A stretch of 64,000 nucleotides of DNA, taken from NCBI GenBank assembly GCA_012517575.1, contig JAAYUQ010000011.1, positions 1 to 64,000 of the forward strand, given 5' to 3'. This DNA is from Bacteroidales bacterium. Its GTDB lineage: Bacteria > Bacteroidota > Bacteroidia > Bacteroidales > Paludibacteraceae. Position 1 is the stretch's first letter; each line of letters starts with the position of its first letter. Below are positions 1 to 64,000 of this stretch, piece by piece. The notes under the pieces are model-generated. The model saw only the letters and a list, made by a program, of their open reading frames with translations, was not told the DNA's origin and did not search any database. Made by a program: the position numbers and the translations under genes.

Positions 1-879
1 CAAAGGTTCGTGAATGCAGCTCCCTTTTCCATCTGACATGGCTTCAAAACGCTTGTACGCTTTGCCTTCAGCATAAACGATAAGCCGATTGGCTGGCAGA
101 AATTCGTTAACCATATTAATCGCCTGATCCATAAACCCACCACTGTTTTCGCGCAAATCGATGATGAATTTTTTGGCGCCTTTATTTTTTAAACCGGCTA
201 TGGCGTTAAGAAATTCGTCATAAGTAGTTTCGGCGAATTTGCTGACTTTGATAAATCCGACGCCGGGTTGAATCATATAAGCAATATCCACAGAATTTAC
301 AGGCACTTTACCTCTTATGATTTCGTAATGTAAAATTTCGCGTGTTCCATGACGCCGAATCCCCAGTTTGACTTTTGTTCCTTCAGGTCCGCGAAGCTTT
401 TTCATCACTTTTTCATTGGTGATGTTTTTCCCGACAAAAGACGTGTCATTGACTTCTATAATCCTGTCGCCGGCCATTAAACCAGCTTTTTCGGAAGGGC
501 CTCCATTAATCACAGATATAATCATGACGGTATCGTTCTGAATGTTGAATTGTACGCCAATACCGCTGAAACTTCCTTCCAGTTCGCTGTTGATATCCGA
601 CAAGTCTTCTGCAGGAATATAAACCGAATGGGGATCAAGTTTTGAAACCACATCTTGCATGACGTTTTCGGTCAGTTCGTGCATATCGAGAGTATCGACA
701 TAATTGGTGTTGATAATGTTAATCAATTCATCTACTTTCGACGATTTACCCCATTGCAAAACATTGTTCCAAGAAGACAGCAAAGCTTTGCGCGCCAATA
801 AATTACCTAAAAGTAAACCAAAGATAACAGCAACAAATAAAATCAGCGGTAAGTAAAAACTCTTTTTATTCAGCTTCAT
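1..879 (-). CDS. S41-family C-terminal processing protease (CtpA/Prc-like), 3' part cut by window edge
   Basis: Periplasmic serine protease of the tail-specific family. The start ATG is at 879 and the frame stays open to base 1, giving about 293 residues. Read from the sequence: an N-terminal hydrophobic segment (FYLPLILFVAVIFGLLLG) that looks like a signal anchor, a helical region with KLDPHSVYIPAEDL, a PDZ domain (from about GSFSGIGVQF through INGGPSEKAGLMAGD), then the S41 domain with IIDLRENSGGFMDQAI. The catalytic Ser/Lys pair lies beyond the window, so activity cannot be judged here. It follows the dCMP deaminase on the same strand but is separated by a good terminator, so it is probably transcribed separately. 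Family assignment is firm; the substrate is unknown. Confidence 0.92.
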   Translation of the reverse strand, partial: MKLNKKSFYLPLILFVAVIFGLLLGNLLARKALLSSWNNVLQWGKSSKVDELINIINTNYVDTLDMHELTENVMQDVVSKLDPHSVYIPAEDLSDINSELEGSFSGIGVQFNIQNDTVMIISVINGGPSEKAGLMAGDRIIEVNDTSFVGKNITNEKVMKKLRGPEGTKVKLGIRRHGTREILHYEIIRGKVPVNSVDIAYMIQPGVGFIKVSKFAETTYDEFLNAIAGLKNKGAKKFIIDLRENSGGFMDQAINMVNEFLPANRLIVYAEGKAYKRFEAMSDGKGSCIHEPL

Positions 880-895
880 GTGTATTTAATATTTT

Positions 896-945
896 AAAAA
901 AATCCCATTTATAAAATAAGACTTTTATTTAACAATTAAATGGGA
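896..945 (-). terminator. intrinsic terminator after the dCMP deaminase gene
   Basis: On the minus strand the arm TCCCATTTA (911-903 complement) pairs perfectly with TAAATGGGA (945-937 complement). A second nested 6-bp stem lies inside. The outer stem is followed by a run of seven T (902-896 complement). It lies 26 nt past the stop of the deaminase and before the protease start. Confidence 0.8.
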
Positions 946-971
946 ATTCGGTTCAAATTTCGAAATAAAAA

Positions 972-1397
972 TCAGATATCGTCGCCCAGATACACCACTT
1001 CAATGCCGGCACGCTCCAAAAGTTCAATCCCATCCATGATTCGGTAATGTTCGCCGTACACTACTCTTTTAATGCCTGCCTGAATTATTAATTTGGCGCA
1101 TTCCATGCAGGGAGAAGCGGTTACGTAAAGCGTTGCGCCGTCGCTGCTGTTGTGTGAACGAGCTACTTTTGTTATGGCATTTGCTTCTGCATGAAGCACA
1201 TAAGGTTTGGAATTACCGTTTTCATCTTCACAGTTATTTTCAAATCCCGCGGGTGTGCCATTGTATCCATCCGAAATAATCATTTTGTTTTTAACCAGTA
1301 AAGCGCCCACCTGTCTGCGTTGGCAATAGGAATTTTCTGCCCATATTCTGGCCATACGCATATATCTGGTATCCAACAATTTCTGCTTTTCATTCAT
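972..1397 (-). CDS. dCMP/cytidine deaminase family protein (ComEB-like)
   Basis: Zinc-dependent deaminase of 141 residues, most likely dCMP deaminase, converting dCMP to dUMP for dTTP synthesis in the cytoplasm. The zinc motif is complete: H69-A-E71 and P-C97-M-E-C100. The early VGALLVKNKMIISDGYNGTP segment is typical of the dCMP deaminase branch rather than of TadA. The start overlaps the stop of mpl by 4 nt (ATGA type), so the two are translationally coupled and co-transcribed. No effector-site analysis is possible by eye. A guanine or other deaminase is less likely. Confidence 0.9.
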   Translation of the reverse strand: MNEKQKLLDTRYMRMARIWAENSYCQRRQVGALLVKNKMIISDGYNGTPAGFENNCEDENGNSKPYVLHAEANAITKVARSHNSSDGATLYVTASPCMECAKLIIQAGIKRVVYGEHYRIMDGIELLERAGIEVVYLGDDI

Positions 1398-2788
1398 AAG
1401 TTCTGGTTTTTTTCATCTGTTTCACAATGAATCTTTTCGTTGACAATTTTATTCACATCCAAACCCGAAAAGTTTCCCGACGACATAAATAATATCGCCG
1501 AATTTTTATAATCAATTGATTTTAACGCTTTTTCCAAGTCTTCCTTATTGGTATAAACTTGCAAATTAGCTCTTCCAAAACCTTTTTTTACCTGTTCGGG
1601 TTCAAATTGTTTTAGTCTTTTCTGTGTAATTATTTCAGGGTCGTAATATACCATAGCTTCGTCTGCTTGGTCCATGCAATCGGTATATTGTGGAAGAAAA
1701 TCTTCCATCAGACTGCTGAAGGTGTGCAGTTCAAGGCAGGCGATTAACTTGCGATGAGGATATTGTTGACGAACGGCCTTGATGGTGGCTCTAACTTTGG
1801 AAGGAGAGTGAGCAAAATCTTTAAAAACCACTGTATCATTGTTTTCTACTAATTTCTCCAATCGATTGGAAGCACCCGGAAATTCAGAAATAGCCGTAAA
1901 AAAATCGTCGTCGGAAATACCGATTTGATGACAGGCAATATGTGCGGCAGATAAATTTTGTAAATTGTGTTCTCCAAAAATTTTTAGTGGAATTTCCCTG
2001 TTTTTTGTTTTCAGCCACGTTATCCCATTTCTTAATTCATAAGAAGGTGTATGATAGGGGAAAGCCACGATGTCGCGTCGAAGTTGCTGAACTATTTTGT
2101 TCAGATTTTCATCTCCATCAAAATAGATCAGTCTTCCTTGCAATTCTATTAAGTCGGTGAATTTTTTAAATTGTTCCAAATAGTTTTCAAAAGTTGGGAA
2201 AACATTCATGTGATCCCATGCAATGCCGGTAAGTATGGCAATATGCGGATGATACAAATGAAATTTGGGACGTGGGTCGAGTGGGGAGGTGAGGTACTCG
2301 TCTCCCTCGAAAACAGCTATGCGCGAATCGTAAGAGAGTCTGACCATGTTCTCAAAACCTTCTATTTGAGCGCCAACCATATAATCGGTTTCAATTTTCA
2401 GCTTGTTCAATACGAATAAAATCATGGCCGTTGTAGTGGTTTTTCCATGACTTCCGCCCACGACAATGCGTGTTTTATTTCGTGTCTGCTGATAAAGGTA
2501 TTCGGGAAAAGAATATATTTTCAGTCCCAATTCTTTTGCTTTCAGCAGTTCGGGATTATCTTCACGAGCATGCATGCCGAGAATTACAGCATTCAACCCA
2601 TTGTGGATACGGTCGGGATCCCAGCCCATTTTTTCGGGTAACAATCCATGCTCTTTCAGTCTCGAATAGGAAGGTTCAAAAATCTCATCATCCGAGCCGG
2701 TAACTTTATAGTTGTTTTTTTTACTTAGTGCGATGGCTAAATTATGCATGGCTGCTCCGCCAATGGCAATAAAATGAACTCGTTGCAT
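1394..2788 (-). CDS. mpl: UDP-N-acetylmuramate:L-alanyl-gamma-D-glutamyl-meso-diaminopimelate ligase
   Basis: Mur-ligase family enzyme of 464 residues that joins recycled murein tripeptide to UDP-MurNAc in the cytoplasm. Visible marks: N-terminal Rossmann start HFIAIGGAAMHNLA, the ATP loop GGSHGKTTTT at residues 111-120, the GDEYLTS and DHMNVFPT signatures of the central domain, and the C-terminal FKDFAHSPSKVRAT segment typical of Mpl rather than MurC. Length is normal. A TATTTTTG box at 2855-2848 (minus strand) could be its -7 element. Together with the downstream deaminase it forms a two-gene operon. Confidence 0.93.
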   Translation of the reverse strand: MQRVHFIAIGGAAMHNLAIALSKKNNYKVTGSDDEIFEPSYSRLKEHGLLPEKMGWDPDRIHNGLNAVILGMHAREDNPELLKAKELGLKIYSFPEYLYQQTRNKTRIVVGGSHGKTTTTAMILFVLNKLKIETDYMVGAQIEGFENMVRLSYDSRIAVFEGDEYLTSPLDPRPKFHLYHPHIAILTGIAWDHMNVFPTFENYLEQFKKFTDLIELQGRLIYFDGDENLNKIVQQLRRDIVAFPYHTPSYELRNGITWLKTKNREIPLKIFGEHNLQNLSAAHIACHQIGISDDDFFTAISEFPGASNRLEKLVENNDTVVFKDFAHSPSKVRATIKAVRQQYPHRKLIACLELHTFSSLMEDFLPQYTDCMDQADEAMVYYDPEIITQKRLKQFEPEQVKKGFGRANLQVYTNKEDLEKALKSIDYKNSAILFMSSGNFSGLDVNKIVNEKIHCETDEKNQNL

Positions 2789-2819
2789 ACGATTGGAAGG
2801 TTTTTTATAATTTTATTGC

Positions 2820-2827
2820 TACTTTTG
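2820..2827 (+). promoter_or_regulatory. -7 box TACTTTTG for the MBL-fold gene
   Basis: TAnnTTTG match on the plus strand, 62 nt before the ATG at 2889, in the short divergent gap with mpl. A TTGG at 2793-2796 is a poor -33 candidate (spacing 23). Confidence 0.4.
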
Positions 2828-2847
2828 TGGAAAGTATTTTTATTATG

Positions 2848-2855
2848 CAAAAATA
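2848..2855 (-). promoter_or_regulatory. -7 box TATTTTTG for mpl
   Basis: Matches the Bacteroidota -7 consensus TAnnTTTG on the minus strand, 60 nt before the mpl start. No clear TTTG -33 partner. Confidence 0.4.
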
Positions 2856-2888
2856 CGAAGAAAATACGAATCGAAAGCTACTTTCAAC

Positions 2889-3722
2889 ATGAAAATATAT
2901 AAAATAGAAGCCGGGTTTTTCGACTGTGATGGTGGAGCCATTTTTGGCGTAGTTCCCAAAAAAGTTTGGCAGAAACGTTATCCATGCAACCAAGAAAATT
3001 TTTGTACATTGGCAATGCGTTGCCTGTTGATCGATACGGGTGAAAAACTCGTTTTGATAGATAGTGGCACGGGCGACAAACAATTGGATTATTTGAAATA
3101 TTACAATTTTAAGGGAGTTGTGAATTTTGAATTGGCTCTGCAAAAATTGGGATACAGTTGTGGAGATGTTACTGATGTGATTTTGACCCATTTGCATTTC
3201 GATCATTGCGGAGGATGTACCTATTATGATGCCGAACGGAAAAATGTGTTGCTCACTTTTCCTAATGCTGTTCACTGGGTGGGAGAAAGTCAGTGGAAAA
3301 ATTTTCTCGAACCGAACGTCAGGGAAGGAGATTCATATTTTCCTGAAAATATGCTCCCTGTACAGGAAGCAGGGAAGTTGCAATTGGTGAAGGAAAACCG
3401 CTTTCTTTGTCCGGAAATAGAACTTCGAATTTTCAACGGTCATACCGTAGGACAATCGGTAAGTTATATACAATATTTGGGCAAAACATGGATTTATGTT
3501 GGCGATGTGATTCCCGTAGCACCAGCCATTCCGTTGGCTTGGGTATCGGCTTTCGATGCTTATCCGGTAACTTCGATGCAAGAAAAGAAAATTCTTTTGC
3601 AGGAAGCTGAAGAAAAACATCAAATTCTCGTGTTTGAGCAAGATGCTTATACCGAATGTTGTACCGTGAAAAAATCGAATGATAATTTCAGAATGGATGA
3701 AAATTTTCCTTTCCCAAACTGA
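2889..3722 (+). CDS. metallo-beta-lactamase-fold hydrolase
   Basis: MBL-fold protein of 277 residues with no signal peptide, so probably a cytoplasmic hydrolase; the substrate is unknown. The main metal motif HLHFDH is intact at 101-106. The third-motif His is at 185 (NGHTVGQ) and the bridging Asp at about 206 (VGDVIP). The last metal ligand, usually His in a FEHDA-type motif, is Gln251 here (FEQDAYTECC), so one site may bind metal poorly. The N-terminal layout (GAIFGVVPKKVW, then LIDTG and VLIDSGTG) is that of lactonase/alkylsulfatase-like members. It stands alone between divergent mpl and the convergent gamma-carbonic-anhydrase gene, whose stop is 5 nt away. Confidence 0.88.
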   Translation: MKIYKIEAGFFDCDGGAIFGVVPKKVWQKRYPCNQENFCTLAMRCLLIDTGEKLVLIDSGTGDKQLDYLKYYNFKGVVNFELALQKLGYSCGDVTDVILTHLHFDHCGGCTYYDAERKNVLLTFPNAVHWVGESQWKNFLEPNVREGDSYFPENMLPVQEAGKLQLVKENRFLCPEIELRIFNGHTVGQSVSYIQYLGKTWIYVGDVIPVAPAIPLAWVSAFDAYPVTSMQEKKILLQEAEEKHQILVFEQDAYTECCTVKKSNDNFRMDENFPFPN

Positions 3723-3727
3723 TTTTT

Positions 3728-4258
3728 TTATTTTTCTTTTTCTTTTTCCTGATACCAGCTTGCATAAAGGGAATAATTGTGTGCAATGCGGCGATTCATT
3801 TCATTGGTTTGTTCCGGTTCCACATTTTTTACAAACTTTGCCGGGACGCCTGCCCACAAAGTATAAGGCGGAACTACAGTATTGCTTAAAATGAGAGCGC
3901 CTGCTGCTACTATTGCCCCTTCGCCTATCTCGGCATGGTCGAGAACCACAGCACCCATTCCGATTAAGGCATAATCGTGAATTTTTGCACCGTGAAGTGT
4001 TACGTTGTGTCCGACAGAAACATAATCACCAATTTCAATGGTCGATTTCTGGTAGAGTGTATGCAGCACTGATCCATCTTGAATGTTGACATGATTTCCA
4101 ATCCTGATGGAATTGACATCTCCTCTCAATACTGCATTGAACCATATGCTGCATCCTTCGCCCATTGTAACATCGCCTACCACTACTGCTGTTTCGGCCA
4201 GAAAACAATTGTTCCCGATTTTAGGATGAAAACCTCTTATCGATTGAATATATGCCAT
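3728..4258 (-). CDS. gamma-carbonic-anhydrase-like hexapeptide-repeat protein
   Basis: Left-handed beta-helix protein of 176 residues in the YrdA/PaaY/CaiE group. Three metal-ligand histidines can be placed at H66 (GSVLHTL), H84 (VGHNVTLHG) and H89, and the conserved RGD at R45. This is the pattern of zinc or iron gamma-carbonic anhydrases. Hexapeptide turns of the type [LIV]-G-x4 run through the whole protein. The long acidic loop of Cam-type enzymes is absent, and short proteins of this group often have no measured activity, so true carbonic anhydrase function is not assured. It is monocistronic on the minus strand, facing the MBL gene. Confidence 0.87.
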   Translation of the reverse strand: MAYIQSIRGFHPKIGNNCFLAETAVVVGDVTMGEGCSIWFNAVLRGDVNSIRIGNHVNIQDGSVLHTLYQKSTIEIGDYVSVGHNVTLHGAKIHDYALIGMGAVVLDHAEIGEGAIVAAGALILSNTVVPPYTLWAGVPAKFVKNVEPEQTNEMNRRIAHNYSLYASWYQEKEKEK

Positions 4259-4324
4259 AATTTTATTGATTGCTTAAAAAATTTGTTTGTCTAAAAAATG
4301 TATCCGTAGATTGAATTTGTGCAG

Positions 4325-4332
4325 CAAAAATA
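4325..4332 (-). promoter_or_regulatory. -7 box TATTTTTG for the gamma-carbonic-anhydrase gene
   Basis: TAnnTTTG match on the minus strand, 66 nt before the start codon at 4258, in an otherwise featureless gap of 128 nt. Confidence 0.4.
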
Positions 4333-4386
4333 CTCAAAATTATAGAGATTCGATTTCTTTTTGATTTGAATTAATTCATATTGGCT

Positions 4387-5352
4387 TTATACTTGCAAAT
4401 TCTCGATATTTCTACGTTTTTTGTGTAACTCTGCCAAATAAATTTGTTCGGTTTGTCCCGGTGTAGGAACAAGTATTGCTTTGCTCAGGCAGTCGAGTGT
4501 TTGCAAATCCATGATGGTTGAATATCCCGAACGGGCAATAATTTTTTTTGCTCCTTTCAAAAAGGAAACCATTTCTTGGGTGGGAAGATGAGAAACTTTG
4601 GTTAGATTTCCAATTTGAGTTGTGGTTTGTTTCTGTTGTGGCAGTCCCTGAATCATTAACGATTTGGCTGTGTCTATACTGAATTTTTCCGTCATTTGTT
4701 TCTCGAAAATGCTGCGTTGCGGTTCCGGCCCTGAAAGAACTATTACTGTTTCATAGTCAAAGTTTGGGATAATGTTTTGCAGTGGTTGAAAACGCGAAAG
4801 AATACCAATAAAATGAGCATTATCCGGCAGCGGATAACGATGCGATAAATCGCCTGAGAAATTTTCATCTCCTTCCAAGTCGGGAATCCAGCATTCGTCA
4901 TAATGATGAATAAAAAAACGATGAAGTCGCCAGATAACCGGTTCCATGAACTTCAATACAGGTGGCATTTTGACCATTAGTTGATGGGTAATGTAAATGG
5001 AAAATACCTTTTTGTTCCAGCAGCCAAAACGGTTGTCGGAAATAACGCGGTCGAACTGTTCCTGTTTTAAAAGCCGACGTAGCCAATCATGATCTTGAAA
5101 GATATTGTAAAAAATACGCGGAACGCTTTTCAACATGGCCCAGATTTGTGAATTACCTGTGCTGTAACGAATATTTTGAGTAGGAGCTTCCAAAAAGCGA
5201 AGTTCGGGGAATTCGAGGTGAAGAAACTGGTTCGGCAACCCATCTGCAGCGATAACTACTTCATTACCTTCCGAAATCAGTTGACGAATAATGGGAACAC
5301 AACGTGCTGCATGACCTAATCCCCAATTTAAAGGACAAACGAGTATTTTCAT
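4387..5352 (-). CDS. glycosyltransferase-like protein (MurG/UGT fold)
   Basis: Protein of 321 residues from the ATG at 5352, whose start MKILVCPLNWGLGHAARCVP is the nucleotide-sugar glycosyltransferase N-terminal motif (G-H near the front). A longer frame begins at 5418 but would overlap the upstream radical SAM gene by 50 nt; the 16-nt gap from 5352 is more natural. The C-terminal half holds the donor-binding style stretch IARSGYSTIMDL and PTPGQTEQ. No signal peptide. The acceptor and sugar are unknown; undecaprenyl-linked or lipid glycosylation is possible. It is last in the dnaG, DUF3267, radical SAM run. Confidence 0.78.
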   Translation of the reverse strand: MKILVCPLNWGLGHAARCVPIIRQLISEGNEVVIAADGLPNQFLHLEFPELRFLEAPTQNIRYSTGNSQIWAMLKSVPRIFYNIFQDHDWLRRLLKQEQFDRVISDNRFGCWNKKVFSIYITHQLMVKMPPVLKFMEPVIWRLHRFFIHHYDECWIPDLEGDENFSGDLSHRYPLPDNAHFIGILSRFQPLQNIIPNFDYETVIVLSGPEPQRSIFEKQMTEKFSIDTAKSLMIQGLPQQKQTTTQIGNLTKVSHLPTQEMVSFLKGAKKIIARSGYSTIMDLQTLDCLSKAILVPTPGQTEQIYLAELHKKRRNIENLQV

Positions 5353-5368
5353 TCTTCGATTTTGGTAA

Positions 5369-6139
5369 TTACCCTGAAACAGTAACGTCGAATCCGTGAT
5401 CTTTAGCTCTTTCGGCAATACGATTCAGTTCATCCAGTGGAATTTTTTCCAACGTTTTCAAAGGCGTTTCTCTGTCAATGGTATAAATCATAACTTGAGT
5501 TGCATTCATTTCCTTCAATGCTTTCAGCCATGCTTCTATTTCCTTGTCGGAAGTATTGTCGATTTTTTCACCGTTGATTTCGCCACGAATAAATAAAGTC
5601 TGAACAATCATTTTGCCTTCAAACTTTTTTAAATGTTCTATCAGCCATCGAACAGTGATATACTTTCTTACCGGTCGGTCGAGCAATTGCAAAGTGTGGT
5701 CGAAAGCGCTGTCGAATTTTAAAATATTGTCGTCCACTTTTTTTAGGGCATTGAATACATTTGGTTTGTGAATTTGTGTGGCATTGGATAAAACACCTAC
5801 TTTTGCATTGGGACAATATTTATCCCTCAATTCAAGTGTATCGTCGATAATTCCGGCAAAATCAGGATGAAGTGTAGGCTCTCCATTTCCTGCAAAAGTT
5901 ATTATATCGGGTATTTGTCTGTCGGTTGCCATTTCTTTCAACCTCAATTCCAACGCATCACTCACTTCCTTTTGGGTGGGAAGTTTGGCATGTTTCCCGG
6001 TAGTGTTAAAACCACATTCGCAATACAGGCAGTCGAAGCTGCAAATTTTAGCATCTACAGGCAATAAATTGATACCCAGAGAAATACCAAGACGCCTGCT
6101 ATGAACAGGTCCAAAAATAATCTGATCAAATAAAATCAT
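5369..6139 (-). CDS. radical SAM protein (COG0731-like)
   Basis: Protein of 256 residues. The radical SAM cluster motif is C-S-F-D-C-L-Y-C, that is CX3CX2C, preceded by FGPVHSRRLGISLGINLLP, a start typical of COG0731 proteins distantly related to the tRNA-wybutosine enzyme TYW1. The SAM-binding glycine stretch appears as TFAGNGEPTLHP. A further Cys follows directly (CECG). No SPASM domain. Conserved widely in Bacteroidota but, as far as I know, without a proven reaction; RNA modification is a family-based guess. It follows the DUF3267 gene with a 63-nt gap and precedes the glycosyltransferase by 16 nt. Confidence 0.82.
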   Translation of the reverse strand: MILFDQIIFGPVHSRRLGISLGINLLPVDAKICSFDCLYCECGFNTTGKHAKLPTQKEVSDALELRLKEMATDRQIPDIITFAGNGEPTLHPDFAGIIDDTLELRDKYCPNAKVGVLSNATQIHKPNVFNALKKVDDNILKFDSAFDHTLQLLDRPVRKYITVRWLIEHLKKFEGKMIVQTLFIRGEINGEKIDNTSDKEIEAWLKALKEMNATQVMIYTIDRETPLKTLEKIPLDELNRIAERAKDHGFDVTVSG

Positions 6140-6202
6140 TCCTTTGTTTTAATTTCTAATAACGTTAAATTGTACCTCGAAGAATATTGTTTCCTACAAA
6201 AA

Positions 6203-6850
6203 TTACAACGAAACATTTTTTCTTTTTTCTTTTCCATAAAAATAAGTTTTACCTTCTTCTTTCACATCGAAGGTAACAATTTCCAACTCAGGGCGGTTTT
6301 GAAAAAAACACAACAGTCCAAAATCACCCGCAGCAAAAAGGCTGTGCAAACCAAAAACCGAAATAAAGAAATAGAATGCCGGTTGTTGATAAAAGAAAAT
6401 CATGCCAATCAGTGATAAAAAACTAATCAAAACGGTTGGAGACAAAGCAATTATTTTAAATTGTCGATAATCAACTACCGCCTTATCGGCTTGCACATAA
6501 AACATGAACTTTTTGGGTTGACAGCCAAAGAACAGATGTCGTGCGCCTATTGCCAGGTAAGCCAGAGCATGAACCAGTTCATGAAAAACGATTAGTATAG
6601 TAAAGGAGAAAACAATACCCGCCACGAGCCAAAGCAAACCCTCTGCTTGTTGATGGATGAAATAAGGCATGAAGGCTTTGAAAGTTCCCAGCATAAAAGC
6701 CAGACTACCTGCTAATTGGTAAGAATTTGCAGCGCGTGCCCATTGTTGGTTTTCGGTAATTTCGTTGACAATGAAATTTTTTATTTCTTTATGTGAAAGT
6801 GATGCGATTTCTTTGTACTCGGTATCCTTTATCAATTCTTCGTAAGTCAT
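6203..6850 (-). CDS. DUF3267 membrane protein, putative zincin peptidase
   Basis: Integral membrane protein of 215 residues with about four hydrophobic segments. It carries a zinc-peptidase motif H90-E-L-V-H94 placed inside a hydrophobic stretch, then GARHLFFGCQPKKFMFYV, as in DUF3267 proteins, which resemble site-2-type membrane metalloproteases. A third metal ligand cannot be assigned by eye. Function unknown. The gene starts 15 nt after the dnaG stop and is probably co-transcribed with it. Confidence 0.75.
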   Translation of the reverse strand: MTYEELIKDTEYKEIASLSHKEIKNFIVNEITENQQWARAANSYQLAGSLAFMLGTFKAFMPYFIHQQAEGLLWLVAGIVFSFTILIVFHELVHALAYLAIGARHLFFGCQPKKFMFYVQADKAVVDYRQFKIIALSPTVLISFLSLIGMIFFYQQPAFYFFISVFGLHSLFAAGDFGLLCFFQNRPELEIVTFDVKEEGKTYFYGKEKRKNVSL

Positions 6851-6865
6851 TTTTTGAGAAGCTAA

Positions 6866-8821
6866 TTATAATTTTACAACAATGCGTTCTCCCAAATTCT
6901 TGGCAAGTTGATTTTTAATTTCTTCCAATTGGCTGATTTGAATCATCAGGACTCGAACCAACTCGTCGTCATGGTTTTCTGCAGCTATCTTCATTTCCAG
7001 TAATTTTTGCCTGATTTGCGAAAGAATAATGCTGTTTTTATATTCCAACACGGCACGTTCGGCAAATTCCCTGATTTTATCGATTTCGGGCTCATTATTT
7101 CCTGTTTTTTTATAAATTTTGCTGAGCGTATATTTTTCGGAGATCAGCTCTGCCGTCAGTTTGCTGATTTCCGAATGAGTGTGATACAGAAAAAAATTTT
7201 GAATATTAATATCTTTTTGAAAGCAATGATTTTTGTATTCCTGAAGCATTTGAGCGTACAGGGGATGAATAAATTCCAGCTGATCCTGTTCGAGGTCTTC
7301 AATAATAAAATCTTCCACTGTGATGGGATTCCTGTTTTCTTCGTCGGAATAGTACAAAGCCGACTTTCCATATTTGATTAATACTTGCAGAATATTTCGT
7401 TCTTCTTCTTCAAATTTTTGATTTTCTGCATTCAGCATTTCCTGAGGCGAAACGGGATGTGGCTTTTGCTCGGCGGAAGAAGCCGAAATATCGTTTTGTC
7501 GAAGTTTTTTTTCGCTTTCTTTTCTTTTCAGTTTATTGATTTCGTGGTAAAGAATTTCCTCGTTTACGTGAAGCAGGTTACTGCATTCCTTAACATATTC
7601 GGCTCTCACAATCGGTTCGGGAATGATGGCAATGCTTCGAACGATGTCCAAAATCAAATTGGAACGTTTGATGGGATCGTTTTCTGCATCTTCCATCAAC
7701 AGTTTGGTTTTGAAACGGATAAAATCTACCGAATTGTCTCGGATATAATTTTGAAGATCCACCGCATTGAGTTTGTGGGAAAAAGAATCGGGATCTTCTC
7801 CTTCTGGCAACAAAACGACCTTTATATTCAATCCTTCTTCCAGCAACAAATCAATTCCCCTCAATGAAGCTTTAATGCCGGCAGCATCGCCGTCGTAGAG
7901 TACGGTAACATTGTTGGTAAATCGGTGAATAAGACGAATTTGAGCCGGAGTGAGGGAGGTTCCCGACGAGGCTACTACATTTTCTATGCCGCTTTGATGA
8001 AGAGATATTACGTCAGTATAGCCTTCCACCAACAAACAGCGGTCTTCTTTTACGATGGCCTGCTTGGCAAAATACATTCCGTAGAGTTCGCTTCCTTTGT
8101 GGTATATTTCTGACTCTGGAGAATTGAGGTATTTAGCTGTTTTGTCGTCCTTTTTAATGACTCTGCCCCCAAAAGCAATAATTTTGCCGGAAAGAGAATG
8201 AACGGGAAATATCAGACGTCCGCGAAAACGGTCGGTAAGTCGATTATTTTCCGTTTCGATGGTGAGTCCGGTTTTTACGAGATATTTTTTATTGTAACCC
8301 GCTTTCAATGCCTTTTGCGTAAAAGCATCGTGCTCATCGAGGCAGTAGCCCAACTGAAATTTTCGAATCATGTCTTCTCTGATGCCGCGTTCCATGAAAT
8401 AACTCAACCCGATAGTTTTTCCGTCGATATGATGATAAAGTGTATCGGAAAAGTATTTTTGTGCAAATTCGTTTACCAGCAACAGGCTTTCACGTTCGTT
8501 GTGGAGTTCCTTTTCTTCATCGGTCAATTCTCTTTCCTGAACTTCTATGTTGTACTTTCTCGCAAGGAATTTCAAAGCTTCATAATAGGACAGCTGCTCA
8601 TGCTCCATTATGAAATGAACCGCATTTCCACCTTTTCCACAACCAAAGCATTTGAAAATTCCTTTGGCCGGCGAAACGGTAAACGATGGCGTTTTTTCGT
8701 TGTGAAACGGACACAATCCAATCATGTTTACGCCTCTTTTTTTGAGCGTAACATAATCGGAAACCACATCCTGAATTTGTGCAGCTTCCATAATTCGGTC
8801 AATGGTGGCTTGGTCTATCAT
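6866..8821 (-). CDS. dnaG: DNA primase
   Basis: Bacterial primase of 651 residues that lays RNA primers at the replication fork. The N-terminal zinc finger uses C37, H40, C58 and C61 (GLCPFHNEK and FKCFGCGKGG). The catalytic core with TOPRIM motifs follows: LVEGYTD and YDGDAAG. After about residue 440 comes a Lys/Glu-rich linker and a C-terminal helicase-binding-type domain. It is the first gene of a four-gene minus-strand run. A TAGATTTG box at 8878-8871, 50 nt before the start, is the likely -7 element. Confidence 0.96.
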   Translation of the reverse strand: MIDQATIDRIMEAAQIQDVVSDYVTLKKRGVNMIGLCPFHNEKTPSFTVSPAKGIFKCFGCGKGGNAVHFIMEHEQLSYYEALKFLARKYNIEVQERELTDEEKELHNERESLLLVNEFAQKYFSDTLYHHIDGKTIGLSYFMERGIREDMIRKFQLGYCLDEHDAFTQKALKAGYNKKYLVKTGLTIETENNRLTDRFRGRLIFPVHSLSGKIIAFGGRVIKKDDKTAKYLNSPESEIYHKGSELYGMYFAKQAIVKEDRCLLVEGYTDVISLHQSGIENVVASSGTSLTPAQIRLIHRFTNNVTVLYDGDAAGIKASLRGIDLLLEEGLNIKVVLLPEGEDPDSFSHKLNAVDLQNYIRDNSVDFIRFKTKLLMEDAENDPIKRSNLILDIVRSIAIIPEPIVRAEYVKECSNLLHVNEEILYHEINKLKRKESEKKLRQNDISASSAEQKPHPVSPQEMLNAENQKFEEEERNILQVLIKYGKSALYYSDEENRNPITVEDFIIEDLEQDQLEFIHPLYAQMLQEYKNHCFQKDINIQNFFLYHTHSEISKLTAELISEKYTLSKIYKKTGNNEPEIDKIREFAERAVLEYKNSIILSQIRQKLLEMKIAAENHDDELVRVLMIQISQLEEIKNQLAKNLGERIVVKL

Positions 8822-8870
8822 ACGAATAGAATGAATTTTAAAAAAACAACTTTTCTCTTGAAATAAAACA

Positions 8871-8878
8871 CAAATCTA
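8871..8878 (-). promoter_or_regulatory. -7 box TAGATTTG for dnaG
   Basis: TAnnTTTG match on the minus strand 50 nt before the dnaG ATG. No convincing -33 TTTG at 18-20 nt. Confidence 0.4.
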
Positions 8879-9062
8879 CTGATTTTATTCAAGAATTTAG
8901 CTGGGGAAAATTTAAAAATTGAAAATTTCCGATTGTTCCGTTTTTAAAGTTGCAGGGTGCATCTTTTTCTGAAAATTTTATAATTTTTTATATATTCACT
9001 TGCTCCTCAGCAGAAAAATGTGTTATTTTGAATCAAATTTTAATTCAAAAAAATCCATTTTG

Positions 9063-9233
9063 GTGAAAGAAATTTTATCTTATTTAGGAGTCATTATCAT
9101 GCTTGCAGGCGTTGCATTGCTGGCTTACTATCATTTTGGCAATCGGCCGACCAATGTTGTTTTGACTTCTGCAGGCATACTTGTTTTTATCGGTTTTTTA
9201 GTTCAAATTTTTATGTATAAAAAAAATCGGTAA
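9063..9233 (+). CDS. small two-helix membrane protein
   Basis: Two hydrophobic helices (SYLGVIIMLAGVALLAYY and NVVLTSAGILVFIGFLVQIF) joined by a short polar loop, ending in KKNR. The start is uncertain: the GTG at 9063 gives 56 residues beginning VKEILSYLG and fits best, because the frame before it (ATG at 9018, TTG at 9000) reads like untranslated sequence. I recognise no named family. It sits alone between dnaG (divergent) and porW. Topology with both ends on the same side is inferred. Confidence 0.55.
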   Translation: MKEILSYLGVIIMLAGVALLAYYHFGNRPTNVVLTSAGILVFIGFLVQIFMYKKNR

Positions 9234-9435
9234 TTGAACAAAAAAGTTTTCTAGCAAGAGAGATATTTCAGGATTAACGTCAAAATTTAAATTGAGAAGT
9301 TTTATTAATGAAAAAATGGAATAGCGATACTGTTCACTATTCTGTCGGTCAAATTTTCTTTACACAAATTAATAAATGCTTAATTCCTCCAAAATTTGCC
9401 TGTTTATTATCAAAAAACACTTCTGACAGAAACAG

Positions 9436-9482
9436 TAAATTTGTTTCTCAGTGTGAAAATTGAAAATTATCCCGTAAATTTG
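9436..9482 (+). promoter_or_regulatory. two TAAATTTG boxes upstream of porW
   Basis: The 360-nt gap before porW holds two exact copies of the -7 type box TAAATTTG, at 9436-9443 and 9475-9482, 112-151 nt before the start. Neither has a clean TTTG at the usual 18-20 nt upstream. I see nothing else in the gap. Confidence 0.35.
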
Positions 9483-9593
9483 TACTTAAAAAGTAATAGA
9501 TTCCCGTTTTTTAAGTTTTTAATTCAGAGGAACGACTTTATTTTCTGGAAGTTGTTCAAAGATATTGTTCTTTATTAATTCGTATTTTTATTC

Positions 9594-12500
9594 TTGTTGA
9601 AAAGGAAAAATATAAATAAAATACTGTTTCTGCTGACTATTATTTTCTTGAGTAGTTGTTCAATGCAGAAAAATACATGGTTTTCACGTAATTACCATGC
9701 TTTGACTGCGCATTTTAATATTTATTTTAATGGACAGGAAAGTTACAATGAGGGTCTGAAGAATATTTTGGAAACCCATCAGGACGATTACTCCACCGTT
9801 CTTCCAATGTACCCCATCAGCAAACATTCCAATGCTTCAGCTGCTACGGCAAATATGGATCGTGCCATTGAAAAAGCGCGAAAAGCCATTAAACTTCACT
9901 CCATCAAACAGAAGCCCGAAAAAAATTACAAGAAATGGAATTCTGCGGAATACCAGGCTTTTTATAATCAGGAAGAATTTAATCCTGTTTTGAAAGATGC
10001 ATGGATGCTTATTGGGAAAGCCGAATTTCACAAAGGTGATTTTCTGGGTTCGGCCGGAACATTTTCATACATTGCCCGCCATTTTGCTTCTGATCCCGAT
10101 TTGGTAGCACAAGCCAAAATTTGGCAGGCACGTGCTTATGGCGAAATGGGTTGGCTTTACGAAGCTCAGCAAATACTGGGTGATGTCAACCAAGATCATT
10201 TAAAACGTCAGCATATTGGCCTTTTTGCTTCTGTTAATGCCGATATTTTGTTGAAAAATCATCAGTACACCGAAGCAATTCCTTTTTTGCGGGTAGCCAT
10301 AGAAAAAGAACCCGATAAGAAGCTGAAACAACGTTTCCTTTTCATTTTGGCACAACTTTATCAATCAACCGGCGACGAAAAGGCGGCTTATGAAACCTAT
10401 ACCAAAGTACTTCAATCCAATCCGCCTTTTGAAATGGATTTTTATGCACGAATTCAGCGCTCGGAGTTGAATGCAGCTAACCAGACAGAAGTGCAGAAAG
10501 ATCTGAACAAAATGCTTAAAAGCTCAAAATATAAAGATTATCAGGATCAGATTTATTTTGTTCTCGGCAAAAGTTTCTTGAATCGGGGCGACACTGCACA
10601 AGCCATAAATGCTTTTCGTTCCTCTGTTGAAAAAAGTACCCGAAATGGTTACGACAAAGCCAATTCTCTTATTACTCTCGGCGATTTGTTCTATCGTCAG
10701 AAGAATTACAAGGAAGCATATCCCTGCTATGATGCCGCTTCCAAAATTATTACCGATGAACATCCCGACTATCAACGCATTTCAAAACTGGCCGACATTT
10801 TAAGTGAATTTGTAGTACAGTACGATATTGTGATGTTGCAGGACAGCTTGCAACGTTTGGCTGCCATGCCCGAAAACCAGCGTATGGAAATAATTAAAAA
10901 AATTATCAGTCAGGTTGAACAAGAGGAAAAAGAAGCTGCCAAAAAAGCAGAAGAAGAAGAAAAGTTGGCACTGAACAATCCTAATAATGACGATGAAGAA
11001 ACACTCATCCCAATTGGAGGTCAACTGGGAAATTCCAACGAATGGTATTTTTACAATTCGAACCTTATGAAAGTTGGGAAAAGTGAATTTCAGAAAAAAT
11101 GGGGAAATAGAAAACTGGAAGACAATTGGCGTCGCACCAATAAATCTGCTTCGCTTTTTGCAGAGGAATCCAATACGGAAAATGGCGTCAGTGAGTCGAT
11201 GATGGACAGTGCATCTTCAACGCTGCCTATTTCCGACAATAAAAATCCGGATTTTTATTTGAAACAGATACCGCTGACACCGCTTCAACTGAAAATCTCA
11301 AACGAACAGATGGCTCAGGCGATGTTTAACGTTGGAAAAATTTATTATGAAAAAATTCAGGATATTCCGTCCGCTATTCAGACTTTTGAGGAATTTGTCG
11401 GAAGATTTCCCCAGCACAGCCTTGTTCCTGATGCTTATTTCCAGCTGTATCTAATGGAATCGAAACTCGGCAATTTGGCTGAAGCTGAAAAATGGCGCAA
11501 CAAACTTGTAAGTGAATTTCCACAAACCGACTACTTTAAAATGCTTTCAAAACCCGATTACATTCAACGTTTGAAGCGAATGTATGAAGAGCAGGATTCG
11601 CTTTACAGTGCTACGTACCACGCATATTCGAGTAACGATTTTGCTACTGTTTTCAGAAATTTTCAATACATGCAGGAAAATTATCCTTTGTCGGAGTTAA
11701 TGCCAAAATTTCAATTTCTTTATGCGCTGAGTGTTGGAAAAACACAGGAATCACCCAATTTTGAAAAAGAACTGAATCAGTTGGTTACCAAATATCCCGA
11801 GAGTGATGTCAGTGCAATGGCAAAAGATATATTGTCGCTCATGCGCCAGGGAATGGTGGCAAAATCCGGCAGTACACACGGGACATTGCTTGCCAAAAGA
11901 GAAGAAATAGAAAAATCAGAAATTGCGCCGCCTGAACAGCAGCAATTTTCTGCCGATACCAAGACCAAACACATGCTTTTGTTGATAACGGATGCTCCAC
12001 GAGAAGACCTGAACAAGTTTATGTATCAGATTGCTTCTTTCAACTTTTCACGTTTTCTCATCAAGGATTTTGATTTGGGGATTCAACCGCTGGACAGTGT
12101 CAGAAATATATTGTTTGTTGATAACTTCGATTCCTACGACGAGGTGGTGTGGTATGAAAATTCGATCATTTCAGATGCTTTCTTAAGTCAATTACTGTCG
12201 CAACTAAAAGTTCAGGAATTGATTATTTCCGAAGAAAATTTTGCTTTGTTGAAAAAGGGATTGAGTTTAACAGATTATATGGCTTTTCATGACAGATTTT
12301 TAGCAAAGAATGCCGGTTCCGTTTCTAAACCGATATCCGGGATTACGGATAAAGAAACGAAATCTGAATCAAAAAAATCTGTTGCCATTGCACCACCGGC
12401 CAAAACAAATACTGCAAACCAAACAGAAAATATTGTTCCTGCTTCGAACGAAAAACCTGTTTCTGTTTCCCAAACTCAACAGCCAACACAACCATCAAAT

Positions 12501-12956
12501 GTTCCTGCTGTTGCCCAACAACCGACGAAAAACGAGTCGGTTGAAAAACCTGAGACAAAAAAGGAAGAAGAAGTTCCATTGTTCAAGAATCTTTTTGCCT
12601 ATAAGCCCAACGATCCACATTTTATTGCTCTTTATATTGTTTCGGGTAAGGCTGATGTAGCAAAAACCAAAGCTGCTTTTGATGAATACAATCGACAAAA
12701 TTACAGCGTTTTGCAGCTCAATGTGCGATTTGAAAACGTTGGCAAACAGCAGTTTTTCATTATAGGTAGTTTCAACGATGCCAATACTGCCAAATCGTAT
12801 TTGTTGCGGATGGTGAAAGAAAACACACTGTTTGAGGGATTAAAGGGCACAAGTTACAGAAATCTCATCGGAACACAGCAAAACTTGAATGTTATGGTTC
12901 AGCAAAATGCACTGAACGTTTATTTCGACTTTATGAAACAGTATTATCTGAATTGA
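9594..12956 (+). CDS. porW: T9SS-associated TPR lipoprotein PorW/SprE
   Basis: Protein of 1120 residues with a lipoprotein signal: hydrophobic segment then lipobox L-S-S-C22. The next stretch, TWFSRNYHALTAHFNIYFNG, is the conserved opening of SprE/PorW, needed for type IX secretion (and for gliding in flavobacteria). Many TPR-like helical repeats fill roughly residues 130-400 and 570-740. A Pro/Gln/Lys/Glu-rich linker follows at about 900-1000, then a C-terminal domain of about 120 residues (LFAYKPNDPHFIALYI onward). No in-frame ATG exists between the upstream stop at 9576 and the lipobox, so translation must start at TTG (9594 or 9597). The stop is 30 nt before porX, implying co-transcription. 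Confidence 0.85.
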   Translation: MLKRKNINKILFLLTIIFLSSCSMQKNTWFSRNYHALTAHFNIYFNGQESYNEGLKNILETHQDDYSTVLPMYPISKHSNASAATANMDRAIEKARKAIKLHSIKQKPEKNYKKWNSAEYQAFYNQEEFNPVLKDAWMLIGKAEFHKGDFLGSAGTFSYIARHFASDPDLVAQAKIWQARAYGEMGWLYEAQQILGDVNQDHLKRQHIGLFASVNADILLKNHQYTEAIPFLRVAIEKEPDKKLKQRFLFILAQLYQSTGDEKAAYETYTKVLQSNPPFEMDFYARIQRSELNAANQTEVQKDLNKMLKSSKYKDYQDQIYFVLGKSFLNRGDTAQAINAFRSSVEKSTRNGYDKANSLITLGDLFYRQKNYKEAYPCYDAASKIITDEHPDYQRISKLADILSEFVVQYDIVMLQDSLQRLAAMPENQRMEIIKKIISQVEQEEKEAAKKAEEEEKLALNNPNNDDEETLIPIGGQLGNSNEWYFYNSNLMKVGKSEFQKKWGNRKLEDNWRRTNKSASLFAEESNTENGVSESMMDSASSTLPISDNKNPDFYLKQIPLTPLQLKISNEQMAQAMFNVGKIYYEKIQDIPSAIQTFEEFVGRFPQHSLVPDAYFQLYLMESKLGNLAEAEKWRNKLVSEFPQTDYFKMLSKPDYIQRLKRMYEEQDSLYSATYHAYSSNDFATVFRNFQYMQENYPLSELMPKFQFLYALSVGKTQESPNFEKELNQLVTKYPESDVSAMAKDILSLMRQGMVAKSGSTHGTLLAKREEIEKSEIAPPEQQQFSADTKTKHMLLLITDAPREDLNKFMYQIASFNFSRFLIKDFDLGIQPLDSVRNILFVDNFDSYDEVVWYENSIISDAFLSQLLSQLKVQELIISEENFALLKKGLSLTDYMAFHDRFLAKNAGSVSKPISGITDKETKSESKKSVAIAPPAKTNTANQTENIVPASNEKPVSVSQTQQPTQPSNVPAVAQQPTKNESVEKPETKKEEEVPLFKNLFAYKPNDPHFIALYIVSGKADVAKTKAAFDEYNRQNYSVLQLNVRFENVGKQQFFIIGSFNDANTAKSYLLRMVKENTLFEGLKGTSYRNLIGTQQNLNVMVQQNALNVYFDFMKQYYLN

Positions 12957-12986
12957 GATGTTTTTTGAAAAGAGAAAGTTAAGAAA

Positions 12987-14534
12987 ATGAGAAAAGACAG
13001 AATACTTTGGGTAGATGACGAAATAGAGATGTTGCGGCCTTATCTTCTTTTTCTGGATGAAAAGGGGTATGAAGTTGTTACCGCTACCAACGGGAATGAT
13101 GCGGTAGATATCTGTCAGAAAGAAAGTTTCGATATTATTTTTTTGGATGAAAACATGCCTGGATTGAGCGGGTTGGAAACGCTGGCGCTGATAAAAGAAA
13201 TCGATTCTGATGTTCCTTTGGTAATGATTACAAAGAACGAAGAAGAAAACATCATGAATATGGCCATTGGCAACAAAATTGCCGACTATTTGACAAAACC
13301 AGTCAATCCGAGTCAGATTCTGATGACACTCAAAAAAAATATTCATCGCAAAGAAATTGTAAACGAACATGCAACGGCTGCCTATCGTTCGGAATTTGGA
13401 CAAATAGGTATGAAAATCAACGATTCGTTTACTTACGACGATTGGGTGGAAGTCTACAAAAAACTCGTTTTCTGGGAATTGGAACTTTCCGAAACCGACA
13501 GCGGCATGGACGAAATGCTTCGGATGCAGAAAATGGATGCCAACACAACCTTTTCAAAATTCATAAAAAATAATTACGAGCGATGGTTTGAGCATCCCGA
13601 AGAACGTCCCTTGATGAGTTTTGAGATATTTAAAACAAAAGTTTTTCCTTTGCTCGACAACGATGAAAAAGTTTTTTTTGTGGTGGTGGACAATTTCCGC
13701 CTCGACCAATGGAAAATGATACGCGAGCTGTTGAGTGATTATTATCAGTTTGAAGAAGAAGAGCTTTATTGCAGCATTCTCCCTACCGCTACGCAGTATG
13801 CACGAAATGCCATCTTTTCCGGTTTGATGCCGTTGCAAATTCAACAAATGTTTCCTCAATTCTGGGTGGAAGAAGAAGAGGAAGAAGGTAAAAACCTGAT
13901 GGAGAGTGAGCTGCTTCAGACACAAATTCAACGCTTTCGGAAAAAATATACTTTTTCGTACCATAAAATCAACGATTCCGTTTCGTGTCAGCGTTTGATT
14001 GATCAATTGCCACATTTGGAAAACAACAATTTGAATGTTTGCGTGCTGAATTTTATCGACATGCTTTCGCATGCGCGCACTGAATCAAAAATGGTTCGCG
14101 AGCTGGCCAACGATGAAAAAGCCTATCGCTCGCTAACCCTTTCATGGTTCCGTCATTCCGCTACTTTTGATTTGTTCAGAGCAATTGCCGAACGTGGTTA
14201 CAAAGTGGTTTTTACCACCGACCACGGCACTATTCGCGTAAATAATCCGATAAAAGTCGTTGGAGATAAAAATACAAATGTCAACCTGCGCTACAAAGTC
14301 GGTAAAAATCTGAGCTACAACAGAAAGGAAGTTTTTGAAGTTACCCAGCCTGCAAAAATTGGACTGCCCAGCCCCAATGTCAGTTCTGCTTACATTTTTG
14401 CCTGCAATGATGATTTTTTTGCTTATCCGAACAATTATAATTATTACGTTAGTTATTACAAAAATACCTTTCAACATGGAGGCGTTTCTTTGGAAGAAAT
14501 GTTGGTGCCTCTGATTGTAATGAATCCAAAGTAG
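12987..14534 (+). CDS. porX: T9SS response regulator PorX with PglZ domain
   Basis: Cytoplasmic protein of 515 residues. Residues 1-120 form a receiver domain with the acidic pair D10-D11, phospho-acceptor D54 (FLDENMPG) and the conserved Lys in DYLTKP. The C-terminal two thirds are a PglZ/alkaline-phosphatase-superfamily domain with metal-ligand-type motifs: VVDNFRLDQW, TATQYARNAIFSG, NFIDMLSHAR and FTTDHGTIRV. This two-domain layout is that of PorX, which partners PorY and controls T9SS genes; its PglZ domain is reported to hydrolyse oligonucleotides. PorY is not in this window. Location directly after porW supports the assignment. Confidence 0.9.
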   Translation: MRKDRILWVDDEIEMLRPYLLFLDEKGYEVVTATNGNDAVDICQKESFDIIFLDENMPGLSGLETLALIKEIDSDVPLVMITKNEEENIMNMAIGNKIADYLTKPVNPSQILMTLKKNIHRKEIVNEHATAAYRSEFGQIGMKINDSFTYDDWVEVYKKLVFWELELSETDSGMDEMLRMQKMDANTTFSKFIKNNYERWFEHPEERPLMSFEIFKTKVFPLLDNDEKVFFVVVDNFRLDQWKMIRELLSDYYQFEEEELYCSILPTATQYARNAIFSGLMPLQIQQMFPQFWVEEEEEEGKNLMESELLQTQIQRFRKKYTFSYHKINDSVSCQRLIDQLPHLENNNLNVCVLNFIDMLSHARTESKMVRELANDEKAYRSLTLSWFRHSATFDLFRAIAERGYKVVFTTDHGTIRVNNPIKVVGDKNTNVNLRYKVGKNLSYNRKEVFEVTQPAKIGLPSPNVSSAYIFACNDDFFAYPNNYNYYVSYYKNTFQHGGVSLEEMLVPLIVMNPK

Positions 14535-14588
14535 GTGGATGATGATAAGTCTTTTTCAGCGGCGGTTGAAAAGAGTACTCGTTAACAA

Positions 14589-14596
14589 TATTTTTG
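14589..14596 (+). promoter_or_regulatory. -7 box TATTTTTG for the dapB-like gene
   Basis: TAnnTTTG match in the 113-nt gap after porX, 51 nt before the preferred ATG at 14648. Confidence 0.35.
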
Positions 14597-14647
14597 CCGA
14601 ATTATAAACGACATCAGACTTAAACTCTGATGAAAAAACGAAATACT

Positions 14648-15403
14648 ATGAGAATAGGATTGATAGGATTTGGAAAAACGGGAAAAGCTGTAGCTTCCGT
14701 TATTTTACAAAACGAAGATTTCGAATTGAGATGGATTCTCAGGCGAAAGAAGCTGCTCGATCATCGTTCAGCTGCGGATGTGTTAGGGATTGAAGTCAAA
14801 AATAGTGATGAAGGTCTCATTTATTCGACATCAAACACGAATCTTGAAGATTTAATGGATACTTGTCCCGTTGACGCCATTATCGATTTTTCTTCAGGTG
14901 AAGGCATTTATACTTATGGAGAATCGGCAGCAAAGAGAAAAATAAAAATTATTTCTGCTATTTCCCATTACAAGCCTAAGGAAATTGCTTTTTTTAAATC
15001 ATTGTCACAACAAACTACCGTTTTTTGGTCGCCTAATATTACGCTTGGCGTTAACTATTTGATGATTTCGGCGAAGTATTTGAAAAAAATTGCACCTTGG
15101 GTTGATATTGAGATTGTAGAAGAGCATTTTAAGGGAAAAGAGGGAACTTCTGGCACAGCTTTGAAAATTGCGGAAGTGTTGGATATGGACAAGACACAAA
15201 TCAATTCCATTCGTGCAGGGGGAATTGTTGGCCGACACGAAATTATTTTTGGTTTCCCATATCAGACAGTGCGACTTATTCATGAGTCAATTTCGCGAGA
15301 AGCTTTTGGTAATGGAGTTTTGTTTGTTGCCGAAAATTTGAAAGAGAAAGGAGTAGGATTTTATAACTTTGAAGATTTGTTGCTTCCTTATTTTGCCGAT
15401 TGA
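14648..15403 (+). CDS. DapB-like dihydrodipicolinate reductase family protein, atypical
   Basis: NAD(P)-binding reductase of 251 residues from the ATG at 14648, where MRIGLIGFGKTGKAV gives the Rossmann GxGxxG. A second ATG 18 nt upstream would add a Lys/Arg-rich hexapeptide. The C-terminal half has SPNITLGVNYLM and RAGGIVGRHEIIFG, as in DapB (lysine/DAP pathway, 4-hydroxy-tetrahydrodipicolinate reductase). However, the catalytic segment, normally E-x-H-H-x-x-K-x-D-A-P-S-G-T, reads EEHFKGKEGTSGTA: one residue shorter, with one His and the DAP triplet gone but the Lys kept. It may be a divergent DapB or a paralogue with another substrate. It sits between porX and argF' with no clear pathway link. 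Confidence 0.78.
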   Translation: MRIGLIGFGKTGKAVASVILQNEDFELRWILRRKKLLDHRSAADVLGIEVKNSDEGLIYSTSNTNLEDLMDTCPVDAIIDFSSGEGIYTYGESAAKRKIKIISAISHYKPKEIAFFKSLSQQTTVFWSPNITLGVNYLMISAKYLKKIAPWVDIEIVEEHFKGKEGTSGTALKIAEVLDMDKTQINSIRAGGIVGRHEIIFGFPYQTVRLIHESISREAFGNGVLFVAENLKEKGVGFYNFEDLLLPYFAD

Positions 15404-15515
15404 CGAAAGAGTTTTTTTTCGCAATCGCAAGGTAAAGCGATGCAAATTTCTTCAATTATTAGTTTACCATATAAAATCTCAACATACTGATAATTAATGA
15501 AATAATTTACTATTT

Positions 15516-15534
15516 ATTGATTTTTAAAATCAAT
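15516..15534 (+). promoter_or_regulatory. 19-bp palindrome upstream of argF'
   Basis: Arms ATTGATTTT and AAAATCAAT with a single central T, ending 19 nt before the argF' start. It resembles a regulator site; the TGA...TCA spacing is close to, but one base different from, the classic ArgR box, so ArgR binding is only a guess. Confidence 0.4.
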
Positions 15535-15553
15535 TCAAGACTATAATACAGAA

Positions 15554-16507
15554 ATGAAAACTTTTATCAGAGCGAAGGATTTGGGAAACTTTCAGGAAGC
15601 TCTCCAAGAGGCTTTTGAAGTTAAGAAAAACCGTTTCGGATACCAGCACCTTGGGAAAAACAAAACGTTGTTGATAGTTTTTTTTAATTCAAGTTTAAGA
15701 ACGCGTTTGAGTACCCAAAAAGCAGGAATGAATCTTGGAATGAACACCATAGTGCTGGATATAAATCAAGGAGCATGGAAACTTGAAACAGAACGTGGTG
15801 TGGTAATGGATGGAGACAAAACCGAGCATATTTTGGAAGCGATTCCGGTTATGGGAAATTATTGCGACTTAATTGGAGTTCGCTCTTTTGCTCAGTTCGA
15901 AAACAAAGCATACGATTATCAGGAAACCATTCTTCAGCAGTTTATTCAATATTCCGGAAGACCGGTTTTCAGCATGGAAAGCGCTACGGCTCATCCACTG
16001 CAGGCTTTTGCTGATCTTATTACTATAGAGGAATATCGAAAAAAGCCTCATCCCAAAGTTGTCATGTCTTGGGCGCCCCATCCAAAAGCCTTGCCACAAG
16101 CTGTTCCTAATTCTTTCGCCGATTTTATGAACGAAGCCGATGTGGAATTTGTTATTACTCATCCCAAAGGTTACGAACTTGCTCCAGAATTTGTACGAAA
16201 TGCACACATAGAATATGATCAGATGAAAGCTTTTGAAGGAGCTGATTTTGTTTATGCTAAAAATTGGGCTGCCTATCAAGACCCGAACTACGGGAAAATT
16301 ATCTGTACTGACCGAAGCTGGACTGTCAGCAGCCGACAGATGGCTGTTACCAACAATGCCTATTTTATGCACTGTTTGCCTGTACGTCGGAATATGATTG
16401 TAACTGATGAAGTGATTGAAAGTCCACAATCATTGGTTATTCCCGAAGCTGCAAATCGAGAAATTTCCGCTGAAGTTGTCATCAAACGAATGCTTGAAAG
16501 TTTATAA
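15554..16507 (+). CDS. argF': N-acyl-L-ornithine transcarbamylase (acetyl- or succinylornithine)
   Basis: Transcarbamylase of 317 residues from arginine synthesis, using carbamoyl phosphate and an acylated ornithine. Carbamoyl-phosphate loop: FFNSSLRTRLS (residues 43-53). The KNWAAYQDPNY and MHCLPVRRNM motifs are those of the Bacteroides ArgF' family, which includes the N-succinylornithine enzyme of B. fragilis. That enzyme has Pro at position 90 in GDKPEH, and the Xanthomonas acetylornithine enzyme has Glu at the matching site. Here residue 90 is Thr (GDKTEH), so acyl specificity is open. Next in line are apt, argB and an ArgE-like hydrolase. Confidence 0.93.
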   Translation: MKTFIRAKDLGNFQEALQEAFEVKKNRFGYQHLGKNKTLLIVFFNSSLRTRLSTQKAGMNLGMNTIVLDINQGAWKLETERGVVMDGDKTEHILEAIPVMGNYCDLIGVRSFAQFENKAYDYQETILQQFIQYSGRPVFSMESATAHPLQAFADLITIEEYRKKPHPKVVMSWAPHPKALPQAVPNSFADFMNEADVEFVITHPKGYELAPEFVRNAHIEYDQMKAFEGADFVYAKNWAAYQDPNYGKIICTDRSWTVSSRQMAVTNNAYFMHCLPVRRNMIVTDEVIESPQSLVIPEAANREISAEVVIKRMLESL

Positions 16508-16543
16508 ATATTTATCATATTAATCATCAATTATTTAAATAAT

Positions 16544-16551
16544 TATTTTTG
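16544..16551 (+). promoter_or_regulatory. -7 box TATTTTTG for apt
   Basis: TAnnTTTG match 22 nt before the apt ATG, a usual distance for this phylum. Confidence 0.45.
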
Positions 16552-16573
16552 TTGCCCATGTGGGTTAAAAACT

Positions 16574-17098
16574 ATGGATATAGAACAAGTTATTGCAAGT
16601 ATTAGAAACATTCCCGATTTTCCCAAAAAAGGAGTTCTTTTTAAAGATATTACTACGGCTATGAAAGATGCCGAAGTGTTAAGATTTATTTCCGATGAGC
16701 TCTACGAGTATTACAAAGACAAGGGAATTACAAAAGTTGTAGGTTTGGAAAGTCGCGGGTTTATGCTCGGTAGTATTTTGGCTTATAAGCTTCACGCCGG
16801 ATTCGTATTGATTCGTAAAGCAGGCAAATTGCCGGCTGAAACCTATAGAGTAGATTATGAGCTCGAATATGGCGTCGATTCATTGGAAATTCACAAAGAC
16901 GCTATCGAAAAAAACGATATTGTTCTTCTTCATGACGATTTGCTGGCCACTGGCGGAAGTGCAAACGCTGCACTAACGTTGCTCGACAATTTCAAACCTA
17001 AATCTATTTATGTGAGTTTTCTCATTGAACTGAAAGATTTAAAAGGAAGAGATCGCCTCAAAGGCGTGCAGGATGTTCATTCTCTCATTCAGTTTTGA
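16574..17098 (+). CDS. apt: adenine phosphoribosyltransferase
   Basis: Purine-salvage enzyme of 174 residues making AMP from adenine and PRPP in the cytoplasm. The PRPP loop is VLLHDDLLATGGSA (near residue 120). The FPKKGVLFKDIT start and GLESRGFMLGS segment are characteristic of Apt rather than of Xpt or PyrE. Length is normal. It lies between two arginine genes but has its own -7 box, so it is probably an independent insertion into the arg gene line. Confidence 0.94.
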   Translation: MDIEQVIASIRNIPDFPKKGVLFKDITTAMKDAEVLRFISDELYEYYKDKGITKVVGLESRGFMLGSILAYKLHAGFVLIRKAGKLPAETYRVDYELEYGVDSLEIHKDAIEKNDIVLLHDDLLATGGSANAALTLLDNFKPKSIYVSFLIELKDLKGRDRLKGVQDVHSLIQF

Positions 17099-17181
17099 TT
17101 TTTTTTTAAATTAAAACTATTGAACGTTTTCTGCAAAATTTCGAAAAACAAATTTGTAGCGATAAACCGGTCAACATAGAT

Positions 17182-17964
17182 ATGTTTGAGGAAAAGAAAA
17201 AACTTACCGTCATCAAGGTTGGCGGAAAAATTGTGGAAGAACCCGAGACTTTAACTTCACTGTTGAATGATTTCTCGAAAATTGAAGGTTACAAAGTATT
17301 GGTTCATGGCGGCGGGCGTTCAGCAACTGCTCTGGCTACCCGCTTGGGAGTGGAAACTGAAATGATTGACGGAAGACGGGTTACGGATGCAGAAATGTTG
17401 AAGGTTGTTACCATGATATATGCCGGATGGATCAACAAGCAAATTGTTGCCGGTTTGCAGGCTTTGGGACTGAATGCTTTGGGACTTACCGGCGCCGATT
17501 TGAATTACATGCGTTCCGAAAAAAGACCGCCATATCCGGTTGATTATGGTTTTGTTGGTGATGTAAAGGAAGTTGATGTACGAATTTTAAACGAGTTGAT
17601 TACGAAAGATGTGGTTCCGGTGTTAGCGCCACTCACACACGATAAATGTGGTAATCTATTGAATACCAATGCAGATACAATAGCTGCTGAAGCTGCAAAA
17701 GCTTTTTCGTCTTTCTTTGAAGTTACGCTTATTTATTGTTTTGAGAAAAAGGGGGTTTTGATGAATGAAAAAGAAGACGATAGTGTGATTTCTTCTTTAA
17801 CACCAGAGCTTTTCGAAAAATTTGTGTCGGAAAAAATTATTCAGGGAGGAATGATTCCGAAATTGGAAAATTCTTTTAATGCCTTGAAAGCTGGAGTTTC
17901 AAAGGTGATTATTACAAGAGCCGATGCAATTCTTACCCATTCGGGGACAACGATAACCTTGTAA
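17182..17964 (+). CDS. argB: N-acetylglutamate kinase (possibly N-succinylglutamate)
   Basis: Amino-acid-kinase family protein of 260 residues, second step of arginine synthesis. Visible: KVGGKIVEEPE at the N-terminus, the HGGGR glycine loop for the substrate, the GLTGADLN segment, NTNADTIAAEAAKA, and the C-terminal GGMIPKLENSFNAL motif. It lacks the N-terminal helix of arginine-feedback-inhibited hexameric enzymes, so strong arginine inhibition is not expected (inference). If the pathway runs on succinyl intermediates, as in B. fragilis, the substrate would be N-succinylglutamate. Confidence 0.92.
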   Translation: MFEEKKKLTVIKVGGKIVEEPETLTSLLNDFSKIEGYKVLVHGGGRSATALATRLGVETEMIDGRRVTDAEMLKVVTMIYAGWINKQIVAGLQALGLNALGLTGADLNYMRSEKRPPYPVDYGFVGDVKEVDVRILNELITKDVVPVLAPLTHDKCGNLLNTNADTIAAEAAKAFSSFFEVTLIYCFEKKGVLMNEKEDDSVISSLTPELFEKFVSEKIIQGGMIPKLENSFNALKAGVSKVIITRADAILTHSGTTITL

Positions 17965-18025
17965 ACGGTAAAATTTTCCTGTTGAGGATTTGATTTTTTT
18001 CGTTTCTCATTATATTTTAGTGAAA

Positions 18026-19084
18026 ATGACAGCAGAATTAGTAAATGAAGCCATTCAACTTTTACGGCAAATGATTGCTATTCCTTCTTTCAGTAAAGAA
18101 GAGAAAGAGGTGGCCGATTTTTTGGAGCAGTATTTGTTGCAACGTGGGTATGTTGTTTTCCGACATTTGAACAACATTTGGCTACAGAGTCCGGGCTTTA
18201 TTGTTTCTCGACCGACAATCCTGCTCAATTCTCACTTGGATACTGTAAAACCAGGAAGCGGTTGGACTCGCCATCCCTTTGAAGCTTCGATAGAAAACAA
18301 CAAATTATATGGTTTGGGAAGCAATGATGCCGGCGCCAGTTTGGTAAGTTTGCTCCATGTCTTTTTCTTTCTCACGCAACGACAGCAATCCTATAATTTA
18401 ATTTTTGCAGCTACGGCAGAAGAAGAAATTTCTGGAAAAAACGGCTTAGAAATCATGTTGCAAGAATTTCCTAAAATTGATTTTGCCGTCGTGGGTGAAC
18501 CGACAGGTATGAATATGGCTATTGCCGAAAGGGGATTAATGGTTATCGATGCAACGGTAACAGGCAAGTCGGGTCATGCCGCTCGTGAAGAAGGAGAAAA
18601 TGCTATTTACAAAGCATTGAATGCAATAAAATGGTTTAGAGACTATCGTTTTGATAAAGTTTCTCCGTTGCTTGGGCCGGTGAAAATGACAGTAACCCAG
18701 ATAAATGGTGGCATTCAGCACAATATGATTCCCGATAAATGTACTTTTGTGGTAGATGTCAGAAGCAACGAACTTTATACCAATGAAGAAATTTTAGAAA
18801 TTATCCGTGAAAATGTTCATTGCCGTATTGAACCTCGTTCTGTTCGACTTTGTTCTACTGCCACACAGTTGGACCATCCCATTGTAAAAAGAGCGCAGCA
18901 AATGAAACTTGCGTTATACGGTTCTCCAACGCTTTCCGATCAGGCATTAATGCCATTTCCGAGCGTTAAAATCGGGCCGGGCGATTCTGCCCGTTCTCAT
19001 ACGGCAGATGAATATGTTTTTGTAGATGAAATTGCGAAAGGGATAGAAACTTATATCCAATTGCTCGACGGTTTACAGTTTTGA
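18026..19084 (+). CDS. M20-family metallohydrolase, ArgE/DapE-like
   Basis: Zinc aminoacylase/peptidase of 352 residues from the ATG at 18026 (the frame reaches back to 17990, but the added residues look non-coding). Metal and catalytic motifs: LNSHLDTV, GSNDAGASL, the catalytic Glu region TAEEEISGKNG, and VGEPTG. The dimerisation lid begins near GLMVIDATVTGKSGHA. Position 26 nt after the stop of argB, in a line of arginine genes, suggests it deacylates N-acylornithine or N-acylcitrulline, the last missing acyl step. DapE or a carboxypeptidase are alternatives. Its stop is 24 nt from the convergent radical SAM gene. Confidence 0.87.
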   Translation: MTAELVNEAIQLLRQMIAIPSFSKEEKEVADFLEQYLLQRGYVVFRHLNNIWLQSPGFIVSRPTILLNSHLDTVKPGSGWTRHPFEASIENNKLYGLGSNDAGASLVSLLHVFFFLTQRQQSYNLIFAATAEEEISGKNGLEIMLQEFPKIDFAVVGEPTGMNMAIAERGLMVIDATVTGKSGHAAREEGENAIYKALNAIKWFRDYRFDKVSPLLGPVKMTVTQINGGIQHNMIPDKCTFVVDVRSNELYTNEEILEIIRENVHCRIEPRSVRLCSTATQLDHPIVKRAQQMKLALYGSPTLSDQALMPFPSVKIGPGDSARSHTADEYVFVDEIAKGIETYIQLLDGLQF

Positions 19085-19108
19085 AAAAATTTTCTTGAAA
19101 AAGTAACT

Positions 19109-19954
19109 TCACAAAGAAACGCGAAACCCACAAGTTTTGCAAAAGGACTCAGTAATTTTATGTTGCTGAAAACCTTGTCTCATTCTCGTTGCCTTTTCGC
19201 TCGAAAGAATAGAGGAAAGGTCTTGAGAGAAAATATTTCCCAGTTTCAGAGACCCGCCGGCATCAAGACAACAGGGGACAACTTCTCCTCCGGAGAGAAT
19301 GGCAATATGATCGCGCAATGCATAACAGGATTTATGCTCAAACAAAATTTTCCCGTTTTCTGTCGGCCATTGAAATTTTGGCAACTGCTGCAGAAAAATA
19401 TGATTGTCAAGTTGTATGCTCTTTCCTTTTTTTTGTGAAATCAATTCAGCGGGCGAAAGTGGAAATCTTTCTGAAATTTTTTCCTTACACAAGCTGTTGA
19501 ATTTTTCACTTGCAGGTTGATTGATATTCCATAAACGCAGATTAACATAAGTTTGGGGCGAAAACTCCACAGCCATATCAAGAATATTTTCAAAAAAGCT
19601 TTCCCAATTGGCTTCTGGAATATTTTCTTCTGCATCATGTAGCGATATATTCAGTTGGCGAATGGGATGGTTTAGTATTAGTTCTTTCCGAGCTTTCAGC
19701 AATGAACCGTTTGTTGTGATATTGACATTCATTCCTTCCCGTTCCGCAACATTCAGTATTTCTTCTAATTGTGGATGCAGAAGTGGTTCCCCCAACACAT
19801 GCAAATAAATATAGTTGGTGTAAGGTTTAATTTTTTCAACAATTGTTTGAAAGTTTTTTACAGATATAAATCTGGTTGGTTGAGTTGTTGAAAAACAAAA
19901 GCTGCAGTGAAAATTGCAGCTGTTGGTGATTTCAATGTAAATTTTTTTGAACAT
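19109..19954 (-). CDS. radical SAM/SPASM domain protein
   Basis: Protein of 281 residues starting MFKKIYIEITNSCNFHCSFC: the cluster motif is CX3CX2C at the extreme N-terminus. A SPASM-type C-terminus binds further Fe-S cluster(s): GGEVVPCCLDAGG and ESFCKTCGF. The YLHVLGEPLLHP segment is the SAM-binding strand. Such proteins modify peptides or other substrates; none can be named. No precursor peptide gene is visible nearby. The gene is the last of the minus-strand run LOG, GH16-like, kdsA-phosphatase, kdsD, with only 12 nt after kdsD, so a link to KDO or envelope sugar metabolism is possible but unproven. Confidence 0.85.
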   Translation of the reverse strand: MFKKIYIEITNSCNFHCSFCFSTTQPTRFISVKNFQTIVEKIKPYTNYIYLHVLGEPLLHPQLEEILNVAEREGMNVNITTNGSLLKARKELILNHPIRQLNISLHDAEENIPEANWESFFENILDMAVEFSPQTYVNLRLWNINQPASEKFNSLCKEKISERFPLSPAELISQKKGKSIQLDNHIFLQQLPKFQWPTENGKILFEHKSCYALRDHIAILSGGEVVPCCLDAGGSLKLGNIFSQDLSSILSSEKATRMRQGFQQHKITESFCKTCGFRVSL

Positions 19955-19966
19955 GAGCTGTTCAGT

Positions 19967-20923
19967 TCATTTGAAATCGATAATGTCATGAATCGACAAA
20001 ATACCAACTACAGTAGATGAAGAGTCGTTTTCCATAACTGCCAGATTGGTAATGTTGTTCTCATCCATAATTTCCAATGCTTCAGTAAGCAATTCATCTT
20101 GAGCAATTTTTTTGAATCCGTGAGTCATAAAATCGCCCGCAGTCAGATTTTTTAAATCGTCGAATCGTTGAATGGCGCGTCGAATGTCTCCATCAGTAAT
20201 GATGCCCACTGCCTGTTCGTTGCCATCAAACACCATCGTCATGCCTAAGCGTTTGTTGCTCACTTCATAAATCACATCCTTAAAAAGCGTATCGGTATAA
20301 ACTTTTGGTATATTTCGGTTCATTTCGTCTTTCACACGTGCCAGTAATTGCCGACCTAAAGCTCCTCCGGGATGATAAAGGGCGTAATTTTCCGCTTTAA
20401 AATTCCGACGTTCCATTAGGCACACTGTCAACGCATCGCCCATAACCAGTGTTGCTGTGGTGGAAGTTGTTGGTGCCAATCCCAACGGGCAAGCTTCGTG
20501 CTCTATCCCCGTATTGAGAACCAATGTAGCTTCGCGAGCCAGTGGAGATTTCGGGTTTCCTGTCATGGCGATAATGGTACGGCATATTTTCTTTAGCGGA
20601 GTTATTAAGTTGATAATTTCCGGCGAGCTTCCACTGTTGGAAATCAATAAAGCAATGTCGTTCTTGTCAATCATTCCCAAATCGCCATGCATGGCTTCCG
20701 CCGCATTGATGAAAATGGTTTGTGTGCCTGTGGATGCCAGAGAAGAAGCAATTTTATGCCCGATTATTCCGGTTTTCCCTATCCCCAAAATTACCAACTT
20801 CCCTTTGCAGTTGTAAATCAATTCTACAGCCTGATTGATTTCTGGTCCAATCTTTTCGGCCAATTTCTGAAGTTCCGATATTTCCAATTCAAAAATTTCC
20901 TTGCTTCGTTTTACAAAGTCCAT
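19967..20923 (-). CDS. kdsD: D-arabinose-5-phosphate isomerase (KpsF/GutQ type)
   Basis: Isomerase of 318 residues converting ribulose-5-P to arabinose-5-P, the entry into KDO synthesis. An N-terminal SIS domain (about 1-190) shows GKLVILGIGKTGIIG, STGTQTIFINAAEAMHGDLG and ISNSGSSPEI. Two CBS repeats fill the rest, with TDGDIRRAIQRFDD at the end of the first. It follows the kdsA fusion gene by 12 nt on the same strand, so KDO genes are physically ordered. CBS domains may bind a nucleotide or sugar effector. Confidence 0.94.
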   Translation of the reverse strand: MDFVKRSKEIFELEISELQKLAEKIGPEINQAVELIYNCKGKLVILGIGKTGIIGHKIASSLASTGTQTIFINAAEAMHGDLGMIDKNDIALLISNSGSSPEIINLITPLKKICRTIIAMTGNPKSPLAREATLVLNTGIEHEACPLGLAPTTSTTATLVMGDALTVCLMERRNFKAENYALYHPGGALGRQLLARVKDEMNRNIPKVYTDTLFKDVIYEVSNKRLGMTMVFDGNEQAVGIITDGDIRRAIQRFDDLKNLTAGDFMTHGFKKIAQDELLTEALEIMDENNITNLAVMENDSSSTVVGILSIHDIIDFK

Positions 20924-20935
20924 GATTGTATGATG

Positions 20936-22312
20936 TCAACAGTAATTTTTTAAAATATATTCCACAAATTCGCGCACACATCCTTCTCCGCCTTTTGCTT
21001 TCATTTGAACAATACCCGGCACACTTTTTATCAGTTCCATGGCGTCTGCAGGGCAAGCAGCCAAACCAACCGAACACAACAATTCGTAACAATTCACATC
21101 ATCGCCAATATAGGCTGTTTCCTGCAAGCTGATACCTTCTTTTTCGCAAATTTCCAATGCTGCAGCTAATTTTCCTCCGTTTTTTCTACCCTTGTATAGG
21201 TAATCGAGCTGAAGTTTGTTGTACCGCATTTCGGCTATTTTGTTGTCTTCGGAAGTGATTATGCCAACTTTTATTCCTTTCGACTGCAAAATTTTTAAAC
21301 CCATTCCATCGCGTGTGTGAAACTTTTTCATTTCATCACCAAATTCGGAATAATACATACCGCCATCTGTCATTACTCCATCTATATCGGAGAGCAACAA
21401 CTTGATTTTTTGTTTCTTATTTTGAGGCAACTGTGCTTTTTTGTTTTTTTCAACTGATTCATCCATCATTCCTTTTTCGGAAAGATTTTTCGTAACATTA
21501 TCAATTAAAATGGCTTGTTGCAAAATATTTCGAACATCGGAAAGATAAAGTTGATTTGGACCATCGGAAATTGCATAATCGGGTTGAGGGTGAACTTCGG
21601 CAAAAACAGCATCCACGCCTACAGCCAGCGCTGCCCGCATCAAATAAGGGACCATTTCTCTGTTTCCACCTGTTGAATTTCCCTGCCCGCCGGGTTTTTG
21701 CACGGAATGGGTGGCATCAAAAACAATGGGGAAACCATATTTTCGCATTTCTACCAATCCGGTCATATCCACCACCAGATTATTGTATCCAAAGGAAGAT
21801 CCGCGTTCACAGCGCAGAATATTGTCGTTTCCTGCTTCCAGCATTTTATCCACCACATTTTTCATGTCCCATGGAGCCATGAATTGTCCCTTTTTTATGT
21901 TGACAATTTTTCCGGTTTTGGCGGCAGCTATCAAAAGGTCAGTCTGGCGGGAAAGAAAGGCAGGAATTTGCAGAACATCTACTACGTCGGCTACCGGCTG
22001 ACATTGCCATGTTTCGTGAACATCGGTAAGTACAGGCAGTTGAAATTCATTTTTAACTTTTTGCAAAATTTCAAGTCCGCGCTCCATGCCAACTCCGCGA
22101 GCCGATTTCAATGAAGTGCGATTGGCTTTGTCGAAAGAAGATTTGAAAATCAGATGAATACCCAATTCAAGGCAAATTTCTTTCAGTGTTCCGGCCACTT
22201 CCATCGTCATGGCTTCCGACTCAATGGCGCAAGGCCCAGCTATGAGTACAAAGCGGCCACCATCGCCTATATCAAATTGATGAAGAACATTTATTTTTTT
22301 TGTTTCGATCAT
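20936..22312 (-). CDS. kdsA: fusion: KDO-8-phosphate synthase (KdsA) + KdsC-like HAD phosphatase
   Basis: One unbroken frame of 458 residues. Residues 1-275 are KdsA (PEP + arabinose-5-P to KDO8P): [10 protein letters not shown] with C28, the mark of the metal-dependent class; [28 protein letters not shown]. Residues 276-302 are a Lys/Asn/Gln-rich linker. Residues 303-458 are a type C0 HAD phosphatase: D309-I-D311-G-V-M-T-D-G, IITSE, and G-D404-D405-V-N-C. The distal Asp of the last motif is Cys408. E355, R363 and K366 align with E56, R64 and K67 of the B. thetaiotaomicron KDN9P phosphatase (alignment from memory), so the phosphatase substrate is not settled. Usual gene sizes are about 270 and 170 residues, separately encoded. 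Confidence 0.93.
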
Positions 22313-22348
22313 GAATAGTGTAGATTTGAGTTTTGGGGAAAAGGAAGA

Positions 22349-23671
22349 TTATTGTTTAAATTGATAAACTTTGATCCAGTCCACTTCCAAAACACCTTTG
22401 TCACCTTTTTCCTTTTCGGGAATAAATGAACTGAATGCCAGATACAATTTTTCGTCCGGTATGTTCCTAACGGTGCGGTACACTTCATAATCGTTGATCA
22501 ACCAAATCAGTTCTTTTTCTGTCCACAATAAACTGTAAATATAAAAGTCGGAAGGATGAATACCTTTGATTTTGGTTCCATCCATTTCATTTTTCGAAGC
22601 ATTACCCACGTTGATGTATTTACCGTCGAAATGAAAAATGTTAATATGCGGCAACATTTCGTCGCCACCCAACCAGAAAGCATGATGTATTTTTCCGCTA
22701 CAACGAAGTTTTGCTCTGAACATGCCGTATTTTTGGCGAAAAGTATCGTCGGTCTGAATAACGTCAGAAGAATAATCGAAATCTTTCATGATAAATCCTT
22801 TCTGAGTATCCCATGCGCGAGCGGTAATTTTTTCTTCTTTGGTGATAATTTTTAGATGGCCATCGGAAACCGTAACATTTTTACCTGAATTATTGGCTTG
22901 CTTTTCGTTAGCAAATGAATGGTCGGTGATAAGTTGCGGGCTTTTATAGTGAAAACCATAATTCCATCGTGAACTGTCGAGTGTATTCCATTCGAAATTT
23001 TCTTCAAAAGTCAGTTCTAGTGAACGGAATATCCCAAATCTTTCGGGATTTTCGTTTTCATAATAAATAATATCTGGATTTTTTCGGAGTTGGTGATGAC
23101 GACGTTGTATGGCGTATTCTTTTGTTGTATGCCATCTGTCTGGATTAGCCCAGAATTCGTTCGATTTTTGGAATTCGGGTGAATTCACTTTTTGTTTCAG
23201 CTCTTCGTATTCTTTTACCACAAAAGAGTCGTTGTAACGAACAAAATTTTTGTATTCTTTTGAATGTTCAAATTGTTTGAACTTTTTTAATTTTTCCGAA
23301 GCTTTTACCTTTTTCCGGTGCCCTAAATCGAGATAATCGGGAGTTTCCTTGAACTTCAAAAAATCATTTAGTTCTTTCGATTCCAATGTTTTGAAGTATT
23401 GTTGCAGTGAACGGGAATTTTGAAGTTTTTTGTACTCCGAATTCAGTCGGTATTCTTCCGTATCCTTGTACTTTCTGTTTTTCAGGATTTTTTTGTTTTC
23501 CTGAAATTTTGGAGAACTGATTACTTTGGATAACTGTTTGTACTCTGCAAGCTCAGCCGATCTTCCAATTTCGTTGTAGCGTTCCATCGACTGAATGCGT
23601 TCATTTTCACCCTTTTCAAATTTACCGGTAGGAGTGATTTTTCTAAAAAACTTTTTCCCAAATAGAGCCAT
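22349..23671 (-). CDS. GH16-like (laminarinase-fold) protein with charged repeat N-terminus and no catalytic acids
   Basis: Protein of 440 residues without a signal peptide. Residues 30-200 are highly charged and repeat K/S-E-Y motifs: EYKQL (43), EYRLN (73), SEYKKL (78), KEYKNF (138), KEYEEL (153), KEYAIQ (184). An EYxxL...SPxFQ unit occurs twice (43-57, 154-168). From about 215 the GH16 lectin-like fold is clear: FEENFEWNTLDSSRWNYG, AFWLGGDEMLP and the C-terminal LEVDWIKVYQ. The catalytic signature E-I-D-I-x-E reads H342-I-N-I-F-H347, so all three acids are gone. Probably a cytoplasmic carbohydrate- or protein-binding pseudoenzyme. It lies 13 nt after the LOG gene and 36 nt before the kdsA fusion on the same strand. 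Confidence 0.8.
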   Translation of the reverse strand: MALFGKKFFRKITPTGKFEKGENERIQSMERYNEIGRSAELAEYKQLSKVISSPKFQENKKILKNRKYKDTEEYRLNSEYKKLQNSRSLQQYFKTLESKELNDFLKFKETPDYLDLGHRKKVKASEKLKKFKQFEHSKEYKNFVRYNDSFVVKEYEELKQKVNSPEFQKSNEFWANPDRWHTTKEYAIQRRHHQLRKNPDIIYYENENPERFGIFRSLELTFEENFEWNTLDSSRWNYGFHYKSPQLITDHSFANEKQANNSGKNVTVSDGHLKIITKEEKITARAWDTQKGFIMKDFDYSSDVIQTDDTFRQKYGMFRAKLRCSGKIHHAFWLGGDEMLPHINIFHFDGKYINVGNASKNEMDGTKIKGIHPSDFYIYSLLWTEKELIWLINDYEVYRTVRNIPDEKLYLAFSSFIPEKEKGDKGVLEVDWIKVYQFKQ

Positions 23672-23684
23672 ATTAATGTGTATT

Positions 23685-24233
23685 TCAGTTTTTTATTGAA
23701 AATGATTGAAGGAATGCCTTGCATTGATGAATGTCATCAACAAAAATAGACTGGTAATTTTCCGGTTCAGGCAGTAATTTTTCGGCTTTCATTTTGTTGA
23801 TTTGACTGATAAAATCATCAAAAAAATGTTGTTCGTTCAATATGACCAGTGGTTTGTGATGCTCACCAACTACTCCGGAAGCAATGACATCCAGCATTTC
23901 GTCAAAAGTTCCATAGCTACCAGGTAAAACAACGAAAACATCAGCCAATTGTTTTATTTTGTTTTTTCTTTCGCTTAAATTTTCAACAACGATCAGTTCT
24001 GTGGGCAAAATACTCTGGCGATGCATTTTGATAATAGGCTGAGCAATGACGCCAATAATTTTTCCTCTTTTTTCTGTGGCTCCCAATGCGATATCATCCA
24101 TCGTTCCTCCTGTGGAGCCACCATAAACCAGCGTGTTCCCGCTTTCGGCGATAAACTGACCCAGCAGAAAAGCAACTTGTTTGTAAGCAGTTGGAACTTG
24201 GTTGCTCGAAGAACAAAATACGGCAATGTTCAT
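23685..24233 (-). CDS. LOG-family protein (TIGR00730), nucleoside 5'-monophosphate phosphoribohydrolase-like
   Basis: Rossmann-fold protein of 182 residues. The family releases free base from (cytokinin) nucleoside 5'-monophosphates. Motifs: N-terminal VFCSSSNQVP, YGGSTGGTMDDIALGA and VVLPGSYGTFDEMLDVI. The hallmark PGGxGTxxE reads PGSYGTFDE, with Gly to Ser, and GGxxGLMG reads GGSTGGTMD, so this is a divergent member. First gene of the run leading to the KDO genes, with gyrB upstream separated by a strong hairpin. Confidence 0.85.
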   Translation of the reverse strand: MNIAVFCSSSNQVPTAYKQVAFLLGQFIAESGNTLVYGGSTGGTMDDIALGATEKRGKIIGVIAQPIIKMHRQSILPTELIVVENLSERKNKIKQLADVFVVLPGSYGTFDEMLDVIASGVVGEHHKPLVILNEQHFFDDFISQINKMKAEKLLPEPENYQSIFVDDIHQCKAFLQSFSIKN

Positions 24234-24272
24234 TACATTTCGTTTAAACGCTCAGTTGGTTTATATAAAATT

Positions 24273-24309
24273 TTTCCTTCCACTTTTGGTATTGCAAAGT
24301 GGAAGGAAA
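24273..24309 (-). terminator. hairpin terminator after gyrB
   Basis: A perfect 14-bp stem: TTTCCTTCCACTTT pairs with AAAGTGGAAGGAAA around a 9-nt loop, starting 15 nt past the gyrB stop on the minus strand. The tail after the stem is AATTTTATA, a weak T tract, so termination is likely but may be partial. Confidence 0.65.
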
Positions 24310-24324
24310 TATCGAAAAGCCGTA

Positions 24325-26289
<1,965 letters not shown>

Positions 26290-26358
26290 CTAATTAATTG
26301 TAATTTTCTTTCTTCAATAGTCGTTTTTTTGAATGAAAAATTCTTTTGAAAAAACATA

Positions 26359-26366
26359 CAAATTTA
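26359..26366 (-). promoter_or_regulatory. -7 box TAAATTTG for gyrB
   Basis: TAnnTTTG match on the minus strand, 75 nt before the gyrB start. The rest of the 332-nt gap to suhB holds the suhB promoter and nothing else that I can see. Confidence 0.4.
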
Positions 26367-26581
26367 ATAAAAATATTTGAGATGACCTCGTTTTTTGAAG
26401 GAAATATACAACATCTCATCACTATTTCAATGTTTCAAAATCCCGATTTAATGCAGTTTTTATGCGTTGTTGAAAAATAAGCTTTCCCTGTTCAGGGAAC
26501 AAATGAATGCATCCGGAGAAGTTGAAAGCTTGCAAGCTAAAGCAGTCATTAATTTTATGTACATGTTTCTCAAAAAAAGGC

Positions 26582-26589
26582 TAACTTTG
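26582..26589 (+). promoter_or_regulatory. -7 box TAACTTTG for suhB
   Basis: Exact TAnnTTTG followed by C, 26 nt before the ATG. The -33 region is not a clear TTTG. Confidence 0.5.
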
Positions 26590-26615
26590 CAGTCGATTTT
26601 TAATATAAAATAAAA

Positions 26616-27413
26616 ATGGACGTAAAACTCGACCAACTTTGCTTGTCGGTGTGCGAAATTGCCCGATTGGCCGGAAAGATGATTGCTGACGAACGAAAAA
26701 GATTTGATGACAGCAGAGTGGAATACAAAGGTTTACATGATTTGGTGAGCTATGTTGACAAGAACTCGGAAAAGCTGGTTGTCAGTCGGCTTGAAACTCT
26801 TTTGCCGGAAGCTGGTTTTTTGACGGAAGAAGGTACAGAATCGAAAAAAGGAGAAAAATATACATGGATTATTGATCCGTTGGATGGTACGACTAATTTT
26901 GTACAGGGTGTCCCTGTTTTTGCCGTAAGCATTGGTTTGCAGGAAAAAGATGAAATAGTTCTTGGGGTAGTTTACGAAATTGGAAGAGATGAATGTTTTT
27001 ACGCATGGAAAGGCGGTGGAGCTTTTCTCAACGGCAATAACATTCATGTTTCTGAGCGAGATAATATTCAGGATGCGTTGCTTGCCACCGGTTTTCCTTA
27101 TTCGGAATTCAGCAGGCTGGACCGATACATGGAATTTTTAAAGTGGGTAGTAATAAATTCGCGAGGTGTTCGTCGTCTCGGATCGGCTGCCACCGATTTG
27201 GCATACGTGGCTTGTGGCCGATTTGAAGCTTTTTGGGAATACAATCTTAAGCCGTGGGATGTAGCTGCAGGTTCAATTATTGTGCAGGAAGCCGGCGGAA
27301 AAATTACTGACTTTGCAGGGAAAAATAATTTTTTGTTTGGGAAAGAAATTGTAGCTACCAATCAAAAACTGCAACAGCTTTTTCTTGACAAACTGAAAGA
27401 AATTATGGGTTAA
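26616..27413 (+). CDS. suhB: inositol-1-monophosphatase family protein
   Basis: Mg-dependent sugar/inositol phosphatase of 265 residues. Metal motifs: the E71-E72 region LTEEGTE, D87-P-L-D90-G-T-T-N-F, and the C-terminal WDVAAGSIIVQEAGG. SuhB-type proteins dephosphorylate myo-inositol-1-P and related compounds and can also act in rRNA biogenesis. CysQ or fructose bisphosphatase members look different around WIIDPLDGT. The DUF2148 and MFS genes follow on the same strand. Confidence 0.92.
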   Translation: MDVKLDQLCLSVCEIARLAGKMIADERKRFDDSRVEYKGLHDLVSYVDKNSEKLVVSRLETLLPEAGFLTEEGTESKKGEKYTWIIDPLDGTTNFVQGVPVFAVSIGLQEKDEIVLGVVYEIGRDECFYAWKGGGAFLNGNNIHVSERDNIQDALLATGFPYSEFSRLDRYMEFLKWVVINSRGVRRLGSAATDLAYVACGRFEAFWEYNLKPWDVAAGSIIVQEAGGKITDFAGKNNFLFGKEIVATNQKLQQLFLDKLKEIMG

Positions 27414-27475
27414 ATAAAAACCAATAAGTTTTTAGTTTCTGTTTTAGCAATTCATCAATCGGTAAAAAAATTGTT

Positions 27476-28024
27476 ATGATTATAAATGAACGTGATACGC
27501 GTCGCAAACGCCTTCTACAGGCGGCGAATGCCATGATGACAGCTGCTCGTACAGCTCCCAAAGGGAAAGGATACGATATTATTGAAATAGCGGTCATTAC
27601 TGATGAAACTATTGTAGAGCTGTCAAATGCCATGCTCGAATACAGCCATAAATCGGGATTGAAATTTATTACTCGTGATGCTGAAAACATTTTGAAGTCG
27701 GAAGTAATACTATTAATTGGCACTCGTCAGCAAAATCAGAATTTGAATTGTGGCTACTGTGGATTTAATACCTGTGCTGAAAAAAATAGTCAACCGGACA
27801 TTCCTTGTGCTTTGAACACGGTGGATGTGGGTATCGCTATTGGCTCGGCTTGTGCTGTGGCTACAGATCTGAAAGTCGATACGCGTGTTATGTTTTCTGT
27901 TGGCAGAGTAGCGAAAGAAATGGGTCTGTTGCCCGGATGCAGTTCCATTTTTGGTATTCCTCTCAGTTGTTCTTCAAAAAATCCTTTTTTCGACCGTGTT
28001 TCCAAAACACCGACTTCAAAATAA
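27476..28024 (+). CDS. DUF2148 ferredoxin-like Fe-S protein
   Basis: Protein of 182 residues from an uncharacterised family described as containing a ferredoxin domain (COG4739). Clustered cysteines C92, C95, C100 and C111 (NCGYCGFNTC, then IPC) could hold an Fe-S cluster; further Cys occur near the C-terminus (PGCSSI, LSCSS). N-terminal helix with QAANAMMTAARTAPKGKG is the family signature. No function is established. It is 12 nt upstream of the MFS gene, so probably co-transcribed. Confidence 0.85.
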   Translation: MIINERDTRRKRLLQAANAMMTAARTAPKGKGYDIIEIAVITDETIVELSNAMLEYSHKSGLKFITRDAENILKSEVILLIGTRQQNQNLNCGYCGFNTCAEKNSQPDIPCALNTVDVGIAIGSACAVATDLKVDTRVMFSVGRVAKEMGLLPGCSSIFGIPLSCSSKNPFFDRVSKTPTSK

Positions 28025-28036
28025 TTTTCTAAGATA

Positions 28037-29257
28037 ATGAATCAGTCCAAAGACAAACTCTGGACAGCAAGTTTTATCAGCATTTGTGTGGCTAACTTTA
28101 TGCTGTTTTTTGCATTTTACCTCTTGCTGCCTATTCTTCCACTCTATTTGATGGAAAATTTTCAAGCCAGCAAATCGCTTGTTGGCATAATTTTATCCAG
28201 TTACACGATAGCAGCTTTGCTCATTCGGCCGATAGCCGGTTTTTTACTGGACATGTTTCAACGTCGTCCCATTTATTTGCTGGCTTATTTTCTTTTTTCA
28301 CTCTGTTTTATAGGTTACCCGCTGGCCAATTTTCTAAATTTCTTTTTGTTTCTTCGTGTTGTTCACGGTTTGTGTTTTGGTATGGTATCCACCGCCGGTA
28401 ATAGTTTTGTGATTGATATTATGCCTTCTTCGAGAAGAGGAGAAGGATTGGGTTATTTCGGTATTGCCAACAATCTGGCCATGTCCATTGGGCCAATGAT
28501 TAGTTTGTTTTTGCACGATTATTCTACCTATCAAATGATTTTCTATACTGCAATTGTCAGCTCATTGGCAGGTTTTGTTGTTGCTTCAACCGTGAAAACC
28601 AAAAAAACAACCATTCAGTCCATAAAAAAAGGCAAGGAAGCCATTGTGTTGGATCGTTTTTTTCTCATTAAGGGTACACATGCCGGCATTTGTCTGATGC
28701 TGATGGGAATTCCTTACGGCATGTTGACTACTTACATTGCCATTTACGGGAAAGAAATAGGGATGTATTCAGGCATGGGAATGTTTTTTACTTTAATGGC
28801 CATCGGACTGATTTTCTCAAGATTTTTTGCAGGCAGAATGGTGGACAGAGGACATTTGTTGAAAGTTATTACTATTGGAACCATTATTTGCACGATTTCC
28901 ATTTTTGTTTTGCCTACGCTGAAAGACTTGTTTTTGTTTCAACAGAGATTTTCCATGATTTTGTTTAATGCGGTAGCTGTTTTTCTTGGTTTGGGTTATG
29001 GGATGCTCTTTCCGGCCTACAATACTTTGTTTGTCAACTTGGCGCCTCACAACCGACGAGCAACGGCAAGTTCCACATTTCTCACTACTTGGGATGTTGG
29101 AATTGGATTGGGATTGATTATTGGTGGAAAACTTGGCGACACTCGTGGCGGATTACCTCTTTCTTTCTTGGTTGGAGGTATTATAGCGGTGATTTCTATT
29201 GTCTATTTTATCAAAATTACCATTCCTCACTACGAAAAGAATAAACTGATTTCATAA
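28037..29257 (+). CDS. MFS transporter
   Basis: Integral membrane protein of 406 residues with about twelve hydrophobic segments in two halves. The MFS loop 2-3 signature appears as GFLLDMFQRRPIYLLAYF, and its repeat in the second half as GRMVDRGHLL. The helix 4-5 region SSRRGEGLGYFGIANNL is typical of drug/sugar efflux members (YfcJ/YhhS-like). Substrate unknown. Ends 19 nt before the convergent OYE-family gene. Confidence 0.88.
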   Translation: MNQSKDKLWTASFISICVANFMLFFAFYLLLPILPLYLMENFQASKSLVGIILSSYTIAALLIRPIAGFLLDMFQRRPIYLLAYFLFSLCFIGYPLANFLNFFLFLRVVHGLCFGMVSTAGNSFVIDIMPSSRRGEGLGYFGIANNLAMSIGPMISLFLHDYSTYQMIFYTAIVSSLAGFVVASTVKTKKTTIQSIKKGKEAIVLDRFFLIKGTHAGICLMLMGIPYGMLTTYIAIYGKEIGMYSGMGMFFTLMAIGLIFSRFFAGRMVDRGHLLKVITIGTIICTISIFVLPTLKDLFLFQQRFSMILFNAVAVFLGLGYGMLFPAYNTLFVNLAPHNRRATASSTFLTTWDVGIGLGLIIGGKLGDTRGGLPLSFLVGGIIAVISIVYFIKITIPHYEKNKLIS

Positions 29258-29276
29258 CACGTTTTTGGTTACGTAT

Positions 29277-30341
29277 TTATTTTCTTTTTGCTCTAAGATA
29301 CTGTTTGGGCCATTCTATCTCTTCTTTCAAATGATGTGCACAATTGAGAGCAAAATAGGGATTTCGAAGTAATTCTCTTCCCAAAAGCACCATATCGGCT
29401 TTTTCATGCTGTAAAATATCTTGAATTTCTTCAGGGCTGGTAATTAGTCCCACAGCAGCTGTAAAAATGCCGGTTTTGCGTATTTGTTCAGAAAATGGCA
29501 CTTGATAACAAGGCGACAAGGGAATTTTGGCATGTTCTACATTTCCTCCGGAAGAACAATCGATAAGATCGACGCCCTGTTCATAAAGTATTTTGGAGAG
29601 AGCAGTCGTTTCTTCTACGTTCCAACCATTTTCAACCCAATCGGTTGCCGAAAGTCTGACAAATAAAGGCAAATTCTCCGGCCAAACAGATTGTACGGCT
29701 GTCAGGACTTCGAGTAAAAAACGAATTCTGTTGTTAAAATTACCTCCATATTCGTCTGTTCGAATGTTGCTGATGGGTGAAAGAAATTCATGAATAAGAT
29801 AACCATGAGCAGCATGTATTTCCAGCACGTCAAATCCTGCACATAAAGCTCTCGCTGCAGCATTTTTGAATTGATTGACCACTTCCTTTATTTCGGACTT
29901 GGTCAACTGGTGAGGCGGTATCTCATCGGAGCGAAAAGGAACAGCAGAAGGAGCAACAGTCTCCCAACCACCTTCTTCAAGAGTGAGCTGTTTCTCTCCT
30001 TTGAATGGAGATGAATGTGAGGCTTTTCTACCGGCATGAGCAATTTGAATGCCTGCTTTTGAACCTTGCAGATGAACAAAATCAACAATTCTTTTCAATG
30101 GTTCAACTTGTTCATCATTCCACAATCCCAAATCATCTGGCGTGATACGAGCAATAGGGCTCACTCCCGTAGCTTCCACGATGACTAAGGCTATTCCACC
30201 AACAGCCCGAGTTCCGTAGTGAACCAAATGCCAATCGTTGGCAAATCCATCCTGAGCAGAATATTGGCACATAGGCGACATGCCCAGTCGATTTTTGAAA
30301 GTTATATCTTTTATGGAGAAAGGTTGAAAAATTTTTGACAT
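29277..30341 (-). CDS. NADH:flavin oxidoreductase, Old Yellow Enzyme family (YqjM-like)
   Basis: FMN-dependent ene-reductase of 354 residues. N-terminal FQPFSIKDITFKNRLGMSPMCQYSA; in the YqjM class, Cys in this position (PMCQYS) contacts the flavin. HAGRKASH, EIHAAHGYLIHEFLSP and the phosphate-binding end ADMVLLGRELLRNPYF are present. Substrates are probably alpha,beta-unsaturated carbonyls. Monocistronic and minus strand, between the MFS and TerC genes. Confidence 0.92.
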   Translation of the reverse strand: MSKIFQPFSIKDITFKNRLGMSPMCQYSAQDGFANDWHLVHYGTRAVGGIALVIVEATGVSPIARITPDDLGLWNDEQVEPLKRIVDFVHLQGSKAGIQIAHAGRKASHSSPFKGEKQLTLEEGGWETVAPSAVPFRSDEIPPHQLTKSEIKEVVNQFKNAAARALCAGFDVLEIHAAHGYLIHEFLSPISNIRTDEYGGNFNNRIRFLLEVLTAVQSVWPENLPLFVRLSATDWVENGWNVEETTALSKILYEQGVDLIDCSSGGNVEHAKIPLSPCYQVPFSEQIRKTGIFTAAVGLITSPEEIQDILQHEKADMVLLGRELLRNPYFALNCAHHLKEEIEWPKQYLRAKRK

Positions 30342-30401
30342 ACTGTTTCAAAAAAAAATGATTTGTTGCAACGAAAAAGTATTATTGTAGATTGTTTTTT
30401 G

Positions 30402-31451
30402 TTATACTTGTCGAGTTGGAGTTTCAGATTCGACATTTTCGAGCTCCAATTTCTCTTTTTCTTCTTTAATGATGACCGACAGCAAAATGGACATGCCCAA
30501 TGTTCCGATAATTACGGCAAGCGAAATCCATGAATGTTGCGAGAAAAATATTCCGACGGAAGGAAATGCACCCAGCAACATTTTTGCCCCAATAAAGAAA
30601 AGGATAAAACTTACACCGTGTTTTAAAAATCGAAAAATACTGATGATGCCTTTTAAGGCAAAAAACAGAGAAATTAACCCCATAACTGCAAAAACATTGG
30701 AAGAAATGGCGAGAAAATTTTCTTCCGAAGGAGAAAGAATATTGAGGCTCCCTTCTTTGATCACGCCAATAATGGCAGGGATAGAATCCACAGCAAACAA
30801 GATATCGGTAGAACCAATCACGAGCAGCGCCAGAAAAATGTTGGTGATATGTCTTTTGCCATTAATTTTAGTGAAAAAATGGGGAGAATGAACATCGGGA
30901 TCGACCGGAAATAATTTGGAAGCTCCTTTATATAATATGTTGGATTCGGGATGCACTTGTTCTTCGTCGTTGGAAACAAGCATTTTATAAGCCGTAACCA
31001 CCAGGATGACACCAAATATATAAATTATCCATTCAAATTTCTCAACCAGCTCCATGCCGAGCAGAATAAACAAAATTCTGAGAAAAATGGAAATCATAAT
31101 TCCGATTTTCAGTAGTTTGGGTTGATTGTCTTCACTGATGCCCATCATGGTGAAAATCATCAGAAACACAAAAAGATTATCAACCGAAAGCGAGTATTCT
31201 GTCAAGTATCCAGAAATAAATTTGACCATCATAATGGGTCCCGTTTTTTGCGTGCTGAAAGGATTTTGAGGAAAGAAAAAATAAAGCGAAACGCCAAAAA
31301 GCAGTGCAACGGAAATCCAAACCACTGTCCATGAAAGAGATTCTTTGATGCTGATGTTGCCTTTTCTATGTTCAGTAACAAATAAATCGATAGAGTAAAC
31401 GATCACAAAAATTGAAATAAAAACAAGCCAATATACGGTAACTGCGTTCAT
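30402..31451 (-). CDS. TerC/Alx-family integral membrane protein
   Basis: Membrane protein of 349 residues with about eight hydrophobic helices. Both acidic intramembrane signatures of TerC proteins are present: EYSLSVDNLFVFLMIF and GSTDILFAVDSIPAI. Family members (TerC, Alx, MeeF) handle Mn2+ export or insertion-linked metal loading of secreted proteins; some confer tellurite resistance. The C-terminus is charged and cytosolic by inference. No tellurite gene cluster surrounds it, so a metal-homeostasis role is more likely than resistance. Confidence 0.88.
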   Translation of the reverse strand: MNAVTVYWLVFISIFVIVYSIDLFVTEHRKGNISIKESLSWTVVWISVALLFGVSLYFFFPQNPFSTQKTGPIMMVKFISGYLTEYSLSVDNLFVFLMIFTMMGISEDNQPKLLKIGIMISIFLRILFILLGMELVEKFEWIIYIFGVILVVTAYKMLVSNDEEQVHPESNILYKGASKLFPVDPDVHSPHFFTKINGKRHITNIFLALLVIGSTDILFAVDSIPAIIGVIKEGSLNILSPSEENFLAISSNVFAVMGLISLFFALKGIISIFRFLKHGVSFILFFIGAKMLLGAFPSVGIFFSQHSWISLAVIIGTLGMSILLSVIIKEEKEKLELENVESETPTRQV

Positions 31452-31770
31452 AAAATTATGGAATATAAATTTTAATATTAATCATTCAATTGAAATACAA
31501 TAAGTTAAGTTGATTTTTTTTGTTTAAAAAAACTTATGCGAATTTAATAAAATTTCAGTACACCTACTCAATTCTTTTAAGCAAATTTTTGCCAAATACA
31601 CACAGAATAAGAAATCATAATTTTTTCTCGTCAAAAGTAATGCAGAAAACATTTTTACTGCTTATTTTGTTAAAAAAAAAGATTCTTGATAGTTAAATTC
31701 TTTATATTTTTTATGCTCTAAATTCTTAACTTGGATAGTTCAAAAATGGTTATGCGTTTTCCCAACAAAA

Positions 31771-31802
31771 AGATAAAAGTTTTTACCTAAAAACTTTTAT
31801 CT
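31771..31802 (+). promoter_or_regulatory. perfect 15-bp inverted repeat over the rpoN promoter
   Basis: Left arm AGATAAAAGTTTTTA (31771-31785), spacer CC, right arm TAAAAACTTTTATCT (31788-31802), all 15 pairs matching. The right arm runs into the -7 box TATCTTTG at 31798-31805. Transcription from that box would start about 31812, so the repeat is upstream of the RNA and should act as DNA, i.e. an operator, not a hairpin. The rest of the 388-nt gap after terC is AT-rich without further structure I can see. Confidence 0.65.
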
Positions 31803-31805
31803 TTG
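31798..31805 (+). promoter_or_regulatory. -7 box TATCTTTG for rpoN
   Basis: Exact TAnnTTTG followed by C, 34 nt before the rpoN ATG, overlapping the right arm of the palindrome. The -33 area is AGTTTTTA, part of the left arm. Confidence 0.6.
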
Positions 31806-31839
31806 CATAAAATCCATCATTACATTACTTTTACAAATA

Positions 31840-33315
31840 ATGCTCAAACAACAATTACAACAAAAGCTTCAACAGAAACTCTCGCCGGCACAGATTCAGG
31901 TAATTAAAATGCTCGAAATTCCGACGCTGGAGCTTGAAGAACGAATTCGTCAGGAACTGGAAGAAAATCCGGTATTGGAAGTTGGTTCAGAACCTGAGGA
32001 AGATGAAAAGAAAGATCAGGATGATTTTGGGGAAGATTTAGAAGAATCGGAAAATGAGGATTCGGGAAACAATGACGAAATAGATTTCGAGGAATATATT
32101 TCGGATGATGACATCCCCGATTATAAACTCCGGTCGAACAACCAATCGAAAGATGAAAAATATGAAGAAATACCTTTTTCAGGTGGTTCAACTTTTCACG
32201 ATTTCCTGATGGAGCAGTTGCATCTCGTTCCCCTTTCAGAGAAGGAAAAAACTTTGGCTGAGTTTGTCATAGGCAATATAGATGAAGAAGGCTATTTGCG
32301 TAGAACACCAGAAGCATTGGCCGATGATGTTGCTTTTCAGGCTAATATGGAAGCAGATGAGAAAGAGATAAAAAAAATCGTTAAAATTATTCAACAGTTT
32401 GACCCCGCAGGTGTTGGAGCTTCTTCTTTACAGGAATGCTTGCTGCTGCAGCTGGAAAGGAAAAAATCCGATAAGGAAATTGAGATAGCAAAACGTATAA
32501 TTCAGGACTATTTTGAAGAATTTTCAAAAAAACATTTCGATAAAATTCTCAGCGGACTTCAAATTGACAGCGATACTTTAAAAAATGCCATCAACGAGAT
32601 CATACGTCTGAATCCAAAACCCGGTAACGCATGGGGAGATAATTTTCTCGAAAAAAGCATGTCGGTGATAGTTCCCGATTTTATTGTGGAAAACAATGAT
32701 GGAGAACTGATCGTACACCTGAACAACAGCAATATTCCCGATTTGCGTGTCAACAGCGCTTATACCGAGATGTTTCAGGACTATACCTCCAATAAAGACA
32801 ACCAGACACCTCAGATGAAAGAGGCTATTCTGTTTGTTAAACAAAAAATAGATTCGGCACGATGGTTTATCGATGCCATTAAACAGCGGCAGCAGACCTT
32901 ATTGGCTACCATGACTGCCATTGTAGAATTTCAGAAAGATTTCTTTATCGAAGGAGATGAAACTTACCTGAAACCAATGATACTTAAGGATATAGCCGAT
33001 CGAACAGGATATGATATTTCTACCATTTCAAGGGTAAGCAACAGCAAATACGTGCAAACAGAATTTGGTGTTTTCCCTCTGAAATATTTCTTTTCTGAAG
33101 CCATGACCAACGATGCCGGGGAAGAAATATCAACACGTGAAATAAAGAAAATTCTTCAGGAATGTGTCGAAAATGAAGACAAACGAAATCCTCTGAACGA
33201 CGAAATGTTGGCAGAAGTACTCAAACAGAAAGGATATCTTATCGCTCGTAGAACAGTGGCGAAGTATCGCGAACAGTTGAATATACCCGTGGCGCGTTTG
33301 AGAAAAGAAATTTAG
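31840..33315 (+). CDS. rpoN: RNA polymerase sigma-54 factor
   Basis: Sigma-54 of 491 residues. Region I: Gln-rich KQQLQQKLQQKLSPAQIQVI followed by LEERIRQELEENPVLE. Region II: very acidic, about residues 50-95. Region III: core-binding domain plus the helix-turn-helix (DISTISRVSNSKYVQTEFG). The RpoN box reads ARRTVAKYRE near the C-terminus (LIARRTVAKY). All parts needed for -24/-12 promoter recognition and activator-dependent opening are present. No enhancer-binding protein is encoded nearby. Confidence 0.96.
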   Translation: MLKQQLQQKLQQKLSPAQIQVIKMLEIPTLELEERIRQELEENPVLEVGSEPEEDEKKDQDDFGEDLEESENEDSGNNDEIDFEEYISDDDIPDYKLRSNNQSKDEKYEEIPFSGGSTFHDFLMEQLHLVPLSEKEKTLAEFVIGNIDEEGYLRRTPEALADDVAFQANMEADEKEIKKIVKIIQQFDPAGVGASSLQECLLLQLERKKSDKEIEIAKRIIQDYFEEFSKKHFDKILSGLQIDSDTLKNAINEIIRLNPKPGNAWGDNFLEKSMSVIVPDFIVENNDGELIVHLNNSNIPDLRVNSAYTEMFQDYTSNKDNQTPQMKEAILFVKQKIDSARWFIDAIKQRQQTLLATMTAIVEFQKDFFIEGDETYLKPMILKDIADRTGYDISTISRVSNSKYVQTEFGVFPLKYFFSEAMTNDAGEEISTREIKKILQECVENEDKRNPLNDEMLAEVLKQKGYLIARRTVAKYREQLNIPVARLRKEI

Positions 33316-33373
33316 AAATCCCCTTATAAATTGTTTTACTTACGAAAAATCAATCAAACCAAAAAAGTATAAA

Positions 33374-33979
33374 ATGAAAGTACTGTATAAAATTATCTCG
33401 ATTATTTTTCAACCTTTGCTCCTGCCAACGTATGGCATATTGCTTATGGTGCAGATTCCCGTTTTTGCAAGCCTTCCGATGCAGTGGAAAGCTATCGCTG
33501 TAGGAGGAACTTTTTTGTTTACCGCTCTGTTGCCGGCTATTCCTGTTGTGGTGATGTATTTTAGAAAGGAAGTGAGCGACTTGTTTATTTCCAATCGCGA
33601 AGAAAGAACGCTTCCTTATCTGTTTTCGTTTTTGGCTTATGTTTTCTGGACGCTTTTCCTGATTCGCACCATGCACTTGCCTATGTTTATTGCCGGTTTG
33701 GGTATTGGTTCTTCTATTTCCATTCTTCTGATTACTTTTATCAATATCAAGTGGAAAATCAGTGCTCATCTGGCAAGTTTGGGTGGCTTGGCGGGTGGCA
33801 TTTTCGGAATTTGCTATCGGTTTGCCTTAAATCCGCTTTGGCTTTTTATTCTGATATTTTTGGTGGCAGCTCTTTCCGCTACTGCCAGAGTTGCTTTGAA
33901 AGCACATACTCCTATACAAACTATAGCCGGTTTCGCTTTAGGTTTCATTTGCGTATTTCTACCTGTGATGTTGCTATAA
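33374..33979 (+). CDS. PAP2-like integral membrane protein
   Basis: Membrane protein of 201 residues with about six hydrophobic segments. It carries weak echoes of the three PAP2 phosphatase motifs: NREERTLP at 74-81 for KX6RP, KISAH at 128-132 for PSGH, and A-R172-X5-H178-X3-Q182 for SRX5HX3D. The closing Asp is Gln and the first motif is incomplete, so phosphatase activity is uncertain. It follows rpoN by 58 nt on the same strand and may be co-transcribed. Lipid phosphate handling is a guess from the fold only. Confidence 0.65.
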   Translation: MKVLYKIISIIFQPLLLPTYGILLMVQIPVFASLPMQWKAIAVGGTFLFTALLPAIPVVVMYFRKEVSDLFISNREERTLPYLFSFLAYVFWTLFLIRTMHLPMFIAGLGIGSSISILLITFINIKWKISAHLASLGGLAGGIFGICYRFALNPLWLFILIFLVAALSATARVALKAHTPIQTIAGFALGFICVFLPVMLL

Positions 33980-33991
33980 AAGCTTGAGCAC

Positions 33992-36025
33992 CTAAAATTT
34001 AACAGCCACTGTTGCCCGAAGAGATCTTCCCGGCATGGGGAATCCGCGAACAATTTCATAGTTTTTGTCAAGGAAATTGTTTAATTCCAATTGAAGAGAA
34101 TAGGAAGTCCGAGAAGTTTTAAAATTTCGAGAAAGCAACAAGTTATGATCAGCAAAGCCCGGTAAGCGGTTGGATGCATAATTTTGAAACAAAGAATAGC
34201 GATGTCCTGACCAAATAAAGGAATAGGAGAGGTTAAACCACGGCATTTCCAAAGCAGCTTTTCCCGATCCTGAAATTCTCGGCGTGTAGGGAATTTGGTG
34301 TTTGTAGTCGTCTTCGTTTGGGTTGGTTATGTTCAGAGCCCGTTGGTAGGTGTAAGAAGCACCTATTACCAGCCCAATGTTTTTTACTATCGATATTCCG
34401 CTTTCGGCCGTCAAATCCAATCCGTCCACAGAAACTTTTCCACAGTTTTTCATCGTCCAGTTAAAAAGGTCTTTGTTAGGGAATGCTACAATTTTATTGG
34501 TAATTTCGTTGTGATAAGCGTCTAAAGTTACTGAAAATAATGAAAGCTTTTCTGTCGAGAAATTCCATGTAATACCAGCATTGAACTGTTGTGCATTTTC
34601 AGGCTTCAGATTTCTGTTACCAACATAAGAATAATAAAGATCATTAAATGTAGGCAATCTGAAATTGTTTTTGTAAAAACAGCGAAAGCGGAAATCGTGC
34701 GATTCAAAAGGTTTAACGGCAAAACTGAAAAACGGAGAAATATGTTGTTGATTTTCAGTTGTTTCTCCATTTTTTACAGATCCATTAACAAGAGTTCCCA
34801 GGCAACCGGCTGTTGCCAGCCACTGATTGGAGGCGTATTTGGCATTGAAAACTGTAAGAACGGTATTTCGTTTTGGATAGGCAAAGTTAGGTAAATTGGC
34901 TTCCAGTGTATTCAACGAGTAATCTGTTGAAAAAGAAAAAGATAATTTTTCGAAAGCTTTAAAAAGTAGGGAGGCAGAAATATAGTACTCTTCCTGTAAA
35001 TAAGTATTGTCTATTTTTCCATCCGAATTATTGTAGTTTGGGTCGAGATAATGCAGGAACCCATTGTGATATTTGGCATTGGTTTGAAACGACCACAAGG
35101 GAGAAATTTTTTTTTCGAAATGTGCCTGAGTAAAAAATGTCCTGTCGTTGCTTCGTTGATGGTTCGTATTTTCATTCATATAATAAATCACTGCACCGGG
35201 CAAACCTCTTTCCGAGCTGTAATAGTAACTTTTCAGATAACCCGATCCACCCCACGCAAAATTTGCATAAATTGTTCCTTCAAGTCGTAAGGTTGCCACA
35301 TCGGTGTTTTTCCTTGTTTCAATTGAAGAACTGTCTCCTTCCTGTGTGCCATAAGTTACTCGATATGGATATTCTCCATTTGCCGAAAGCCATTCGCCAC
35401 CAAAAGTCGCTGAAACATTTCGATTTATTTTTGTTTCGAGCAGCAAGGAGGTGTTAATTAGTCCGAAAGAACCTGTTTTTAAGGAAATTTTCCCTTTCAG
35501 TTTTTCTTTTTCTCCAAATGAAGGCTCGAGCGTTCGAATGTTCAGCACAGAAGAAGAAGCAAAAAAACGAGCCGGAAGAAAAATATTGTCGCCTTGCCCA
35601 TTATTTAGTGAAAGCATGTCCACATTGTCGAGTGAAAATCGTCCCAAATCGATCTGCCCTGTTTGACAGTCAGTTAGCGTTATGCCATCATAACTCACTG
35701 CTGTATGTTCCGCACCAAAACTTCTTACCGACACGGTTTTCAAACCGCCTATTCCTCCATAATCTTTTACGTTGACTCCCGAAAAATATTTTATGGCATC
35801 TGAAACCTGAAGTACATTCAGATTTTCAATTTTTTTGGCTGAAAGAATTTGCAAAGGTGTAGTCGATCGGATTTCGCTGCGTTGAAATTTTTCGGAAACG
35901 ATAATTTCAGGAAGGAGACGAATTTTCGCGGTATCCTTTTCAGTCGGAATTTCTCCATAAATGGTTTCCGAAAAAAACAACAGACAGAAAAAGACCAATA
36001 TAAATTTTTCTAAATATATCGACAT
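33992..36025 (-). CDS. TonB-dependent receptor, BtuB-like (cobalamin/corrinoid uptake)
   Basis: Outer-membrane receptor of 677 residues. Signal peptide ends near FSETIYG. The plug domain (about 40-160) has LPEIIVSEKF, VSDAIKYFSGVNVKDYGGIGG and VSVRSFGAEHTAVSYDGI. The remainder is a beta barrel closing with NNFLDKNYEIVRGFPMPGRS and a C-terminal Phe (VAVKF). There is no SusC-type N-terminal domain. A cobalamin riboswitch directly upstream marks the substrate as a corrinoid, so BtuB function is likely. No BtuCDF or BtuG genes are adjacent, making this a stand-alone receptor. It converges with the PAP2-like gene 12 nt away. Confidence 0.88.
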   Translation of the reverse strand: MSIYLEKFILVFFCLLFFSETIYGEIPTEKDTAKIRLLPEIIVSEKFQRSEIRSTTPLQILSAKKIENLNVLQVSDAIKYFSGVNVKDYGGIGGLKTVSVRSFGAEHTAVSYDGITLTDCQTGQIDLGRFSLDNVDMLSLNNGQGDNIFLPARFFASSSVLNIRTLEPSFGEKEKLKGKISLKTGSFGLINTSLLLETKINRNVSATFGGEWLSANGEYPYRVTYGTQEGDSSSIETRKNTDVATLRLEGTIYANFAWGGSGYLKSYYYSSERGLPGAVIYYMNENTNHQRSNDRTFFTQAHFEKKISPLWSFQTNAKYHNGFLHYLDPNYNNSDGKIDNTYLQEEYYISASLLFKAFEKLSFSFSTDYSLNTLEANLPNFAYPKRNTVLTVFNAKYASNQWLATAGCLGTLVNGSVKNGETTENQQHISPFFSFAVKPFESHDFRFRCFYKNNFRLPTFNDLYYSYVGNRNLKPENAQQFNAGITWNFSTEKLSLFSVTLDAYHNEITNKIVAFPNKDLFNWTMKNCGKVSVDGLDLTAESGISIVKNIGLVIGASYTYQRALNITNPNEDDYKHQIPYTPRISGSGKAALEMPWFNLSYSFIWSGHRYSLFQNYASNRLPGFADHNLLLSRNFKTSRTSYSLQLELNNFLDKNYEIVRGFPMPGRSLRATVAVKF

Positions 36026-36133
36026 AATTTAATCTGATAATCTTGACGATAGCCCTGTAGGAAAGAAAATCAATATGAACAAAAATGTGCAGATTGTTAA
36101 AGCTCTTTCCTCGAAAGCTTTTCACTGATAAAA

Positions 36134-36350
36134 GCATGGCAGGTCTTCTGGCTTGCTCTTTTTTTGAACGCCTTCCCATTAGCGGAAATCGAAAAAAATT
36201 AGATTCTAATTTTTTTCTAAATCCCAAAAAACAGTGGCAAAAGTATTGTTCAAAAAGCTACAAGAGCTTACAGCAGCGGGACTGCAGCCGATTTTCACGG
36301 CTTTCCCATTTTCATCAATTTACCGGAAACGGTTCATTGAAACCAATGCT
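36134..36350 (-). promoter_or_regulatory. cobalamin (adenosylcobalamin) riboswitch
   Basis: On the minus strand the leader reads, in order: GGTTTCAATGAACC hairpin, TGGGAAAGCCGTGAAAATCG, then GCTGCAGTCCCGCTGCTGTA, which match the conserved core (GGGAA..GGTG.AAATC..CxGxCCCGCxACTGT). It ends with the B12 box AAGCCAGAAGACCTGCC at 36154-36138. About 110 nt separate it from the receptor ATG and include a short AAAGCT...AGCTTT hairpin but no T run, so control of translation initiation seems more likely than termination (inference). Confidence 0.92.
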
Positions 36351-36354
36351 GCGA

Positions 36355-36362
36355 CAAAGATA
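36355..36362 (-). promoter_or_regulatory. -7 box TATCTTTG for the riboswitch-receptor transcript
   Basis: Exact TAnnTTTG followed by G on the minus strand, directly before the first riboswitch hairpin; start of RNA expected about 36348. Confidence 0.6.
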
Positions 36363-36455
36363 AGCTTTTTTGTTGTGAAATAGAATTATCCAATTGTCAA
36401 TATTAGTATAAAGAATTGAAAATCAGTATTACAAATATCTTAAATTTCTATTCTC

Positions 36456-38279
36456 TCAGCGTTTCGATAAATCGTTGTAAAGCATTTGAAGATATGCTTC
36501 CCCTTTTTTCTTATTAGCATTCGGTTGCCCCGAATTCCATAGCACTTGGTTGGTATTGCAGTCAAAAACATAATGATTTTCAGGAGTTAAAAATCCGAAG
36601 CCATTGGGGAACGTGTAAAAGGCAAAATGAGGTGAAGCCGGATTCAGTATATTTTTACTGAAAGTAAAATCCTGATGAGGTAAGCCAAGTTGATAAAGCA
36701 AAGTTGCGGCAATATCAATTTGAGAAGCATAAGTATTTATCTTCATCGGCGATTTTATAGCGCCGCCAATAATCAGCAACGGAATTTGATACCTTTCAAC
36801 AGAAGAGAGCAGAATATTTTTGGGATAATGCATCGCATGATCCGGTACCAGCACCAAAATGGTATTTTCCCAGTATTTTGTTTTCCTGAATTCGTCAACA
36901 AATGCACCCAGACAGCTATCGGTATATTGAACCGAATTCAAGTAAGGATCGCTGTTCTTATGAAAAGGTACGTCAAAAGGTTCGTGACTGCTAAGCGTTT
37001 GAAAAATTTTCATAAACGGTTCTTTTTGTTCCTTCTTCAAATCTTTGGCTAAACGCTGAAAAACGATATGATCATGAGCGCCCCATTTTGTTGTTCGGTC
37101 TTTGGCAGGAAAATCTTTGTCAACAACCATTTTGTCGATACCTTGAGCAATCAGATAAGCTCTCATGTTGGTGAAGTCCACATCTCCGCCGTAATAATAT
37201 TCCAAATCGTAGCCGGCAGCTTTTAGTGTTTTGGGAATGGAAGGCAACGTTTGACTCTTCTTGGGATATTTCATAATGGAAGTTGTTGGCTGAGCCGGAT
37301 AGCCACTGAAAATGGAAATCAATCCGCGGTCTGTGCGAAAACTGTTTGCATAAAAGTTGGTGAAAAGAACGCCTTCGTTACAAAAATTATTCATGCGCAC
37401 TGCTATTCCGGGAAAACCTCCCAGCGGCTCAAGGTCTTTGGACATGAAACTTTCGAGCACCACAAAGATAACATTTGGTTTTCGGCTGGTAAATAATGCA
37501 GGTATTTCTCCCTTTACCGGCTGGTCAATGAGATGCTTGAATTCTTCTTCAGCTTCTGCGTCGGACATGAACCGATATTGTTTGTCAAAATTTTGTGTTT
37601 TGAATGCCGATTCCAAAAAATTGAACATAGGATTAATGGCAGCATGATTCAATTCATTTTTCGAACTGAAATAAACTTTGCTTACATTCATGGTGGAGAC
37701 GTTAAATCCTCCTCTGATAGGAATAAATAGCAGGCATGTAAACAGAAACAGTAAGGCGGCTGTCGAAAATTTGCTTTTAATCGGCTTCGGTTTTTTTTCG
37801 GTTTTGATAATGAAGAAATAGAATATTTTGTACAAGGCAAAAGCTATCAAAATTATGGCCAATAATCCGACAACGATCATCCAAATATCGATACTTGCCA
37901 ATACTTCTTTTGGCCATTTCATGTAAAACAATACAGTGGAATCGAGACGAAAACCCCAAAAGGGATATAATGCAGCGTCAACCACAAAAACTATTGAAAT
38001 AATAGTAGAGATAAGACCGAAATATATTTTTTGAAAGTATTCGTGAACCGAAGGTTTAGCCCATAACGAAATGATTAAGAAAATTCCCGGTAAAATAGTG
38101 AGATAAGCCGACATGGAAGTATCCAGTTTTAACCCGTGTAGCATTATCTGCATTAAATCAGAAAAACGGATATGGCTGTAAATATGATGATTATAGAGAA
38201 TAAAAAGAGGTTTTTGAAGTAAGAAAACAAACAATATCAACAGATAAGTTTTAAAAAAATGAATTAGTTTCTGTAACAT
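36456..38279 (-). CDS. LTA-synthase-like sulfatase/phosphotransferase, membrane-anchored
   Basis: Protein of 607 residues: about five N-terminal transmembrane helices (residues 1-205) and a periplasmic alkaline-phosphatase-superfamily domain. Catalytic marks as in LtaS-like proteins: metal-ligand Glu in FVVLESFMSKDLEPLGG, probable nucleophile Thr in SFRTDRGLISIFSG, metal-ligand Asp-His in VPDHAMHYP. Gram-negative members transfer phosphoglycerol or phosphoethanolamine to envelope glycans, or act as sulfatases. No lipoteichoic acid is expected here, so the acceptor is unknown. A TAACTTTG box (38347-38340) lies 60 nt upstream. Confidence 0.88.
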   Translation of the reverse strand: MLQKLIHFFKTYLLILFVFLLQKPLFILYNHHIYSHIRFSDLMQIMLHGLKLDTSMSAYLTILPGIFLIISLWAKPSVHEYFQKIYFGLISTIISIVFVVDAALYPFWGFRLDSTVLFYMKWPKEVLASIDIWMIVVGLLAIILIAFALYKIFYFFIIKTEKKPKPIKSKFSTAALLFLFTCLLFIPIRGGFNVSTMNVSKVYFSSKNELNHAAINPMFNFLESAFKTQNFDKQYRFMSDAEAEEEFKHLIDQPVKGEIPALFTSRKPNVIFVVLESFMSKDLEPLGGFPGIAVRMNNFCNEGVLFTNFYANSFRTDRGLISIFSGYPAQPTTSIMKYPKKSQTLPSIPKTLKAAGYDLEYYYGGDVDFTNMRAYLIAQGIDKMVVDKDFPAKDRTTKWGAHDHIVFQRLAKDLKKEQKEPFMKIFQTLSSHEPFDVPFHKNSDPYLNSVQYTDSCLGAFVDEFRKTKYWENTILVLVPDHAMHYPKNILLSSVERYQIPLLIIGGAIKSPMKINTYASQIDIAATLLYQLGLPHQDFTFSKNILNPASPHFAFYTFPNGFGFLTPENHYVFDCNTNQVLWNSGQPNANKKKGEAYLQMLYNDLSKR

Positions 38280-38339
38280 GAGAAAATTTTGTTTATCGTT
38301 AAAAAGAAATTTTTATTTGTACGTTTTAGAAAAATCTGA

Positions 38340-38347
38340 CAAAGTTA
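38340..38347 (-). promoter_or_regulatory. -7 box TAACTTTG for the LTA-synthase-like gene
   Basis: TAnnTTTG match on the minus strand, 60 nt before the start codon, in the divergent gap with serC. Confidence 0.45.
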
Positions 38348-38483
38348 AATGATTCCTTTTGAAAGTATAAGTAATTGGAAAAATATTTATTTTTGGATTT
38401 CATATTCAGTTCGATAAAACATGATAATTTCAATTTGAAACAAAAAAACTTTCCATAAAAAATGAAAGAATTTAAAATTTATG

Positions 38484-38491
38484 TACCTTTG
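38484..38491 (+). promoter_or_regulatory. -7 box TACCTTTG for serC
   Basis: Exact TAnnTTTG on the plus strand, 53 nt before the serC ATG. Confidence 0.5.
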
Positions 38492-38544
38492 TGCTTTAGA
38501 TTCAAAGGAAAAAACTTATAAACCAAAAATTTTTTAATGTAATT

Positions 38545-39612
38545 ATGAAAAAGCATAATTTTAATGCAGGGCCATCGGTATTACCTCGTGAAGTGATTGA
38601 GAAAACAGCACAAGCGGTATTGGATTTCAATGGTTCCGGATTGTCAATTTTGGAAATTAGCCATCGTTCTAAAGATTTTCAGGCAGTAATGGATGAAGCC
38701 ATTGCCCTTTTTAAAGAATTGTTGGAAATTCCTTCGGGTTATTCGGTTGTTTTTCTGGGTGGAGGTGCAAGTTTGCAATTTTGCATGGTTCCATTCAACC
38801 TGCTTGAAAAAAAAGCTGCTTATTTGCTTACCGGCACTTGGGCCAGTAAAGCTTACAAAGAAGCAAAAGGTTTTGGAGAAGTAGTAGAAGTCGCTTCTTC
38901 CAAAGATGCTAATTTCAGTTATATCCCCAAAAATTATGTTATCCCGACAGACGTCGATTATTTTCATATTACAACCAACAATACAATTTTCGGAACTGAA
39001 ATTCTTACCGATATCGATTCTCCGGTGCCTTTGGTTGCCGACATGTCTTCCGATATTTTTTCCCGTCCTGTTGATGTGTCAAAATATGGTGTGATTTATG
39101 GAGGAGCACAGAAAAACCTGGGCCCTGCAGGGTTGGCTTTTGCCATTGTAAAAGAAGAACTTCTGGGCAAAGTCTCTCGTCATATTCCAACCATGCTCGA
39201 TTACAGAATTCATATCGAAAATGGTTCTATGTTCAATACGCCACCTGTTCTTCCCATTTACTCGGCACTCGAAACTTTACGCTGGTTGAAAGCTAATGGC
39301 GGTTTGGTTGCAATGGAAAAGAAAAATATTGCCAAAGCAGAATTGCTCTATAATGAAATCGACCGCAACAAGTTATTTGTAGGAACGGCAGCCAAAGAAG
39401 ATCGTTCCCGCATGAATATTTGCTTTGTTATGAAACCCGAATATCAGGAATTGGAAGCCGAATTTCTTAAATTTGCTTCCGATCGCGGAATGGTTGGAAT
39501 CAAAGGACATCGTTCTGTAGGTGGTTACCGCGCTTCTATTTACAATGCGCTTCCTATCGAAAGTGTTCAAGCTTTGATTGACTGCATGCAGGAATTTGAA
39601 AAATTGCATTGA
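38545..39612 (+). CDS. serC: phosphoserine aminotransferase
   Basis: PLP enzyme of 355 residues making phosphoserine from 3-phosphohydroxypyruvate and glutamate. Start [18 protein letters not shown] is diagnostic. PLP lysine lies in [12 protein letters not shown], and the substrate loop [14 protein letters not shown] is at the C-terminus. Length is standard. The next gene is the matching dehydrogenase, so the first two serine steps are paired. Confidence 0.96.
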
Positions 39613-39699
39613 TGTTGTTTATGCCAACATAAGTTTTCATCTATTATATATTAACGTAAATAATTCTTCTTTGCTGAAAAGAAGATAAAAAATTTGCTT

Positions 39700-40620
39700 A
39701 TGAAAATACTTGTAGCTACTGATAAACCATTTGCCAAAGTGGCAGTGGATGGAATTCGGGCAGAAGTGGAAGCCGCAGGTTACGAACTTGCCTTGCTCGA
39801 AAAATATACCGAAAAGCAGCAATTGCTCGATGCCGTAGCTGATGCTGATGCTTTAATTGTTCGCAGTGATATTGTCGATGCGGAAGTGATAAAGGCAGCA
39901 AAAAAATTGAAAATTGTTGTACGTGCCGGCGCCGGTTATGACAATATTGACCTTGATGCGGCCACCAAAGCAAATGTTTGTGTCATGAATACGCCCGGGC
40001 AAAATTCCAATGCCGTTGCTGAACTGGTTTTCGGATTTTTGGTTTATGCAGTCCGTAATTTTTATAACGGCACTTCAGGAACAGAGTTGAAAGGGAAAAA
40101 ATTGGGTATTCATGCTTACGGGAATGTGGGCAGAAATGTGGCCAGGATTGCAAAAGGCTTCGATATGCAGTTATTTGCCTACGACGCCTATTGTCCGGCT
40201 GAAGTTATTAAAAATGATGGCGTTACTCCTTTGACTTCTGTCGAAGAGCTGTATGCTTCATGCGATATGATTTCCATTCATATTCCGGCAACTCCTGAAA
40301 CAAAAAAATCCATCAATGCTTCTTTGCTGGGGAAATTGCCAAAAGGTGCGGTCATAGTGAATACTGCCCGTAAGGAAGTAATAAATGAAGAAGATTTGAT
40401 AAACTTCATGACTTCGCGTAATGATATTAAATATGTTACAGACATTATGCCTGACCAGCACGCAGTTTTTTCCGAAAAATTTCCTGAACGTTATTTTTCG
40501 ACACCAAAGAAAATGGGGGCTCAAACTGCCGAAGCCAATATCAATGCAGGTATTGCTGCCGCCAAGCAAATTGTGGCATTTTTCAAAACAGGAGATGAAC
40601 GCTTCCGCGTAAATAAATAA
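39700..40620 (+). CDS. serA: D-3-phosphoglycerate dehydrogenase (short type)
   Basis: NAD-dependent 2-hydroxyacid dehydrogenase of 306 residues from the ATG at 39700. Motifs: VRAGAGYDNIDLDAAT, the nucleotide loop GIHAYGNVGRNVAR, and the catalytic Arg/Glu/His regions VNTARKEVINEEDL and DIMPDQHAVF. The ACT regulatory domain of longer SerA proteins is absent, so serine feedback through that domain is not expected. It follows serC by 87 nt and ends in a good terminator. Confidence 0.93.
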   Translation: MKILVATDKPFAKVAVDGIRAEVEAAGYELALLEKYTEKQQLLDAVADADALIVRSDIVDAEVIKAAKKLKIVVRAGAGYDNIDLDAATKANVCVMNTPGQNSNAVAELVFGFLVYAVRNFYNGTSGTELKGKKLGIHAYGNVGRNVARIAKGFDMQLFAYDAYCPAEVIKNDGVTPLTSVEELYASCDMISIHIPATPETKKSINASLLGKLPKGAVIVNTARKEVINEEDLINFMTSRNDIKYVTDIMPDQHAVFSEKFPERYFSTPKKMGAQTAEANINAGIAAAKQIVAFFKTGDERFRVNK

Positions 40621-40643
40621 TTATCTCTTTGCACTTATAAAAC

Positions 40644-40677
40644 AAAGGCTGCTTGATTTTTTCGAGTGGCCTTTTTT
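40644..40677 (+). terminator. intrinsic terminator after serA
   Basis: AAAGGCTGCTTGA (40644-40656) pairs with TCGAGTGGCCTTT (40662-40674) over 13 pairs including three G-U, loop of five T, then T run to 40677. Confidence 0.78.
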
Positions 40678-40779
40678 CTTGTAAATAATTTGTTCACAGA
40701 GTAATAGTTGTTTTTTCATCAAAAATTTTTTCTCATCTTTTCGCAGTCAATTGGGCTTCCCTGTTTGCAAAAATTGTTT

Positions 40780-40787
40780 TATCTTTG
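40780..40787 (+). promoter_or_regulatory. -7 box TATCTTTG for the flavodiiron gene
   Basis: Exact TAnnTTTG, 61 nt before the ATG at 40849; a TTTG at 40764-40767 is too close (12 nt) to be the normal -33 element. Confidence 0.5.
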
Positions 40788-40848
40788 TATCCTGATTTTT
40801 TTTATAACTTTACGTGGAGAATCGCAGCTAAATAAAATTTTCTTTAAC

Positions 40849-42057
40849 ATGTTTCATAACAGGCAAATAACCCAAGATATATATTACGTCGGCGTAAACG
40901 ACAGGCAAAAGGTTAAATTTGAAAATCTGGTTCCACTTTACAACGGAGTTTCCTATAACGCTTACTTGGTGTTGGATGAAAAAACCGCTTTGATAGATAC
41001 AGTTGATATTCATTTTGGCGAAATACTGGTTGATAAAATTCAATCGCAGCTGCAGGGAAGAGATTTAGATTATCTGATTATCAATCATATGGAGCCTGAT
41101 CATTCTGGGTCTATTCGACTGTTGAGAAAATATTTTCCCAACCTTGTAATTGTTGGCAACGAAAGAGCACTTGACATGGTGGAAGGTTTTTATGGAATTG
41201 GTGGAGCGACTTTGAAAATTCAGGATGAACAAATACTTTCCTTAGGCCGACACCAGTTGCAGTTTTTTTTAACCCCGATGGTTCATTGGCCGGAAACCAT
41301 GATGACTTATGACATGAAGGAAAAGATTCTTTTTTCGGGAGATGCTTTTGGCTGTTTTGGCTCGCTGGATGGTGGCGTAATAGATACTGAACTTGAGTTG
41401 GATAGATATTGGGAAGAAATGTATCGATATTATGCTAATATTATTGGGAAGTATGGTTCTCCTGTGCAGAAAGCCATAAAAAAGCTTGCTCCCGTTCCTT
41501 TCGAAATAATTTGCAGTACGCATGGGCCTGTATGGAAAGCGTATCGGCAAAAAGCTGTCGATATTTACGACCGTTTAAGTCGTTTCGAAGCAGAAGAAGG
41601 AGTGGTGATAGTTTATGGTTCTATGTACGGAACTACCGAATTAATGGCCGAAACTGTAGCACAAGGTTTGTCCGAAGCAGGAATAAAACCCGTAATCGTC
41701 CACAATGTATCCAATCAAGATCTTTCGGTTATTTTAAGTGATATCTACAAATATCGTGGTTGCATAATGGGTAGCCCTACTTACAACAACGGACTTTTTC
41801 CTGAATTAGAAGATTTGATAAAAAAAATTGAAAGTCGCGGAGTTAAAAATCGTATTTTTGGATGCTTTGGTTCTTATTCATGGTCAGGAGCTGCTGTCAA
41901 AAATTTGAGTGAATTTGCTCACCACATGAGTTGGAAAATGGTGGAACAAACTGTGGAAGAAAAGCAGGGCTTGAAAAAAGATAATTACGAATTATGCCTG
42001 AAGTTAGGCCATCAGGTCGCCTCGTTGCTGATCGATACGCAACAAAAAAACAACTGA
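40849..42057 (+). CDS. A-type flavoprotein / flavodiiron protein (FprA-like)
   Basis: Protein of 402 residues that reduces O2 to water or NO to N2O in anaerobes. The start MFHNRQITQDIYYVG at 40849 is chosen because the frame upstream is non-coding in character. The diiron site is complete: NHMEPDHSGS (His, Glu, Asp, His), HWPETMM, SGDAFGCFG and STHGPVW. The C-terminal flavodoxin domain starts VVIVYGSMYGTTELMA and includes MGSPTYNNGLFPEL. No rubredoxin is fused. It occupies the position in front of DUF3098-uppP-truB-queA where ftsX is often found in relatives. Confidence 0.93.
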   Translation: MFHNRQITQDIYYVGVNDRQKVKFENLVPLYNGVSYNAYLVLDEKTALIDTVDIHFGEILVDKIQSQLQGRDLDYLIINHMEPDHSGSIRLLRKYFPNLVIVGNERALDMVEGFYGIGGATLKIQDEQILSLGRHQLQFFLTPMVHWPETMMTYDMKEKILFSGDAFGCFGSLDGGVIDTELELDRYWEEMYRYYANIIGKYGSPVQKAIKKLAPVPFEIICSTHGPVWKAYRQKAVDIYDRLSRFEAEEGVVIVYGSMYGTTELMAETVAQGLSEAGIKPVIVHNVSNQDLSVILSDIYKYRGCIMGSPTYNNGLFPELEDLIKKIESRGVKNRIFGCFGSYSWSGAAVKNLSEFAHHMSWKMVEQTVEEKQGLKKDNYELCLKLGHQVASLLIDTQQKNN

Positions 42058-42127
42058 ATGTAAAAAACAATTTTGTCCGTGTTTTTTTGAAATAGGACAA
42101 ACAAACATATTTTTTATCATCATAAAA

Positions 42128-42355
42128 ATGGAAAACAATCATTCTTCAGGTATTGGGAAAATCAATCTGTTCCTTATCGCAGCAGGTTTTATAGTTATTG
42201 TCATAGGTTTTTTCCTTATGACGGGTTCTTCTACCGAAGTAAAGTTCAACCCGGATATTTTCAGTTTTCGGCGAATTACCTTAGGCCCCATGATTTCTTT
42301 TTTTGGTTTTCTGTTTATTATTTTTGCCATTCTTTACAAACCAAAAAATAAATAA
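42128..42355 (+). CDS. DUF3098 family small membrane protein
   Basis: Protein of 75 residues with two transmembrane helices (INLFLIAAGFIVIVIGFFLM and LGPMISFFGFLFIIFAIL) around a loop with FNPDIFSFRRIT, the DUF3098 hallmark. Function unknown. It sits 2 nt before uppP, an order common in Bacteroidota, so a role in envelope assembly is a reasonable guess. Confidence 0.85.
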   Translation: MENNHSSGIGKINLFLIAAGFIVIVIGFFLMTGSSTEVKFNPDIFSFRRITLGPMISFFGFLFIIFAILYKPKNK

Positions 42356-42357
42356 GC

Positions 42358-43242
42358 ATGACGCTCTGGCAGACTATTTTGATTGCCATCGTGGAGGGAT
42401 TGACGGAATTTTTGCCTGTTTCTTCCACGGGACACATGATTATTACGCAGAGTATTTTGGGTATTGAAAGTACCGAATTTGTGAAAGCGTTCACAGTTAT
42501 CATTCAGTTTGGCGCTATTCTTTCAGTGATTGTGCTGTATTGGAAACGTTTTTTCAGACTTCAGCCAATGGAAAAATTTTCCAGGCCGGATTCTTTTAAA
42601 TCAAGTCGTTTTTCAAAACAGGAATTGGCCATACGAAAGCTGTTGTATCGTTACGATTTTTATTGGAAATTATTCATAGCATTCTTACCTGCTGCCGTTA
42701 TTGGATTCCTTGCAGGCGATTATATTGATTTATTGCTGGGTGATGTTTTTATAGTTGCTTTGATGCTTTTTCTGGGTGGAATAGTAATGCTTTTTGTCGA
42801 TAAATGGTTTTCAAAACCTTCTATTGATCAGACTATGAATTGGAAAAGAGCCCTGAAAATCGGTTTTTTTCAATGTATTGCCATGATACCCGGAGTTTCT
42901 CGTTCTATGGCTACCATAGTGGGAGGAATGGCTGAAAAGCTAAACAGAAAAAATGCTGCCGAATTTTCTTTTTTTCTGGCTGTTCCTACAATGGCTGCAG
43001 CTTCAGGTTACAAACTTTATCAACTTGTTTCTCATCCATCAGGAAGAGCGTTGTTGTCTCAAAATTGGGTTTTGCTGCTGCTGGGAAATGTGGTAGCTTT
43101 TGTAGTAGCAATGGCTGCCATTCGGTTTTTTATTGATTTTATCACGCGATATGGATTCAAGGCTTTTGGTTATTATCGTATCGTTGTTGGGGCTGCTATT
43201 ATGTTACTGCTTGGTTTCGGTTACAATCTAAGTATGGCTTAA
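42358..43242 (+). CDS. uppP: undecaprenyl-diphosphatase (BacA type)
   Basis: Membrane enzyme of 294 residues that regenerates undecaprenyl phosphate for peptidoglycan and O-antigen synthesis; overproduction gives bacitracin resistance in other species. Signatures: EGLTEFLPVSSTGH near the N-terminus and IPGVSRSMATIVGG. About eight hydrophobic helices. It is followed immediately, with no spacer, by truB. Confidence 0.95.
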   Translation: MTLWQTILIAIVEGLTEFLPVSSTGHMIITQSILGIESTEFVKAFTVIIQFGAILSVIVLYWKRFFRLQPMEKFSRPDSFKSSRFSKQELAIRKLLYRYDFYWKLFIAFLPAAVIGFLAGDYIDLLLGDVFIVALMLFLGGIVMLFVDKWFSKPSIDQTMNWKRALKIGFFQCIAMIPGVSRSMATIVGGMAEKLNRKNAAEFSFFLAVPTMAAASGYKLYQLVSHPSGRALLSQNWVLLLLGNVVAFVVAMAAIRFFIDFITRYGFKAFGYYRIVVGAAIMLLLGFGYNLSMA

Positions 43243-43947
43243 ATGGATGTACGCGAAGGAGAAGTTTTTTTTGTAGATAAACCGTTGCATTGGACTTCAT
43301 TCAATGTTGTTGACAGATTGCGATGGAAAATTAAAAAGACGGCCAAAATTAAAAAAATAAAAGTGGGTCATGCCGGAACACTTGACCCTGAAGCTACCGG
43401 AGTGATGATTATTTGCACAGGTAAGGCAACAAAACAAATTGATAACTATCAGGCGCAAACCAAAGAATACATTGCCGAGCTAAAACTGGGTGAAACTACG
43501 CCATCTTTTGATTTGGAATTGCCTATGGATGCAATTTATCCTACGGAGCATATTTCGCGCGAGTTGATTGACAGCGTTCTGCTTTCGTTTGTTGGAGAAA
43601 TAGATCAGGTTCCGCCTGTCTTTTCAGCTGTTAAGGTTGACGGAAAGAGAGCCTATCAATATGCAAGAAATGGAGAGGAAGTTGAACTAAAATCAAAAAA
43701 ATTGGTTATAGATGAGTTGGAAATTCTCAATTTTTCCATGCCATTGTTAACGCTTCGTATTGTGTGCAGCAAAGGAACGTATATTCGGGCTTTGGCTCGT
43801 GATATAGGTTACGCACTTGGTTCGGGTGCTCATCTTACTGCTTTGCAACGAACACGTATCGGAGAAGTGAAAATTGAGGATTGTTGGAAGCTTGACGATT
43901 TGTTGCTGCATTTGGAAAATGAACTTAAACCGATAGAAGAAAATTAA
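43243..43947 (+). CDS. truB: tRNA pseudouridine-55 synthase
   Basis: Protein of 234 residues that modifies U55 in the T loop of tRNA. The catalytic Asp lies in [31 protein letters not shown] at the start and [14 protein letters not shown] are also standard. It is short for TruB because the C-terminal PUA domain is missing, as in other Bacteroidota. The ATG begins right after the uppP stop. Confidence 0.95.
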
Positions 43948-44014
43948 AGTTTATTTATTCCAAAATTTTACTTTTTGCTGTTATTGTAAGAAATTAAAAT
44001 ATTTAGTTGTCAGT

Positions 44015-45064
44015 ATGAAATTATCTCAATTCAAATTCAAATTGCCCGAAGAGCTGATTGCCCAATATCCGGCAAAACATCGCGATGAAGCGCGATTGAT
44101 GGTGGTACACAAAGATACAGGAAATATCGAACACCGAGTTTTTAAGGATGTTCTCGATTATTTTAATGAAAACGATTTATTTGTCTTCAACGATACAATG
44201 GTTTTTCCTGCCCGTTTGTATGGCAATAAAGAAAAAACTGGTGCCCAGATTGAGGTTTTTTTACTTCGAGAACTGAATCCGGAAATGCGTTTATGGGATG
44301 TATTGGTTGAACCTGCACGCAAAATCAGAATCGGAAATAAGCTATATTTTGGAGAAGACGATTCGATTGTGGCTGAAGTGATTGATAATACTACCTCAAG
44401 GGGAAGAACGTTGCGTTTCCTTTTTGATGGCACCCACGATGAGTTTAAAAAAGCACTTTTTGCTTTGGGAGAAACACCGCTGCCACGTTACATTAAGCGC
44501 CCTGTTGAACCTGCTGATGCAGAACATTTTCAAACCATCTTTGCCAGAAACGAGGGAGCTGTTTCCGTTCCTGCTGCCGGATTGCATTTTAGCCGTGAGT
44601 TACTGAAAATAATGGAAATCAAGGGCATTGACATGGCTTTTCTTACATCTCACATGAGTTTAGGGATTTTTCGCGATATCGATGTGGAAGACCTAACCAA
44701 ACATAAAATGGATTCCGAGCAAATTCTTGTTCCTGACGAAACAGCCGAAAAAGTGAATAAAGCCCACGATGAAAACCGAAACATTTGTGCTGTTGGAGTA
44801 ACGGTAATGCGCGCTCTTGAAACAGTAGCCGGCACAGATGGTAAAATAAAATCTTATGATGGCTGGACTAACAAATTTATTTTTCCTCCTTATGATTTTA
44901 CAGTTGCCAATGCCATGATTACCAACTTTCAGTTTCCATATTCTACTTTGTTGATGCTCACTGCTGCTTTTGGTGGTTACGATAATATTATGCATGCTTA
45001 CGAAGTGGCTGTCGATGAAAAATATCATTTCGGAGTGTATGGAGATGCCATGCTGATAATTTGA
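44015..45064 (+). CDS. queA: S-adenosylmethionine:tRNA ribosyltransferase-isomerase
   Basis: Queuosine pathway enzyme of 349 residues, forming epoxyqueuosine in tRNA from SAM. Signatures: [19 protein letters not shown] at the start, [33 protein letters not shown] and the end [18 protein letters not shown]. Length normal. Last gene of the conserved DUF3098-uppP-truB-queA row. Confidence 0.96.
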
Positions 45065-45254
45065 TACTATAAACTTTTTTATGTTGAAAAAAATTTTTTG
45101 GATTGAAATACCTATTAATTTTAACATTTGTTTCTCGAATTTTTTTGCATTTCAGAATTTCAGTGGGATCGATTTACATCGTTGATTGTAAAAAACTTAG
45201 GAAATAATTATTCTCATCTTTAAGAACATTTATTTTCTGATAAATTCTATTACC

Positions 45255-46427
45255 ATGCCTGTAAAACTTTTTTATCACAGTCTCTTTTTACTCTTGTTAT
45301 GTTTAAATGTAAACTTATTAGGTCAAAATAATGAGTTTAGCGGTATAAATATGAGTTTGGGAAATATTTACCGACTTTCCGATTCGGAAACACGGTCTAT
45401 CAGTCCTGAAAATTTTACCGGAGAAAAAGGAAAAGGCGGAATGGCAATTCCTGATTCAAAAGCTCCCCGAAATTCAGCAAACGCATGGGAGGCTTCTCGT
45501 GATCTCGGACAGGGATGGAAAGTCAACCCTTTTGTCATTATAAAACCAGGAGAAACATTTACTCTTGCAGAAATCGACGGTTCAGGGGCTATTCAGCATA
45601 TTTGGATGACCCCTACCGGAAATTGGCGTTTTTCTATTATTCGTATTTATTGGGATGGAGAAGATACTCCTTCGGTAGAAGTTCCTGTAGGAGACTTTTT
45701 TGGAATGGGTTGGGGAGAATATGCACCTATCAATTCTCTTGCTGTATGCGTTAATCCCGGTAGTGCCTTTAATTGTTATTGGCCTATGCCTTTTCGAAAA
45801 AAATGCAAAATAACAATGGAAAATCTCAATAATATTGAGGAGATGCGGCTTTACTATCAAATTGATTACACATTAGCTCGTGTTCCTAAAGATGCGGCTT
45901 ATTTCCATGCTCAATTTCGGCGAACAAGAATAAATGAGACTTCTGACTACACTATTATTGATCATGTGAAAGGTGAAGGTCATTTCGTCGGCGTATATCT
46001 TGCATGGCAAGTTAATAACAATGGATGGTGGGGAGAAGGCGAGATTAAATTTTTCTTGGATGGAGATACAAAATTTCCAACTATTTGTGGAACAGGAACG
46101 GAAGATTATTTTTGTGGTTCCTACAATTTTGATAGAAATGGGAAATATGTTCCCTTTACTACACCTTACAGTGGTTTAGTGCAGGTAATTTCATCCGATT
46201 TGACTTATAAGGCTGGTCAACGATTTGGCCTTTATCGCTGGCATATAATGGACCCAATTCGGTTTAAAAAAGATTTACGTATTACAATTCAGGATTTGGG
46301 ATGGCATCATGGAGGACGATATTTGCCCCAGAAATCCGATATTTCTTCCACCTGTTTCTGGTATCAAAATGAACCTCATGCACCATTTCCAAAACTTCCA
46401 GATTGGCAATATTTGGAAATAAATTAA
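45255..46427 (+). CDS. DUF2961 / glycoside hydrolase family 172 protein
   Basis: Secreted or periplasmic protein of 390 residues with a signal peptide (hydrophobic FYHSLFLLLLCLNVNLLG). DUF2961 is now GH172, acting on fructofuranosyl and arabinofuranosyl links. Family marks: AEIDGSGAIQHIWMTPTGNW, SVEVPVGDFFGMGWGEY, and the conserved GTGTEDYFCGSYN, whose Glu is a probable catalytic residue. The C-terminal DLGWHHGGRYLP closes the jelly roll. No SusC/SusD or other sugar genes are near, so it is an orphan rather than part of a polysaccharide locus. Preceded by a 190-nt gap with no clear promoter. Confidence 0.88.
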   Translation: MPVKLFYHSLFLLLLCLNVNLLGQNNEFSGINMSLGNIYRLSDSETRSISPENFTGEKGKGGMAIPDSKAPRNSANAWEASRDLGQGWKVNPFVIIKPGETFTLAEIDGSGAIQHIWMTPTGNWRFSIIRIYWDGEDTPSVEVPVGDFFGMGWGEYAPINSLAVCVNPGSAFNCYWPMPFRKKCKITMENLNNIEEMRLYYQIDYTLARVPKDAAYFHAQFRRTRINETSDYTIIDHVKGEGHFVGVYLAWQVNNNGWWGEGEIKFFLDGDTKFPTICGTGTEDYFCGSYNFDRNGKYVPFTTPYSGLVQVISSDLTYKAGQRFGLYRWHIMDPIRFKKDLRITIQDLGWHHGGRYLPQKSDISSTCFWYQNEPHAPFPKLPDWQYLEIN

Positions 46428-46632
46428 AATGGATGAAAATCGAAATATGATTTTTTGAAAGTAAATCCTTTTATGTCTGATTGAAAATAATCAATGGCAA
46501 GGAGAACATGAAAACTTTAATTATTTTTTAGCCAAACATAAACTTAAACAAGAATTTTTACTTCGAAAATATTTCGATTATTTCTTCAATATTTGATACA
46601 AAAATTTTTCTGTTGTTTCTCTCGAAATCTTT

Positions 46633-48522
46633 TCAGTCAATATTCTCCATCAGTTCAAGCCAGCGGAAAGATTTTTCGTCAATCAATTGCATTAGTTCTG
46701 AAAATCGATGGGATAATTGCACCATCTCTTCACTGTTTGCTTCACCGGATTCCAGACGTCTCTCTATCTCTTTTTTCTCAATCTCCAATGCCGGTATTTC
46801 CTTTTCCAAAATTTCCAATTCCTTTTGTTCCTTATAGGTCAATTTCTTTGGCCGGCTTTTCAAGTTACTTTCGTTTTTTGGAGATGATGAACTAATCTGA
46901 TTCTGTTTCTGCTTTTTCTCGTTTTCTTTTTCCTGCTCTTCCATCAAATCGTTCCATTCACGATAATCGGTATAATTTCCCGGAAAATCCTTCAGAACGC
47001 CATTTCCTTTAAATACCAACAAATGATCTACTACTTTGTCCATAAAATAGCGGTCGTGACTCACCACAATCAAACAGCCCTTAAAATTTTGCAGATAATC
47101 TTCCAGCACATTCAGTGTAACAATATCGAGGTCGTTCGTGGGTTCGTCCAAAATTAGAAAATTAGGATTTCGCATGAGAATGGTACAGAGATACAAGCGC
47201 CTTCTTTCGCCTCCACTCAGTTTATAAACATAATCGAACTGGCTTTCAGGAGAAAAGAGGAAGTATTGTAAAAATTGTGAAGCCGACATTTTTTTACCAT
47301 TACCCAAATCAATCACTTCAGCAATATTCTGCACCACATCAATGACTTTCATTTGTTCGTCAAAATTCAAACCTTCCTGACTATAATAACCAAAAACGAC
47401 GGTTTCTCCAATATCGAAACTGCCACTATCGGGCTGAACTTCTCCCAGCAGCATTTTCAAAAAAGTTGTTTTTCCCGTTCAGTTGTTTCCTGTGATTCCC
47501 AGCTTTTCATAGCGGGAAAATACATAATTAAAATTCTCTAAAATTTTAAGGTTGCCATAAGATTTTGAAACATTTTTTGCTTCGAAAATTTTAGAACCCA
47601 GGTAGCTGGCTTTAACATTGAGTTTAATTACTTTATCATCTAAGCGCTGGCGTGCGCGCTGTTCAATTTCACGGAAACGATCGATGCGCGATTTTGCTTT
47701 TGTGCCGCGTGCTTGAGGTTGACGATGCATCCATTCCAGCTCAGTTCGATATAGTTGTCGGGTTCGGTCTGTTTCAGTACTAAATGCATCAAGTCTTTCC
47801 TGACGTTTTTCCATGTAGTAAGTGTAATTTCCTTTGTAATGATACAAGGCTTGATGGTCTATCTCCAATATGTCCGTACAAATTCGGTCGAGGAAATAAC
47901 GGTCGTGCGTAACCATAAGGATAGACATCGAGGAGCGTTTTAAAAAATCTTCCAGCCATTCTACCATTTCCAAATCCAAGTGATTGGTCGGTTCATCGAG
48001 CAACAGCAAGTCGGGTTCCGTAATCAGCACTTGTGCCAATGCCACCCTTTTCAGTTGTCCACCGGAAAGCTCGCCAATTTTTTGGCTAAAGTCGGTTATT
48101 TTCAGCTTTGTAAGAATTTGTTTAACACGCAGTTCGTAGTCCCAAGCTCTTAAAGCATCCATTCGCGCAACAATTTCATTCATTTTCTGCTCATTATGAG
48201 AAGAAATACAGAGCTCATATTGTGCTATTGTTCTCACTATTTCACTGTCGGAAGTCAAGCAGGCATCCATCACAGTTAAGTCTTTTCGAAACTCCGGATT
48301 TTGTGGTAAATATCCCACACGCAAATTGGTACGGAAAACTATATTTCCACTGTCGTAATCTTCCTGACCGGTAAGGATATTTAGCAAAGTTGTTTTTCCC
48401 GTTCCATTTTTGGCAATCAGTGCCAGCCGCTGATTATCGGTAACTGTAAAAGAAATATTCTCAAAAAGCAGTCGATCGCCAAATGATTTGGTAAGATTTT
48501 CTACTTGCAGATAATTGGCCAT
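46633..48522 (-). pseudogene. uup: ABC-F ATPase Uup interrupted by an in-frame TGA
   Basis: Start at 48522 (MANYLQVENLTKSFG; a longer frame to 48561 is unlikely). First ATPase domain: IAKNGTGKTTLLN and ELSGGQLKRVALAQVLI. Linker: RGTKAKSRIDRFREIE. The frame then meets TGA at 47481-47479 inside the second Walker A: LGITGNN-stop-TGKTTF, where GGA (Gly) is expected. The same frame continues intact through KLSGGERRRLYLC, DEPTNDLDI and the coiled-coil C-terminus typical of Uup (KLTYKEQKELEILEKEI). So a single base change, a read-through site or a base error separates this from a normal 629-residue protein. Function in the family: translation factor / branched DNA handling. Confidence 0.85.
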
Positions 48523-48538
48523 ATTCAATAATTTGACA

Positions 48539-48546
48539 CAAAGATA
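48539..48546 (-). promoter_or_regulatory. -7 box TATCTTTG for uup
   Basis: Exact TAnnTTTG followed by G on the minus strand, 16 nt before the ATG at 48522; it would lie inside the longer frame, which supports the shorter start. Confidence 0.55.
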
Positions 48547-48661
48547 ACACTTTCTGAGCATTGGGCTGCTAAATGTTTCCGAAAGGATTTTTCATATTTT
48601 AGTAACTTCATGGAAATTGTTAATTTTACAAATTAAAAATCGTAAATTCAGTTTCTAAGAA

Positions 48662-49345
48662 ATGAAGAGCGAACTCATTTTAACACAGGATGGTTCACAT
48701 ACGTTGTTTGTTCCTGAAATTGATGAATGTTATCATTCTACTTTCGGCGCAATGGGTGAATCCATGTTGATATTCATTCAAAGCGGTTTCAATAGTTGTG
48801 AAAAAGACAACATCAGTGTGCTTGAAGTTGGGTTTGGTACAGGGTTAAATGCTTTTCTGACTTTGTTGGAAGCTGAAAATCGACAAAAAGAAGTTTTTTA
48901 TACTGCTTTTGAGCTTTTTCCGTTGGCGGTTGAAAAAGCCGAACAACTGAATTATCCCGAAATGTTTTCACCGGACAAACGTTTCTTTTTCGAAAAACTT
49001 CATACTTCGGCTTGGGGAGAAGAAGTTCCCCTCACTCCATTTTTTAAATTGTTGAAAATTAATGCCGATTTTATAGTTTCGTCTTTGCCGTCAGTTTATG
49101 ACCTTATTTATTTTGATGCTTTTTCGCCAGAGAAACAACCCGAAATGTGGACGCAGGAAATATTCCAGAAAATTTTTGACCATTGCAACGAGAATGCCAT
49201 ATTGACAACTTATTGTGTCAAGGGAAATATCAGAAGATCGTTACAAAAAACGGGATTTATTGTGGAAAAACTTCCCGGACCGCCGGGAAAACGGGAATTT
49301 CTTCGGGCAGTGAAGCCTTCAAATTCTGAATTTACAGAAAAGTAA
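48662..49345 (+). CDS. mnmD: tRNA 5-methylaminomethyl-2-thiouridine methyltransferase domain protein
   Basis: SAM-dependent methyltransferase of 227 residues, the stand-alone form of the MnmC methylase half (DUF752), which completes mnm5s2U34 in tRNA wobble position. SAM motif LEVGFGTGLNAFLTLLEAE; acidic motif LIYFDAFSPEKQPEMWT; and the C-terminal TTYCVKGNIRRSLQKTGF and LPGPPGKREFLRA. No oxidase domain is fused, as usual in this phylum. Divergent from uup. Confidence 0.92.
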   Translation: MKSELILTQDGSHTLFVPEIDECYHSTFGAMGESMLIFIQSGFNSCEKDNISVLEVGFGTGLNAFLTLLEAENRQKEVFYTAFELFPLAVEKAEQLNYPEMFSPDKRFFFEKLHTSAWGEEVPLTPFFKLLKINADFIVSSLPSVYDLIYFDAFSPEKQPEMWTQEIFQKIFDHCNENAILTTYCVKGNIRRSLQKTGFIVEKLPGPPGKREFLRAVKPSNSEFTEK

Positions 49346-49412
49346 CGTGTTAATTCTCAATTTTTTCAAAAGAATTTGAAAAAAGAATGTTAGTTAATTA
49401 AAAGAAAATTTA

Positions 49413-49420
49413 TACCTTTG
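49413..49420 (+). promoter_or_regulatory. -7 box TACCTTTG for rpsO
   Basis: Exact TAnnTTTG followed by C, 30 nt before the rpsO ATG; -33 area TTAG at 49390-49393 with 19-nt spacing. Confidence 0.6.
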
Positions 49421-49450
49421 CACTTCATTATTAAACATAAAACTTTCATT

Positions 49451-49720
49451 ATGTATTTAACTCAAGAAAAGAAGAAAGAAATCTTTGGCCAATACGGAAA
49501 GTCTAATACTGATACTGGTTCGCCTGAAGCCCAGATAGCATTGTTTTCCTACCGTATTAACCATTTGACTGACCACTTGAAGTCAAATAAAAAAGATTAT
49601 AGTACAGAACGCGCTTTGATTAAATTAGTTGGTAAACGTCGTCGTTTGTTGGACTACCTGAAAGAAAAGGACATCAATCGTTACCGTGAAATTATCAAAG
49701 AGTTGGGCATTCGTAAGTAA
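49451..49720 (+). CDS. rpsO: 30S ribosomal protein S15
   Basis: Ribosomal protein of 89 residues from the ATG at 49451 (MYLTQEKKKEIFGQYG). An upstream in-frame extension to 49418 would run through the promoter box and is rejected. Family marks: GSPEAQIALFSYRINHLT and LVGKRRRLLDYL. Binds 16S rRNA early in 30S assembly. Monocistronic: own promoter and own terminator. Confidence 0.97.
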   Translation: MYLTQEKKKEIFGQYGKSNTDTGSPEAQIALFSYRINHLTDHLKSNKKDYSTERALIKLVGKRRRLLDYLKEKDINRYREIIKELGIRK

Positions 49721-49742
49721 TTCAGGCATTTGTAAACTATTA

Positions 49743-49777
49743 AAAGGCGTTTCAAAACCACTTGGAATGCCTTTTTA
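49743..49777 (+). terminator. intrinsic terminator after rpsO
   Basis: AAAAGGCGTTTC (49743-49754) pairs with GGAATGCCTTTT (49765-49776), 12 pairs with two G-U, 10-nt loop, T-rich tail. Confidence 0.72.
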
Positions 49778-49803
49778 TTTTATCAACCAATATCCGGAAA
49801 AGA

Positions 49804-51066
49804 ATGCGGCTGTTATATTCTATCGGGATACATTTTTATAGATTTCTTGTTTTTCTTGCCTCGTTTTTCAATCCCAAAGCACGTGAACTTTACAGAGGAC
49901 AGAAAAATGCGCTTCGATATTTGAAAAATAATATCGAAGAAAATGCCCGTTATGTTTGGTTTCATGCAGCCTCGTTAGGTGAATTTGAGCAGGGGCGGCC
50001 TGTTATGGAAGCGTTGAAACGCCGGTATCCCAACATAAAGATTCTCCTGACTTTTTATTCGCCTTCGGGCTATAATGTCAGAAAAAATTATCAGGGAGCG
50101 GATGTGGTGTCATATTTGCCACCCGATACCGTGCGTTCGGCACGTGAATTTGTAAAAACGGTGAAACAGCTGAAGGCTATTTTTATTAAATACGAATTTT
50201 GGCCAAATTTTTTGTTGACACTACAAGCAGAAGGTATTCCTACTTACGCTGTTTCGGCAATTTTTCGTCCCGGTCAGATTTTTTTTAAATGGTACGGGAA
50301 ATGGTATTTGCAGCTTTTGAACACTTTCCGGCATTTGTTTGTCCAGGATAAAGAATCCGCCTTTTTACTCGAAAAACACGGTATCTATCAGGTCAGTATT
50401 AGTGGCGATACTCGTTTCGACAGGGTTTTTGCTCTTTTTTCCGAAGCAAAAAAACTGCCTTTAATCGAAGCCTTTGTTGGCGGTAAGCCGGTGATAGTGG
50501 CAGGTAGTACATGGCCTGAAGATGAAGAATTGTTGGTGAGATACCTGAAACATCATCCGCAAGTAAAATTGATTTTAGTTCCACATGAAATTCATAAAAA
50601 TCATTTGGAACAAATTTTCAAACTGCTGGAAACAAACTTTATTCGGTATACCGAAGCATCCGAAGACAATATTGCCAATTATAACTGCTTGGTGGTCGAT
50701 ACGATAGGCATACTTTCTTCTATTTATCAATATGCGAAAATAGCTTATGTCGGGGGTGGTTTTGGCGTTGGCATTCACAATATTCTGGAAGCTGCAGTTT
50801 GGAATGTACCGGTAGTATTTGGACCAAATTTTCAAAAATTTAAGGAAGCTCGCGACCTCATTCATTTGAAAGGCGCTTTTTCTATCAGCGATTTTGCTTC
50901 ACTGGAAGAAAATTTGGATAAATTGTTTACCGACAGCACAGCCGGACAGATTGCCGGCGATTACGTAAGAAGAAATATTGGCGCTACCGAATTGATTTGT
51001 AGAAATTTAGAATTTACCGAGCAGGCCAAAAATGCAGATGAAGAAAAAGCACTAAATCAATCATAA
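49804..51066 (+). CDS. waaA: 3-deoxy-D-manno-octulosonic acid transferase
   Basis: Inner-membrane glycosyltransferase of 420 residues (start ATG at 49804, MRLLYSIGIHFYRFL; the frame extends to 49762 but overlaps the rpsO terminator). It adds KDO from CMP-KDO to lipid IVA. Marks: N-terminal membrane helix, VWFHAASLGEFEQGRPV with the catalytic Glu, IKYEFWPNFL, and YVGGGFGVGIHNILEAAVWN near the donor site. Functionally tied to the KDO synthesis genes at 20-22 kb. hisS follows after 40 nt. Confidence 0.94.
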   Translation: MRLLYSIGIHFYRFLVFLASFFNPKARELYRGQKNALRYLKNNIEENARYVWFHAASLGEFEQGRPVMEALKRRYPNIKILLTFYSPSGYNVRKNYQGADVVSYLPPDTVRSAREFVKTVKQLKAIFIKYEFWPNFLLTLQAEGIPTYAVSAIFRPGQIFFKWYGKWYLQLLNTFRHLFVQDKESAFLLEKHGIYQVSISGDTRFDRVFALFSEAKKLPLIEAFVGGKPVIVAGSTWPEDEELLVRYLKHHPQVKLILVPHEIHKNHLEQIFKLLETNFIRYTEASEDNIANYNCLVVDTIGILSSIYQYAKIAYVGGGFGVGIHNILEAAVWNVPVVFGPNFQKFKEARDLIHLKGAFSISDFASLEENLDKLFTDSTAGQIAGDYVRRNIGATELICRNLEFTEQAKNADEEKALNQS

Positions 51067-51106
51067 TTCATTTTTTACAGTTTACTAAAGAAAATTTTTT
51101 TAAACA

Positions 51107-52471
51107 ATGAATCAAAAACCTTCTCTTCCAAAAGGGACACGCGATTTTTCACCGGAGGAAATGACAAAACGCAATTACATTTTTGATACCATCAAAAGTG
51201 TATTTCGATTGTACGGATTTCAGCAAATAGAAACGCCAGCTATGGAAAACCTTTCCACGTTGTTGGGAAAATATGGAGAAGAAGGCGACAAGTTGCTATT
51301 CAAAGTTCTTAATTCGGGAGATTTTCTTTCGGGAATTTCCGATGACGAATTGCTGGAAAGAAATGTGCCCCGATTGTCGAGTAAAATTTGCGAAAAAGGA
51401 CTTCGCTATGATTTGACTGTTCCTTTTGCCCGATTTGTGGTGCAAAATCGGGATAAAATTTCCTTTCCTTTCAAAAGATACCAAATTCAACCTGTTTGGC
51501 GTGCCGATCGCCCTCAGAAAGGACGTTATCGCGAATTTTATCAGTGCGATGCAGACATCATCGGGAGCAATTCACTTTTTAATGAATTGGAACTGATACA
51601 AATTATTGAAGAAGTTTTTTGCCGATTGAAAATCAATGTCTGCATTAAAATAAACAACAGAAAAATTCTTTCGGGCATTGCCGAATATATAGGAGAACCT
51701 GAAAAATTAACGGATATTACGACAGCTATCGACAAAATAGATAAAATAGGCATTGAGAACGTGAATGAAGAATTACTTTCAAAAGGAATCAGCACGTCAT
51801 CTCTTGACAAATTACAGCCTTTGTTGCAGATAAAAGGTTCGAATCAGGAAAAGCTTGATCAACTGAAAACTTTGCTTTTTGAATCGGCTACTGCAATGAA
51901 AGGCATTGCAGAGATGGAAACAATTTTGGAACTTTGTCGGCAAGCAAATGTTTCTGCTCCGATAGATCTCGATTTAACGCTGGCTCGTGGTTTAAACTAT
52001 TATACCGGCGCTATTTTGGAAGTGAAGGCACTTGATGTGGAAATTGGAAGCATTTCGGGTGGAGGTCGTTACGATAATTTAACCGGCGTATTCGGTTGGG
52101 AAGGAGTTTCGGGCGTTGGAGTTTCCTTCGGTGCCGACAGGATTTATGACGTACTTTACCAGTTACAGCTTTTCCCCGAAATTTCAGCAGAGCAAACAAA
52201 AATTCTGTTCGTGGTTTTTGGAGAAAAAGAATTGAAATTCAGTCTGCAATGGGCAAAAGCATTACGCAAAGAAAATATCAATACCGAAGTTTATGCCGAA
52301 CCATCCAAACTGAAGAAGCAACTTGGTTACGCCGACAATAAAAAAATTCCATTTGTGGCAATAGTAGGGGAGAGTGAGATGCAAGAGGGAAAAGTTACAT
52401 TCAAAAATATGTCTACGGGAGAGCAACAAATGATTTCGTTGGATGAGCTTATCCGGCGATTGAAAGCTTAG
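51107..52471 (+). CDS. hisS: histidyl-tRNA synthetase
   Basis: Class II aminoacyl-tRNA synthetase of 454 residues. Start [15 protein letters not shown]; motif 2 region [20 protein letters not shown]; His-specific [15 protein letters not shown] and [11 protein letters not shown]; motif 3 [16 protein letters not shown]-terminal anticodon-binding domain to the end. Probably co-transcribed with waaA. Confidence 0.96.
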
Positions 52472-52849
52472 AAAATTTGTGTTTTGATTTTTTGAGGGCA
52501 ATTGTATTCTAAACTGTTTTAAAATTTTTCAAAAATATTATTTTATAACAAAACTTTAAAAGGCGATTTGATTTTAGCAGGTTTTTTCAGATATTTGCCT
52601 ATGAATTTCAGCGGAATAATGAACGCTATTTAAGATAGTCTTGTGCTCTGGTTTTTGGTCAACCGCGCATCATACTTTGTTGCCGGTCTATGCAATGTTT
52701 CTTTTGTTAAGTGAGAATTTTTTTGTTTTTCCAGCTCAAAGATAATTAGTTACCTGATTTTCTTCTCACTTCTTTATTTGTTTGGAACGTTATTGGTTCA
52801 AAACAAAAAGAAACCTAAGGTTCTATTCTAAAAAACAGAGCGCAAAAAT
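52472..52849 (+). other. non-coding gap between hisS and the rpsU promoter
   Basis: About 380 nt, AT-rich. The only structure I see is a spaced inverted repeat, AAGTGAGAA (52709-52717) and TTCTCACTT (52763-52771), 45 nt apart. No coding frame, tRNA or known leader could be recognised. Confidence 0.4.
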
Positions 52850-52881
52850 ATTTGATTTTTCAGAACAAATGATTATCTTTG
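52850..52881 (+). promoter_or_regulatory. promoter of rpsU: TTTG-N20-TATCTTTG
   Basis: -33 TTTG at 52850-52853 and -7 TATCTTTG at 52874-52881 with 20-nt spacing, a textbook match for this phylum, 59 nt before the ATG. Confidence 0.75.
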
Positions 52882-52940
52882 CACACCATTTTTATAAACT
52901 ATTAAATATACTATTCAAAACTAAATTTACAACAAAAATT

Positions 52941-53132
52941 ATGATCGTAGTTCCAGTTAAAGAAGGAGAAAACATTGACAAGGCTTTGAAAAAATTCAAA
53001 CGTAAATTCGAAAAGACAGGTGTAGTTAAGGAACTCCGCCGCCGTCAGTGCTTCGATAAACCTTCTGTTATTAAACGGAATCAGAAAATCCGCGCAGTTT
53101 ATCTGCAAAAATTACAGCAGGAAGAAAAATAG
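52941..53132 (+). CDS. rpsU: 30S ribosomal protein S21
   Basis: Basic protein of 63 residues from the ATG at 52941 (MIVVPVKEGENIDKALKKFK); the longer frame from 52782 crosses the promoter and is rejected. FEKTGVVKELRRRQCFDKPS is the S21 signature. S21 contacts the region of the 16S anti-Shine-Dalgarno; in Bacteroidota the anti-SD is reported to be held by S21, S18 and S6, which fits the few SD sites seen here. Confidence 0.95.
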   Translation: MIVVPVKEGENIDKALKKFKRKFEKTGVVKELRRRQCFDKPSVIKRNQKIRAVYLQKLQQEEK

Positions 53133-53172
53133 AAAAAACCTGTTAAAAAGTTTGCTTTTCCGGTTTTTTCAT
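53132..53172 (+). terminator. terminator after rpsU
   Basis: GAAAAAACC (53132-53140) pairs with GGTTTTTTC (53162-53170), 9 pairs, the right arm itself supplying the T run. The stem starts at the stop codon of rpsU. Confidence 0.6.
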
Positions 53173-53207
53173 TCTATTTTCGTTGCATAATTGAACGTAT
53201 GGTCATA

Positions 53208-54086
53208 ATGAACGAATTTTTAGAATATCTACAGTATGAGAAGAATTATTCTCCTTATACTGTTATATCGTATCAGACTGACTTGTTGCAATTTATCGAA
53301 TTTTTGCACGAAACTCCTGAAACCTTTACACCTGCTCAGGTTACACCCCAGCAAATTCAGCAATGGATTATGTTGCTGATGTCGGAAAAGAAATCAGCTC
53401 GCACGCTCTCACGTAAAATCTCCACGTTAAAATCTTTCTGGCATTTTTTACTTTCGAGAGATTATGTGGAGAAAAATCCGGTTTCAAATATTATTCTACC
53501 TAAAAAGTCTAAGCCTCTCCCGGCTTTTTTCAAAAAAGAAGAAATGAGGGCTGCTTTGGATGAAACTTTTTTGACTGACGATTTTGAGACACTTCGAAAT
53601 CATCTGATGCTGGAACTTTTTTATTTTACCGGAACTCGTCGTTCAGAACTTATTTCGCTTCGCGATAGCGATATTGACTTTTTTAATCGCCAGCTAAGCG
53701 TGATTGGAAAAAGGAATAAAGAACGTATTATTCCGTTAAATAAAAAACTTTGCGACGACATTCGGCATTATATTGACGTAAGAAACAAAAGTATTGAAAA
53801 CAAAAGTCAATGGCTTTTTGTTAGAAAGAATGGAGATAAACTTTATCCAAAACTCGTTTACAACATGGTGCACCAAACAATGTCTACATACAGTAGTCAG
53901 TCGAAACGCAGTCCGCACGTAATACGGCATAGTTTTGCAACACATCTCCTTAACGAGGGAGCAGACATTAACGCAGTAAAAGAACTTCTGGGACACAGCA
54001 GTCTGGCTGCTACTCAGGTTTACACCCATACCAGTTTTGAGGAACTTTATAAAATTTACAAACAATCACATCCACGTGGAAAATAA
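53208..54086 (+). CDS. xerC: tyrosine recombinase XerC/XerD
   Basis: Site-specific recombinase of 292 residues that resolves chromosome dimers at dif. Start at 53208 (MNEFLEYLQYEKNYSPYTV); an ATG three codons earlier is possible. N-terminal SAM-like core-binding domain, then the catalytic set: Arg in FTGTRRSELISLR, Lys in the VIGKRNKERIIPL hairpin, HVIRHSFATHLL (His, Arg), LLGHSSLAATQVYTH (His, Tyr). Its place between rpsU and hpf, with no phage genes, shows a housekeeping enzyme. hpf follows 14 nt later. Confidence 0.92.
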   Translation: MNEFLEYLQYEKNYSPYTVISYQTDLLQFIEFLHETPETFTPAQVTPQQIQQWIMLLMSEKKSARTLSRKISTLKSFWHFLLSRDYVEKNPVSNIILPKKSKPLPAFFKKEEMRAALDETFLTDDFETLRNHLMLELFYFTGTRRSELISLRDSDIDFFNRQLSVIGKRNKERIIPLNKKLCDDIRHYIDVRNKSIENKSQWLFVRKNGDKLYPKLVYNMVHQTMSTYSSQSKRSPHVIRHSFATHLLNEGADINAVKELLGHSSLAATQVYTHTSFEELYKIYKQSHPRGK

Positions 54087-54088
54087 AA

Positions 54089-54096
54089 AAGGAGGT
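54089..54096 (+). promoter_or_regulatory. strong Shine-Dalgarno AAGGAGGT before hpf
   Basis: Full anti-SD complement ending 4 nt before the ATG at 54101. Most genes in this window lack such a site, so it stands out. Confidence 0.75.
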
Positions 54097-54100
54097 CATT

Positions 54101-54400
54101 ATGAAATCAAGAATTCAAGCCATTAATTTCGATGCGACAGAAGAATTGGAAGCGTATGTAGAAAAGAAAATCTCAAAATTTGAAAAACTTATAGATGGAA
54201 TTTTGAACGTGGAAGTTTATTTAAAGTTGGTTAAGCCGAAAATATCGGCCGATAAGGAGGCAGGAATCAAAGTATCTATTCCAAATGTAGATTTCTTTTC
54301 TTCCAAAGCCTGCGAAACTTTTGAGGAAGCTATAGACTTGTGTGTAGATGCCATTGAAAAACAAATAAAAAAGCACAAGGAAAAAATTTCTAAAAAATAA
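54101..54400 (+). CDS. hpf: ribosome hibernation-promoting factor / RaiA (short form)
   Basis: Protein of 99 residues that binds in the decoding channel of idle 30S subunits. Marks: IQAINFDATEELEAYVEKKISKF and the basic C-terminus (KQIKKHKEKISKK). It lacks the C-terminal dimerisation domain of long HPF, so by itself it should give RaiA- or short-HPF-type ribosomes. A very strong Shine-Dalgarno precedes it. Co-transcribed with xerC by spacing. Confidence 0.9.
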   Translation: MKSRIQAINFDATEELEAYVEKKISKFEKLIDGILNVEVYLKLVKPKISADKEAGIKVSIPNVDFFSSKACETFEEAIDLCVDAIEKQIKKHKEKISKK

Positions 54401-54413
54401 TTATCAAAAAGGT

Positions 54414-54443
54414 TTTGGAATTCAAAATAATTCAGTAAATTTG
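54414..54443 (+). promoter_or_regulatory. promoter of the tRNA cluster: TTTG-N18-TAAATTTG
   Basis: -33 TTTG at 54414-54417, -7 TAAATTTG at 54436-54443. RNA start is expected near 54450, inside the left arm of the following hairpin. Confidence 0.7.
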
Positions 54444-54444
54444 C

Positions 54445-54479
54445 AAGCCGTTTAAGTAGGAATATTTAAGCGGCTTTTT
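54445..54479 (+). terminator. terminator of xerC-hpf overlapping the tRNA transcript start
   Basis: AAGCCGTTTAA (54445-54455) pairs with TTAAGCGGCTT (54466-54476), 11 pairs with one G-U, followed by T to 54479. Transcripts started at the embedded promoter lack most of the left arm. Confidence 0.75.
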
Positions 54480-54510
54480 AAACACGAAAAAGGGTGTTTT
54501 TTAGACAATT

Positions 54511-54584
54511 GCCTCTTTAGCTCAGCTGGCCAGAGCACGTGATTTGTAATCTCGGGGTCGTTGGTTCGAATCCGACAAGAGGCT
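54511..54584 (+). tRNA. tRNA-Thr (anticodon TGT)
   Basis: Acceptor GCCTCTT pairs with AAGAGGC; D arm AGCTCAGCTGGCCAGAGC; anticodon loop TTTGTAA with TGT; T arm GTTGG-TTCGAAT-CCGAC. No encoded CCA. Confidence 0.95.
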
Positions 54585-54601
54585 CAGCCGACAAGGTTAG
54601 A

Positions 54602-54622
54602 AAATTTGGAGAGGCCAAATTT
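54602..54622 (+). other. hairpin between tRNA-Thr and tRNA-Tyr
   Basis: AAATTTGG and CCAAATTT form a perfect 8-bp stem over AGAGG, without a T run. Probably an RNA processing structure in the polycistronic tRNA transcript. Confidence 0.5.
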
Positions 54623-54638
54623 GAAAATTAAGACAAAA

Positions 54639-54721
54639 GGGCAGTTACCAGAGTGGCCAAATGGGGCTGACTGTAACTCAGCTGTCTTTCGACTTCGGTG
54701 GTTCGAATCCATCACTGCCCA
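54639..54721 (+). tRNA. tRNA-Tyr (anticodon GTA)
   Basis: Acceptor GGGCAGT pairs with ACTGCCC; anticodon loop CTGTAAC with GTA; long variable arm as expected for tRNA-Tyr; T arm GGTGG-TTCGAAT-CCATC. No encoded CCA. Confidence 0.95.
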
Positions 54722-54759
54722 CAATAAGACAGAAGTTTTTTCGGTTTTATTGAAATTTT

Positions 54760-54832
54760 GCGGAAGTAGCTCAGTCGATAGAGCATTAGCCTTCCAAGCT
54801 GAGGGTCGCGGGTTTGAGTCCCGTCTTCCGCT
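54760..54832 (+). tRNA. tRNA-Gly (anticodon TCC)
   Basis: Acceptor GCGGAAG pairs with CTTCCGC; anticodon loop CTTCCAA with TCC; T arm GCGGG-TTTGAGT-CCCGT. No encoded CCA. Confidence 0.95.
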
Positions 54833-54854
54833 CTGAGAATATGAAGGAAACAAA

Positions 54855-54894
54855 CAACGGTTCGCTTGAGATAGAACCGTTGCATTCCTTTTTT
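54855..54894 (+). terminator. terminator-like hairpin between tRNA-Gly and tRNA-Thr(GGT)
   Basis: CAACGGTTC (54855-54863) pairs with GAACCGTTG (54874-54882), 9 perfect pairs; T run 54889-54894 lies six nt after the stem, so termination may be partial. Confidence 0.6.
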
Positions 54895-54901
54895 AAATTT
54901 G
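54894..54901 (+). promoter_or_regulatory. -7 box TAAATTTG for tRNA-Thr(GGT)-tuf
   Basis: Exact TAnnTTTG followed by C directly after the preceding hairpin; RNA start near 54908, 18 nt before the tRNA. -33 not obvious. Confidence 0.55.
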
Positions 54902-54925
54902 CAGAAAGGAACTTTCAAATTGAAT

Positions 54926-54997
<72 letters not shown>

Positions 54998-55068
54998 CTA
55001 TGTTTTTTTGGAAACAAAGCTTTTATAAAACATAAATTACTAATTATTAAAAAAACTATTCTAAGATT

Positions 55069-56256
55069 ATGGCAAAAGAAAAATTTGACAGGTCAAAACC
55101 ACATGTCAACATTGGAACAATCGGACATGTTGACCATGGTAAAACTACTTTGACCGCCGCTATTACCAAAGTGCTTGCTGAAAAAGGACTTGCTGAAATG
55201 CGATCTTTCGATTCTATCGATAATGCACCGGAAGAAAAAGAACGTGGAATCACCATTAATACTTCGCACGTAGAATATCAGACTGCTGCACGCCACTATG
55301 CTCACGTTGACTGTCCGGGACACGCCGACTATGTTAAAAACATGGTTACAGGTGCTGCTCAGATGGACGGAGCCATTATTGTGGTAGCTGCTACTGATGG
55401 TCCCATGCCACAGACTCGTGAACACATTCTTTTGGCTCGTCAGGTAAACGTGCCGAGATTGGTAGTATTTATCAATAAATGCGATTTGGTGGATGACGAA
55501 GAAATGCTCGACCTTGTAGAAATGGAAATGCGCGAACTTCTTTCATTCTACGATTTCGATGGCGACAATACACCCGTTATCCGTGGTTCAGCTTTGGGCG
55601 CATTGGATGGAGACCCCAAATGGGAAGCTAAAATTGTTGAGTTGATGGATGCTGTTGACAATTGGATTGAATTGCCACAGCGTGATGTTGACAAACCATT
55701 CCTGATGCCTGTTGAAGACGTATTTTCTATCACGGGACGTGGAACTGTTGCAACCGGAAGAATTGAAACCGGAATTGTAAAAGTTGGCGACGAAGTTCAG
55801 ATTATCGGATTAGGACATGAAGCAAAGAAAACGGTTGTAACCGGTGTGGAAATGTTCCGTAAAATTCTGGATCAAGGACAGGCTGGCGATAACGTTGGTT
55901 TGCTTTTGAGAGGTATCGATAAGGATGAAATCAAACGAGGCATGGTTATCACCCACCCGGGAGCCGTTACACCTCACAAAAAATTCAAAGCTGCTGTTTA
56001 TATTTTGAAAAAAGAAGAAGGTGGACGTCATACTCCATTCCATGATCACTATCGTCCTCAGTTCTATATTCGTACAATGGATGTTACCGGTGAAATTACC
56101 CTTCATGAAGGTGTAGAAATGGTAATGCCGGGCGACAACATAGAATTTACTGTAGAGTTAATTTATCCGGTAGCTTGCAGCGTAGGTTTGCGTTTTGCTA
56201 TTCGTGAAGGCGGACGTACGGTAGGTTCGGGACAGATCACAGAAATTTTGGATTAA
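55069..56256 (+). CDS. tuf: elongation factor Tu
   Basis: Translational GTPase of 395 residues. G1 GHVDHGKT (19-26), effector region [14 protein letters not shown]3 DCPGHADY, G4 NKCD, then domains 2 and 3 ending [14 protein letters not shown]. It carries aminoacyl-tRNA to the ribosome. The tRNA genes on both sides are probably in the same transcript, as in many bacteria. Confidence 0.98.
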
Positions 56257-56264
56257 TTTGACAG

Positions 56265-56285
56265 AAAGATGTTATCATCTTTTTT
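56265..56285 (+). terminator. possible weak terminator after tuf
   Basis: AAAGATG and CATCTTT form a 7-bp stem over TTAT, 8 nt past the tuf stop, merging into a T run. Short and AT-rich, so leaky. Confidence 0.45.
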
Positions 56286-56329
56286 GACATCACAAAAATA
56301 ATCATGAATTATTCTTTTTAAGTTATTTT

Positions 56330-56368
56330 CCTTTTACGGGTTTTGATGAATTCAAAGCCTGTAAAAGG
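56330..56368 (+). other. long hairpin between tuf and tRNA-Trp
   Basis: CCTTTTACGGGTTTTGA (56330-56346) pairs with TCAAAGCCTGTAAAAGG (56352-56368): 17 consecutive pairs including two G-U, loop of five. It is followed by AAAAATTA, not T, so it looks like an RNase III-type processing or stability element rather than a terminator. Confidence 0.6.
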
Positions 56369-56379
56369 AAAAATTACCT

Positions 56380-56456
56380 ACGGGCGTAGCTCAGTTTGGT
56401 AGAGCACTGGTCTCCAAAACCAGGTGTCGGGAGTTCGAGTCTCTCTGCCCGTGCCA
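56380..56456 (+). tRNA. tRNA-Trp (anticodon CCA)
   Basis: Acceptor ACGGGCG pairs with TGCCCGT (last pair G-U); anticodon stem CTGGT/ACCAG with loop CTCCAAA, anticodon CCA; discriminator G; the 3' CCA is encoded (56454-56456), unlike the other four tRNAs. Confidence 0.95.
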
Positions 56457-56471
56457 ATTTGTACAAAAAAC

Positions 56472-56663
56472 ATGAAAATAATTAACTATATCAAAGAGTC
56501 TTATTCAGAACTGGTTCATAAAGTTTCTTGGCCTTCGCTCTCGGAACTTACCAACAGCGCAGTTGTTGTATTGATTGCTTCCATCATCCTTGCGTTGATT
56601 GTGTGGGTTATGGATTTAAGTTTTGAATCTATCATGACGTTCATTTACGAAAAAATCTTTTAA
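56472..56663 (+). CDS. secE: preprotein translocase subunit SecE
   Basis: Single-helix inner-membrane protein of 63 residues from the ATG at 56472, directly after tRNA-Trp (a longer frame from 56424 would start inside the tRNA). ESYSELVHKVSWPSLSELTN is the SecE signature, followed by one transmembrane helix. Works with SecY. Upstream of nusG as in most bacteria. Confidence 0.94.
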   Translation: MKIINYIKESYSELVHKVSWPSLSELTNSAVVVLIASIILALIVWVMDLSFESIMTFIYEKIF

Positions 56664-56675
56664 TCTTTAATCAGT

Positions 56676-56681
56676 GGAGGT
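56676..56681 (+). promoter_or_regulatory. Shine-Dalgarno GGAGGT deciding the nusG start
   Basis: GGAGGT lies 7 nt before the GTG at 56689, favouring this start over the GTG at 56674, which would contain it. Confidence 0.65.
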
Positions 56682-56688
56682 CGAAAAA

Positions 56689-57237
56689 GTGTCTGAAACG
56701 ACAAATTTTAAATGGTATGTACTCCGTGCCATTAGTGGGAAAGAAAGCAAAGTAAAGGAATACATTGAGACAGAAATTAAAAATTCTGACCTAGGACAAT
56801 ATGTACGCCAGGTTTTGATCCCTACTGAAAAGGTTTTTCAGATTCGTAACGGCAAAAAAATTGCTAAAGAAAGGAATTGTATGCCGGGTTACGTCTTGAT
56901 AGAAGCCAATCTTATGGGTGAAGCTCTTCACCGTGTTCGCGAAACCCCCAATGTATTGGGCTTTTTAGGCGAAAAAAATAATATCCCAACACCCATCCGC
57001 ACTTCTGAAATTAATAGAATTTTAGGAACTATGGATGAGTTGCAGGAAAGCGAAGAAGAAATGATAACTCCTTTTATGGTAGGAGAAAATGTCAAAGTTA
57101 TCTTCGGACCTTTCTCGGGATTTAGTGGAACGATTGAAGAGGTAAACACCGAAAAGAAAAAACTCAAAGTTATGGTTATGATATTCGGTCGGAAAACTCC
57201 GCTCGAATTAGCGTTTACACAAGTAGAAAAGGAATAG
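56689..57237 (+). CDS. nusG: transcription termination/antitermination protein NusG
   Basis: Protein of 182 residues from the GTG at 56689. NGN domain: [35 protein letters not shown]-terminal KOW domain: [21 protein letters not shown]. Couples RNA polymerase to Rho or ribosome. Lies between secE and rplK in the classic order. Confidence 0.95.
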
Positions 57238-57292
57238 TTGGCTCGGTTACAGGTCAATTTTTCCGCTAACAACATCAAAAATTAAAACAATT

Positions 57293-57733
57293 ATGGCAAA
57301 AGAGATTGCTGGAGTAATTAAATTGCAGATAAAAGGAGGTGCAGCAAATCCATCTCCACCCGTAGGACCTGCTTTGGGTTCTAAAGGGATCAACATTATG
57401 GAGTTCTGTAAACAATTTAATGCCAGAACTCAGGACAAAGCCGGTAAAATATTACCCGTTGTCATTACTTACTATTCGGACAAATCATTCGATTTTGTTG
57501 TTAAAACACCACCGGTAGCCATTCAATTGCTCGAACTTACCAAAATCAAAAGTGGATCGCCCGAACCTAACCGTAAAAAGGTTGCAGAAATTTCGTGGGA
57601 TCAGGTGAAGGAGATTGCTCAGGATAAAATGGTTGACATGAACTGTTTTGAGGTGGAATCTGCTATGAGAATGGTAGCTGGAACGGCAAGAAGTATGGGT
57701 ATTACCGTTAAGGGTACTTTTCCGGGTAAATAA
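57293..57733 (+). CDS. rplK: 50S ribosomal protein L11
   Basis: Protein of 146 residues: [21 protein letters not shown] and [12 protein letters not shown] are standard. Forms the GTPase-associated centre with 23S rRNA and is the site of stringent factor activation and thiostrepton binding. rplA follows after 21 nt. Confidence 0.97.
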
Positions 57734-57754
57734 CAATTAAACACTTCAATTACA

Positions 57755-58450
57755 ATGAGTACATTAACAAAAAATCGAAGATCCGCTTTAGAAAAAATTG
57801 AAGCTGGAAAATCATATTCACTTATTGAAGCTGCAAAATTAGTAAAGGAAGTTACCACTACTAAATTTGACGCTTCTGTGGATATTGATGTGCGTTTAGG
57901 AGTTGATCCCCGTAAGGCCAATCAGATGGTACGTGGAGTCGTTTCCCTTCCTAATGGAACAGGGAAACAGGTGAAAGTACTTGCTTTGTGTCCTCCGGAA
58001 CTGGAAGCTGCCGCTAAAGAAGCCGGCGCCGATTATGTCGGTCTGGACGAATACATCGAAAAAATCAAGGGTGGCTGGACAGATGTTGATGTCATCATTA
58101 CTACTCCCGCTGTGATGGGAAAATTGGGAGCACTTGGACGAATTCTTGGTCCTCGCGGTTTGATGCCCAATCCCAAAAGCGGTACGGTAACAAATGATAT
58201 TGCCAAGGCTATCAAAGAAGTTAAACAGGGAAAAATAGATTTCAAGGTTGACAAGTTCGGAATTGTTCATGCTTCTATCGGAAAAGTTTCCTTTACAGCA
58301 GAACAAATTGCTGAAAATGCACAGGAATTTATTTCTACGCTGATAAAACTGAAACCTTCTACAGCCAAAGGAACTTACGTAAAAAGCATTTATCTTTCTA
58401 GTACGATGAGTCCGGGTATAAAAGTGGATCCCAAATCAATTGAAATTTAA
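57755..58450 (+). CDS. rplA: 50S ribosomal protein L1
   Basis: Protein of 231 residues of the L1 stalk. Marks: [38 protein letters not shown], and [20 protein letters not shown]. In other bacteria L1 represses its own operon by binding the leader; a matching mRNA site was not identified here. Confidence 0.97.
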
Positions 58451-58461
58451 AGATTAAACTT

Positions 58462-58977
58462 ATGAAGAAGGAAGATAAAAGCACAATCATTGAACAGATT
58501 GAATCAGTTCTGAGCGAGTATCCTCATTTTTACCTGACTGACATAGGTGGCTTAAATGCTGCTCAGACCAGTGAGTTAAGGAAACTTTGCTACAAGGAAA
58601 AGGTTAAACTGGTAGTGGTTAAAAATACCTTGTTGAAAAAAGCACTGGACCGCTCTACGGTTGATTTCAGTGAATTGTATCCAACTTTGAAAGGTGAAAC
58701 TGCTCTCATGCTTTCCGATATGGCTAATGTGCCGGCAAAACTGATAAAAAACTTCAGTAACAAAAACAAAAAACCCGTTTTAAAGGCAGCATATGTTGAG
58801 GAAAGCTTTTACATTGGTGAAAATCAACTCGAAACACTCATCAATGTGAAGAGCAAGAATGAACTGATTGCCGACTTGATTGCTTTGTTGCAGTCTCCGG
58901 CTAAAAATGTCGTTTCAGCTCTACAATCAGGAGCGAATACTATTCATGGTGTCCTACAGACACTTTCTGAAAAATAA
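58462..58977 (+). CDS. rplJ: 50S ribosomal protein L10
   Basis: Protein of 171 residues, anchor of the L7/L12 stalk. HFYLTDIGGLNAAQTSELRK and VVKNTLLKKAL are the N-terminal rRNA-binding marks; the C-terminal helix carries the L12 dimers. Only 11 nt after rplA, so no room for a long autoregulatory leader. Confidence 0.95.
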   Translation: MKKEDKSTIIEQIESVLSEYPHFYLTDIGGLNAAQTSELRKLCYKEKVKLVVVKNTLLKKALDRSTVDFSELYPTLKGETALMLSDMANVPAKLIKNFSNKNKKPVLKAAYVEESFYIGENQLETLINVKSKNELIADLIALLQSPAKNVVSALQSGANTIHGVLQTLSEK

Positions 58978-59014
58978 TTTTTTAAATTAAAAACAAATCA
59001 AAAAATAGAATAAA

Positions 59015-59392
59015 ATGGCAGATTTGAAAGCTTTTGCAGAACAATTGGTTAACTTGACAGTAAAAGAAGTCAACGAGTTAGCACAGATTTTAAAAAATGA
59101 TTATGGTATCGAACCCGCTGCTGCAGCTGTTGCTGTTGCTGCTGGCCCATCAACTGCTGCAGCTGAAGCAGTTGAAGAAAAAACTGCTTTTGATGTAGTA
59201 TTGAAATCACCGGGAGCCAACAAACTGGCAATTGTAAAATTAGTTAAAGAACTCACCGGTTTGGGACTTAAAGATGCCAAAGATTTAGTTGACGCTGCTC
59301 CTTCTGTTATTAAGGAAGGTATTTCTAAAGATGAAGCTGAAGCCTTAAAAAATCAATTGGTTGAAGGCGGAGCTGAAGTCGAAATTAAATAA
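59015..59392 (+). CDS. rplL: 50S ribosomal protein L7/L12
   Basis: Protein of 125 residues. N-terminal dimerisation helices, an Ala-rich hinge ([18 protein letters not shown]) and the C-terminal domain [20 protein letters not shown] with [15 protein letters not shown] that recruits GTPase factors. A strong hairpin follows. Confidence 0.97.
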
Positions 59393-59415
59393 TGTCAGCT
59401 GAATATCAGTAACTT

Positions 59416-59455
59416 GGTTTAGAACCTTTCACAGCGGGAGGTTCTAAACCTTTTT
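59416..59455 (+). terminator. attenuator between rplL and rpoB
   Basis: GGTTTAGAACCT (59416-59427) pairs perfectly with AGGTTCTAAACC (59439-59450), 12 bp over an 11-nt loop, then TTTTT. Since rpoB follows by 48 nt with no visible promoter, partial termination is expected, lowering rpoBC relative to the ribosomal genes. Confidence 0.82.
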
Positions 59456-59503
59456 GTCTATACAACATAGCGAGTTCATTGAACCCCAATAACCTCTTTG
59501 AAA

Positions 59504-62500
59504 ATGTCTTCATCTACTAACAATCAAAGAATAAATTTTGCTTCCATAAAAAATCAGTTGGAGTATCCTGATTTTTTGGAAGTGCAAGTGAAATCTTTCC
59601 AGGATTTTTTCCAAATGGATACACCCTCCGACAAACGAAAATCGGAAGGTTTATACAAAGTGTTTACAGAAAACTTCCCCATTGCTGATACTCGAAATAA
59701 TTTTGTACTCGAATTTATAGATTATTATATTGATCCACCCCGCTATTCTATCGAAGAATGTATTGAGCGAGGTTTAACCTATAGTGTGCCTTTAAAGGCA
59801 AAACTTAAACTTTACTGTACCGACCCTGAACACGAAGACTTCGACACTGTTATTCAAGACGTGTTTTTGGGTCCGATTCCTTACATGACTCCTAGAGGTA
59901 CTTTTGTTATCAATGGAGCCGAACGTGTTATTGTTTCTCAGTTGCACCGTTCGCCGGGCGTATTTTTTGGACAAAGTGTTCATGCCAATGGAACAAAATT
60001 GTATTCTGCCAGAATTATTCCATTTCGTGGTTCTTGGATAGAATTTGCTACCGACATAAACAATGTCATGTATGCCTATATCGACAGAAAGAAAAAATTG
60101 CCCGTTACAACCTTGCTCCGAGCTATCGGATTTGAAAGCGATAAGGATATTCTGGAAATTTTCAATCTGGCTGAAGAAATAAAAGTCAATAAATCCAATC
60201 TGAAAAAGGCTGTTGGCAGTAAATTGGCAGCCCGTGTGCTGAAAACATGGTTGGAAGACTTCGTTGATGAGGATACCGGCGAAGTGGTAACCATTGAACG
60301 TAACGAAATCATTATCGATCGTGAAACCGTATTGGGAAATGAGCATATTGATCTTATTCTCGAATCGGGAGCTCAAACCATACTGATACATAAAGAGGAG
60401 GCCAATCAGAACGATTACAGTATTATTTACAACACCCTTCAAAAAGATCCAAGTAACTCGGAAAAAGAAGCTGTTCTTTATATTTACAGGCAATTAAGAA
60501 ACGCAGAACCACCAGATGATGCTACTGCCCGTGAAGTAATCAACAATTTGTTCTTCTCGGAAAAGAGATACGATTTGGGCGAAGTTGGACGTTTTCGTAT
60601 CAATCAAAAGCTGAACATGACTACCGGCATGGAAGTGAAGGTGCTCACCAAAGAAGATATTATTGAAATTATAAAATATCTGATTGATTTGGTGAATTCT
60701 AAAGCTGAAGTGGACGATATCGATCACTTGAGTAATCGAAGGGTCAGAACAGTTGGCGAGCAATTGTACAATCAGTTTAGCGTCGGATTGGCTCGTATGG
60801 CACGTACAATACGGGAACGAATGAATGTTCGCGATAACGAAGTATTTACTCCCGGTGATTTAATCAACGCAAAAAGTATTTCATCTGTTATCAACTCATT
60901 TTTCGGTACCAATGCTTTATCGCAATTTATGGATCAACAGAATCCGTTGGCTGAAATTACGCACAAACGAAGAATGTCGGCTTTGGGACCTGGTGGTTTG
61001 TCACGCGAAAGAGCAGGTTTTGAAGTACGAGACGTTCATTATACTCATTATGGTCGTCTGTGTCCTATAGAAACTCCCGAAGGACCGAATATCGGACTTA
61101 TATCCTCTTTGTGTGTGTATGCAAAAATCAATGAACTTGGATTTATTGAAACTCCTTATCGTAAAGTAAATAATGGAGTAGTCGATCTGAGCGAAAACGG
61201 AATTAGCTACTATACCGCTGAAGAAGAAGAAGATTTGGTTGTAGCACAGGGAAATGCGCCACTTGATGAAAATGGAAAATTTATCCGTTCTAAAGTTAAG
61301 GCACGTCTTGGAGCTGATTTTCCCGTTGTTGATCCGATGGAAGTTCACTTAATGGATGTTTCTCCTTCACAAATTGCTTCAATTGCAGCCGGGTTAATAC
61401 CTTTTCTGGAACATGATGATGCCAATAGAGCTTTAATGGGTTCGAATATGATGCGGCAGGCAGTTCCGCTGTTACGGTGTGAAGCTCCAATCGTTGCTAC
61501 AGGCATAGAAGGAAGAGTAATACATGACTCGCGTACACAAATTACCGCCGAAGGTGATGGAGTAGTGGAATATGTTGATGCCAACTGCATTAAAATTCGC
61601 TATGACCGTACTGAAGAAGAAGAATTTGTTAGCTTCGATTCTGCAGTAAAGGAATACAAGCTTCCAAAATATCAAAAGACAAATCAAAATACGACCATAG
61701 ACCTGCGTCCGATTGTTCGCAGGGGAGACCGTGTGCATGAAGGTACAATTATCACCGAAGGCTATGGCAGTGAAAACGGAGAACTGGCTTTGGGTAAAAA
61801 CCTGAAAGTTGCTTTTATGCCATGGAAAGGTTACAACTTCGAAGATGCCATTGTGATTAACCAAAAAGTTGTTAGAGAAGATATCTTTACCTCCGTTCAC
61901 GTAGTGGAACAATTGTTGGACGTAAGAGAAACCAAGCGTGGCGCTGAGGAGTTTACTTCCGATATACCTAACGTGAGTGAGGATGCTACCAGCAATCTGG
62001 ACGAAAACGGAATTATTCGTGTCGGTGCTCGTGTGGAACCCGGAGATATCATTATCGGAAAAATCACCCCAAAAGGAGAATCGGATCCTTCTCCCGAAGA
62101 AAAGTTGCTTCGAGCAATTTTCGGCGACAAGGCTGGTGATGTAAAAGATGCTTCTCTGAAAGCCACACCGTCGTTGTCGGGGGTTGTCATTGGGAAAAGG
62201 TTATTCTCCAAAGCTCAGAAAAATCGTAAATCAAAATTGGCCGATAAGGCAGTTCTTCCAAAACTGGACGAAGAATTTGAAACACAAGCCAATGCGTTGC
62301 GTGAAACTTTGATAGAAAAGTTAATGAAGATTTTGAGCAACAAGACTTCTACTGGTGTTAAGGACTTTTTGGGTACCGATATTATACCTCGAAACAGTAA
62401 ATTTACATTAGACCGTTTGCGCGAAATAGATTATACCACCGTTCAGCTCGGAAAATGGACAAGTGATGCTCACACCAATGATTTGGTGAACAGCTTGATT

Positions 62501-63316
62501 ACCAATTTTCTTAGAAAATACAAAGAGCTGGATGCACAGTTAAAACGCCAAAAATTCAATATTACCATAGGTGATGATTTGCCAAGCGGCATTATGCAAA
62601 TGGCCAAAGTTTATATTGCCAAAAAGCGTAAAATTCGTGTGGGAGATAAAATGGCCGGTCGTCACGGGAATAAGGGTATTGTTTCGCGAATTGTACGCGA
62701 AGAAGATATGCCTTTCCTCGAAGATGGAACGCCTGTTGATATTGTGCTCAATCCATTGGGTGTACCATCGCGTATGAACTTGGGACAAATTTTTGAAAGT
62801 GTTTTGGGATGGGCTGGAAAAGAATTGGGAGTTCGTTTTGCAACGCCAATTTTTGATGGTGCCACACTTAATGACTTAAATGAATGGACAGATAAAGCCG
62901 GATTGCCACGTGCTGGTAAGTCTTACTTGTACGATGGTGGAACCGGCGAACGTTTCGACCAACCGGCTACAGTAGGCGTTATTTACATGATGAAACTGGG
63001 ACACATGGTAGAAGATAAAATGCATGCTCGTTCTATTGGTCCTTATTCGCTTATTACGCAGCAACCTTTGGGTGGAAAAGCTCAGTTTGGCGGACAACGA
63101 TTTGGAGAAATGGAAGTATGGGCACTCGAAGCATTCGGAGCTGCCAATATCTTGCGTGAAATTCTTACTGTTAAGTCGGATGATGTCAATGGACGTGCCC
63201 GAACTTATGAAGCAATCGTAAAAGGCGATCCAATGCCAACTCCGGGAATTCCCGAATCGTTGAATGTTTTACTTCACGAGTTGCGTGGTCTGTGCTTGAG
63301 CATTAATTTGGAATAG
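59504..63316 (+). CDS. rpoB: RNA polymerase beta subunit
   Basis: Protein of 1270 residues from the ATG at 59504 (a TTG six nt earlier is less likely). Marks: [10 protein letters not shown] region with [13 protein letters not shown], the rifampicin pocket around [20 protein letters not shown] with [28 protein letters not shown], and the C-terminal [20 protein letters not shown]. The rifampicin-pocket residues I can read ([15 protein letters not shown]) look wild type. rpoC follows after 85 nt. Confidence 0.97.
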
Positions 63317-63401
63317 AAAGATGAATGTTTTTTAAAATAGCATTCTTCTCTATTTGAAATTAATTTAAAATAGTCAATTTAATTAAATTGAAACAAAAAA
63401 T

Positions 63402-64000
63402 ATGGCTTTTAAAACTGATAATAAAATAAAGAGTAATTTCTCGAAAATTTCTATCGGATTGGCTTCACCCGAAGAAATTTTGAAATTGTCTCATGGCGAA
63501 GTACTCAAACCTGAAACGATTAACTACAGAACTTACAAGCCCGAAAGAGACGGCTTGTTTTGCGAACGCATTTTCGGCCCTGTAAAGGACTATGAATGTC
63601 ATTGCGGAAAATACAAACGTATTCGTTACAAGGGAATTGTTTGTGATCGTTGCGGTGTTGAAGTTACAGAGAAAAAAGTTCGTCGCGAAAGGATGGGACA
63701 CATACAGTTGGTTGTGCCCGTTGCACATATATGGTATTTCCGTACTTTACCAAGTAAAATTGGTTATCTGCTGGGGATGTCGAGCAAAAAACTGGAATCG
63801 ATAATTTATTATGAAAAATATGTGATTATTCAGGGCGGTATTCTTGAAAATGGCGACAACATTGCCACTGGAGAATTACTTACTGAAGAAGAATATTTGG
63901 ATATTTTGGATTCACTTCCCAAAGATAATCAACAATTGGAAGATACCGATCCCAATAAATTTATTGCAAAAATGGGAGCAGAAGCCATTTATGATCTACT
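63402..64000 (+). CDS. rpoC: RNA polymerase beta' subunit, N-terminal part (cut by window end)
   Basis: About 199 residues from the ATG at 63402 to the window edge. [20 protein letters not shown] and the zinc-binding [20 protein letters not shown] are the standard beta' opening, followed by the clamp region [20 protein letters not shown]. The rest lies outside the window. Confidence 0.96.

Follow-up and report, generated by a model that had tools for sequence, protein, structure and literature searches.

A Bacteroidales GH16-fold protein without the catalytic triad and with an N-terminal helical repeat: a possible cytoplasmic tether or scaffold

Gene order at the locus and the question of a KDO role

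The window (the whole stretch of 64,000 nucleotides that was analysed) carries on its minus strand an open reading frame at 23671..22349, beginning with ATG, which encodes a protein of 440 amino acids with a predicted repeat rod and a GH16-type head; it is called here the pseudo-GH16 protein. The minus-strand gene order was found to be gyrB (named from its sequence), a LOG-family gene (23685..24233), the pseudo-GH16 gene (22349..23671), a kdsA-kdsC fusion (20936..22312), kdsD and a radical SAM/SPASM gene. The gaps of 13 nt to the LOG gene directly upstream and of 36 nt to the gene directly downstream, all on one strand, are as described in the initial annotation, the strand, which it did not give, being minus. 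The same annotation placed the gene inside a KDO operon; kdsA does adjoin it, but the downstream gene is a fusion of kdsA with kdsC and kdsD follows after it. This fusion is a single reading frame of 458 amino acids (20936-22312, minus). In what follows, f1 stands for the taxonomic family of the window, and G and L numbers for genomes and loci. Single reading frames of 455-459 amino acids holding both kdsA and kdsC are also present in L098, L099, L100, L101 and L103, and the kdsA reading frame has 276-287 amino acids in seven other f1 loci.

The homologues from f1 are mostly 42-92% identical to the window protein over the full length and the more distant ones about 28-33%, the nearest named record being that of a metagenome-assembled Paludibacteraceae bacterium (L031, 92% identity). 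Of the 25 f1 loci, 18 have the LOG gene directly upstream, 15 have gyrB, 13 have kdsA (at least 65% identity) directly downstream and 14 have kdsD among the next two genes on that side; the kdsA-like matches of 26-32% at L107, L109 and L120 were not counted as kdsA. From such an arrangement a link to KDO and lipid A synthesis had been proposed, in which the protein would act as a scaffold or regulator alongside KdsA and KdsD. The tight same-strand spacing in the window and the frequent downstream kdsA in f1 agree with this role, as does a strong hit to kdsA (KDO-8-P synthase) in 69 of the 76 genomes carrying the gene, though hits over the cut-off are found in 248 of all 295 Bacteroidales genomes, so in most non-carriers too.

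The linkage is not conserved beyond f1. Either kdsA or kdsD is the next or next-but-one gene in 15/25 f1 loci, against 1/70 loci elsewhere, where kdsD is next door once and a kdsA match is found in none; this count omits L183 and L185, and the genes were called by a simple longest-ORF script at loci several of which end near the gene, so that neighbours may be missed. A constant kdsA/kdsD neighbour, as considered in the initial annotation, was not found. Moreover, G036 (L204), an f1 genome of 82% completeness in which no homologue was found, has gyrB, LOG, kdsA and kdsD contiguous, with the LOG match stopping 29 nt before the kdsA match, and thus represents a natural empty site. It is the only such site in the 12 searched f1 genomes without the gene; kdsA-kdsD is present in G019, with no LOG or gyrB within 1.5 kb upstream, and in G004, where the contig begins at kdsA. 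The gene also does not appear to occur solely alongside kdsA, as seven of the 76 carriers have weak kdsA matches or none. Four of these seven (G074, G076, G153 and G278), among them both carriers of genus g71 (G074 and G278), reach a completeness of 90% or more; their TIGR01362 matches are weak (E between 1.3e-16 and 2.5e-8), although a missing contig may account for this in each case.

A neighbour conserved across the Bacteroidales was not found either, the commonest one outside f1 being a response-regulator-like gene, within six genes in 14/70 loci. Genes recurring there in subgroups only have the look of SiaC-like, response regulator, Fmt-like, GlgB-like, LepA-like and ATP synthase genes, names that were guessed from their sequences. 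As the kds linkage is confined to f1, an empty site exists and some carriers show no strong kdsA match, the adjacency to kdsA is best seen as a lineage-specific position and the gene as a passenger in the gene row; a general link to KDO was rejected, and a part in KDO or lipid A synthesis is regarded as very improbable. As a separate observation, loss of KDO is possible in G074, G278, G076 and G153.

The GH16 fold of the head and its catalytic site

Pfam family PF00722 matches the window protein weakly at residues 259-433 (E=1.3e-5; 25.2 bits, the cut-off being 22). In the AF2 model of the whole protein, built on a 31-member alignment (pLDDT 93.0, pTM 0.72), residues 15-216 form a succession of short helices and residues 218-438 a beta-sandwich. 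The head (residues 217-440, 22352..23023, minus) has GH16 topology in this predicted structure, which places it in the GH16 fold and clan. VIA-align superposes 205 of its residues on laminarinase 3azy with Z 25.6, rmsd 1.8 and 21% identity, and Foldseek matches it to 4dfs with E 2e-16. The comparison with laminarinases that the initial annotation had suggested thus bears out its GH16 assignment. Over window residues 213-440 the fold is common to the GH16 endo-beta-1,3-glucanases 3azy, 4dfs and 4bow (Z 25.6, 25.3 and 23.5; 21-26% identity). Unlike these laminarinases, the window protein has lost the catalytic E-D-E residues, has no visible export signal, and possesses an N-terminal repeat region and an additional hairpin with an invariant W...G(F).

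The catalytic ExDxxE strand reads HINIFH in the window protein (residues 342-347, 22631..22648, minus); both the position and the replacement had been noticed in the initial annotation and are confirmed by the alignment to the canonical motif. The family set comprises 97 members: f1 contributes 25, the window among them, and the remaining 72 come from elsewhere. Of the 97, 96 cover the catalytic site; some members are cut by contig ends. The full triad is present in 0/97, so that homologues with an intact motif and signal peptides, which would have marked the window gene as a decayed secreted enzyme, were not encountered. In the canonical comparison domains, on the other hand, E342 and D344 are kept in 29/29 and E347 in 28/29; these 29 domains (L069-L097) were the top profile matches when the phylum was scanned and do not form a random GH16 sample. 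In the family, H (47 members), Q (21) and E (15) are found at position 342, D (49) and N (32) at position 344, and K (45), H (17), R (14) and E (4) at position 347.

The HNH triplet of the window, raised earlier as a possibly conserved feature, is confined to 10/25 members of f1 and is found in 0/72 elsewhere, where HDK (14), QDK (11), EDK (10), HDR (7) and others occur. As read from the alignment, HxNxxH is a local state of a wider family of predicted pseudo-enzymes. Both E342 and D344 are kept, with the acid/base residue lost, in 15/97 members (EDK 10, EDR 3, EDS 1, EDI 1), and these may have some residual chemistry. Together with the polar cleft residues retained in most members, they are what speaks for an enzyme after all, with either such chemistry or a re-placed active site, for example of the H/N/H or D/K type. 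Such activity is nevertheless most unlikely, as the triplet varies among relatives of a single family (HNH, LNH, QTH, MSH, VTK and others) in a manner unlike a catalytic site.

Other canonical positions have also been lost. W329 is found in 27/29 canonical domains versus 1/96 family members, R304 in 24/29 versus 0/96 and H377 in 29/29 versus 7/94, and the canonical P330 is likewise lost. At the core positions F226, W236, G316, W383 and D431, conservation in the family is 94-100%. Further, the family has a beta-hairpin of its own, whose tip in the window protein is WDTQKGF (residues 287-293, 22793..22813, minus). Among the members covering it, W287 and G292 are invariant (96/96 each) and F293 is present in 94/96; the pattern W.{3,6}GF occurs in 94/97 members versus 2/29 canonical domains, most of which are gapped there.

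Export signals are usual in GH16 enzymes, although not strictly defining. No signal peptide is visible in the window protein by eye or hydropathy, in agreement with the initial annotation, and the protein thus lacks by hydropathy the export signal of GH16 enzymes. In a simple hydropathy test, an N-terminal value of at least 1.8 was reached by 7/97 family members, the window protein not among them, versus 28/29 canonical GH16 proteins. The same genome encodes two other GH16 proteins (L218 and L219), which like the window protein have a Pfam GH16 domain over the cut-off; unlike it, they bear export-signal-like N-termini (one lipoprotein-like) and intact EIDIME/EIDILE motifs. Judged against these two, a protein with no visible signal is apparently kept inside the cell, in the cytoplasm.

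N-terminal repeats, distribution and selection

The N-terminus had been described as repeating K/S-E-Y units, with EYxxL...SPxFQ occurring twice. The double occurrence stands, as EYKQLSKVISSPKFQ (residues 43-57) and EYEELKQKVNSPEFQ (residues 154-168), whereas the repeating element is not a K/S-E-Y unit but a helical unit of about 70 residues (profile of 70 positions) present in two copies. The two halves of the N-terminal region align with a Smith-Waterman score of 82, which was reached by 0/1000 shuffles (maximum 68), and the repeat is therefore more than chance. Unit 1, with short helices in the AF2 model, covers residues 27-94 (23390..23593, minus; domain E 1.3e-21), and unit 2, which is also supported by internal similarity, residues 136-205 (23057..23266, minus; domain E 1.1e-21), both E-values coming from a family-trained profile.

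The number of units varies widely between members. With a profile trained on the same family in which the copies were counted, 0 copies were found in 2 members at the threshold used, 1 in 9, 2 in 27, 3 in 31, 4 in 9, 5 in 11, 6 in 4, 7 in 2, 8 in 1 and 9 in 1. Copy number follows protein length closely (r = 0.96), and the protein at L146 (G225), of 900 amino acids, has nine tandem units of about 69 residues. The unit was not found in other proteins of the neighbourhood set (E <= 1). The N-terminal profile, run against 149 genomes, matched in 37 of them. A 231-amino-acid reading frame with repeats of about 70 residues (G124:C112:42086-42751), at a second place in G124, is the sole one outside the known genes of the family among the matches listed.

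Modelled alone, the N-terminal region reaches a pLDDT of 92.5. Its best match was at E 1.9 in a Foldseek search of the PDB and at Z 6.0 with rmsd 7.0 in a VIA search, and the BFVD viral-fold search gave none at E <= 0.001. Apart from GH16, Pfam families matched at most 3/31 members each, and those weakly. A fold name for the helical region was thus not found in the PDB, Pfam and BFVD comparison, a negative result that is no proof of a new fold.

Homologues were matched at E <= 0.001 in 36/61 near genomes, including a few weak ones resembling ordinary GH16 proteins, and in 143/295 Bacteroidales genomes by the profile scan. Strong hits (at least 168.9 bits) are found in 76/295 Bacteroidales genomes, belonging to 34/120 families, and the next best genome has 75 bits. 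Across the phylum, 296 genomes including that of the window were scanned; nothing else scored above 53.7 bits, and no strong match was found outside the Bacteroidales. No PADLOC defence family matched the pseudo-GH16 protein, and PHROGs gave two weak matches (E 0.006 and 0.04). Co-occurrence with the type IX secretion translocon was tried as a clue and rejected as uninformative, SprA_N being present in 277/295 genomes.

Nei-Gojobori dN/dS was calculated for eight pairs, five of which have saturated dS; the three usable ones, all close relatives, gave 0.037/0.695 (window and G002), 0.006/0.153 (L034/L035) and 0.027/0.564 (L037/L038), a ratio of about 0.05 that is similar in both halves of the protein. 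By this estimate the gene is under strong purifying selection. In a FastTree phylogeny of the GH16 domain with 96 members (L181 was left out as too short) and 29 canonical domains, the canonical sequences all lie outside the family. The f1 members group as a clade (support 0.986), and the whole-family node has a low local support of 0.46 as rooted. The weak Pfam score is what might be expected if the gene were an assembly artefact or a secreted GH16 enzyme that has decayed. Such an origin is practically discounted, as purifying selection acts on both halves, 97 homologues were collected from 34 families and the tree places no canonical domain within the family; the decayed-enzyme explanation was rejected on this selection and family-wide conservation. 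The earlier view of a maintained, apparently cytoplasmic GH16-fold protein without the triad is upheld by these values together with the triad and hydropathy counts.

Possible function

A hydrophobic and basic peptide forms the N-terminus of the window protein (residues 1-14, 23630..23671, minus), and the family alignment shows T15 and E19 after it. It is of the type MNLFWKKLFGG in most f1 members and MALFGKKFFRK in the window protein. E19 is conserved in 99% and T15 in 85% of 81 members, and residue 10 is G in 76% of 80 members, the window having R. The pLDDT of residues 1-9 is below 50 in the AF2 model. A membrane-targeting amphipathic helix was considered and found no support, the hydrophobic moment of residues 1-11 being not above that of shuffles (mean z 0.36 over the 25 f1 members), and membrane targeting is for this reason a guess.

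The reading we prefer, tentatively and with a probability of about 0.45, is a cytoplasmic non-catalytic tether or scaffold with a docking N-terminus, a spacing rod and a GH16-derived binding head. The N-terminal peptide would dock to the membrane or to a partner. Up to nine helical repeats, which vary in number and are predicted to form a rod, would set the spacing. The C-terminal beta-sandwich, whose triad is lost by sequence, would serve as the binding head and would probably bind through the family-specific Trp hairpin and the cleft, in which Lys, Arg or His mostly takes the place of the acid/base Glu.

The main rival to the tether or scaffold is an intracellular lectin, a possible but rather unlikely role in which the head would still be glycan-binding. 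The ligand might be anionic or lipid-linked and lie on the inner side of the membrane, its negative charge being contacted by the K, R or H that occupies the former acid/base position. The cleft does stay polar, with K, R or H at position 347 in 76/96 members and H, Q or E at position 342 in 83/96. Against a lectin, W329, which contacts sugar, is lost along with other canonical positions, and none of the former triad positions in the cleft has an invariant residue. Moreover, the cleft positions differ between subclades of the family, which makes one shared sugar ligand unlikely and suggests that the head may bind protein instead.

Non-hydrolytic descendants of GH16 enzymes are already known, and it is the cytoplasmic, repeat-bearing form that differs here. 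The insect beta-GRP/GNBP proteins are secreted. They are described as glucanase descendants that no longer hydrolyse, one or more catalytic residues being absent, and as recognising microbial cell-wall components, which favours a lectin; unlike the window protein, however, they are pathogen-recognition proteins of animals (PMC2375007). The head also resembles another bacterial GH16 fold, that of the mycobacterial protein Rv0315 (4wzf), with VIA Z 21.7. Rv0315 is described as having no detectable activity and no binding of oligosaccharide chains, which speaks against a lectin; unlike the window protein, it is secreted and has equivalents of both catalytic glutamates (PMC4606783). In the open-access literature, at the level of titles and the starts of abstracts, no report on this Bacteroidales family or on a cytoplasmic repeat-bearing GH16 pseudo-enzyme was found.

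A more specific and speculative version of the tether, which we consider doubtful, is a Bacteroidales-specific cytoplasmic ruler. In it, a helical-repeat rod of a new kind, its units varying in number, would be capped by a captured secreted GH16 domain, minus signal and catalysis, and would keep an envelope precursor, a granule or a protein complex a fixed distance away from the membrane.

The GH16 name given by Pfam would predict an enzyme, which the window protein very probably is not, and the misleading name would affect roughly one in four of the Bacteroidales genomes sampled (76/295). If the tether reading is true, the family would be a clear case of a secreted enzyme which, joined to a repeat that has no structural relative in the PDB, Pfam and BFVD comparison, has been turned into an intracellular structural protein.
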